Of a DNA stretch of 40,464 bases, positions 1-40,464 are shown piece after piece (within the stretch, counting starts at the first letter, position 1; the number at the start of each line of letters is the position of its first letter). The position numbers were made by a program, and so were the translations under genes. Source of the DNA: an uncultured Actinomycetes bacterium (lineage in GTDB: Bacteria > Actinomycetota > Actinomycetes > Nanopelagicales > Nanopelagicaceae); NCBI GenBank assembly GCA_903924485.1, contig CAIYBL010000174.1, positions 1-40,464 of the forward strand, written 5' to 3'. The notes under the pieces were generated by a model. The model was not told the origin of the DNA, did not search any database, and saw only the letters and a program-made list of their open reading frames with translations.

Positions 1-94
1 CAAGCACTTAGACTCAGCGGACATCAAAGAATGCACACGTGGGTTTCTCTCACGTTACAAGCTAGTCCGACGCAATCAGAGACAGGTAATTGAA

Positions 95-1009
95 ATGAAT
101 TCGTTCAAAGAAGTACATGGCGTTCTTCCCGTATTGCAGACACCATTTGACTCCAACGATGAAATTGATAAACCCATCCTTGTGCGTGAGGTGAACTGGG
201 TCCTGGATCAAGGCGCCGATGGTGTCACCTCGGGCATGGTCACAGAGATCCTCAAACTCTCACCTAGCGAGAGAATGCATATGCATGAAATCGTGAGCGA
301 AACTTCAAATGCACGTGGCGCCATCACGGTCTTAAGTGCCGGCAGTGAATCTGTAAAGCAATCGCTGGTCTATACAAGGCATGCGCAAGAATACAAAGCC
401 GATGCCGTCATGATCAATCCACCTTTAACCACTTCTTTAACTGACTCTGATCTCTATCGTTACTATGGATCAATTCTTGATGCGACCGAAATCCCTGTCA
501 TTATTCAAGATGCATCCGGTTATGTTGGACGCCCACTCTCTCTAGAGCTGCAAGTGAAACTTCTTGATCAGTATGGAACCCGCGTCTACTTCAAACCCGA
601 AGCCGTCCCTATCGGCCAGCGCCTATCAATCTTTATGGAAGCAACTTCAGGGCGTGCGAGAGTATTTGAAGGATCAGGTGGGGGCGCGCTGATTGATACT
701 TTTCAGCGCGGACTGGTGGGAACCATGCCAGGGGCCGATCTGACGTGGGTTCTTGTGGCGTTATGGAAAGCGCTCACCGAAGGAGATTGGAAGAGAGTCG
801 ATCAGATTGCTGGACCACTGGCGAACCTCATCAGCCTTGAGTATTCGTTAGATGCTTATCTTGCCATTGAGAAGTACCTTCTCGTGAAACAAGGAATCTT
901 CACAAACGCTCTCGTACGCGAACCCGTTGGCTACCGCATGGATGCTCAAACAAAAGTAAACGTTGATCGTCTCTTTACGGTGCTTCAGGAACGCGTCAAT
1001 AAAAAATAG
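95..1009 (+). CDS. Dihydrodipicolinate synthase/N-acetylneuraminate lyase (DapA) family protein
   Basis: 304-aa ORF with the DapA-family N-terminus 'GVLPVLQTPFDSNDEID' and a Schiff-base-type lysine in 'VYFKPEA'; the usual YNxP motif is replaced by 'IIQDASGY'. Confidence 0.85.
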   Translation: MNSFKEVHGVLPVLQTPFDSNDEIDKPILVREVNWVLDQGADGVTSGMVTEILKLSPSERMHMHEIVSETSNARGAITVLSAGSESVKQSLVYTRHAQEYKADAVMINPPLTTSLTDSDLYRYYGSILDATEIPVIIQDASGYVGRPLSLELQVKLLDQYGTRVYFKPEAVPIGQRLSIFMEATSGRARVFEGSGGGALIDTFQRGLVGTMPGADLTWVLVALWKALTEGDWKRVDQIAGPLANLISLEYSLDAYLAIEKYLLVKQGIFTNALVREPVGYRMDAQTKVNVDRLFTVLQERVNKK

Positions 1010-1034
1010 AGTAGCTGACCTTACAAAATTAGTT

Positions 1035-3293
1035 TTACTTTATTCGTAACGAATTTGTAACCACGAAAAGGCTTGAGAAGGCCATCGCTCCCGCTGCATA
1101 CATGGGGCGTAATTGACCAAGCGCTGCGATGGGTAGACCGATGACGTTATAGAGGAACGCCCAGGCAAGGTTTCCGCGGATCACTCGTAAGGTTTTTGTC
1201 GAAAGCTTGAGCGCATCAATAACTCCGCTGAGCGCCGGCTTCATGATTGTGATGTCAGCTGTTGCAATAGCTGTATCAGTACCCGTGCCCATTGCAATAC
1301 TCAGATCAGCCGTTGCAAGGGCGGCGGCGTCATTAATACCATCGCCCACCATCAAGACCCGATGGCCCTTCGCTTGCAGTGCCAATACGTGCTCGACCTT
1401 ATTTTGTGGCGAGGCACTTGCGACAACATGGTCTGGAGCAATTCCTACCTGCTGTGCAACGCTGAGAGCAACTTCAATGACATCACCTGAAACTAGCCAT
1501 GGATCGATACCTCGAGATTTAAAATCCGCAATTGTTTGGATAGCGTCAGGTTTCACTTCATCACCGACGGCAAACATGGCAAGTGCCACGCCATCCCATG
1601 CCAGTACAGATACGGTGAGCCCAATTTTTTGGGCATCGTCAATGGCTCGAGTAAGTTCTGGATGAAATGGTGTCGTTGCATGTGCAACAGCGATGGGCGA
1701 ACCAATCAATACAACGGGAGATTGAATTCCTAGGTTCACTCGGCCAGCTGCGCCAGCACCAGCAGTGGCGGCAAATTCGGTAACCGTAGTTGGTTTAATT
1801 CCCTGCGAACTGACAAAGTCTGCAATAGCTGCGGCGACGGGATGCTCGCTTTGGTTTTCAATCGAGAGCGCCGTAGACAGGATAGTAGATTCGCGAAGCA
1901 GGTCTGAGTAATTTGCCCCCAGCGCTTTGCCTGCCTCAGGTAATACAAGTGTGTGAAGGAGTGACATCTTTCCGTGCGTGAGCGTTCCCGTTTTATCCAG
2001 CACGACCGAATCAATTTTGCGTGCGACTTCAAGCACTCGTGGCTGTCGAATCACAATTCCGCGTTGCGCACCGCGACCTGAGGCAACAAGTAGCGCAACC
2101 GGTGTTGCTAACCCAAGGGCACAAGGACATGCAATCACCAGGACAGCGATTGCTGAGGAAATAGATTGCGTTAACGAGTGATCGGTATATCGCCAGGCAA
2201 AGTAAGTGCCGATAGAAATTAAGGTAACTATCGGAACAAAGACTGCAGCGATCTTGTCGGCCAAACGTTGAATAGGAGCCTTCGTGCCTTGTGCGCTGAC
2301 GACCATCGAGGTAATTCGCGCAAGTTCGGTATCAGAGCCAATTCTTGTGGCGCGGATTGTTATGCGTCCGTTTTTATTGAGAGATGAGCCGATAACGTGA
2401 GAGCCAATCGAGACATCCACGGGCATGGATTCGCCAGTGAGAAGTGAGTTATCGACGGCGCTTGTTCCGGAAACAACAACCCCATCGGTGGCAATTCGCT
2501 CTCCAGGCTTGGCAACAAACTCATCACCAATCATCAAGTGATCGATGGGGATTTGAACCGTTTCGCCTTTTCTAACGACAGCCACTTCCTTGGATCCCAG
2601 GGCCAAAAGCGTAGATAAAGCGCTACTTGCACGGCGCTTAGCACGTGACTCCAGAAAACGTCCCGCAATAACAAATGTGACAACGGTGGCGGCAACTTCG
2701 GCGTAAACATCCCCATTGCCCGTGCTATTTGCATAGATTGACCAACCAAATGCGCTGAGTGAGCCCAAGGTAATGAGGGTGTCCATTGTTGGGTGTGCAA
2801 TATTACGAATTGCAGCCCGATGAATGGGCCATGCAATCACGAGTACGACAGGAGCGCTCAGCCCGATAACGAGCCAGGCTGTTGGTGAATAAAGAGGGTG
2901 AAGGATTTGAAAATTGTCGAGTTGACCAAGAATCCATCGATCGATGGCTCCATGCCACTGCATGGTCATGGATATTGCTAAAACAGGAATCGTAAAGACA
3001 AGTGCAAAGAAGAGAGCGGTTCCTGATTTTTTACTATGCAATGCCACTTGGCTCATATCAGCAATTGCAGTAGCCGAGTACCCTGCCGATTTTACGGCGG
3101 CAACAATGACCTTGGAACTCATCTCCGCAGGTGCCATGACATGGGCAGTCTCGGTGGCAAAATTGACGGTGGCGCTTACTCCTGGCAGTGCATTCAATGT
3201 TCGCTCGATTGCAGAAACGCAAGCAGAACAGGTCATTCCCTCGAGAGAATATGTAGATGGCTCGAGTGCGACTTTGGATGTGTCAGTTTCCAT
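1035..3293 (-). CDS. copA: Copper-translocating P-type ATPase (heavy-metal P1B type)
   Basis: HMA domain GMTCSACVSAIERTL, CPC motif IACPCALGLATP, DKTGTLT phosphorylation site, GDGINDAAAL hinge. ORF track opens at 3380, but METDTSK at 3293 is the plausible start, just overlapping the upstream hisN stop. Confidence 0.92.
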   Translation of the reverse strand: METDTSKVALEPSTYSLEGMTCSACVSAIERTLNALPGVSATVNFATETAHVMAPAEMSSKVIVAAVKSAGYSATAIADMSQVALHSKKSGTALFFALVFTIPVLAISMTMQWHGAIDRWILGQLDNFQILHPLYSPTAWLVIGLSAPVVLVIAWPIHRAAIRNIAHPTMDTLITLGSLSAFGWSIYANSTGNGDVYAEVAATVVTFVIAGRFLESRAKRRASSALSTLLALGSKEVAVVRKGETVQIPIDHLMIGDEFVAKPGERIATDGVVVSGTSAVDNSLLTGESMPVDVSIGSHVIGSSLNKNGRITIRATRIGSDTELARITSMVVSAQGTKAPIQRLADKIAAVFVPIVTLISIGTYFAWRYTDHSLTQSISSAIAVLVIACPCALGLATPVALLVASGRGAQRGIVIRQPRVLEVARKIDSVVLDKTGTLTHGKMSLLHTLVLPEAGKALGANYSDLLRESTILSTALSIENQSEHPVAAAIADFVSSQGIKPTTVTEFAATAGAGAAGRVNLGIQSPVVLIGSPIAVAHATTPFHPELTRAIDDAQKIGLTVSVLAWDGVALAMFAVGDEVKPDAIQTIADFKSRGIDPWLVSGDVIEVALSVAQQVGIAPDHVVASASPQNKVEHVLALQAKGHRVLMVGDGINDAAALATADLSIAMGTGTDTAIATADITIMKPALSGVIDALKLSTKTLRVIRGNLAWAFLYNVIGLPIAALGQLRPMYAAGAMAFSSLFVVTNSLRIK

Positions 3294-4065
3294 TGAGGAT
3301 CGCGATAACTTTCTGGTGGAGCACACCATTTGTTGAAACACCACTTCGGTGAGTTGGTCCGGGTTCGCCAGCGATACCACTGAAAGATCCGCCAGCTTCT
3401 CGAACGATAATGTCTAGCGCTGCCATATCCCAGAGTGCAAGGGAGGGCTCGATGGCAATGTCAGCTGCTCCTTCGGCGACCAACATATGAGACCAGAAAT
3501 CTCCCATGCCGCGTGATCGCCAGCAGGTATCGATGAGTGATCTAAATGCAGGAAGCCGATCATTAAATCCGACGAAATCTGAATATGTCACGGATGCATC
3601 TTCGATTTTAGATACTTGTGAGACACCTATCTTGCGCGGAGTTCCAGAATTAAAGGAAACAAATGCTCCTTCACCCTTAGAGGCATACCAACGACGTGAA
3701 AGTGCAGGCGAACTTGCAACGCCTACAACGACTTCATCGTGATCGACGAGGGCAATAAGCGTGGCCCATGTAGGCACTCCTCGCATGAAATTCTTAGTTC
3801 CATCAATAGGGTCGATGATCCAATGTCGGTTCTTGCCTGCTACTTCTTCACCGAACTCCTCACCAATAACTCCATCGTTGGGGCGATGTTTGGCGATTAG
3901 ATCGCGAATCGCCACTTCAGTTGCCTTATCAGCATCAGTGACAGGAGTGTTATCTGGTTTTGTTGTGACAACCAGGTCTTGAGATTGATATCGACTCATT
4001 GAAATGAGATCTGCGGCATCGGCTAGTTGCAATGCAAGGGCCAAGTCATCGGAATAGGTAGGCAT
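3283..4065 (-). CDS. hisN: Inositol monophosphatase family protein, probable histidinol-phosphatase
   Basis: GEEFGEE, WIIDPIDGTKNF and WDMAALDIIVREAGG motifs; ATG at 4065 preferred over the TTG at 4074. Confidence 0.8.
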   Translation of the reverse strand: MPTYSDDLALALQLADAADLISMSRYQSQDLVVTTKPDNTPVTDADKATEVAIRDLIAKHRPNDGVIGEEFGEEVAGKNRHWIIDPIDGTKNFMRGVPTWATLIALVDHDEVVVGVASSPALSRRWYASKGEGAFVSFNSGTPRKIGVSQVSKIEDASVTYSDFVGFNDRLPAFRSLIDTCWRSRGMGDFWSHMLVAEGAADIAIEPSLALWDMAALDIIVREAGGSFSGIAGEPGPTHRSGVSTNGVLHQKVIAILNGN

Positions 4066-4077
4066 TTGTTCCAAATC

Positions 4078-5073
4078 TTAGTCCAGCTTGATGTCCAAAA
4101 GGCTACGCAGGCTCTGGATGCGAGCTTGTCGTTCTGGATTCTCTACGCCACCGGGAGCCGCCCATTTGTTCAAAGCGCATCCGATTTCAGAGTGCGAGCA
4201 ATTTGGCATGCACTGGGCGATCACTTCTTGGAGATCACTGAAGGAAGCGATGATGCGGTTCGGATCTATATGAGCTAAACCAAACGCACGAATTCCAGGT
4301 GTATCGATAATCCATCCGTCGCTGAGTTTCAAATGAGGTGAAAGGGGAAGTGCAATTGCACTAGATGAGGTATGACGTCCTCTGCCGGTGACTTCATTGA
4401 CTTCGCCAATAACACGTTGTGCGTGAGGAACAAGTGCATTAATTAATGTGGACTTGCCTACTCCAGAATGGCCAACAAGTACGGAAGTCTTGCCTTTAAG
4501 GAGCGCGTGCAAACTATCCAAGCTATCTCCCCTTTTTCGACTAATGACTGGGACATTGAGAAGTTTATATTCGGCCATAAAAGCTGGAAGTTCGCCTAAG
4601 TCAGTTTTCGTTACAAGGATAATTGGCGCGATACCTTCATGAAATGCGCTTACTAAAAAGCGATCTATCAAACCCCGCCGAGGTTCGGGATTTGTCGCAG
4701 AGACGACAATGATTAACTGATCAATGTTGGCAACAATTGTACGTTCGACCTTCGCTGCATCATCGACCGTTCGGCTGAGGGAGTTCTTTCTTTCTTGCAC
4801 GATAACGATTCGGGCAAGGGACCCCACTGTTCCGCTGGTATCGCCGACGATTCCTACGTGGTCACCAACGACAACGGATTTTGGACCGAGTTCGCGAGAT
4901 CGCATTGCGGTGACAATGACACCCTCATCGGTAATGCAAGTGGTTCGGCCACGATCGACAGTTGTTACCAATGCGTGAATGGCATCAGCATGACTTGGTC
5001 GGTCTTTACTGCGAGGGCGCGTGCTTCTGGCGGGACGAATTCTTACGTCGGATTCATCGAATTCGCGCGCCAT
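4078..5073 (-). CDS. rsgA: Ribosome small subunit-dependent GTPase A
   Basis: Circularly permuted GTPase: TKTD (G4) before GHSGVGKSTLIN (G1) and DTPGIRAFGL (G3); C-terminal CxxC/H zinc motif CMPNCSHSEIGC. Confidence 0.93.
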   Translation of the reverse strand: MAREFDESDVRIRPARSTRPRSKDRPSHADAIHALVTTVDRGRTTCITDEGVIVTAMRSRELGPKSVVVGDHVGIVGDTSGTVGSLARIVIVQERKNSLSRTVDDAAKVERTIVANIDQLIIVVSATNPEPRRGLIDRFLVSAFHEGIAPIILVTKTDLGELPAFMAEYKLLNVPVISRKRGDSLDSLHALLKGKTSVLVGHSGVGKSTLINALVPHAQRVIGEVNEVTGRGRHTSSSAIALPLSPHLKLSDGWIIDTPGIRAFGLAHIDPNRIIASFSDLQEVIAQCMPNCSHSEIGCALNKWAAPGGVENPERQARIQSLRSLLDIKLD

Positions 5074-5085
5074 TAATTCACCATC

Positions 5086-6387
5086 TTAAGCAAGAAGGTT
5101 CGACCACAGGCCAGGGAAATCGGGCAATGTTTTCTGCGTGGTTGCCACATTTTCGACTTCAACGCCGGAAACAACTAGACCGATTGTTGCGCCAGCTGTC
5201 GCGAGGCGGTGATCATCGTATGTGTGAAAAACTCCGCCGTGCAGTGGGACTGGATTGATATGCAGGGATGTTTCATCTTCGGTGACATCGCCACCTAGGG
5301 AGTTGATTTCACGAGTCAGCGCCGCCAAGCGATCGGTTTCATGCAAACGTAAATGTCCGATTCCGCGCAAATGCGAAGGCGAGTCAGCAAGTGCGGCAAG
5401 TGCTGCGATTGCTGGGGTGAGTTCGCCAACATCATGTAGGTCGATATCAATACCGTGAATTACGCCTGTGCCCACCAGCGTCAGCCCATCATCGTTACGT
5501 GAAATGTCCGCTCCCATCAAAGACATGATCGAGCGCAGATAATCTCCTGGCTGCGTAGTCTTCGCTGGCCAATCAGCGATCGTGATGCTCCCGCCGCAAA
5601 TCATCGCAATAGATAGGAATGGCGCTGCATTAGAAAGGTCTGGTTCGATTACAAAATCGCGGCCGTGTAGGCGAGAAGGGTGCACTTTCCAGGTATTGCG
5701 ATTGTTGTCGACTTCAACTTCAGCACCAAAATCGCGAAGCATTGCAACCGTCATATCGATATGGGGCATAGATGGCAGTTGTCCACCAATGTGTCTTGCG
5801 CTGATTCCCTTTAAGGTTGATGGTCCTATGAGTAACAAGGCCGAAAGAAATTGACTCGATGCCGATGCATCAATATCAATCTCGCCACCACGTAAGGCGC
5901 CTGTTCCATGCACGACCATCGGCAAGCTATATCGTCCTTCGTGCTCAATCTGAACACCGAGTTCTTCTAACGCCCGGATGACTGGACCAATTGGCCGCTC
6001 ATAAGAACGTGCATCACCATCAAAAGATATTTCGCCATTGGCTAGCGCAGCAACGGGCGGCAGAAAACGCATCACCGTTCCAGCATTTCCCACATCGACA
6101 AGGGCGGGGCCGGTGAGGGCTCCTGGTTTAACGACCCACGCATCGTCACCATCTTCAATCACTATCCCCATAGAAATCAATCCGCTTTTCATGAGGGCCG
6201 AATCACGTGAAATGAGAGGACGTCGTAAGGTTGACGGAGAATCAGCAAGAGCGGCAAGAACCAATGCGCGATTTGTTACGGATTTCGACCCAGGGATTGC
6301 GATTCGCGCCTGAACGGGGCTCTTCCCCCGAAATGGCGCAGGCCAGAGATCTCCCTCTGCGGGCGCACTTGTCGCGTCGAATGTCAT
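5086..6387 (-). CDS. aroA: 3-phosphoshikimate 1-carboxyvinyltransferase (EPSP synthase)
   Basis: IPGSKSVTNRALVLAAL, GNAGTVMRFLPPVAAL, RPIGPVIRALEELG, LRLHETDRLAALTREI motifs. Confidence 0.95.
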   Translation of the reverse strand: MTFDATSAPAEGDLWPAPFRGKSPVQARIAIPGSKSVTNRALVLAALADSPSTLRRPLISRDSALMKSGLISMGIVIEDGDDAWVVKPGALTGPALVDVGNAGTVMRFLPPVAALANGEISFDGDARSYERPIGPVIRALEELGVQIEHEGRYSLPMVVHGTGALRGGEIDIDASASSQFLSALLLIGPSTLKGISARHIGGQLPSMPHIDMTVAMLRDFGAEVEVDNNRNTWKVHPSRLHGRDFVIEPDLSNAAPFLSIAMICGGSITIADWPAKTTQPGDYLRSIMSLMGADISRNDDGLTLVGTGVIHGIDIDLHDVGELTPAIAALAALADSPSHLRGIGHLRLHETDRLAALTREINSLGGDVTEDETSLHINPVPLHGGVFHTYDDHRLATAGATIGLVVSGVEVENVATTQKTLPDFPGLWSNLLA

Positions 6388-6392
6388 AGTCC

Positions 6393-6411
6393 GAGCCTAC
6401 CTTCTAGGCTC
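6393..6411. promoter_or_regulatory. Bidirectional promoter dyad GAGCCTA-CCTTC-TAGGCTC for divergent aroA and SRAP genes
   Basis: Perfect 7-bp inverted repeat; each half gives TAGGCT as a -10-like hexamer, 6 nt (aroA) or 7 nt (SRAP) from the ATG, consistent with leaderless transcripts in both directions. Confidence 0.65.
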
Positions 6412-6417
6412 TGCACT

Positions 6418-7152
6418 ATGTGTGGTCGGTATGCGCAATCGAAAAATATGGCGGATCTCGTAGAAGAGTTCAGCATTACTGGGCTGACCCCGATTTCGCC
6501 CCTGCCTGCCAACTGGAATATTGCGCCGACTCAAGAGATCTACATTGTGCGACAAAGACCGCAAACTCAGGATGGTGCTCGAGAACTTGCGACTGCATCA
6601 TGGGGCCTGATCGGACATTGGCATAAAGATGATGCGCAAGCGCGAGCCTCGCAGTCACATGCAATAAATGCGCGAAGTGAATCAGTATTTGAAAAGCCAA
6701 CTTTTCGAGATTCCTTTCGAAAACGCAGATGTCTTATTCCAGCCGATGGCTACTACGAATGGGCCACAGCACTTGGGCAATATCGACCAAAACAACCGTT
6801 CTATATTTCCAGGGGCGATGGCCATTCACTCTCTATGGCTGGGATCTGGAGTCAATGGACGGGGCCTAATGGTCAGGTAGTTGAGAGCGCATCGATCATT
6901 ACCCGCGAAGCTGTTGGGATGCTCATTCCCATCCATAGTCGAATGCCCGTGTTACTACCCCCCGATCGATGGGAGCGCTGGCTTGACCCTTCAGAAAAAG
7001 AAATAGCTGAATTGCGTGCATTGATGGAATTTTCTGAACCCGATCGTGGTTTAACTGCACATGCTGTCTCCGATAAGGTCAATTTCACATCGAATAATGG
7101 CCCCTCTATGACCGAGCCGATTACTCTCGGCGAGCCTGAAACACTCTTCTAG
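6418..7152 (+). CDS. SOS response-associated peptidase (SRAP/HMCES/YedK family)
   Basis: Begins MCGRYAQ with catalytic Cys2; contains [18 protein letters not shown] and [18 protein letters not shown] motifs. Confidence 0.93.
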
Positions 7153-7155
7153 GGG

Positions 7156-7161
7156 TAGCCT
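7156..7161 (+). promoter_or_regulatory. Candidate -10 element TAGCCT of sigR (leaderless-type spacing)
   Basis: TAGCCT lies 5 nt before ATG 7167 and 8 nt before ATG 7170; three in-frame ATGs make the start ambiguous. Confidence 0.35.
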
Positions 7162-7163
7162 TA

Positions 7164-7766
7164 ATGATGATGACCGCCACTGATCTAGTCAAAGAAAGCG
7201 CCGAAGAACGAAATCTTCGTTTCGAGCGCGATGCTTTGGCGTTCACGGATCAGCTTTACTCAGCCGCCCTTCGGTACACAAAAAATCCTCACGATGCCAA
7301 AGACTTAGTTCAGGACACTTACCTCAAGGCATTTGCTTCCTTCCACCAATTTGAACCAGGTACAAATTTAAAGGCTTGGCTTTATCGTGTGTTAACTACC
7401 ACCTTCATTAATTCTTACCGCAAAGCACAACGCCAACCTCAAATCGCAAATACAGAATTGGATGATTGGCAATTAGCGTCCTCTGCCTCGCACACGAGTG
7501 ATCAAGGAAAATCTGCAGAAATCCAGGCGCTAGAGAATATGCCAGACAGTGATGTGAAACGGGCGCTCGCTGAGATTCCAGAAGAATTTCGCATCGCCGT
7601 TTATCTGGCCGACGTTGAGGGTTTTTCCTATAAAGAAATTGCAGAAATTGTTGGAGTTCCAACTGGCACGATCATGTCTCGCCTGCACCGAGGACGTAAA
7701 GCACTTCGCATTTTGCTTGCTGATTACGCCAAAGAACGTGGATATGGCAAGGAGGTAACGCCATGA
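7164..7766 (+). CDS. sigR: ECF RNA polymerase sigma factor, SigR/SigH (oxidative stress) type
   Basis: Sigma-70 region 2 ([44 protein letters not shown]) and region 4 ([29 protein letters not shown]); followed by a ZAS-type anti-sigma gene. Confidence 0.92.
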
Positions 7767-8158
7767 GCTGCGGAGAGGCACACACAACGCCATGCGTAGA
7801 AGTCCTTGGCGCTGCAGTTTTCCTCATTGATGGGGAGATTCAAGAAGTTTCCAAGGTTCGCGATATCGAAACGCACTTGGCGGAATGCCCTCCATGTCGT
7901 TCTGAAATTGATCACGAACGAAGAATGCATCAAATGCTGCACGATATGTTGATTCGGAGTTGCTGTGAAATAGCTCCACCAGAGCTTCACGAACAATTAG
8001 CGATGCAGCTAGCGGCGATGCGTAATCAGAGCGCTGATGTTTTTACCGAATTTACAAGAACAGAAATTTCAATTCAAATTGACGAATTTGGCTCGGTGGA
8101 ACATCATGAGATCACTATTGAAACCACTCAGGAATATCACTTCCCTAACGAGCAGTGA
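7763..8158 (+). CDS. rsrA: Zinc-binding anti-sigma factor, RsrA-like (mycothiol-system type)
   Basis: [11 protein letters not shown] (HxxxCxxC) ZAS motif, [15 protein letters not shown]; overlaps the sigR stop by 4 nt. Confidence 0.87.
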
Positions 8159-8577
8159 ATATGAAAAGCGAAGAATTACTTGATGCTGTCGGCTTTTCAG
8201 TAATGTTTATCAGACCTGGTGATAGCGCGGTTGCAATGGGGCTCGGCGATTTGCCTGTTGCTGCAACGTCACATTTCATCAATCTTATGGAAAGTGCAGC
8301 GCTAACTGCCATTAGTGATTATTTGGAAGCAGGCGAATCTACGCGGATGGTCAGTATCGACGTAAATGAAATTGATGCTGTAGCTATTGGTTCCGAGATT
8401 CGTGCAACTGCTCGGTGCACGCAAGTCCAGGGCAGAGAAATAACTCTTGAATGCGAGGTCTACAACGGCGAGCGTCGTGTGGCAACGGCGACAATGAAAC
8501 GAGCGACAGTGGAGCGAGTTTCCTTCCTCGCACGCACTGCCGCTCAATCAATTGTGGAGCAATTGCCTCAAATCTAA
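8155..8577 (+). CDS. Hotdog-fold thioesterase family protein
   Basis: MxSIDVNEIDAVAIGSEIRATARC...VYNGERRVATATM resembles the acyl-CoA thioesterase/hotdog family; overlaps the rsrA stop (GTGA). Confidence 0.6.
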   Translation: MNMKSEELLDAVGFSVMFIRPGDSAVAMGLGDLPVAATSHFINLMESAALTAISDYLEAGESTRMVSIDVNEIDAVAIGSEIRATARCTQVQGREITLECEVYNGERRVATATMKRATVERVSFLARTAAQSIVEQLPQI

Positions 8578-8964
8578 TTACTTCTTAGTTGCCCAGAAGA
8601 TTTCAGCAATCTCGTCGATCTTGCCAAGCAATTTATCTGCTACCGCTACATCGTTAGTGCCCTTTGTGCCCGCAGCGCCTGCAAGTTTTGTTGCATCATT
8701 AAATAGAACATGCAACGTTGGGTGGGCTTCAAAATGGTTTGGCTTGAAGTAATCGGTCCATAGAACCCAAAGGTGCTCCTTGACCATGTTTGAGCGCTCT
8801 TCTTTGATGGCAACGGCGCGAGCCTTGAAATCAGGATCGCTGCTGGCTGCATACTTTTCCATGCAAGCCTTTACTGACTGGGCTTCGATCTTTGCCTGGG
8901 CTGGATCATAAATGCCACAAGGAAGGTCGCAGTGGGCGTGAACAGTGATTTTTGGGCTGAACAT
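8578..8964 (-). CDS. sodN: Nickel-containing superoxide dismutase
   Basis: Ni-hook HCDLPCGIYDPAQA after a 10-aa leader MFSPKITVHA; SD AGAGGAG upstream. Confidence 0.96.
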   Translation of the reverse strand: MFSPKITVHAHCDLPCGIYDPAQAKIEAQSVKACMEKYAASSDPDFKARAVAIKEERSNMVKEHLWVLWTDYFKPNHFEAHPTLHVLFNDATKLAGAAGTKGTNDVAVADKLLGKIDEIAEIFWATKK

Positions 8965-9029
8965 ATTTTTCTCCTCTTAGTTATGTAGAAAATGTTGCGC
9001 AAAACCTTAAGGATGCGAGACTACAGCCC

Positions 9030-9359
9030 ATGGCGTCCTCACACATCCCGAGAAGGAATTTACGCCTGAAGACGGTAGCCGTGGCGGGGGATTCCATGGC
9101 GCCCACCTATCACGATGGAGATTGGTTGCTTGCCCTTTGGGGTGGTCAGTGCAAAGTTGGACAAGTGCTGATCATTGAACGCGAGGAACGCCCAGGGATT
9201 TATTTGGTTAAACGACTTGTTCGAATTGAAGATGGAAAATACTGGGTGCAAGGTGACAACCCACTAGCAAGCACCGATTCACGTCAATGGGGATTACTTA
9301 ACTCGCAAGAAATACAGGGACGAGTTCTCCTTCGTTATAGGAGAGGCGCAGCCGGATGA
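9030..9359 (+). CDS. sodX: Ni-SOD maturation protease, S26 signal-peptidase-like (SodX)
   Basis: VAGDSMAPTYHDGDWLLA (S26 Ser region), VKRLVRIEDGKYWVQGDNPLASTDSRQWG (Lys region); divergent from sodN. Confidence 0.9.
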   Translation: MASSHIPRRNLRLKTVAVAGDSMAPTYHDGDWLLALWGGQCKVGQVLIIEREERPGIYLVKRLVRIEDGKYWVQGDNPLASTDSRQWGLLNSQEIQGRVLLRYRRGAAG

Positions 9360-10135
9360 AAAAAATCTGGGGTCTGCTCAATGCAGCACATTTAGGTCCT
9401 ACAGTCCTTGTTACCGTTGTTTCATTTTTGCTTGCGGCAAAAGTATCTTGGGAAGGACCGGCATACGTTATAGCCGCCGGAGTATTTTTCGGCCAATTAA
9501 TTGTCGGATGGAGCAACGACCTCCATGATTTTGAAGATGACAAGAGACATGATCGTCAGACAAAGCCGTTAGTCGCAGGAAGTATCACCAGGGGTCAACT
9601 TCAGAAATGTTTGTGGATCGTCATCCCGCTGGCAGTTGTGGTGAATCTTCTTGGACCATTAGGGATGCGCGGAGGTAGTGTTTATATGTTCGGCGTTGGG
9701 TGTGGAGTTGCTTATAACTTTTACTTTAAGTACACAATTTTTTCGCCACTTCCCTACGCCTTGGCTTTTGCGGCGCTACCTGCCTGCGTTGTAATTTCTG
9801 ATCATCGCAGCCCAGCCCTGTGGCTACTCTCGGCAGGAGCACTGCTTGGAATGGCAGCTCACTTTGCTAATGGACTTAAAGATTTAGGTGAAGACAGGAT
9901 TAGCGGATTTAAAGGATTGCCCGCACGCATTGGCGACATGCCTTCACGTGCCGCGTGCGCGGTGTTACTTGCAGGTGCAACTCTAGTTTTGCACCTAGAG
10001 CATGCCAATTACCCAATTCTTGCAGTGGGATGCATTGGCGCAATTCTCACCTTCTTTGCACCTCGTGGCATACTTTTTAAGATATTAATGCTTGCTGCCC
10101 TTGCTGATGTTTTTTTACTTGTCCAAGCTATTTAA
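9356..10135 (+). CDS. UbiA-family prenyltransferase
   Basis: NDLHDFEDDKRHDRQTKPL and NGLKDLGEDRISGFKGLP Asp-rich motifs; hydrophobic helices; ATGA overlap with sodX. Confidence 0.85.
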   Translation: MKKIWGLLNAAHLGPTVLVTVVSFLLAAKVSWEGPAYVIAAGVFFGQLIVGWSNDLHDFEDDKRHDRQTKPLVAGSITRGQLQKCLWIVIPLAVVVNLLGPLGMRGGSVYMFGVGCGVAYNFYFKYTIFSPLPYALAFAALPACVVISDHRSPALWLLSAGALLGMAAHFANGLKDLGEDRISGFKGLPARIGDMPSRAACAVLLAGATLVLHLEHANYPILAVGCIGAILTFFAPRGILFKILMLAALADVFLLVQAI

Positions 10136-12015
10136 CCAAGGTCTGGGGTAAAACCAAGCACTTCGCCATAGAACTTCATCTCTGCTTCATACGAAGTAAT
10201 AATGGAGGAGGCTTTTTGGAACCCATGACCTTCGCCTTCAAAGGCGTGGTACTCATGCTTAATTCCCTTAGCCACGCAAACATCACGAAATGCTTCCGAT
10301 TGGGCAGGCGGGACAACTTTGTCATCGAGACCTTGAAAAATAATTAAGGGAGAGCTCAGTCGATCCGCATGGGTCAATGGCGAGCGTTGCTTATAAAGTT
10401 CTGCTTCTTCTGGGTATCGGCCAATCATGGAATCCAAGTATCTCGATTCGAAATCATGCGTATCCAGAGCCAGGGCAGTGCAATCGGCAACCCCGTAATA
10501 GGAGGCGCCAGCGGCAAAGTGATCGCTATTGACGAGAACGTTGAGAACCGTGAAACCTCCTGCTGAACCGCCACGGATAAGAATCTTCTTCGCATCAACG
10601 GTTCCTGTGGCGATGAGTGAATCGACAACAGCGATCACATCTTCGCGATCGGTGATTCCCCATTGTCCCCGCAGCAGGTTTCGGTACTCACGACCATAGC
10701 CAGTGGATCCGCCATAGTTAACATCGACAACAGAAATTCCGCGTGTAGTGAAGTAAGAATATTTCATCGATAACGTTGCAGGGGAGTGTGCTGTTGGACC
10801 ACCATGCACGACAACCATTAGCGGAGTTTTCTCTGAAGGCTCAAAGTCTGGATGGGTAGCTGGGTGCAAGATGGCATATACCTTGCGTCCATCAGGGCGT
10901 AAGGCGGTAATTTCATGAGGAGATGGAAAATACTTCGGATCAATTGGAGATGGCGTCGCAAAGACAGTTGTAGATTTCAGAGTGGAAAGATCAATCTCTA
11001 TCAATTCTGATGTTACTTTTCCGCTACCTCCAAAGGCGTACGCCTTTCCATTTCCAGCGCTAATTGTTGGCTCGAAATCAGTGAGCGGTGACTGGACATC
11101 AATGAAAGTGCCTGCGGCGGGATCAACGATGGTTATCTTTCGCGAATCAACCGCACCGCGAGAGGAAAGAATTCGCCCATCTTCTAAGACCTGGATGAAT
11201 CTGAAACCCAACAACCAAAGTGGGAAACCCCATTCGGATTGGTCAGTGATGATCTGTTTCTGAATTCCTTTTTGATCTACGGACCAAGGATTCCACCAGC
11301 CACTTTTGTCGCTGATGTAATAAAGAGTTCCATCATTGCCCCATTCGGGACCGAGACATGATTCCTCAATCCCACCAGCAACAACATGCACATTGCTCAG
11401 CGATCCACCCGCGATATTCGCAACTTTGATTTCAGTGCCATCCCATGGCATTTGAGGATGTTCCCAGCAGACCCAGGAAAGTTGGGATCCATCTTTGGAA
11501 ATGCGTTGGTGGGAATAGAACTGGGAATGATCATCAAGAATTCGAACAGTGCTCTCTCTTACTGCCACGAGTGCACGAGTGACTTTCCCCCCAATGTGTG
11601 TTTCTCTCACGCACCATATTTCATTGCCGACTGAAATCATTTCAGCGTAACGATGAATCTCAGCCTCGGGAGTTATTGGCGAATAGGGCTTGGGTTCAGC
11701 GCCAAACTCTTTCGAATATATTCGTTGATCAGATTTATTCACAAAGAAAAGGACAGGCTTGTTATTGCGCATGACTCCTAGCCAACTTAAGCCGCCATAT
11801 TCCTGGGCTTGGGTTGAGGTGTTCCATGGCTCATTGAGCAAGTCACCGTGCTGGCGGCTTACAACAAGAGTTCGCCCGCCTTCTGAGGGGCGCATTTCAT
11901 CCCACCAGAGATCCGCGCCGACAACCTGCGACCACATATTCACATTTCCTGACTGAGCCAACATGTGTGCGCTTAAAGGAGATGGCCAGGAACCAGGTTT
12001 GAGTTGTGTTTTCAC
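10132..12015 (-). CDS. S9 family peptidase (prolyl oligopeptidase/acylaminoacyl-peptidase type)
   Basis: C-terminal alpha/beta hydrolase: VVHGGPTAHSP, YGREYRNLLRGQWG, RGGSAGGFTVL nucleophile, GLDDKVVPPAQ, GEGHGF; N-terminal propeller-like part. Confidence 0.93.
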   Translation of the reverse strand: MKTQLKPGSWPSPLSAHMLAQSGNVNMWSQVVGADLWWDEMRPSEGGRTLVVSRQHGDLLNEPWNTSTQAQEYGGLSWLGVMRNNKPVLFFVNKSDQRIYSKEFGAEPKPYSPITPEAEIHRYAEMISVGNEIWCVRETHIGGKVTRALVAVRESTVRILDDHSQFYSHQRISKDGSQLSWVCWEHPQMPWDGTEIKVANIAGGSLSNVHVVAGGIEESCLGPEWGNDGTLYYISDKSGWWNPWSVDQKGIQKQIITDQSEWGFPLWLLGFRFIQVLEDGRILSSRGAVDSRKITIVDPAAGTFIDVQSPLTDFEPTISAGNGKAYAFGGSGKVTSELIEIDLSTLKSTTVFATPSPIDPKYFPSPHEITALRPDGRKVYAILHPATHPDFEPSEKTPLMVVVHGGPTAHSPATLSMKYSYFTTRGISVVDVNYGGSTGYGREYRNLLRGQWGITDREDVIAVVDSLIATGTVDAKKILIRGGSAGGFTVLNVLVNSDHFAAGASYYGVADCTALALDTHDFESRYLDSMIGRYPEEAELYKQRSPLTHADRLSSPLIIFQGLDDKVVPPAQSEAFRDVCVAKGIKHEYHAFEGEGHGFQKASSIITSYEAEMKFYGEVLGFTPDLG

Positions 12016-12054
12016 TACGCAAGATTGCCAGTCGATCGGACATTAAGCAATGGT

Positions 12055-12060
12055 TACGAT
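12055..12060 (+). promoter_or_regulatory. Candidate leaderless -10 TACGAT
   Basis: TACGAT then 7 nt to ATG 12068; no Shine-Dalgarno for 12068. Confidence 0.5.
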
Positions 12061-12067
12061 GGTGCTT

Positions 12068-12964
12068 ATGTGGCTGGCAAATCGAAAACGACTGGGCGCT
12101 CTAGCCGTGACAGTTTTCGTATCCTCGATTCTCACAATTGCTCCGAGTTCTGCCGCAGTAGTTACATTCCCGGATATGCGTCCCTTCAAGCTCTTTGTTC
12201 CTACAAATTACGATCCATCCGTGCCAGCGCCGTTAATTCTTGCACTTCATGGATTTGGGCAATCCAGCGCGCAATTTGAGAAGTACCTTGGATTAACCGC
12301 GATTGCCCAAAGCAAAGGATTTCTTTACATCCACCCAGATGGAACAAAGGATAAAGTCGGTACACAGTTTTGGAACGCGACGCCAGAATGCTGCGACTTT
12401 CAAACGCCAAAAATAAATGATGATGCCTATCTTGTGAGCATCATCGATGAGGTCTCTGCTAAGTACGCAGTAGATCCGCAACGTATCTATATTATTGGCC
12501 ACTCCAACGGCGGCTTCATGGCCAATCGGATGGCCTGCACTCATGCTGATCGAATTGCAGCGGTAGTAAATATGTCCGGCGGAAGTTATACAAAGGCAGC
12601 GCTGTGTTCGCCAAAGGTTCCAATTAGTATCTTGGAGGTTTGGGGCACCGCCGATGAAACATATAAAGGCAATCACATTTTGGGTAAGCCGATTCCTGGG
12701 GCAGTGAAAACGATTGCAACGTGGGCGGGATTAGATCAGTGTTCAACGGTGCCAGAAAAGCAGGCAGATAAGATTGATTTAGATCCTGCGATCAAAGGGA
12801 GCGAGACAACCGTTTTTGATTACACCCAATGTCCCATTGGAATCTCCGTTGAGTTATGGAGTATTGCAGGTGCTCACCATGTTCCCCATATGTCGCCAAC
12901 TTTTGCCTCCGCCATGGTCGACTTTCTCCTGGCTCACCCAAAAGCCACGGCTCTTACGAATTAG
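12068..12964 (+). CDS. Secreted PHB-depolymerase/feruloyl-esterase family (LpqC-like) alpha/beta hydrolase
   Basis: N-terminal signal peptide; LHGFGQSS, GHSNGGFMANRMACTHADRIAAVVNMSGG, AHHVPH. ORF track opens at 12050; start 12068 preferred from promoter spacing. Confidence 0.87.
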   Translation: MWLANRKRLGALAVTVFVSSILTIAPSSAAVVTFPDMRPFKLFVPTNYDPSVPAPLILALHGFGQSSAQFEKYLGLTAIAQSKGFLYIHPDGTKDKVGTQFWNATPECCDFQTPKINDDAYLVSIIDEVSAKYAVDPQRIYIIGHSNGGFMANRMACTHADRIAAVVNMSGGSYTKAALCSPKVPISILEVWGTADETYKGNHILGKPIPGAVKTIATWAGLDQCSTVPEKQADKIDLDPAIKGSETTVFDYTQCPIGISVELWSIAGAHHVPHMSPTFASAMVDFLLAHPKATALTN

Positions 12965-12968
12965 AGGA

Positions 12969-12974
12969 TAGATT
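12969..12974 (+). promoter_or_regulatory. Candidate leaderless -10 TAGATT
   Basis: TAGATT then 6 nt (CTGCGT) to ATG 12981; no SD. Confidence 0.5.
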
Positions 12975-12980
12975 CTGCGT

Positions 12981-13838
12981 ATGACTGAAACCGCTCTGCT
13001 ACAAGCTCTATCACGGCAGGATCGACGAACTCACTGGGAACTGGTGAAGCGAATTTCACTGAACTTCCCAACCCACCACCCACAAGGTTTGGCTTTCGCG
13101 GGAGATTATATTTTTCTCTCTTCGGTGGAAGTTCTAGATCCGCCTGCGAATGTCTTCGACAAAGTTCTCTCTACTCCGGGCCGTGGTGTCGGCCATATGT
13201 TCGTGTTGGACAAAGAAGGACACCTGGTGCGAGACATCCTGATCGGTGAAGGCGATATGTATCACCCGGGTGGAATTGATTTTGATGGCACGAATATATG
13301 GGTTCCCGTTGGGGAGTACCGCCCAGGAGCCAACAGCATGATGCTCACTATTGATCCAAAGACCCTCGCGGTCACCGAACGCTTTCGGGTAGCAGACTCG
13401 ATTGGTTGGACAGTTAGCGACGCTGAGAGTGGCACCATCTATGGTGGAAATTGGGGCTCTCGGCTCTTCTATTCCTGGAGCAACAATGGCGAGGAACGCG
13501 ATTGTTGGGAAAACCCAAGTGATTTCATCGACTACCAGGACTGCCAGTTCGCTGGAAATGGTCTAGCGGTGTGCAGTGGGATCGCCGTCCTTCCTGTGCC
13601 TGATAGTCAGGCGGAGTATGAACTGGGAGGAGCGGCGATCGTTGATTTTATTAACCACCGTATTGTCTTCGAAACCCCAATTCAGGTCTTTAGTTCGGGG
13701 GGTCACGTCGTCACGCGCAACCCATTCGCGCTCACCAGCGATGTTAGTAACCTATTCCTTCATGTCGCCCCAGATGATGGCTTTGATCTCCACGGAACCG
13801 AATTGCTCACCTATAGGGCACCAATTGGGAAGGGCTAG
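12981..13838 (+). CDS. DUF6454-like protein (beta-propeller-like, unknown function)
   Basis: 285-aa ORF; HHPQGLAFAGDYIFLSSVEV, GHMFVLDKEGHLVRDILIGEGDMYHPGGIDFDGTNIWVPVGEY; family name from memory, not searched. Confidence 0.6.
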   Translation: MTETALLQALSRQDRRTHWELVKRISLNFPTHHPQGLAFAGDYIFLSSVEVLDPPANVFDKVLSTPGRGVGHMFVLDKEGHLVRDILIGEGDMYHPGGIDFDGTNIWVPVGEYRPGANSMMLTIDPKTLAVTERFRVADSIGWTVSDAESGTIYGGNWGSRLFYSWSNNGEERDCWENPSDFIDYQDCQFAGNGLAVCSGIAVLPVPDSQAEYELGGAAIVDFINHRIVFETPIQVFSSGGHVVTRNPFALTSDVSNLFLHVAPDDGFDLHGTELLTYRAPIGKG

Positions 13839-13977
13839 CGTAACGAAAGTGTTATAAAGGGACCACTTCGTAGGCGTGCAGTGTTTGTGTTCTATTCACC
13901 TGGCAAATCTACTATTGAGTCACTCACGTTAAGTCGTGGAAGATAGGTCTGCTCTAACTTTATTCTAAGGAGAAACA

Positions 13978-15114
13978 GTGTTCAAGAAAAAATACACAAG
14001 TGTACTTGTTGCAACAGCTTTGGTTGCCCTTTCATTGGGTGCAAGTTTACCAACTAGCCAAGCAGCAACTACGACGATTCAGGTTTACATTTCTGGCGAT
14101 ACAAACGTTCAAGACCTTTGGGTTTCAACGTTAGTGCCAGCTTTTAAAGCAGCCAATCCTGGCTACGACGTCAACGTGACTTTGGATCTTCATGGAGTTC
14201 ACGATGCTCAGGAAACTGCAAAGATCACTGCTGCATATGCCACTCGCAAAGATGCTGGCGCAGATCTCATTGACGGTGGATTCGTTCAGCAGTTAGGTAG
14301 TGCAGGTTTGCTCTACAAGGCTACTGCTGCGCTAGTTCCAAACCTAAGTTCAGTAGGACGAAAAGTTGTTGCAATCGGTAAAGGTGGAATTCCATACCGC
14401 GCATCATCTGTACTTCTTGCTTACAACAGCACAAACGTTAAGACACCTCCTAAGAGCCTAGACGAGCTTCTTGTTTGGATTAAAGCTCACCCTGGTAAAT
14501 TCACATACAACGTACCAAGTGGTGGCGGAAGTGGTTATTCTTTCGTCCAAACTGTTATTGACAAATATTTAACTCCTGCAGAGCGCGACACCCTCGTTCA
14601 GGGCGCCAGCAAGGATCTTCAAACCAAATGGGCTACGGGATTAGCAACACTCCGGGGCTTGAACGCATACACATACGGTAAGAACGGTACATATCCTTCC
14701 AACAATGCCGAAACTCTTAAGGATATTGCTACTGGTCTCGTTGATATGGGCACAGTTTGGTCAGATCAGTTTGCTAGTGCTATCAAGGCCGGCACTATGC
14801 CTGCAAATATTAAGGTAACTCAGATTGCAAATCCTCCTTTCACGGGTGGAGCTGCTTACTTGGGAATTCCTCGCACATCAAAGAACTACAAGGCAGCTCA
14901 AGTTCTTGCTAACTGGGTACTTTCACCAGAAGGTCAGAACCTGATTGTGGGCGGCACAATGAACGGAATGCCTGTTATTCCAGTAACACAGTTGGATCCA
15001 AAGGTAGCTGCGGGCCTAACTGGCATAGATGTATCAAACTTGCGACCTACTTACTTCAGTGCCAATGGCAATGATTTGAAGAGTGCGTGGGCGCTTGCTG
15101 TCCCTGGTAAGTAA
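13978..15114 (+). CDS. ABC transporter extracellular substrate-binding protein
   Basis: GTG start with AAGGAG SD; Sec signal peptide MFKKKYTSVLVATALVALSLGASLPTSQAA; SBP-like body 'VYISGDTNVQDLWVSTLVPAFKAANPGYDVNV'; followed by two permeases and an ATPase. Confidence 0.9.
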   Translation: MFKKKYTSVLVATALVALSLGASLPTSQAATTTIQVYISGDTNVQDLWVSTLVPAFKAANPGYDVNVTLDLHGVHDAQETAKITAAYATRKDAGADLIDGGFVQQLGSAGLLYKATAALVPNLSSVGRKVVAIGKGGIPYRASSVLLAYNSTNVKTPPKSLDELLVWIKAHPGKFTYNVPSGGGSGYSFVQTVIDKYLTPAERDTLVQGASKDLQTKWATGLATLRGLNAYTYGKNGTYPSNNAETLKDIATGLVDMGTVWSDQFASAIKAGTMPANIKVTQIANPPFTGGAAYLGIPRTSKNYKAAQVLANWVLSPEGQNLIVGGTMNGMPVIPVTQLDPKVAAGLTGIDVSNLRPTYFSANGNDLKSAWALAVPGK

Positions 15115-15149
15115 TCAAAAGTACTAGTGACAAATAACGTGATGAGTCG

Positions 15150-16091
15150 ATGACATCTACTAAGGCAGATGTCGAAGTAGAGAGCCTCGGGGCCTATAAA
15201 GCTCCGAGGCTCTCTATCATCGGCTTTCTCATGGCTCTGCCCCCTCTGCTTTTAGTTGTTTTCTTTGTGGGACTTCCTGTTCTTATCGCCTTTACTTTCA
15301 GTCTCGGATTCACAACTGGCCCTAACCGAGTTCTATCGATAATCGGTCAAGAGATTCATAAGAAGGATCATTGGTGGGGCACTTTCGCCGCGTACAAAGA
15401 TGTTTATCATGATCCGCGTTTTGCGGGAGATATGCGGACCACTCTTGCTATCACAACCATTTCTACGACACTCGTCTTGCTTATGGCTCTTGGCATCGGC
15501 ATCTATCAAAGGATGATTGGTGGGCGTCTGGCTGGTGTTATGACGGCGCTGACTCTGGTTCCTCTCTTTGTCCCAGTGGTTATTGCATCATGGGCCATTC
15601 ACACTTTCTATGCTGGCGATGGCTTTATGCGCACATTCTTTTCTCAATTTGGCATTAACTTTCCGACACTTACCTCCACTTCTTCTGCAATCGCTATTGG
15701 AACTATTTGGACTTCATTGCCTTTTGCTATTTTGATGGTTACCTCGGGATTGCAATCGATACCGGATGCTCTTATAGAAACCGCACAAGATGCTGGAGCA
15801 GGCTTTTTTAGAATTGTCAGAACTGTGTTGATTCCGCTGGCGATTACACCGATTGTAATTGCGGGTACCTTTACCGCAATTGGAATCTTAGGTTCCTTTA
15901 CAATTCCACTCTTTTTGGGACCAAATCAGCCCACGATGCTTGGAGTTGAGATATCGAACTTCTTTGGCGCATATAACCGACCACAGCAATCAATCGTTAT
16001 GGCATTCATAGTCTTTGCGGCAGCATCAGGAATTGCACTCATTTACATCTGGGCAAATGTGCGCAGCGCAAAACAGAGCGGACGCATCTAA
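15150..16091 (+). CDS. ABC transporter permease
   Basis: Multi-TM; EAA-loop-like 'ALIETAQDAGAGFFRIVRTVLIPLAITPI'. Confidence 0.9.
   Translation: MTSTKADVEVESLGAYKAPRLSIIGFLMALPPLLLVVFFVGLPVLIAFTFSLGFTTGPNRVLSIIGQEIHKKDHWWGTFAAYKDVYHDPRFAGDMRTTLAITTISTTLVLLMALGIGIYQRMIGGRLAGVMTALTLVPLFVPVVIASWAIHTFYAGDGFMRTFFSQFGINFPTLTSTSSAIAIGTIWTSLPFAILMVTSGLQSIPDALIETAQDAGAGFFRIVRTVLIPLAITPIVIAGTFTAIGILGSFTIPLFLGPNQPTMLGVEISNFFGAYNRPQQSIVMAFIVFAAASGIALIYIWANVRSAKQSGRI
15151..15174 (+). promoter_or_regulatory. RNA hairpin I at the SBP/permease junction
   Basis: GACATCT-ACTAAGGC-AGATGTC, 7-bp perfect stem plus a T-G pair; contains two of the three nt of the permease start codon at 15150. Confidence 0.55.
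15177..15217 (+). promoter_or_regulatory. Long RNA hairpin II at the SBP/permease junction
   Basis: TAGAGAGCCTCGGGGC-CTATAAA-GCTCCGAGGCTCTCTA: 16-bp stem (one G-U), 7-nt loop; no immediate U-tract. Confidence 0.75.
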
Positions 16092-16930
16092 TGGCAAAGC
16101 AGGAGAAATCGCGGGCAAAATCAAGCTCGCCGATAGTGAAATTTTTCCTTGTCCTATTTATGTTGGCAATGGCCTTCTTTATTTTGGGTCCTCTCCTCTG
16201 GCTCTCAATCCACGCCTTTGTAACTAATTGGACCTACCCAAATATTTACCCGGATGGCTGGACGTGGCACTGGTGGACGCAAGTCTTTGCCGATTCAGCC
16301 CTCGAGCGCTCAATTCGAAACTCACTAATAATCAGCCCAATCGTGGTGATTCTGTCGATGATTATTTGCCTTCCTGCGGCTTACGCTGCAGGACGCATGC
16401 AATATGCAGGCCGCAAGACTTTTCTCATTGGAATGTTCGCGGCCAACTCTTTCCCAAAAATCGGCCTTTTTGCATCGATTGCGACTCTCTACTACGCACT
16501 CAACCTCATGGGCACTGTTGTTGGAGTAATTATTATCCAGCTGCTCGGAACAATTATTTACATGACATGGATTCCGGCTGCAGCCTTTGCTTCAGTTCCG
16601 AGGAATTTGGAAGAAGCAGCCCGCGATGCTGGCGCTTCAAAATTTCGAGTCTTTCGAACCATCACTTTAAGAATGGCGATGCCAGGAATATTGGTAGCAA
16701 TTGTCATGTCTTTCTTGGCCTCCTTTGATGAAGCACAAGGTACGTATTTGGTTGGAGCTCCATCTATTTATACGATGCCAACAGAGATGTATGCACTCGT
16801 AGAGAATTACCCCATCCAAATCGCTGCCGTGTTTTCATTGTTGCTTGCCTTCCCTTCAGTACTCTTGATCGGACTTGCAAGGAAACACATCGTCGGTGGC
16901 CAACTCGCAGAAGGTTTCCAAATCAAGTGA
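16091..16930 (+). CDS. ABC transporter permease
   Basis: Multi-TM; EAA-like 'NLEEAARDAGASKFRVFRTITLRMAMPGI'; 1-nt overlap with the upstream permease. Confidence 0.92.
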   Translation: MAKQEKSRAKSSSPIVKFFLVLFMLAMAFFILGPLLWLSIHAFVTNWTYPNIYPDGWTWHWWTQVFADSALERSIRNSLIISPIVVILSMIICLPAAYAAGRMQYAGRKTFLIGMFAANSFPKIGLFASIATLYYALNLMGTVVGVIIIQLLGTIIYMTWIPAAAFASVPRNLEEAARDAGASKFRVFRTITLRMAMPGILVAIVMSFLASFDEAQGTYLVGAPSIYTMPTEMYALVENYPIQIAAVFSLLLAFPSVLLIGLARKHIVGGQLAEGFQIK

Positions 16931-16945
16931 TGAAAGAGAGAAGCA

Positions 16946-17965
16946 ATGACTGATTCACCTCGAGAAGATGGTTTAGTACTCAACGGCCTTACAAAGATTC
17001 TGGGTGGCCGTGTGATTATTGACAATCTTCACCTTGTCGTAAAAAAAGGCGAGATGGTTTCCTTGCTTGGTCCTTCCGGCTGTGGCAAGACAACGACCCT
17101 TCGCATGATTGCCGGATTTCTGATTCCTGACAAAGGTGACATCGTTCTTAATGGCAAAGATGTCACAACCATTGGACCAGAAAAGCGACCAAGTGCGATG
17201 GTCTTTCAGAATTATGCGCTCTGGCCACATATGACCGTCTTTAACAATGTTGCGTATCCATTGAAGGTAAGAAAACTTGCAAAGTCTGAGATTGAAAAGC
17301 GAGTTCACGAAGCCTTGGGCATGGTGAGTTTGATGCATCATAAAGATTCACGACCGGGGCAAATTTCCGGAGGAGAACAACAACGTGTGGCACTGGCTCG
17401 TGCCTTGGTTCAAGAGCCGGACATCCTTTTGCTGGATGAGCCGCTGAGTAACCTGGACGCGAAGTTACGAGTGAAGGTTCGCGAGGATATCCGTGACCTT
17501 CAGCGACGGTTAGGAATCACCACGGTGATCGTTACGCATGATCAGGATGAAGCACTCTCTATTTCAGACCGCATTGCCGTTATGAATAACGGGAGGATTG
17601 AGCAATTCAGTACACCACAAGAACTCTATGACCGTCCAGAAACAGAGTACGTAGCGAACTTCATCGGTAGCTTGAATCACATTCAAGGCGGCTATGAGAA
17701 TGGCCAGATCACCCAAGGCTCTGAAGTTGTGGGTATTCGCCCAGAAGATGTTCTCTTCAGCAAGGATCAGGTGCCAGGTAGTTATCCAGCAACTGTTGAA
17801 CTTGTCGTCCCACGCGGCCACTTTTGCGAAGTGTATATAAAGCGTGCCGACGTAGAACTTCGCGCCTTTATCTCATCTGACGTTCCGCTTGCCGGCTCTG
17901 CTGGCTTTGCGAAGGTCAACAAAGCTCTCATTTATAAAGATGGCAAACTCGTTAAGGTTGCGTAG
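16946..17965 (+). CDS. ABC transporter ATP-binding protein with C-terminal TOBE-like domain
   Basis: Walker A GPSGCGKTT, signature ISGGEQQRVALARAL, Walker B LLLDEPLSNLDAKLR, H-loop VTHDQDEAL. Confidence 0.96.
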   Translation: MTDSPREDGLVLNGLTKILGGRVIIDNLHLVVKKGEMVSLLGPSGCGKTTTLRMIAGFLIPDKGDIVLNGKDVTTIGPEKRPSAMVFQNYALWPHMTVFNNVAYPLKVRKLAKSEIEKRVHEALGMVSLMHHKDSRPGQISGGEQQRVALARALVQEPDILLLDEPLSNLDAKLRVKVREDIRDLQRRLGITTVIVTHDQDEALSISDRIAVMNNGRIEQFSTPQELYDRPETEYVANFIGSLNHIQGGYENGQITQGSEVVGIRPEDVLFSKDQVPGSYPATVELVVPRGHFCEVYIKRADVELRAFISSDVPLAGSAGFAKVNKALIYKDGKLVKVA

Positions 17966-17974
17966 GTACTGGGT

Positions 17975-19489
17975 ATGACATTTGCCTGCGCACATCGAGG
18001 TGACTCCAGTCGTTTTCGTGAGAACACGCTAGTAGCCATTAAGTCGGCTATCGACGCCGGTTCGCAGATTATTGAAATTGATGTACGAATAACTAAAGAT
18101 GGCCACGTTGCCGTTTTGCATGATTCAACCCTTGAACGTTTGTGGGGGATCTCATCTCCCGTGTCGGATCGCAATTGGGATTTTATTGCGAAGTTGGGCG
18201 AAGGTGACGACCGCATCCCGCTACTTAGTGAGGTACTCCCGCTTTTCGTGGGCACAAATTCAACACTTATGATCGACATGGAAGAGGCTGATCCTGCCGC
18301 GTTGTCTTTTGCTGTCACGTCCAAAGGTCCACTTGATCCGTCGCAAATTCGGTGGTGTGGAAATCTTGATGGGATGAAGAAGATTCGCTCTCTTTCCCCT
18401 ATCGCAAAGATTTGGATGCCATGGGATGAAATCACTTTGCCTAGCAAAATTGATATTGGAGATCTTGCCCCGGAATTCATTAATCTGCACTATTCCTTTG
18501 TAACGCGCGCGCGTGTGCAAGAGTTTCATGACATGGGATACCAAGTTTCAATTTGGACCGTCGATGACGAAGCGACAATGCGTTGGGCGCTGGATATTGG
18601 TATTGATTCAATTACAACAAATCAACTTAGCCTTCTTCAGACAATTATTGGCGAAGGAACTACAGAGAGCCAGATAGTTGAAAGATCAATCGGAGAAATT
18701 GATCTAGACAAGGCGATGGTAATTGCCAGAGATTTGGGCAAATGGGCGATCATGGTGGCAAGTTCCATGGATCCAGGTGAGATGACCTTGAAGGAGAACC
18801 CTGCAGACATCGTGACTCGTGTAGATGTCATGATTGAGGCCCATGTTCGGGAAGTAATCGCGACGAATTTTCCTGGGCATAATTTTGTCGGCGAAGAGAT
18901 GGGCGGACAATTTCAAGCAGATACTCCATCGTGGTATTTAGATCCCATTGATGGAACCACTAATTTTGCCAACCGTATGCCGTGGAGTTCATTTTCATTG
19001 GCGTTGGCTTTCAACCGCACACCTCTGGTTGCAGTAGTCATTGATCCATGGCGCAACTCTCTATTTGAGGCACGCGCAGGACGTGGCGCAAAACTCAATG
19101 GTCGCGAAATGAAAGTTGAAGATCAATCAGGTATCGCGAATCCACTCAGTAGCCGTCTTGTTTCCACAGAACTCGCCGCATATCAAGCGTGGCCAGGCAT
19201 GCTGGGTCTTCTCGAAGGCTTGGCTGAAAATTTTTGCACGATGCGAATTATGGGCTCGGGAACTTTAACTCTCACAGGCGTCGCTGCATCACGCGGGGTG
19301 GGTGCGGTGGTTGGACACTTCAGCCCTATTGATCACTTGGCGGCGGTACTTATTGTCCACGAAGCTGGCGGAGCAGTTTGGGATGAAACAGGAAAAGTTA
19401 ACCTCTTTCCCGAAACCGGCGGAGTACTTTGTTCAACTCAAGCCGCGGCTCAGCCCTTATACGAGATTTGGAAGCGAGCAATCTCATAA
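17975..19489 (+). CDS. Bifunctional fusion: glycerophosphodiester phosphodiesterase (N) and inositol monophosphatase family phosphatase (C)
   Basis: One 504-aa ORF. GDPD: AHRGDSSRFRENTL, EIDVRITKDGHVAVLHDSTLERLWG. IMPase: GEEMG, WYLDPIDGTTNFANRMPW, PIDHLAAVLIVHEAGG. Confidence 0.93.
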   Translation: MTFACAHRGDSSRFRENTLVAIKSAIDAGSQIIEIDVRITKDGHVAVLHDSTLERLWGISSPVSDRNWDFIAKLGEGDDRIPLLSEVLPLFVGTNSTLMIDMEEADPAALSFAVTSKGPLDPSQIRWCGNLDGMKKIRSLSPIAKIWMPWDEITLPSKIDIGDLAPEFINLHYSFVTRARVQEFHDMGYQVSIWTVDDEATMRWALDIGIDSITTNQLSLLQTIIGEGTTESQIVERSIGEIDLDKAMVIARDLGKWAIMVASSMDPGEMTLKENPADIVTRVDVMIEAHVREVIATNFPGHNFVGEEMGGQFQADTPSWYLDPIDGTTNFANRMPWSSFSLALAFNRTPLVAVVIDPWRNSLFEARAGRGAKLNGREMKVEDQSGIANPLSSRLVSTELAAYQAWPGMLGLLEGLAENFCTMRIMGSGTLTLTGVAASRGVGAVVGHFSPIDHLAAVLIVHEAGGAVWDETGKVNLFPETGGVLCSTQAAAQPLYEIWKRAIS

Positions 19490-19504
19490 ATGAAAGTAAT
19501 TCTG

Positions 19505-20065
19505 CTATTTAATTTCAGCTAATCTCGCCTTCACCATCGCCTGCAATAGTTTCTCATCAACTGCCCAATCATTGGGTACTCCTATGGTTTTCTTCTTTAC
19601 ATCCAAATCCTTCATCTTTGGTGTGAATTTCGCGAGAACCTCCTTGCTCCATGGTGCCAGGAGGATGTGATTCTTTGCCGCAGATACCCCGAAAACGTAA
19701 TCTTTCCCGATTCGTAACATGGGTTGGTTCCACGCGATCACAAGTTCTAACTCGGGATATTTTGTTGTGATTGTCTTGAAAATAGCGCGGATAGTCTTCG
19801 CTTGTTTGGGGTTAAGCGTCTTGTAGTAGTCCGACGGGGTGTTGAAACGTTGAGTAGATTTCGAGCCACGGGAGTACATGACAACTGCATTTGCGTGGCT
19901 CTGACTAAATCCATGGTTCTCTCGCAGGTATGCGATCTGTTCTGGATATTTTTGATCAGCAATCTCGGCCATGACGTCAAACCAATACGACATAGGCTCG
20001 CCGTATTTCTTTTCAATCAATGGGAAGTGAGCTTCTCGGCTTGGATCCTTTTGATTAGCGACCAT
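19505..20065 (-). CDS. DUF4287/DUF1801-domain protein
   Basis: N-terminal 'YWFDVMAEIADQKYPEQIAYLRENHGFSQSHANAVV' (DUF4287-like) and C-terminal DUF1801-like 'ELELVIAWNQPMLRIGKDYVFGVSAAKNHILLAPWS'; ATG at 20065. Confidence 0.7.
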   Translation of the reverse strand: MVANQKDPSREAHFPLIEKKYGEPMSYWFDVMAEIADQKYPEQIAYLRENHGFSQSHANAVVMYSRGSKSTQRFNTPSDYYKTLNPKQAKTIRAIFKTITTKYPELELVIAWNQPMLRIGKDYVFGVSAAKNHILLAPWSKEVLAKFTPKMKDLDVKKKTIGVPNDWAVDEKLLQAMVKARLAEIK

Positions 20066-20987
20066 CAACGGCCTTTACAATCTGGGCGCTTAGCCATTTA
20101 CGTAATGCGTAAGCATCATCAACAAATTGCCCATGGCCGAAGAACCCGTGGATCATTCCGGGGAATTCCCTCAAGGTGCAGGAAATCCCAGCCTCTTGGA
20201 GTTTTAACGCGTAGATTGCTCCGTCATCACGAAGGACGTCATGCTCTGCTATCGCAATAATGGCGGGGGCAACATTAGTAAAAGAGGTCGCGCGTGCAGG
20301 TACTGCATATCTATTTCCGCGTTGATCCTGCGGTACATATAGATCCCAGGCGCCCATCATGCCGTTTTTCTCTAAACCAAAACCGGTCGCATGCTCTAGA
20401 TACGAATTGGATTCGAAATTCGTATCAATGCATGGGTAGATGAGCATCTGATATGCGAGCTTGACATCACCTGTGTCTGCGGCCTTTAGTGCTGCGGCCG
20501 CCGCAAGATTTCCTCCCGCGCTATCGCCTCCTACGCCAATCTTTGCTGGATCAATACCTAAACGCTCGGCGTTCTTCGCGACCCACAGCAAGCCTGCATA
20601 ACAATCATCAAATGGAATTGGAAAAGGATGCTCGGGTGCCTTTTGATAGTTAACTGCAATCACAGTGAAGCCGGTCTCTGCGCACATATTAGAAAGTTGT
20701 GCTGCATATCGAAGTGGCCAGCTGTAAATCCAACCTCCGCCATGGAAATATACGAGGGCCGGTGATTGTGGTTTAACATTCTTTGGACGGAAGATCACTG
20801 TATGCAAATCCGCCGTAGGGGAGGTGAAATAAGTATGTTCAACGTTGACTTCGGTGGACTCAGGACCTGCGTATGCCAAGTAACCGTGTATATCTGCTCT
20901 TATCTCTTCAAGAGTCGCGTCTTCAGCTAGTGGGTTGTGCACGGCGATGTAGTCGAGATAGGTCCGGGCCTGAGCATGTAACGTCAT
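20055..20987 (-). CDS. Alpha/beta hydrolase, hormone-sensitive-lipase-like (HSL) family
   Basis: HGGGWIYS oxyanion motif, GDSAGGNLAAA nucleophile elbow, MIHGFFG. Confidence 0.93.
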   Translation of the reverse strand: MTLHAQARTYLDYIAVHNPLAEDATLEEIRADIHGYLAYAGPESTEVNVEHTYFTSPTADLHTVIFRPKNVKPQSPALVYFHGGGWIYSWPLRYAAQLSNMCAETGFTVIAVNYQKAPEHPFPIPFDDCYAGLLWVAKNAERLGIDPAKIGVGGDSAGGNLAAAAALKAADTGDVKLAYQMLIYPCIDTNFESNSYLEHATGFGLEKNGMMGAWDLYVPQDQRGNRYAVPARATSFTNVAPAIIAIAEHDVLRDDGAIYALKLQEAGISCTLREFPGMIHGFFGHGQFVDDAYALRKWLSAQIVKAVDGR

Positions 20988-20994
20988 GGCGAAA

Positions 20995-21000
20995 AGAGTA
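20995..21000 (-). promoter_or_regulatory. Candidate leaderless -10 TACTCT for the alpha/beta hydrolase
   Basis: Reverse strand TACTCT then 7 nt to ATG at 20987. Confidence 0.5.
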
Positions 21001-21008
21001 CCTGAACG

Positions 21009-24000
21009 TTAGCGCGTAAAGGCTTCCATCAATAAGGCTTTTGCCTCTTCTTCGTGAACATAGTGATTGCCGGTTGCCGGGCTAGCAGTCGCACGGCGCG
21101 ATACCCGGCGGAGTGTGCGACCATCAAATGTCTCTAAAGTATTGAGACCGATATACGGCCATGGCCCTTGGTTGGCAGGTTCGTCTTGAACCCAAAGGAG
21201 ATTTGCATTGGGATGCTTGCTTGCCTCCTCGGCCAATTCGCGTGCAGGAAGTGGATAGATCTGTTCTACCCGAATGATTGCAGTCGAATCTTCTCCAAGC
21301 CGTTTACGTTCAGCGATGAGATCGTAGTAAACACGCCCAGAGCAGAAGATCACCCGCGATGCATTTGTTACAGAATCATCTGTGATTACAGGCTGGAAAT
21401 GACCGCTGGTGAAGTCGTTGAGGGACGAAGATGCAGCCTTCATACGCAACATCGATTTAGGAGTGAAGACAATCAGCGGGCGTTGCGCAGGATTCTTCGC
21501 GTGCCAGCGAAGCAGATGAAAATATGAAGCAGGTGTCGACGGCTGAGCCACGGTCATGTTTCCTTCGGCGCTTTGAGAAAGGTATCGCTCGATTCGCGCG
21601 GATGAATGGTCCGGACCTTGGCCTTCGTAACCGTGAGGAAGTAGAAGTACTACGCCAGAGCGCTCACCCCATTTTTGCAATGACGTGGCCACAAATTCAT
21701 CAACAATAGTTTGCGCACCATTTCCGAAGTCACCGAACTGTGCCTCCCACATAACGAGTGCTTCAGGGCGAGCCACGGAGTAGCCATATTCAAATCCCAT
21801 TGCTGCATATTCAGAGAGAAGTGAATCGATTACGAAGAATTGATTCTCGTCAGAAATTAAGCCGCGAAGTGGTGTCCATTCATTTCCATTTATCTTGTCG
21901 ATAATCACCGCGTGGCGATTGCTGAAAGTGCCACGACGAGAATCTTGACCGGCAAGACGAATCGGCTTGCCTTCCAAGAGGAGGGAGCCGAACGCAAGAG
22001 TTTCGCCCATAGACCAATCGATGCTTGCCTCATTGAGCATCTCAACGCGCTTTGCCAACTGTGGTGTGAGCTTTGGGTGAACGCTAAATCCTTCAGGGAC
22101 ATCTATTTGTGTTTGTGCAATCCGGCTAGCCGTTGCCTCATCGATACTGGTCACAACGCTAGAAGGAGATGCTACATCTGGAACATCAGGGTGGAGAACT
22201 TCCTCGGGCTGAAGATTGTGTACGGCAGCGAAAACAGCCTCTAATTGAGCCTGATAATCGCGGGCGACTTCTTCGGCTTCCTCAAGGGTGATTTCTTTTC
22301 GCCCTATGAGGGCTTCCGTGTAAAGAGTACGAGTGGATCGCTTTGCATCTATGAGTTTGTACATTAAAGGTTGTGTAAAGCTCGGCTCGTCGCCTTCGTT
22401 GTGTCCACGGCGGCGATAGCAGAGCATGTCGATAACTACATCTTTGTTAAATTTTTGGCGGTATTCATATGCCAGGCGCGCAACACGCACACATGCTTCA
22501 GGATCGTCACCGTTGACATGGAAGACAGGTGCCGAAATAGTCTTTGCCACATCGGTTGCATATGTAGATGAACGCGATGCTATTGGTGAAGTTGTGAAAC
22601 CCACTTGATTGTTAACGATGATGTGAATCGTTCCACCGGTACGATATCCTCGCAAAAGTGAAAGATTCAGAGTCTCAACAACAACGCCTTGTCCTGCGAA
22701 AGCGGCGTCTCCGTGAAGGAGAATTGGCAAAATAGAGAAAGCATCTCGCTTGTTCATGCGATCCTGCTTTGCGCGAACGACTCCTTCTAGAACTGGGTTA
22801 ACAGCTTCTAGGTGTGAAGGGTTGGCTGCAAGATAGATCTTCGTTTTTGCGCCGGATTCAGAAGTAAATACTCCTTCTGTTCCCAGGTGATATTTAACAT
22901 CGCCCGTTCCAGCAACAGCGTTCTTTGCGTAGAAACCTTCAAACTCCTGGAAAATTTGCCCGTATGACTTACCTGCAATATTGGCTAGGACGTTGAGACG
23001 GCCACGGTGAGGCATTCCGATACACACTTCGTCCATCCCGCTTTCGGCGGCAGCGGAAATAACAGCGTCTAGCAATGGAATAACTGTTTCTCCACCTTCA
23101 AGCGAGAAACGCTTCTGTCCAACATATTTAGTCTGCAAGAAAGCCTCAAAAGCTTCAGCGCCATTGAGTTTGTGCAGGATGCGAAGATGTTCTTCACGCG
23201 GAAACTTCTGTGGTCCAATTTCAACATGCTCTTGGATCCATGTACGTTCAACGGGATCTTGGATATACATGTATTCCACGCCGACAGAGCGGCAGTAGGA
23301 GTCACGAAGAATTCCTAGAATCTTGCGCAGTTTCATAAATGACTGTCCACCGAATCCGCCCGTAGCGAATTCACGATCTAGATCCCATAGAGTCAATCCA
23401 TGGGTCACGACATCCAGGTCTGGATGTGAACGTTGCTTGTACTCAAGTGGGTCAATGTCAGCCATTAAGTGGCCAAATGTGCGATAGGCGTGGATTAATT
23501 GTTGAACTCGAGCAGTCTTATTAATTTCCTCATCATGGGCAAATTCAATATCAGCAACCCAACGAATTGGCTGATAAGGAATACGCAGGGCTGCAAAGAT
23601 TTCCTCATAGAAGCTCTCGGCCCCAAGGAGAAGTTCATGAATTCTTCGAAGGAAGTCGCCCGATTGCGCTCCTTGAATAATGCGATGGTCGTAAGTGCTG
23701 GTCAAAGTAACGACCTTGCTAACGGCCAGGCGAGCCAATGTCTCTTCGCTTGCGCCTTGAAATTCCGCTGGATAATCCAGTGAACCAACTCCGAGAATCA
23801 TCGCCTGACCAACTACAAGGCGCGGAACGGAGTGAACAGTTCCGATAGTTCCGGGATTTGTAAGCGAGACAGTGGTTCCGGCGTAATCATCAACGGTCAA
23901 AGTTCCTGTGCGCGCTTTATGTACCGTCTCTTCGTAAGTGGCCCAAAATTGTCCGAAATCTAAATCTTCACAACCTTTGATTGATGGAACCAGTAGCTGA

Positions 24001-24683
24001 CGTGTTCCATCTGGTTTGGCCAGGTCAATTGCGATTCCTAGATTGATGTGATCAGGGTGAGCCACGGCTGGCTTGCCATCAAGCTGGGTATAAAAAGAGT
24101 TCATTTCTGGCATGGCACGTAGTGCTTTGATCATGGCATATGCAATTAAGTGAGTGAATGAAACTTTTCCACCCCGTGCGCGCTTGAGGTGATTGTTAAT
24201 CACAATCCGGTTATCAATAAGAAGTTTGGCGGGAATTACTCGCACACTTGTAGCTGTTGGTACAGAAAGCGAAGCTTCCATACTTTGCACTACGCGTCCT
24301 GCAACTCCTCGTAGATTTTCAACTGCTGCTGCAGAAGGTGTTTCTAATACTGGAATGGGTTTTACTACTGGATCAGCGGGTGTTGGCGTAGCGATAATTG
24401 GAGATTGACGAACTACCGCTTGTGGGACAACTGGTTGCGCAGCAACTGGCGCCACTGGCTGCGCGACTGGAATTACAGGCGCGGTCTGAGCAGATTTTGG
24501 TGTGGGAGGGACGCCGCCACGTGGAGCACTTGATGGAGTTTTAGCGCCTGTAGTTTTTGTTGTAGCAAAGAGTTCGGCCCAAGCAGCGTCAACAGAATTC
24601 GGGTCTTGCAAATACCGCTCGTACATTTCATCAACGAGCCAGTCGTTTGCTCCGAATTGATCTCCGAATTGATCGCCAACCAC
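21009..24683 (-). CDS. kgd: Multifunctional 2-oxoglutarate dehydrogenase E1 / E2 (Kgd/OdhA type)
   Basis: 1224 aa; N-terminal E1o segment, Pro/Ala/Val linker, E2-type acyltransferase domain (YDHRIIQGAQSGDFLRRI), E1 domain (PHRGRLNVLANI, HGDAAFAGQGVV, GQDSRRGTFSNRH). GTG start with AAGGAG SD. Confidence 0.96.
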   Translation of the reverse strand: MVGDQFGDQFGANDWLVDEMYERYLQDPNSVDAAWAELFATTKTTGAKTPSSAPRGGVPPTPKSAQTAPVIPVAQPVAPVAAQPVVPQAVVRQSPIIATPTPADPVVKPIPVLETPSAAAVENLRGVAGRVVQSMEASLSVPTATSVRVIPAKLLIDNRIVINNHLKRARGGKVSFTHLIAYAMIKALRAMPEMNSFYTQLDGKPAVAHPDHINLGIAIDLAKPDGTRQLLVPSIKGCEDLDFGQFWATYEETVHKARTGTLTVDDYAGTTVSLTNPGTIGTVHSVPRLVVGQAMILGVGSLDYPAEFQGASEETLARLAVSKVVTLTSTYDHRIIQGAQSGDFLRRIHELLLGAESFYEEIFAALRIPYQPIRWVADIEFAHDEEINKTARVQQLIHAYRTFGHLMADIDPLEYKQRSHPDLDVVTHGLTLWDLDREFATGGFGGQSFMKLRKILGILRDSYCRSVGVEYMYIQDPVERTWIQEHVEIGPQKFPREEHLRILHKLNGAEAFEAFLQTKYVGQKRFSLEGGETVIPLLDAVISAAAESGMDEVCIGMPHRGRLNVLANIAGKSYGQIFQEFEGFYAKNAVAGTGDVKYHLGTEGVFTSESGAKTKIYLAANPSHLEAVNPVLEGVVRAKQDRMNKRDAFSILPILLHGDAAFAGQGVVVETLNLSLLRGYRTGGTIHIIVNNQVGFTTSPIASRSSTYATDVAKTISAPVFHVNGDDPEACVRVARLAYEYRQKFNKDVVIDMLCYRRRGHNEGDEPSFTQPLMYKLIDAKRSTRTLYTEALIGRKEITLEEAEEVARDYQAQLEAVFAAVHNLQPEEVLHPDVPDVASPSSVVTSIDEATASRIAQTQIDVPEGFSVHPKLTPQLAKRVEMLNEASIDWSMGETLAFGSLLLEGKPIRLAGQDSRRGTFSNRHAVIIDKINGNEWTPLRGLISDENQFFVIDSLLSEYAAMGFEYGYSVARPEALVMWEAQFGDFGNGAQTIVDEFVATSLQKWGERSGVVLLLPHGYEGQGPDHSSARIERYLSQSAEGNMTVAQPSTPASYFHLLRWHAKNPAQRPLIVFTPKSMLRMKAASSSLNDFTSGHFQPVITDDSVTNASRVIFCSGRVYYDLIAERKRLGEDSTAIIRVEQIYPLPARELAEEASKHPNANLLWVQDEPANQGPWPYIGLNTLETFDGRTLRRVSRRATASPATGNHYVHEEEAKALLMEAFTR

Positions 24684-24811
24684 AGGCGGACTCCTTCGTC
24701 ATTCACTGTTGGGACTTAACTAAGCCCCCGTAGCCTACCGATCACCATAGGGACGAGAAACTTGTAATGACGAGCCAGCAAGGGATATAGAACACAAATG
24801 AGGTGCTGGGA

Positions 24812-25177
24812 CTACTCCGGCACGATGGAAATCGAGATCACAAGCGTGATGAGTGCAAGAAGAGCTAAGGGAACTGCCATGACCCAGAAATGCGCCGAGA
24901 TCTGAAAGTAGGCAACGCCTAACGCGATGAGATTGGCGAGCACGGCTGGGGCTCGTCCATAGTTTTTTGCCGTACTAAATCCATGTGCGGCTCCGAGGAG
25001 GCCTGCGCCTCCCAGCACCGCAAAGACGATCACGCCAATAAGAGCGCCCAGCGCCTCAACCTTTGACGTTAAACCCTTAATCACCAGAAATGTTCCTAGG
25101 GCAAGCACGATGGATGCTTCGACTTTCAGCAGGGTTGCCGCGATCGTACGACGACGTTCGACGTTGGGAAACTTCAT
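24812..25177 (-). CDS. Small hypothetical membrane protein (about 4 TM)
   Basis: 121-aa hydrophobic ORF; leaderless -10 TACCCT (rc of 25184-25189) 6 nt before the ATG. Confidence 0.65.
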   Translation of the reverse strand: MKFPNVERRRTIAATLLKVEASIVLALGTFLVIKGLTSKVEALGALIGVIVFAVLGGAGLLGAAHGFSTAKNYGRAPAVLANLIALGVAYFQISAHFWVMAVPLALLALITLVISISIVPE

Positions 25178-25183
25178 GGATGA

Positions 25184-25189
25184 AGGGTA
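25184..25189 (-). promoter_or_regulatory. Candidate leaderless -10 TACCCT
   Basis: Reverse strand TACCCT then 6 nt to ATG at 25177. Confidence 0.5.
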
Positions 25190-25225
25190 GCAACAAGGTG
25201 CCCCTTCAAAAGAAAGCTGGGATAA

Positions 25226-25666
25226 GTGTTTTCACATGATGGTCTTAAAGATGTCCTAACCCATTTGGCAGCTCCTCCTTTGTTCTATGAAGAACTTCGC
25301 AGAGAAGTTTCGCGCATGGAGAGAAATGGCGAACGCTTTGCTATCTTGCGTTTGATTTTGGAGGTTGAATTTCACTCGGACGTTCATGTCCTAAATTTCT
25401 CTGAAATCTTAGTTCGCGCATCACGAGGAGAGGAGTTAATTGCCAGACTTGGAGAGTATGAATTTGCAATTCTGGTACGAGGAAACCATTTGGCTGCTGC
25501 AAATCTCTTAGATCGAATAATTGGAAAAGCAGAGAACCAGGATCCACGTCCAAGATTTCAAAATTCCTGCATATCTTCTCAAGCAGGAGAGAGCGCCTTG
25601 GAGTTGCTCAATCGTCTTGATAGCGTCGCGCTCGCACCCGCAATTAGTGAGCCTTTACTTACTTAA
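25226..25666 (+). CDS. Degenerate GGDEF-domain-like protein (probably catalytically inactive)
   Basis: 'KDVLTHLAAPPLFYEELRREVSRMERNGERFAILRLILE' resembles 'DxLTGLPNRRxFxxxLxxxxxRxxR'; signature 'RLGEYEFAILVRG' in place of 'RxGGDEFxxLLxG'. Confidence 0.5.
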   Translation: MFSHDGLKDVLTHLAAPPLFYEELRREVSRMERNGERFAILRLILEVEFHSDVHVLNFSEILVRASRGEELIARLGEYEFAILVRGNHLAAANLLDRIIGKAENQDPRPRFQNSCISSQAGESALELLNRLDSVALAPAISEPLLT

Positions 25667-25734
25667 TGTAGATATTTCTCCCTGATCGGCATTGGATAAA
25701 AGGGGAGAAGATTCTCCAGCATCAACCTCACTTC

Positions 25735-25740
25735 TAGAGT
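25735..25740 (+). promoter_or_regulatory. Candidate leaderless -10 TAGAGT for cpaF
   Basis: TAGAGT then 6 nt (CGCCCC) to ATG 25747. Confidence 0.5.
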
Positions 25741-25746
25741 CGCCCC

Positions 25747-26787
25747 ATGATAGAGACTAATCTTGAAATGACTTTTGGTCCGCTTGCGCCGTACATGCTT
25801 GACAACGAGATTGAAGAAATTTGGATCAACTCTCCTGAACGAATCTTCATCGCGCGTGCAGGAAAGAACGAATTAACCAACCTATTGCTCACCTCCGATG
25901 ATGTCCGAAACATCGTGGATCGAGCGCTGATGTGGAGTGGGCGACGGCTAGACCTATCTCACCCATTTGTCGATGCCCGGCTGCCTGATGGAAGTCGTCT
26001 TCACGTTGCTATTCCCGAAATCACCCCAGAACATTGGGCAATAAATATTCGCAAGCATCTACACCGCAGTCTCTCCCTTAAAGATCTGGCGAGCCGAGAT
26101 GCAATGACGCAAGAGATGGCGGCTCTTCTTGGGAAATGCGTGAAAGCCGGACTCAATATTCTTGTTAGTGGAGCAACTCAGGCAGGAAAGACAACCCTGC
26201 TCAACGCTCTCGTCTCAGCGATACCCGTTCAAGAACGTGTAATCACGATTGAAGAAGTCTTCGAATTGAAACCCAATTTGCCAGATGTGGTCAGCCTTCA
26301 AACTCGCGCTGCAAACTTACAAGGCGAAGGTGAGATCCCGCTTCGCCGACTCATTAAGGAATCCCTCCGCATGCGACCATCGAGAATTATTGTTGGCGAA
26401 GTTCGTGAGGCCGAAGCCCTTGATCTACTCATTGCTCTCAATTCTGGACTTCCCGGCATGGGAACGATTCACGCAAACTCCACTCGAGATGCAATCGTAA
26501 AACTTCAGACTTTGCCGTTATTGGCGGGGGAGAATATCTCACAGAAATTTATCGCTCCAACTGTTGCGGTCGCGATTGATCTGGTCATTCAAGTAGCACT
26601 TGATTCGCATGGAGCCAGGCGAATCACAGAAATTTCCACTGTGACGGGACGAGTGGAAAATGATCGCATCGAAGTAGAAAGTCTATGGAGCTGGAACGGC
26701 AAGGAGTATGAGCGGGGCCTCGGGGCTTTGCCTCATCCCGAGAAGTTCTCAATCGCAGGCCTACAATCCGATAATTGGTGGCTTTGA
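25747..26787 (+). CDS. cpaF: CpaF/TadA-type secretion ATPase
   Basis: GATQAGKTTLLN Walker A, RLIKESLRMRPSRIIVGEVREAEALDLLIALNSGLPGMGTIHANS; 346 aa. Confidence 0.94.
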   Translation: MIETNLEMTFGPLAPYMLDNEIEEIWINSPERIFIARAGKNELTNLLLTSDDVRNIVDRALMWSGRRLDLSHPFVDARLPDGSRLHVAIPEITPEHWAINIRKHLHRSLSLKDLASRDAMTQEMAALLGKCVKAGLNILVSGATQAGKTTLLNALVSAIPVQERVITIEEVFELKPNLPDVVSLQTRAANLQGEGEIPLRRLIKESLRMRPSRIIVGEVREAEALDLLIALNSGLPGMGTIHANSTRDAIVKLQTLPLLAGENISQKFIAPTVAVAIDLVIQVALDSHGARRITEISTVTGRVENDRIEVESLWSWNGKEYERGLGALPHPEKFSIAGLQSDNWWL

Positions 26788-27512
26788 TGAAGGATGTGAA
26801 TCGTCGAGCCCTTTATTCAGCTCTAACATCCGTTGGCGCAACGCTACTTGTCTTTCTCTTCACGAACTCCATGATCATTACGTTGCCCTTTACATTTTTT
26901 TCGGCGGTTATCACTTGGATTTACCTAAAGAATAAAAAGAGAAAACAGGATGCTGCCATCTCTCTTGTGTGGCCGGAGGTGATCGACCATATGATCTCGG
27001 GCATTCATTCAGGGCTTTCTCTGTCAGAGGCCATGGTGGGATTGAGTAAACGGGGACCCGAGATACTTCGGCCAGCATTTGAAGAGTTTCACAAGGAGTT
27101 ACAACAGTCAGGCAATTTTGTGGAAGCGGTTGAGCGACTTAAGGTTCAATTTGATTCTCACAGCAGCGATCAAATCCTAGAAGCCATCCTCTTGGCGAAG
27201 TTTCTTGGCGGGTCTGAGTTACTACAAATATTTAGGACACTCGGTGATTTCTTGCGACAGGACCTCTCACTCCGAAAAGAGATTGAAATCAAACATGGGT
27301 GGATCAAGAATTCTGCGCACCTATCTTCTGCCGCGCCATGGCTACTACTCCTATTACTTTCAAGCCAGCCAGGAACTACGGAGGCCTTTGCTCAGCCCGC
27401 AGGAATCGCAATCTTGCTCTTAGGAATTGCTTTAACCGTGGTTGCCTATATATGGATGGGTCGACTTGGACGTTTACCCAAGAGCCCTCGCGTATTCCAA
27501 AAGGAGATCTGA
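26787..27512 (+). CDS. tadB: TadB-like type II secretion system F-domain protein
   Basis: 'WPEVIDHMISGIHSGLSLSEAM...' T2SSF-like core with TM helices; ATG 26787 overlaps the cpaF stop (TGATG). Confidence 0.82.
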   Translation: MKDVNRRALYSALTSVGATLLVFLFTNSMIITLPFTFFSAVITWIYLKNKKRKQDAAISLVWPEVIDHMISGIHSGLSLSEAMVGLSKRGPEILRPAFEEFHKELQQSGNFVEAVERLKVQFDSHSSDQILEAILLAKFLGGSELLQIFRTLGDFLRQDLSLRKEIEIKHGWIKNSAHLSSAAPWLLLLLLSSQPGTTEAFAQPAGIAILLLGIALTVVAYIWMGRLGRLPKSPRVFQKEI

Positions 27513-27513
27513 C

Positions 27514-28329
27514 ATGGCATCCACGCAAATAGTTATTCCAGTCTTGTTGGCAATCGCGGGGGCACTTGCCTACGTCAGCCATGAAGACGAGAAAGAGGAA
27601 TCGGCAAACCGAATTATTGCTCAATCTCGTACACGCTTGCTCGCGTTACCTGATCGGACGAATGTTCAGAGTCGATTAATGAGAATAGGACGGGAGAATA
27701 GTTATGATCAATTTCGTGTTGCTCAGGCAAGCTATTCGCTTCTATCGGCGGGGATAACCTGGCTGATCTCATTCTTCCTTGCTTCAGATTTCATTCTTGC
27801 CACGCTATTTTGTGGACTTGTAGGTGTGGGTGCTTTTGTTCTTATTGACTGGAATTTAACGCGTGAGGTCAAGCAATATCGTGTCGATATAGAAAGTGAG
27901 TTCCCCGCAATCATCGAGATGCTGACTCTCGCTCTTTCAGCCGGAGAGACTCCGATGGGAGCCATGAGCCGACTATCTGTACGGTCCAACTCCCACTTGG
28001 GAAGAGAATTTGCTGAAGTTGTCTTACAAGTACGACAAGGCAAAGCATTTCATGTTGCCTTAGATGACTTTGGACGCCGCGTTGATTCACCCGTTATCCG
28101 ACGTTTTGTAGACGCGTTGATAACCGCGATGCTGCGCGGAGCCCCGCTAATCGATGTTCTTCAGCGCCACGCTGCTGAAGCGAGGCAAATTCAGCGAAAT
28201 TTTCTTATGGATAAGGCAGGCAAAGCAGAAATGTCGATGATGGTTCCGGTGGTGTTTCTTATCTTGCCAGTTTCGATACTTTTTGCCTTATGGCCATCGG
28301 TAACGCACTTAAATCTTTTCGCGGCCTAG
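27514..28329 (+). CDS. tadC: TadC-like type II secretion system F-domain protein
   Basis: 'ESEFPAIIEMLTLALSAGETPMGAMSRLS...' T2SSF core; SD AAGGAG before ATG 27514. Confidence 0.85.
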   Translation: MASTQIVIPVLLAIAGALAYVSHEDEKEESANRIIAQSRTRLLALPDRTNVQSRLMRIGRENSYDQFRVAQASYSLLSAGITWLISFFLASDFILATLFCGLVGVGAFVLIDWNLTREVKQYRVDIESEFPAIIEMLTLALSAGETPMGAMSRLSVRSNSHLGREFAEVVLQVRQGKAFHVALDDFGRRVDSPVIRRFVDALITAMLRGAPLIDVLQRHAAEARQIQRNFLMDKAGKAEMSMMVPVVFLILPVSILFALWPSVTHLNLFAA

Positions 28330-28330
28330 A

Positions 28331-29737
28331 TCAGCATTCAATAATATTTACAGCAAGCCCACCAATCGATGTCTCCTTATAGTGGTGATGCATGTCTGCT
28401 CCTGTTTCCTTCATTGTCTTAATCACCATATCCAGACTTACTAAATGTTGGCCATCGCCACGAAGTGCCATGCGGGCCGCGCTGATTGCTTTCACGGCGC
28501 CGATAGCATTTCGTTCGATACATGGAATTTGTACGAGGCCGCCTATTGGATCGCAGGTCAAGCCAAGATTGTGCTCCATGCCAATTTCAGCTGCATTTTC
28601 TACTTGCTCTGGTGATCCGCCCAGTACTTCGGCTAGTCCTGCCGCAGCCATCGCACAAGCTGATCCAACTTCTCCTTGGCAACCAACTTCAGCGCCAGAA
28701 ATGGATGCATTTCGTTTAATGAGTGTTCCAACAGCAGCAGCCGCAAGTAAAAACTTGATGGTTCCCTCGTCGTTGGCTCCTGGAATAAATTCGCGATAGT
28801 AACGAAGGACTGCTGGGATAATTCCCGCTGCTCCGTTAGTTGGAGCAGTGACAACGCGATGACCTGCGGCATTCTCCTCGTTCACTGCAAGTGCGTAGAG
28901 ATTGACCCAATCAAGGGCGCGCAGAGGATCATTGTGTTCGGATTCGCTGTTGAGAGTTTTAAAAAGAGCTGGGGCTCGGCGAGGAACATTCAAGCCACCA
29001 GGCAGGATTCCTCCAGTGACACATCCAGCATCGATGCATTCATTCATGGCCGCGGCAATTTTAAGAATACCTTCGCGAATTTCTGAGAGTGTTCGATCAG
29101 CCAATTCATCTCGTAGCATGACTGCACTAATAGAGATTCCGTCTCTCTTGCACAGTTCCAGAAGTTCGTCCGCAGTTTCGAAATGTTCTGCTGGAGCAAG
29201 CGGATGATGATTGACAGGATGTTTGGCCGCAATCTCCTCGGCAATCTTCAGTTCTGCTTGCGAAGCAACGAATCCGCCGCCGATAGAAAAATAGACAGCG
29301 TTAGTAATTTCTGCGCCATCTCGATCAAAAACTAGAAAGCGAAGTGCATTTGGGTGGAAATCAATACTTACTCGTGGTTGGAAACTGATTGCATCCGATG
29401 CGATCGACACACGATGCTTGCCTAGTAGTTGTAAATGCCCGGCACTCATGACATCAGTGGGCAATGAAGTGACAGTCTCAGAAGGAACGGATTCTGGCTC
29501 GAAACCACTTAACCCAAGCAGTACCGCGCGATCTGTGCCGTGGCCTCTGCCTGTAGCGCCTAGGGATCCGTATAACTCGATGGTGATGCTGCTTACCCGT
29601 TCAAGAACTCCATCGCTTTCAAGTGATTGCGCAAAACTTAGCGCGGCTCGCATAGGTCCGACTGTGTGCGAACTTGAGGGACCTATCCCTAGTCGGAACA
29701 TGTCAAAGACACTGAGTCGACCAAGAGGAATTGTCAT
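28331..29737 (-). CDS. sdaA: L-serine ammonia-lyase (iron-sulfur dependent, single chain)
   Basis: SVFDMFRLGIGPSSSHTVGPMRAA, TAPTNGAAGIIPAVLRYY, EVGCQGEVGSACAMAAAGLAEVLGGSPEQVENAAEIGMEHNLGLTCDPIGGLVQIPCIERN. Confidence 0.97.
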   Translation of the reverse strand: MTIPLGRLSVFDMFRLGIGPSSSHTVGPMRAALSFAQSLESDGVLERVSSITIELYGSLGATGRGHGTDRAVLLGLSGFEPESVPSETVTSLPTDVMSAGHLQLLGKHRVSIASDAISFQPRVSIDFHPNALRFLVFDRDGAEITNAVYFSIGGGFVASQAELKIAEEIAAKHPVNHHPLAPAEHFETADELLELCKRDGISISAVMLRDELADRTLSEIREGILKIAAAMNECIDAGCVTGGILPGGLNVPRRAPALFKTLNSESEHNDPLRALDWVNLYALAVNEENAAGHRVVTAPTNGAAGIIPAVLRYYREFIPGANDEGTIKFLLAAAAVGTLIKRNASISGAEVGCQGEVGSACAMAAAGLAEVLGGSPEQVENAAEIGMEHNLGLTCDPIGGLVQIPCIERNAIGAVKAISAARMALRGDGQHLVSLDMVIKTMKETGADMHHHYKETSIGGLAVNIIEC

Positions 29738-32700
29738 TGCGACATCGTAATGCGCGGCCTAGGCCCTGCTCCCACATTTCCGTAGCGATGATTGGTAATT
29801 GAGACACTTTGTTCCAAAAGCCAGCGTGGCAATTCCACATCTCCACGTGCTGCAATAGGGCGTGGGTCTATGGAGATCCCCTTTTCAAGCAATTCAGATG
29901 CGGGGACCTTTTCGACACTCAGCCAACGCACCTTCTCTACATCAGAAATTCGGGCGACGAGTTGTTCCACTGATTCTATTTTTGCCTGCTCAACTCGTAT
30001 ATTTTCAGAAGCGCAACTAAATTCGATCGAGTCTCCTGTTTGTTCTGCAATCCATGAGATGTAGTTAATAACATCAAGCGAGGTGGACTCATCAATTCTG
30101 ACCACATATGTTCGCCGAGAGGTTTTATATATTTGATAGTTGCGTTCTACGGTCAGACCAGATGCATCGATGGCCTGTGAACCAGTCTCATTCCACCAAT
30201 GTTCTGAAGATGAAATCAAGATTGCGAGTGAGGTCATGCAATCCCAGTCGCGAAGGTTATTGAGATAGTTTGCGCCTCCGGCTTTAGAAGTAGGTCCAAC
30301 GCTGCTGCGCTTCCATCCTCCAAATGGTTGACGATTAACAACAGCGCCGGTGGTTCCACGATTGACATAAAGATTTCCTGCTTCGATGCGGGAGATCCAT
30401 AACTCGCACTCTCTTTCATCGAGAGCGTGCACTCCAGCGGTTAATCCAAAATCTGTTGCATTTTGCCAATTGATGGCCGTTTCAAAATCAGGGGCTTGCA
30501 TAATTCCTAGGACTGGACCAAACCACTCGTTGCGATGACTCCACGAGCCTGGTTTGATTCCAATTTTTACGCCCGGGGTCCACATGTATCCAGATGAATC
30601 AATCTGCTTAGGTGCGATCAACCAACTTTCACCATCATCAAGTTGGGTAAAAGCGCGCAGGAGTGATGCACCTGCTGGTCTAATGATGGGACCCATTGAT
30701 GTTGAATAACTTCTTCCTGGTCCCACACTCAAACTTTCCACAGCGTCTTTGAGTTGACGAAAGAAGGCAGGATTTGCATAAATGCTGGCTTCCACGATGG
30801 CCAAGCTCGCTGCACTGCACTTTTGACCCGCATGTCCAAATGCCGACTGAACTAAATCCTTTACGGCGCTGTCAATATCAGCACTTGCCGAAATAAGAAG
30901 AGCATTTTTTCCACTTGTCTCGGCCATAAGTCGTATTGCTGGCTTCCAGCGCGTAAACATCTCTGCAGTCTCAAAACCGCCAGTAAGAATCACTCCATTT
31001 ACGCTCTCGTGAGTTACAAGGTGCTTTCCATCCTCATCATCACGCGTTGGAACAAATTGCAAAACATCCTTAGGAACACCGGCGCTCCATAGTTGACTAA
31101 CTATCCGATAGGCAGTCGCAACAGTTTCGGGAGCAGGCTTAAGGATTACCGCGTTGCCCGCTGCGAGTGCAGCACAAACACCGCCAACGGGGATTGCATA
31201 CGGAAAATTCCAAGGAGGAACGACGAGCACGACTCCTATGGGAGTAGATCCCTTTTCTTTTTGCTGGGATGAAAGTGCGTAAAAACGAGCGAAGTCGATG
31301 GCTTCGCTGACTTCAGGATCTGCCTCAGTAACAGTTTTCCCTGAATCCATCGCCATGAGTGCAATGGTGTCGGCTCGCTCGGATTCCATGATTGATGCAG
31401 CCACGCCCAATATTTTTGTTCGGGCTTGTGCGCCAATGGCTTCCCACGATTGGAATGCGGATTGGGCGCAGGTGAGTGCGAGATCAATCTGGCTCTGATT
31501 TGCAACACTGTAGCGATACCACGTTTGACCGTTGTTACTCGGGTCGTGACCTAATTCGACAGCTTTACTGAAGATCTCTTCTCCATCTATCACCAAAGGC
31601 ACGTGTATATCTGTGTGGGAATCCAGTTCATTCCAGGCAGAGGAAAGTGCAATCTGGAATGCAGGGTTTGTTGAATCAGCATCACTTTCATTTTCAAATA
31701 TTCCGCGGTTAAAGAGGTCATTGCAGTTGTGCGGGGAAAGGCCGTGACGACGCGAAGTCGTAGATATGTCATGACGCGCCGAAACTGAAGTCAAGAATCG
31801 GTCCCTTTGATCGTTGAAATTTTTGCTTCCTACACTCATATCAAATGAGGCGCGTAAGTAATTTTCTAGCGAGGTGTTTTCATCCAGTCGCCTCACTAAA
31901 TAAGCTACAGCCGCGGGAAAATCATCGTGACCCGTTACGGGCGTATAAAGAAGAACGTTGCCTACTTCATGGACGATTGCCAGAGCTTCAGCGTTGGCCA
32001 TACCCTCCAGCATTTCAATATCAAGTTGCTGCTCCACTTTGCGAGATTTCGCTACTTCAATGGCCCACGCAAGATGAAACAAGTTATGGCTAGCGATACC
32101 AATACGTACTGCAGGAAAATGATCGGCGCTTAACGCTGTATCAATGAGTCTGGCGTAGCTGGCGTCAACGGCTGCTTTGCTTTCATAAGGGGCAGCAACC
32201 CATCCATGGAGTTCCGCTTCTGCCTTCTCCATCGCAAGATTTGCACCCTTAACGAGGCGAATTTTGATGCTTGCTCCGGTGCGAGCATGTCGGCGTTTTG
32301 ACCAAGAAACCAATCGAGCAAATTCTGTATGCGATTCAGGAAGGTATGCTTGCAAGACGATTCCCGCGTTCATGGATTCGAATTCTGGGTCATCAAGCAA
32401 TTGCATAAAGACTTCAACCGTTATAGATAGATCTCGGAATTCCTCCATATCTAAATTAATGAAGGTGCCGTGCTTGTGAGCCTGGCGATAAAGAAGCCGA
32501 AGACCTTCTGAAACACGTTTAACTGAACCTTCATAATCAACGGTGATTAATTGACTTGTGACAGATGAAATCTTGACCGATGCATAGTTGACTTCCTGTC
32601 TTGAAACCATGGCAATAACTGCCAGCAATCGTTGCTCGGCTTCGTGATCGCCTAGTACCGCTTCGCCCAAAACGTTAATGTTGAGTCTGGCGTGGTCGGC

Positions 32701-33141
32701 AATGCGTTCTTGAATGTGGCGCGAGAGGAGTGACTCTTCGGCAGGCAAGATGATTCCATTAGCCGCCATTCGAACGCGAGCATTGACGATCTTCATTACA
32801 AGTCCTGGAAAGACCATTGAAAGTGGACTTGCAATTTTGATGCCGAGAAAATCAATCAGGCCGAGCCCTTGTACATTCGCAAGTTTGGAAATTCTACGAA
32901 AAGTTCGCGCTGCTCTGGGCACGGAAGTCATGCGCATAACCTCGTCGGTAAGCGACATGGTTAGGGCAATTGCTTGCGGATTCTTTAGCAGCCGAGCAAA
33001 CCGTTTGCGATTTGCTTCATCGTGCCTCGTCCTTTGTTTTTCAGCCTCCTGAATTAATCTGCTTACGAGATTTGTTGCAGGATCGACGAGAGAGTCAATA
33101 TCGCGATGCGTTGATAGCGGATCTGTATGTTCTGAATACAC
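29734..33141 (-). CDS. putA: Bifunctional proline dehydrogenase / L-glutamate gamma-semialdehyde dehydrogenase
   Basis: 1135 aa; PRODH domain (RLVKGANLAMEKAEAELHGW) and ALDH domain (PPWNFPYAIPVGGVCAALAAGNAVILKPAPET, GQKCSAASLAIVE). Confidence 0.94.
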   Translation of the reverse strand: MYSEHTDPLSTHRDIDSLVDPATNLVSRLIQEAEKQRTRHDEANRKRFARLLKNPQAIALTMSLTDEVMRMTSVPRAARTFRRISKLANVQGLGLIDFLGIKIASPLSMVFPGLVMKIVNARVRMAANGIILPAEESLLSRHIQERIADHARLNINVLGEAVLGDHEAEQRLLAVIAMVSRQEVNYASVKISSVTSQLITVDYEGSVKRVSEGLRLLYRQAHKHGTFINLDMEEFRDLSITVEVFMQLLDDPEFESMNAGIVLQAYLPESHTEFARLVSWSKRRHARTGASIKIRLVKGANLAMEKAEAELHGWVAAPYESKAAVDASYARLIDTALSADHFPAVRIGIASHNLFHLAWAIEVAKSRKVEQQLDIEMLEGMANAEALAIVHEVGNVLLYTPVTGHDDFPAAVAYLVRRLDENTSLENYLRASFDMSVGSKNFNDQRDRFLTSVSARHDISTTSRRHGLSPHNCNDLFNRGIFENESDADSTNPAFQIALSSAWNELDSHTDIHVPLVIDGEEIFSKAVELGHDPSNNGQTWYRYSVANQSQIDLALTCAQSAFQSWEAIGAQARTKILGVAASIMESERADTIALMAMDSGKTVTEADPEVSEAIDFARFYALSSQQKEKGSTPIGVVLVVPPWNFPYAIPVGGVCAALAAGNAVILKPAPETVATAYRIVSQLWSAGVPKDVLQFVPTRDDEDGKHLVTHESVNGVILTGGFETAEMFTRWKPAIRLMAETSGKNALLISASADIDSAVKDLVQSAFGHAGQKCSAASLAIVEASIYANPAFFRQLKDAVESLSVGPGRSYSTSMGPIIRPAGASLLRAFTQLDDGESWLIAPKQIDSSGYMWTPGVKIGIKPGSWSHRNEWFGPVLGIMQAPDFETAINWQNATDFGLTAGVHALDERECELWISRIEAGNLYVNRGTTGAVVNRQPFGGWKRSSVGPTSKAGGANYLNNLRDWDCMTSLAILISSSEHWWNETGSQAIDASGLTVERNYQIYKTSRRTYVVRIDESTSLDVINYISWIAEQTGDSIEFSCASENIRVEQAKIESVEQLVARISDVEKVRWLSVEKVPASELLEKGISIDPRPIAARGDVELPRWLLEQSVSITNHRYGNVGAGPRPRITMSQ

Positions 33142-33188
33142 AAGGGCCTACCTTTCGCCCCAATCCTATGTACTTTTTGAAGAAAGGA

Positions 33189-33863
33189 TCATAGGAAAAC
33201 GGTGAGGGCACTCATGATCAAAGTCGTTATTGGCAAGGTTTGTATCATTCCGTGAAGGGTCGCCACAGTAGCAGTGGGACCAAATCTGCGTTGGTTAAAA
33301 GCTCCTAAAACTGAGGCAATTACTGGATATGTGGAAAGTGCCCCAGCAACACCGGCGCCGAGAATGCTGGCAAATCCGCTGAGAATAAGGATTATGAAGA
33401 CAGTGGCAACGAGTCGAATTGGTAATTCCCATGAAGGTGGCTCGTTGGAGTGTGGCTGTCTGTCATATGCGGGCCAATATTTTTTTGCGCAGGCCCAAGT
33501 GATGCTAAGGATTAGCAACAAAGGGATCAGCGGGATCTCGCGCGCGGTGAGCACTGTGCCAGATGCAAGGCAGGCCAACGTTCCCGTTGCAAGGGCGCTC
33601 ACCCAGTTGGTGCGCGTTGCTGATGTAGCGTAAGACCAAGCGAAAATTATTAACGCAACTTGTCCAACCAGAACTCCATGTGCTGCATGAGCCGCAAAAC
33701 TTCGTCCCTCTTGAATATAGATGATGAAAATAAACGGACCTGTGGTTAGTGGCAATCCAATGAGTCTGCCGCCAACTTGATCGCCCCAACGCTTTTGAAT
33801 CACACTCACAAGTCCGACAAAAATTGGTGCAAGAAAAAGCTTTAGTGCAAGGAGTGATGTCAC
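33189..33863 (-). CDS. Integral membrane protein, unknown function, candidate transporter
   Basis: 224-aa hydrophobic ORF; 'GGRLIGLPLTTGPFIFIIYIQEG' and 'GVAGALSTYPVIASVLGAFNQRRFG' loosely parallel halves; start 1 bp after the preceding stop. Confidence 0.75.
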   Translation of the reverse strand: MTSLLALKLFLAPIFVGLVSVIQKRWGDQVGGRLIGLPLTTGPFIFIIYIQEGRSFAAHAAHGVLVGQVALIIFAWSYATSATRTNWVSALATGTLACLASGTVLTAREIPLIPLLLILSITWACAKKYWPAYDRQPHSNEPPSWELPIRLVATVFIILILSGFASILGAGVAGALSTYPVIASVLGAFNQRRFGPTATVATLHGMIQTLPITTLIMSALTVFL

Positions 33864-33864
33864 T

Positions 33865-34974
33865 TTATGGAGCCGTGATGATCTTTCGTGAAGTAGTTAT
33901 TTCTTCAATGAAGTCATGATCAATCTCAACGCCAATGCCTGGACCGGTGGGCACCCGTAAGCGACCATCTTCCATAACAAAAGGGTTCGTGATATCTCGG
34001 TGATAAAAACGCGATGACGCACTCGTATCTCCAGGAAGGGTGAACCCTGGTAGTGAGGCAAGAGCAACATTGGCTGCCCTACCGATACCTGTCTCCAACA
34101 TTCCTCCGCACCAAACAGGGATATTGTTTTCAACACAGAGGTCATGGATGCGGACCGATTCCAAATAGCCGCCGACTCTTCCTGGCTTAATGTTGATGAC
34201 GGTTGTGGCCTTCATTGCCAGGGCATCGCGTGCTGCTTCAAATGAAGTAATCGATTCATCTAAGCAAATGGGTGTAGCGACATGTGCAGCCAACATTGCA
34301 TGCCCTAGTACGTCGTGTTCATCTAGGGGTTGTTCAATGAGCAAGAGATTAAAACGATCAAGCTGCTTAAGTAGATCGGTATCACTGCGCGTATAAGCCT
34401 GATTGGCATCGACCTGAAGAGGAATATCGGGCCAAAGACCGCGAATAACGCTGACAGGCTCTACATCCCAGCCTGGCTCAATCTTCAATTTAATCCGTCG
34501 GTATCCATCTGCAACATATTGTGAAACTTCTTCCACGAGGGCGTCGATGCTGTTAGCAATGCCAACAGAAACTCCGCAATCAATTTCGGATTTATTCGAT
34601 CCAAGGTATGAACCAAATGAAATTCCATCAAGTTTAAGTTGTGCATCAAGAATTGCGGTCTCTAAGGTCGCCTTGGCCATTTGGTGACTAAGAAAAGGCC
34701 TTAGGGCTCCCGCAACTTCCTCGGGTCTGATATCGCCGAATTCAAATATTGTCGGCAACAGAAAGCGCTCTATCGCGTCTTGACATCCAGCCGTGTATTC
34801 GGGGGAGTACAACGGTGTTTCCATCGCAACGCACTCGGCCCAACCTTCCGATCCTTCGTGGGTCGTAATCTTCATCAGGAGAAGTTCTCGAGCTAGTTGC
34901 GTTCCGAATGATGTTCGAAAAGGTCGAACCAACGGCAATGCAAGGGTGCGAATCTCAACTTCTTTGATATTCAT
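33865..34974 (-). CDS. Enolase-superfamily MenC-like protein: o-succinylbenzoate synthase and/or N-acyl(succinyl)amino acid racemase
   Basis: KxK (RRIKLKIEPG), metal ligands VDANQAY/IEQPL/LDESI, catalytic Lys NIKPGRVGG; NSAR role favoured by the adjacent GNAT gene. Confidence 0.88.
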   Translation of the reverse strand: MNIKEVEIRTLALPLVRPFRTSFGTQLARELLLMKITTHEGSEGWAECVAMETPLYSPEYTAGCQDAIERFLLPTIFEFGDIRPEEVAGALRPFLSHQMAKATLETAILDAQLKLDGISFGSYLGSNKSEIDCGVSVGIANSIDALVEEVSQYVADGYRRIKLKIEPGWDVEPVSVIRGLWPDIPLQVDANQAYTRSDTDLLKQLDRFNLLLIEQPLDEHDVLGHAMLAAHVATPICLDESITSFEAARDALAMKATTVINIKPGRVGGYLESVRIHDLCVENNIPVWCGGMLETGIGRAANVALASLPGFTLPGDTSASSRFYHRDITNPFVMEDGRLRVPTGPGIGVEIDHDFIEEITTSRKIITAP

Positions 34975-35754
34975 TTATTTCACCTTTTCAGTTTTTGTTA
35001 CAACGTATGCGCCATCTGCCGTAAAACCACGTATATGCCAACCGCTGTCTAAACGAGGTTGCAATTGATTGCGAAGCGCCAAACGCCATTCGAGAGAGAG
35101 CGCTGGATTGTTCGCTCTAAGTTCGAGAATGTCATCAGGTAAGTAGCACAACACACTGGTACCGGTTGCGCCGTGTTGCACGGGAATTCCATTTTCATTG
35201 GAGAGTGCAACAGGAATGTCAGTGGTATCGATAGCCGGGCGAGATTGGCTAGTGAGAAGCCAATGTGCCATCACACGGTCCGTATGGTCACCTGCATTGA
35301 TGCCATCTGGTAAATCCCCATAAAAATCTGGGAAGTAATCAAAGACATCAGCGCCGAGTTTGATCAAGTTGATTCGCGCATTGCGCCGAACGAGGGGATC
35401 AAATGTCCACGTGATGGTGTCGTAACCATGTTCAAGCGCCCAAGTCTTTTGATGCATTTTTAGGGCAGTACCAATATTTTGGTTTCTATACGGCTCCCTG
35501 ACTGCAGCCATGTGAGAATGCAAGTGCAGATGTTGCTGATGGTCCACACCAGGAAAGGCAAAGGCCGCGGCAATGATTTCATCTTCAAGAAAAGCACCAG
35601 CCACATAGGTCCCGTTATGCACCAAGGCTTGCAGCAGGTTAGAGGTTATTTGAGTTTCATTATCGCTGGGCCACACCTCATCAAAGATGGCGCGGGCTAA
35701 GTCCTGTTCGGCGATCCCCTTGAGGATCCGAATCTGTAGCGAGTGCTCATTCAT
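34975..35754 (-). CDS. GNAT-superfamily acyltransferase, COG3375-like
   Basis: AAVREPYRNQNIGTALKMHQKTWALEHGYDTITWTFDPLVRRNARINLIKLGA, YGDLPDGINAGDHTDRVMAHWLL. Confidence 0.85.
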   Translation of the reverse strand: MNEHSLQIRILKGIAEQDLARAIFDEVWPSDNETQITSNLLQALVHNGTYVAGAFLEDEIIAAAFAFPGVDHQQHLHLHSHMAAVREPYRNQNIGTALKMHQKTWALEHGYDTITWTFDPLVRRNARINLIKLGADVFDYFPDFYGDLPDGINAGDHTDRVMAHWLLTSQSRPAIDTTDIPVALSNENGIPVQHGATGTSVLCYLPDDILELRANNPALSLEWRLALRNQLQPRLDSGWHIRGFTADGAYVVTKTEKVK

Positions 35755-35761
35755 GCTCTGT

Positions 35762-35767
35762 AGCGTA
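35762..35767 (-). promoter_or_regulatory. Candidate leaderless -10 TACGCT for the GNAT operon
   Basis: Reverse strand TACGCT then 7 nt to ATG 35754. Confidence 0.5.
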
Positions 35768-35799
35768 GATCACCGAGCGACAATAAGTGGCTAGCGCCT

Positions 35800-35805
35800 T
35801 ACGAT
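35800..35805 (+). promoter_or_regulatory. Candidate leaderless -10 TACGAT for the oxidoreductase
   Basis: TACGAT then 6 nt to ATG 35812. Confidence 0.5.
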
Positions 35806-35811
35806 TACCCC

Positions 35812-36759
35812 ATGAAAGCGATCAAAGTGAGCAAGTTCGGTGGACCTGAGGTTATGGAGTATGTAGAAGTTCCTGATCCAACCCCGGGTCCCAATGAGGA
35901 GTTAATCGATGTCACCTCGATTGGCGTCAACTATGCAGATACCCATCAAATTGAAAACGCATACCTTGCCGAACAGGCACTTCCTCTTTTTCCTGGTCTA
36001 GAAGTAGTTGGCACAACGAAGGACGGTCGCCGAGTTCTTGCATCTGTGACGGCAGGTGCGTATGCACAAAAAGCTTTGGCAAATAAGGCTTACGTGATTG
36101 ATATACCCGTTGGCGTCAGTGATGAGCAGGCCTTGGCCATGTTTGTTCAAGGTGCAACAGCCTGGCACATTCTCAAGACCATGGGCCATCTAAAAACTGG
36201 TGAAAGCGTTGTTATCCATGCGGCCGCTGGCGGTGTTGGTTGCTTGGCAATTCAATTGGCAAAAATGTGGGGCGCGCGAGTCATAGCAGTGACATCTGCC
36301 GCCAAGAAAGATCTCGTTATTGCCTTGGGTGCTGATGCATGGGTGGACGCCGCATCTGAAGACCTCAAGGCCGATCTTCGGGCAGCCAACGGTGGCCGAG
36401 AGATTGATATCGTTTTAGAAATGGTCGGAGGTAAAACCTTTGACGATTCACTTGCAGTTTTGGCTCCTTTTGGGCGCCTCGTAACATTCGGAACCGCTTC
36501 TCGAAAAGCAGCGACGCCCATTGCGCCTGGCTCACTAGTGGGCGGTACGAAAACCGTCTCAGGTTTTTGGTTGGCGCATTGTTTCGGGAGTAAAGAGATG
36601 CTTAATGACGTCATCATCGAACTCTTCGCTCTTATTCAAAGTGGCGACCTCAAGCCCGTTATTGGCCCGGTGTTCCCTCTGAGTAAAGCCCCAGATGCCC
36701 ATCGTGCGATTCGGGCGCGTCTGACAACGGGCAAGGTGACGCTCAACCCCTCCCTTTAG
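35812..36759 (+). CDS. Zinc-binding-dehydrogenase family NADPH:quinone oxidoreductase (zeta-crystallin-like)
   Basis: MKAIKVSKFGGPEVMEYVEVPDPTPGPNE, VVIHAAAGGVGCLAIQLAKMWGARVIAVT. Confidence 0.93.
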   Translation: MKAIKVSKFGGPEVMEYVEVPDPTPGPNEELIDVTSIGVNYADTHQIENAYLAEQALPLFPGLEVVGTTKDGRRVLASVTAGAYAQKALANKAYVIDIPVGVSDEQALAMFVQGATAWHILKTMGHLKTGESVVIHAAAGGVGCLAIQLAKMWGARVIAVTSAAKKDLVIALGADAWVDAASEDLKADLRAANGGREIDIVLEMVGGKTFDDSLAVLAPFGRLVTFGTASRKAATPIAPGSLVGGTKTVSGFWLAHCFGSKEMLNDVIIELFALIQSGDLKPVIGPVFPLSKAPDAHRAIRARLTTGKVTLNPSL

Positions 36760-36826
36760 CTGGGCATTAAACCTCTTCATTTTCGCCAATGAGTAGGCAA
36801 GCATGTACGCTCGCTAATTGTTAAGT

Positions 36827-36899
36827 GCCCCCCTAGCTCAGTTGGTAGAGCGTTTCCATGGTAAGGAAGAGGTCAACGGTTCGATTCCGTTGGGGGGCT
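36827..36899 (+). tRNA. tRNA-Thr (GGT)
   Basis: Acceptor GCCCCCC/GGGGGGC, anticodon loop ATGGTAA, T-arm AACGG-TTCGATT-CCGTT; CCA not encoded. Confidence 0.95.
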
Positions 36900-36912
36900 C
36901 GAATCTACCTTT

Positions 36913-36986
36913 GGCGGGGTAGCTCAGCTTGGTAGAGCAAGCGGCTCATAATCGCTGTGTCGCCGGTTCAAATCCGGCCTCCGCTA
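36913..36986 (+). tRNA. tRNA-Met (CAT)
   Basis: Acceptor GGCGGGG/CTCCGCT, anticodon loop CTCATAA, T-arm GCCGG-TTCAAAT-CCGGC; CCA not encoded. Confidence 0.95.
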
Positions 36987-36991
36987 CTAGT

Positions 36992-37017
36992 AATTGCGCA
37001 TCAAAGAAGGCGCAATT
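36992..37017 (+). terminator. Candidate terminator hairpin after tRNA-Met
   Basis: AATTGCGC-(10 nt)-GCGCAATT perfect 8-bp stem followed by TCG; weak U-tract. Confidence 0.4.
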
Positions 37018-37101
37018 TCGCAACATGCAGGGTCGTCGGGTAGCCTGACGCCTCGAACAAAAGTAAAACCGACGAAATCTAACGATGAAGGAGCTTGGGC
37101 C

Positions 37102-37272
37102 ATGGCAAGTAAGAGTGCGGACGTACGTCCAAAGATCACCATGGCCTGCGTGGATTGCAAAGAGCGCAACTACATCACTAAGAAGAACCGTCGCAACGAT
37201 CCAGATCGTCTTGAACTCAAGAAGTTCTGCCCACGTTGCAAGGCTTCAACAGTTCACCGCGAAACTCGATAA
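37102..37272 (+). CDS. rpmG: 50S ribosomal protein L33
   Basis: [65 protein letters not shown]; CxxC pairs. Confidence 0.97.
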
Positions 37273-37661
37273 TGCTCAATCCCGATTCCGTCGGGCGCAC
37301 TTTTACTGGTGCGGAATTAGTTACTGTCACGCAATCTGAGATTAATGCTTTCGCTGACGTCATAGGCGAAACCGATCGAAGCGTGGCACCTCCAACTTTT
37401 TCTATTCGTATAACTCTCGCGCAATCGCAACAGTTACTTTCAGATCCTGATGTGGGTCTTGATTGGTCGCGACTCGTACACGGTGACCAAAAGTTCCAGA
37501 TTCTGCGCCCAATCGTTGCTGGGGATCAATTACGTTGTTCATCAACTATTGAAAATTATAAAGTTGCCGCTGGTAATGAAATTGTCACCGTTCGATCTGA
37601 TTTACATTCGGGAGATCAACTTGTTGTCTCTACGTGGTCCACTTTGGTGGTGCGGGCATGA
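37272..37661 (+). CDS. hadA: MaoC-like (3R)-hydroxyacyl-ACP dehydratase subunit, HadA-like
   Basis: [11 protein letters not shown]...VTQSEINAFADVIGE...APPTFSIRI; located after rpmG and before a second MaoC gene. Confidence 0.8.
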   Translation: MLNPDSVGRTFTGAELVTVTQSEINAFADVIGETDRSVAPPTFSIRITLAQSQQLLSDPDVGLDWSRLVHGDQKFQILRPIVAGDQLRCSSTIENYKVAAGNEIVTVRSDLHSGDQLVVSTWSTLVVRA

Positions 37662-38071
37662 TTACAGTCGGCGAAGTACTTTCAGCCAAGGTCTTCTGGG
37701 TTGATCGCGAATTACTTAAGGCTTATGCCGATGCTAGCGGAGATCAGAATCCGATTCATCAAGATGAAGCTTTTGCCAAATCTGTAGGTCTGCCCAATGT
37801 AATCGCACATGGAATGTTAACCATGGCACTTGTCGGGAAATTTGTCACCGAGTTCGCTGGTGGTTCTGCCTCTGTTAAAGAATTCTCTGGAAGATTTGTA
37901 AAGCCTGTCATTGTTCCTGCTGGAGAAAAAGTTGACCTGACTGTCTCAGCGACTATCGCCGAAGTAAATGGCAGTGACATTCGACTAGATATCAGCGCAA
38001 CGTCAGCAGGAGTGAAAGTGTTGGGGATGGCTAAGGCTCTGATCACGCTGCCAGCAAATGTTAAATCATGA
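37658..38071 (+). CDS. hadB: MaoC family (3R)-hydroxyacyl-ACP dehydratase subunit, HadB-like
   Basis: YADASGDQNPIHQDEAFAKSVGLPNVIAHGMLTMALVG hydratase-2 motif; ATGA overlap with hadA. Confidence 0.9.
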   Translation: MITVGEVLSAKVFWVDRELLKAYADASGDQNPIHQDEAFAKSVGLPNVIAHGMLTMALVGKFVTEFAGGSASVKEFSGRFVKPVIVPAGEKVDLTVSATIAEVNGSDIRLDISATSAGVKVLGMAKALITLPANVKS

Positions 38072-39087
38072 CTCAATTATCTGACTACACCAGCCTGCGA
38101 GTAGGCGGAACTGCAAAGAATTTTATTGAAGTTTCCACTGAAGCAGAGATTATCGCTGCTATCGAAGGGGCTGGCGATGCACCCATTCTTGTGATGGGCG
38201 GCGGAACGAACATCCTGGTGAGTGATAATGGTTTTAACGGAACCGTTATTAGGATTTCAAATGACCATATTGAAAGTGAAGTTGATGCCTGTAGTGGGGC
38301 AACTCTTACAATTGGAGCAGGGCAGAATTGGGATGAATTTGTTGCCATATCTATTGCGCGCGGTTTTGCGGGTTTAGAGACCTTGAGTGGAATTCCTGGA
38401 ACGGTTGGTGCCGCACCTATTCAAAATATCGGTGCCTACGGCCATGAAGTTTCTGAATTCATTACTCGCGTTCGTACATATGACAGAGTAGAAAAGAAGT
38501 TACGCACATTCACAAACTCTGAGTGCGACTTTTCCTATCGCAGCTCCAAGTTTAAAATGGAGAAAGATCGCTATGTAATTTTGGATGTCGCCTTCCAACT
38601 TCGACAAGGAGAGATCACTACACCTATTACTTATGCCGAACTGGCAACTGGACTGGGTATCGCTGTCGGTGAGAAAGCCTCTGTTCAAGAAACCCGAGAT
38701 ACAACTTTGGCACTGCGGGCGAAAAAGGGAATGTTGCTACACCCAGATGATCATGATTCTTGGTCTGCTGGTTCTTTTTTTACCAATCCAATAGTTTCAA
38801 AAGATATTGCAGCGACCTTGCCTGCCGATGCGCCACGTTGGGTTCAAGCCGATGGACGAGTCAAGACTTCTGCGGCATGGCTTATGGAACATGCCGGTGT
38901 TCATAAAGGTGATTCAGTTTCAGGAGCTCGGATTTCGACCAAACACGTTCTTGCTCTAACGAATTCGGGCACGGCCACCGCAGCAGACATCGCAGCACTT
39001 GCAAAAGAGGCGCGCGCCAAAGTGATGAGCGTTTTTGGAATTACCCTGGAAGCGGAAGTTAACTTAGTTGGTATTAACCTTCTGTAA
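38068..39087 (+). CDS. murB: UDP-N-acetylmuramate dehydrogenase
   Basis: [58 protein letters not shown]. Confidence 0.96.
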
Positions 39088-40273
39088 GCAGTTTCTTAAT
39101 TCGACCAATTCCTTCGACGATATCTTCGTCACTTAACGCATATGAGAAACGCAAATAGCCGGAAGGTCCGAATGCTTCACCCGGGACAGCAGCAACTTCA
39201 ACTTCTTCAAGAATAAGCGTCGCTAATTCCGCAGAGGTAGTTGGTGTCTTTCCTCGGATTGTTTTGCCTAGAACGCCCTTGACAGATGGATAGACGTAGA
39301 AGGCACCTTGAGGCGTTGGGCAATCAAATCCCGGAATCTCATTAAGTAGTCCGACAATTAGTTTGCGACGACGGTCAAAGGCTTCACCCATTTTGTGAAC
39401 TGCAGAAAGATCTCCGGTCAGGGCTGCAACTGCGGCTCTTTGAGAAACGTTAGAAACGTTGCTAGATAAATGGGACTGCAAGTTTGTAGCTGCCTTGATG
39501 ACATCCTTAGGGCCAATCATCCAGCCAACACGCCATCCAGTCATTGCGTAAGTCTTTGCAACTCCGTTGAGAATAATCACGTGCTCAGATAGCCCAGGCA
39601 CTAATACTGGAAGGCTTGGCGCGGTAGCACCGTCGTAAAGCAGGTGCTCATAGATCTCATCGGAAATTATCCAAATATTATTTTTAAGTGCCCACTCACC
39701 GATTGCCTTTACTTGTTCGGGAGAGTAAACCGACCCTGTGGGATTACTTGGCGAACAAAATAATAAGACTTTGGTTTTCGGAGTGCGTGCGGCCTCAAGT
39801 TGTTCAACGCTAACAAGATAGTTGCTGCTCTCATCAGCAAAGACCTCAACAGGAATTCCACCCGCCAATTTCACGCATTCTGGGTAAGTCGTCCAATACG
39901 GAGCAGGCAAGAGCACTTCATCGCCATCATCAACAATGGTTGCGAAGGCTTGGAAGACGGCTTGCTTACCGCCGTTTGTGACAAGTACTTGGTCTGCAGT
40001 GATGTCGTAATTGGAATCACGCTTTGTCTTGGCCACAATCGCATTGCGCAATTCAGGTAATCCCGAAGTAGGGGTGTAACGATGATTAGATGAAACAGAT
40101 GCAGCTGCTATTGCTGCATCGACGATGTATCCAGGTGTTGGGAAATCGGGCTCACCAGCTCCAAAGCCGATGACGGGGCGGCCCGCAGCCTTGAGCGCTT
40201 TAGCTTTCGCATCAACGGCTAGGGTCGCAGATTCGGCAATCGCGGCAATTCTGGAGGAGATTCGTGGGCTCAT
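39074..40273 (-). CDS. aspC: Pyridoxal-phosphate-dependent aminotransferase (aspartate aminotransferase type)
   Basis: [59 protein letters not shown]. Confidence 0.95.
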
Positions 40274-40389
40274 GGGGGCAAGTCTGCCGTATTCCAGGAG
40301 CGAGTTAGACCTAAGCCCCTCCTTGGCTCTAGACTTCAGCGCTCACGAGGGTTTGCTTTTCCCTATGGTTTTGCCATGCCGTCGTGCGA

Positions 40390-40463
40390 AGGGCAGTAGC
40401 TCAATTGGCTAGAGTTGCCGTCTCCAAAGCGGCCGGTTGGGGGTTCGAGTCCCTCCTGCCCTG
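40390..40463 (+). tRNA. tRNA-Trp (CCA)
   Basis: Acceptor AGGGCAG/CTGCCCT, anticodon loop CTCCAAA, T-arm GGGGGTTCGAGTCCCTC; window ends 1 nt after the discriminator base. Confidence 0.93.
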
Positions 40464-40464
40464 C

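Follow-up and report, generated by a model that had tools for sequence, protein, structure and literature searches.

Importers usually have more substrate-binding proteins (SBPs) than channels, and how a single operon brings this about is only partly known. The question arises at an ABC importer locus in a window of 40,464 nucleotides (the whole stretch of DNA analysed). The host is an actinobacterial draft genome of 1.9 Mb in 189 contigs, with freshwater acI bacteria as relatives and Candidatus Planktophila lacus as nearest named relative. Positions 13978-17965 hold an importer set in the order SBP, permease, permease, ATPase, and an earlier note on this DNA had placed two tandem RNA hairpins at the SBP/permease boundary. 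Arm search and folding recovered both at the places given, with 7 pairs in hairpin I and 17 in hairpin II, together with an outer stem, P1:

13978..15114, + strand: SBP gene (SBP_bac_8 / SBP_bac_1; Pfam PF13416, E 1.1e-24), importer gene no. 1; the mRNA segment presumed to be protected
15144..15151, + strand: 5' arm of outer stem P1, pairing with 15219-15226 and covering the A and U of the start codon
15150..16091, + strand: permease gene 1 (BPD_transp_1; Pfam PF00528, E 1.9e-14), start ATG 15150 kept, frame open in all homologues
15152..15173, + strand: hairpin I, 7 bp (15152-15158 / 15167-15173), starting at the G of the ATG, from folding
15177..15217, + strand: hairpin II, 17 pairs (15177-15193 / 15201-15217), loop 15194-15200; the conserved element, from folding, covariation, synonymous-codon test and strand bias
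15218..15231, + strand: tail after hairpin II, CATCGGCTTTCTCA, no canonical U-tract, with U at 2 of the first 8 positions
15219..15226, + strand: 3' arm of P1, pairing with 15144-15151
16091..16930, + strand: permease gene 2; junction fold -15.6 kcal/mol, no strong hairpin
16946..17965, + strand: ABC ATPase gene; junction fold -15.6 kcal/mol, no strong hairpin

The hairpins and the permease reading frame

The SBP stop (15114) and the permease start (ATG 15150) are separated by a spacer of 35 nt. A separate promoter between the two genes was rejected, as a scan of 13700-16200 for promoter-like sites gave no excess over shuffles. An Rfam riboswitch or leader as the identity of the hairpin element was also rejected, since the Rfam 15 families above gathering threshold in the window were three tRNAs only. 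Directly 3' of the ATPase gene, positions 17975-19489 encode a 504-aa ORF in which a glycerophosphodiester phosphodiesterase domain (PF03009) is fused to an inositol monophosphatase domain (PF00459); next to the SBP/permease set, this fusion points to a Ugp-like operon for glycerophosphodiester uptake. A DUF6454 gene (12981-13838) lies directly 5' of the SBP gene and is a possible operon partner.

The arms of hairpin II (15178-15193 / 15201-15216) are 16 nt each and 94% complementary around a 7-nt loop, and folding added the G15177-U15217 wobble to give 17 pairs, two of them G-U. The predicted energy of -32.2 kcal/mol (z -7.2) was reached by 0 of 200 dinucleotide shuffles, and all 4042 of 4042 sampled 50-nt windows folded more weakly. 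A search for short-spaced inverted repeats across the 40-kb window found no other arm pair of at least 16 nt without self-overlap. Hairpin I is weaker (7 pairs, -9.0 kcal/mol, z -4.2 against dinucleotide shuffles); it was seen to recur with sequence changes in several relatives of genus g1, without a formal count. Folding of 15110-15240, which the earlier note had proposed, or of 15140-15230 formed both hairpins and closed them with P1 into a three-way junction, and the MFE structure paired all three bases of ATG 15150. P1-like outer pairings are present in most relatives; few individually beat shuffles (clearly L003, L007 and L033), and for this reason we kept a conserved three-way junction as a secondary feature only.

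The stem of hairpin II occupies +28 to +68 of the permease ORF (codons 10-23), and Watson-Crick pairing begins at +29 from ATG 15150. The 5' arm lay at +29 from the start codon in 7/8 homologues checked, from several genera, and the hairpin keeps a fixed distance 5' of TM1. Of 200 other genomes in the family, 22 yielded permease homologues, as did 20 loci in a GTDB set, with many genomes common to both. Every homologue has a start codon 5' of the stem and reads on through TM1 in the permease frame without a stop, and the only change in length around the stem is a deletion of 3 nt in the loop. Over the 57 nt spanning the stem, frame 0 had no stop in 23/23 sequences, and stops occurred in frame +1 in 15 and in frame +2 in 12. 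The earlier note had also considered an intercistronic leader followed by a start at ATG 15231. This did not hold: because frame 0 is free of stops across the hairpin in every homologue and ATG 15231 sits in the middle of TM1, which it would truncate, hairpin II lies in translated sequence, and translation very probably does not begin at ATG 15231.

Selection on the RNA structure

In 21 relatives among the freshwater actinobacteria the stem occupies the same codons but differs in sequence. The earlier note had named a lack of compensatory changes in relatives as grounds for abandoning its idea. Such changes were found: across 19 distinct aligned sequences, pairing held in 91.1% of base-pair cells, two-sided changes occurred at 11/16 pairs, and the covariation score was 0.407 compared with 0.213 when shuffled (0 of 500 shuffles). 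Sliding the arms out of register lowered pairing to 25-54%, and three relatives (L013, L014, L017) carried wholly different stems at the same position. The homologues do not count as independent sequences, several of the relatives come from metagenome bins, and ORFs were called by a simple greedy procedure.

Resampling of synonymous codons with the protein kept gave z scores of -3.8 to -6.7 in 17 acI homologues, with 0-2 of 400 resampled sequences as stable in each. Together with the dinucleotide shuffles, this bears out the earlier judgement that so long a dyad in coding sequence is unlikely by chance. Two Microbacterium-type orthologues gave a weak signal (4 and 12 of 400), and in L040 1 of 400 was as stable; L042, which is without the hairpin element, gave no signal. 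Among the acI-type operons, one with 68% permease identity (L034, CAMBGS010000004.1) stands under a record titled Bifidobacterium breve, which is probably mislabelled.

Every perfect dyad is also a DNA palindrome, and the repeat might on that ground be a DNA operator or a chance palindrome in coding sequence. However, the stem cells held 31 G-U pairs and only 5 A-C mismatches (P about 1e-5, among related sequences that are not independent), and therefore it is the sense mRNA strand that is preserved, not a DNA dyad. An operator is refuted by this bias and by covariation in which pairing is conserved while the sequence changes, and chance is excluded by the synonymous-codon and dinucleotide shuffles; we give this explanation next to no weight. 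Hairpin II is a selected mRNA structure, as seen in its fold, its conservation, its overlap with coding sequence, its mRNA-strand preference and its specificity for the SBP junction.

Hairpins at other SBP junctions

The best 50-nt fold served as the score of each of 176 co-directional junctions, which came from roughly 200 kb surrounding ABC operons in this genome, the window and P. lacus; the threshold was a dG of -25 kcal/mol or lower. A hairpin was present at 21 of the 26 junctions 3' of SBP genes, compared with 2/150 other co-directional junctions (Fisher 2e-20); SBP labels were assigned by hand, and labels, starts and threshold were our own choices, which makes these counts approximate. 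Permease-permease and permease-ATPase junctions had no such hairpin. The earlier note had suggested that SBP and permease are differentially expressed; as a general idea this is supported by the junction counts. The hairpin is not obligatory, being absent from SBP junctions at L102, L103 and L097 and from two with SBP-ATPase order. In the latter two, L118 and L128, the ATPase gene follows straight after the SBP gene (gap 0 or -1), and the hairpin is absent in both genomes examined.

Spacers longer than about 80 nt held the hairpin in intergenic sequence. Where the spacer measured -4 to 44 nt, the hairpin lay mostly inside the permease ORF (L105, L107, L109, L126 and the window) or across the predicted start (L111); a weaker ORF-internal hairpin (-21.0) was found at L114. 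In one case (L107:5782-7333, G000:C180) an SBP-like gene is followed by a peptidase-like gene in place of a permease and still carries a -35 kcal/mol hairpin after it; the hairpin therefore tracks the SBP gene and not the permease. A second side case, in P. lacus (L123:3067-4946), is an imperfect ORF-internal hairpin of -26 kcal/mol at +46 of a non-permease gene after permease 2; no other strong co-directional case outside SBP junctions lacks terminator-like features.

This distribution bears on a translational brake, by which hairpin I, P1 and hairpin II would bury the permease start and early codons and lower translation, with mRNA ends unaffected. Such a brake would agree with the full pairing of ATG 15150 in the MFE structure, with a stem that begins at +29, just past an initiating ribosome, and with the lack of an evident Shine-Dalgarno sequence 5' of the permease start. 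However, other SBP junctions carry their hairpin in intergenic sequence 80-118 nt before the start, where it cannot hide the start codon, P1 is statistically weak in most relatives, and L020-L023 start 5' of P1 and are left uncovered. Pairing of the start codon could add a brake here, but because the intergenic hairpins cannot do so it would not be the common function, and as the main role it appears improbable.

Stem length bears on RNase III, which might cut a long stem to split the SBP and permease mRNAs. The near-perfect 17-bp stem, which P1 extends, and the presence of an RNase III gene in the genome would allow this. However, most SBP hairpins here have 14-21 bp, which is short for an RNase III substrate, and cleavage would take away the protective end, leaving RNase III processing only a very slim prospect.

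An unrelated transporter showed the same arrangement. Its permease, on contig C169 (L109), has a start codon that overlaps the stop codon of the SBP gene, mostly in the form ATGA or GTGA, and a strong ORF-internal hairpin was present in 12/12 homologues, with synonymous-codon z scores of -2.1 to -6.4. In a small sample of the phylum, drawn from the best SBP matches and thus informative on existence and not on frequency, 17/28 SBP junctions carried a hairpin that surpassed at least 59 of 60 shuffles. Where the stem lay in the next ORF, L144, L161, L164 and L170 were clear by the synonymous-codon test (0-1/200), L161 with a perfect 17-bp stem after the SBP gene; at L168 the true start is probably later than called. 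In at least two unrelated transporters, one stretch at a fixed position encodes a protein N-terminus and also forms an RNA hairpin under selection; as far as the small sample extends, the same is true in other Actinomycetota.

The hairpin as a proposed 3' border of the SBP mRNA

The restriction of the hairpin to the SBP/permease border, its strength and its strand preference point to SBP mRNA ending or surviving there. On the best explanation, a stable SBP mRNA has its 3' end fixed by the hairpin, which would block 3' exonucleases, cause partial termination, or do both. We favour, with moderate confidence, a reading in which hairpin II separates the SBP from the permease message within one operon as a 3' exonuclease barrier, giving a long-lived SBP mRNA and a scarcer permease part. 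The hairpin would thereby probably let the cell make far more SBP than membrane channel; we infer both this direction and the blocking of exonucleases as the principal step.

Where a transcript is not extended, or where its 3' part is degraded or terminated, it would end just past hairpin II, and 3'-to-5' exonucleases such as a PNPase-like protein would halt at the very stable stem. The genome encodes Rho, RNase_PH-type exonuclease genes (a PNPase-like protein) and RNase III. The SBP mRNA would then be long-lived and the permease segment less abundant, while ribosomes starting at ATG 15150 could melt the stem and leave the permease translatable; partial transcription termination may contribute. 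The stem is placed in permease codons because the spacer is only 35 nt. Translating ribosomes would unwind it, and protection would therefore act only on untranslated copies, which counts against a stabiliser.

The main rival is a partial intrinsic terminator (attenuator), at which polymerase sometimes stops so that fewer permease transcripts are made, and which translation from the permease start would suppress. Its place and fold energy match the SBP-distal internal terminators of Ruminiclostridium seen by Northern blot, which have long stems and few U (PMC9045158), and in Streptomyces structured 3' ends poor in U have been given a class of their own (PMC8269248). Several U often follow the stem at the intergenic SBP hairpins here, and GGUUUUUUU follows P1 in some homologues. 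However, U content after the stem is generally low at the ORF-internal hairpins, the Microbacterium orthologues have no consistent U-tract, and the tail of hairpin II gave no terminator-like match, with 2 U in 8 nt where a canonical terminator has about 5 or more U directly after the stem. In the Clostridia study efficiency grows with U-tract length (PMC9045158). Convergent gene ends, taken as a terminator reference, had too few strong hairpins to define the terminator style of the genome. The low U content at the ORF-internal hairpins therefore favours a stabilising 3' exonuclease barrier over an efficient intrinsic terminator; termination as the principal role seems possible but rather unlikely.

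Intergenic SBP stem-loops are already known, and the new part is the in-frame placement of the hairpin in permease codons. In Clostridia, stem-loops after SBP genes act as leaky internal terminators, long in the stem and poor in U, and they also affect stability (Wu et al. 2022, PMC9045158), and in Type IV the 3' U-rich tract can be nearly absent. The window stem resembles them in lying directly 3' of an SBP gene and before the translocator genes inside an importer operon, in its long GC-rich stem, its energy within their range (-10 to -38), its poor U-tract and its putative role in SBP excess. They are intergenic only, whereas here the permease codons that hold the stem are translated and its codon position is fixed, with protein and structure kept together. 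The selective RNA processing and stabilisation (SRPS) stem-loops of the SLOFE screen are also stable intra-operonic stems at the 3' border of a favoured upstream cistron, with protection proposed; that screen kept intergenic stem-loops only and set aside ORF-internal ones (PMC8219983), such as the window stem. Both screens would therefore miss hairpins inside ORFs. HS-U-lack 3' ends, or I-shaped terminators, of Streptomyces likewise combine a strong stem with a tail of fewer than 3 U in 8 nt; they were mapped by Term-seq with 342 ORF-internal ends excluded (PMC8269248), whereas the window stem is ORF-internal. Our literature search, which did not reach subscription papers, found no description of an ORF-internal SBP stem-loop.

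In acI metatranscriptomes, SBP transcripts of several importers reportedly reach 1.7-411 times the median (PMC5574706), which fits SBP excess and does not show the hairpin as its cause. For uncultured, streamlined freshwater bacteria the hairpin offers a sequence-based prediction of SBP excess that is open to clean synonymous-mutation testing. A more speculative extension, which we consider doubtful, is that in Actinomycetota operons without an SBP-permease spacer the 3' border of the SBP mRNA lies inside permease codons, just past the initiating ribosome, where ribosome loading at the permease start and the hairpin would be mutually exclusive; this would act as an inbuilt switch that makes each transcript either an SBP or a permease message according to the occupancy of the permease start.

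At malE-malF of E. coli, REP/BIME elements, which are dispersed repeats, form a 3' exonuclease barrier at the SBP/permease boundary. The earlier note had drawn this comparison, and it is apt for the place and for the proposed barrier function but not for the element. A genome search with the stem sequence of hairpin II matched only its own locus, directly and as the palindromic complement, so that a REP/BIME-type repeat was rejected; unlike REP, the window stem is unique in its genome and lies inside an ORF.
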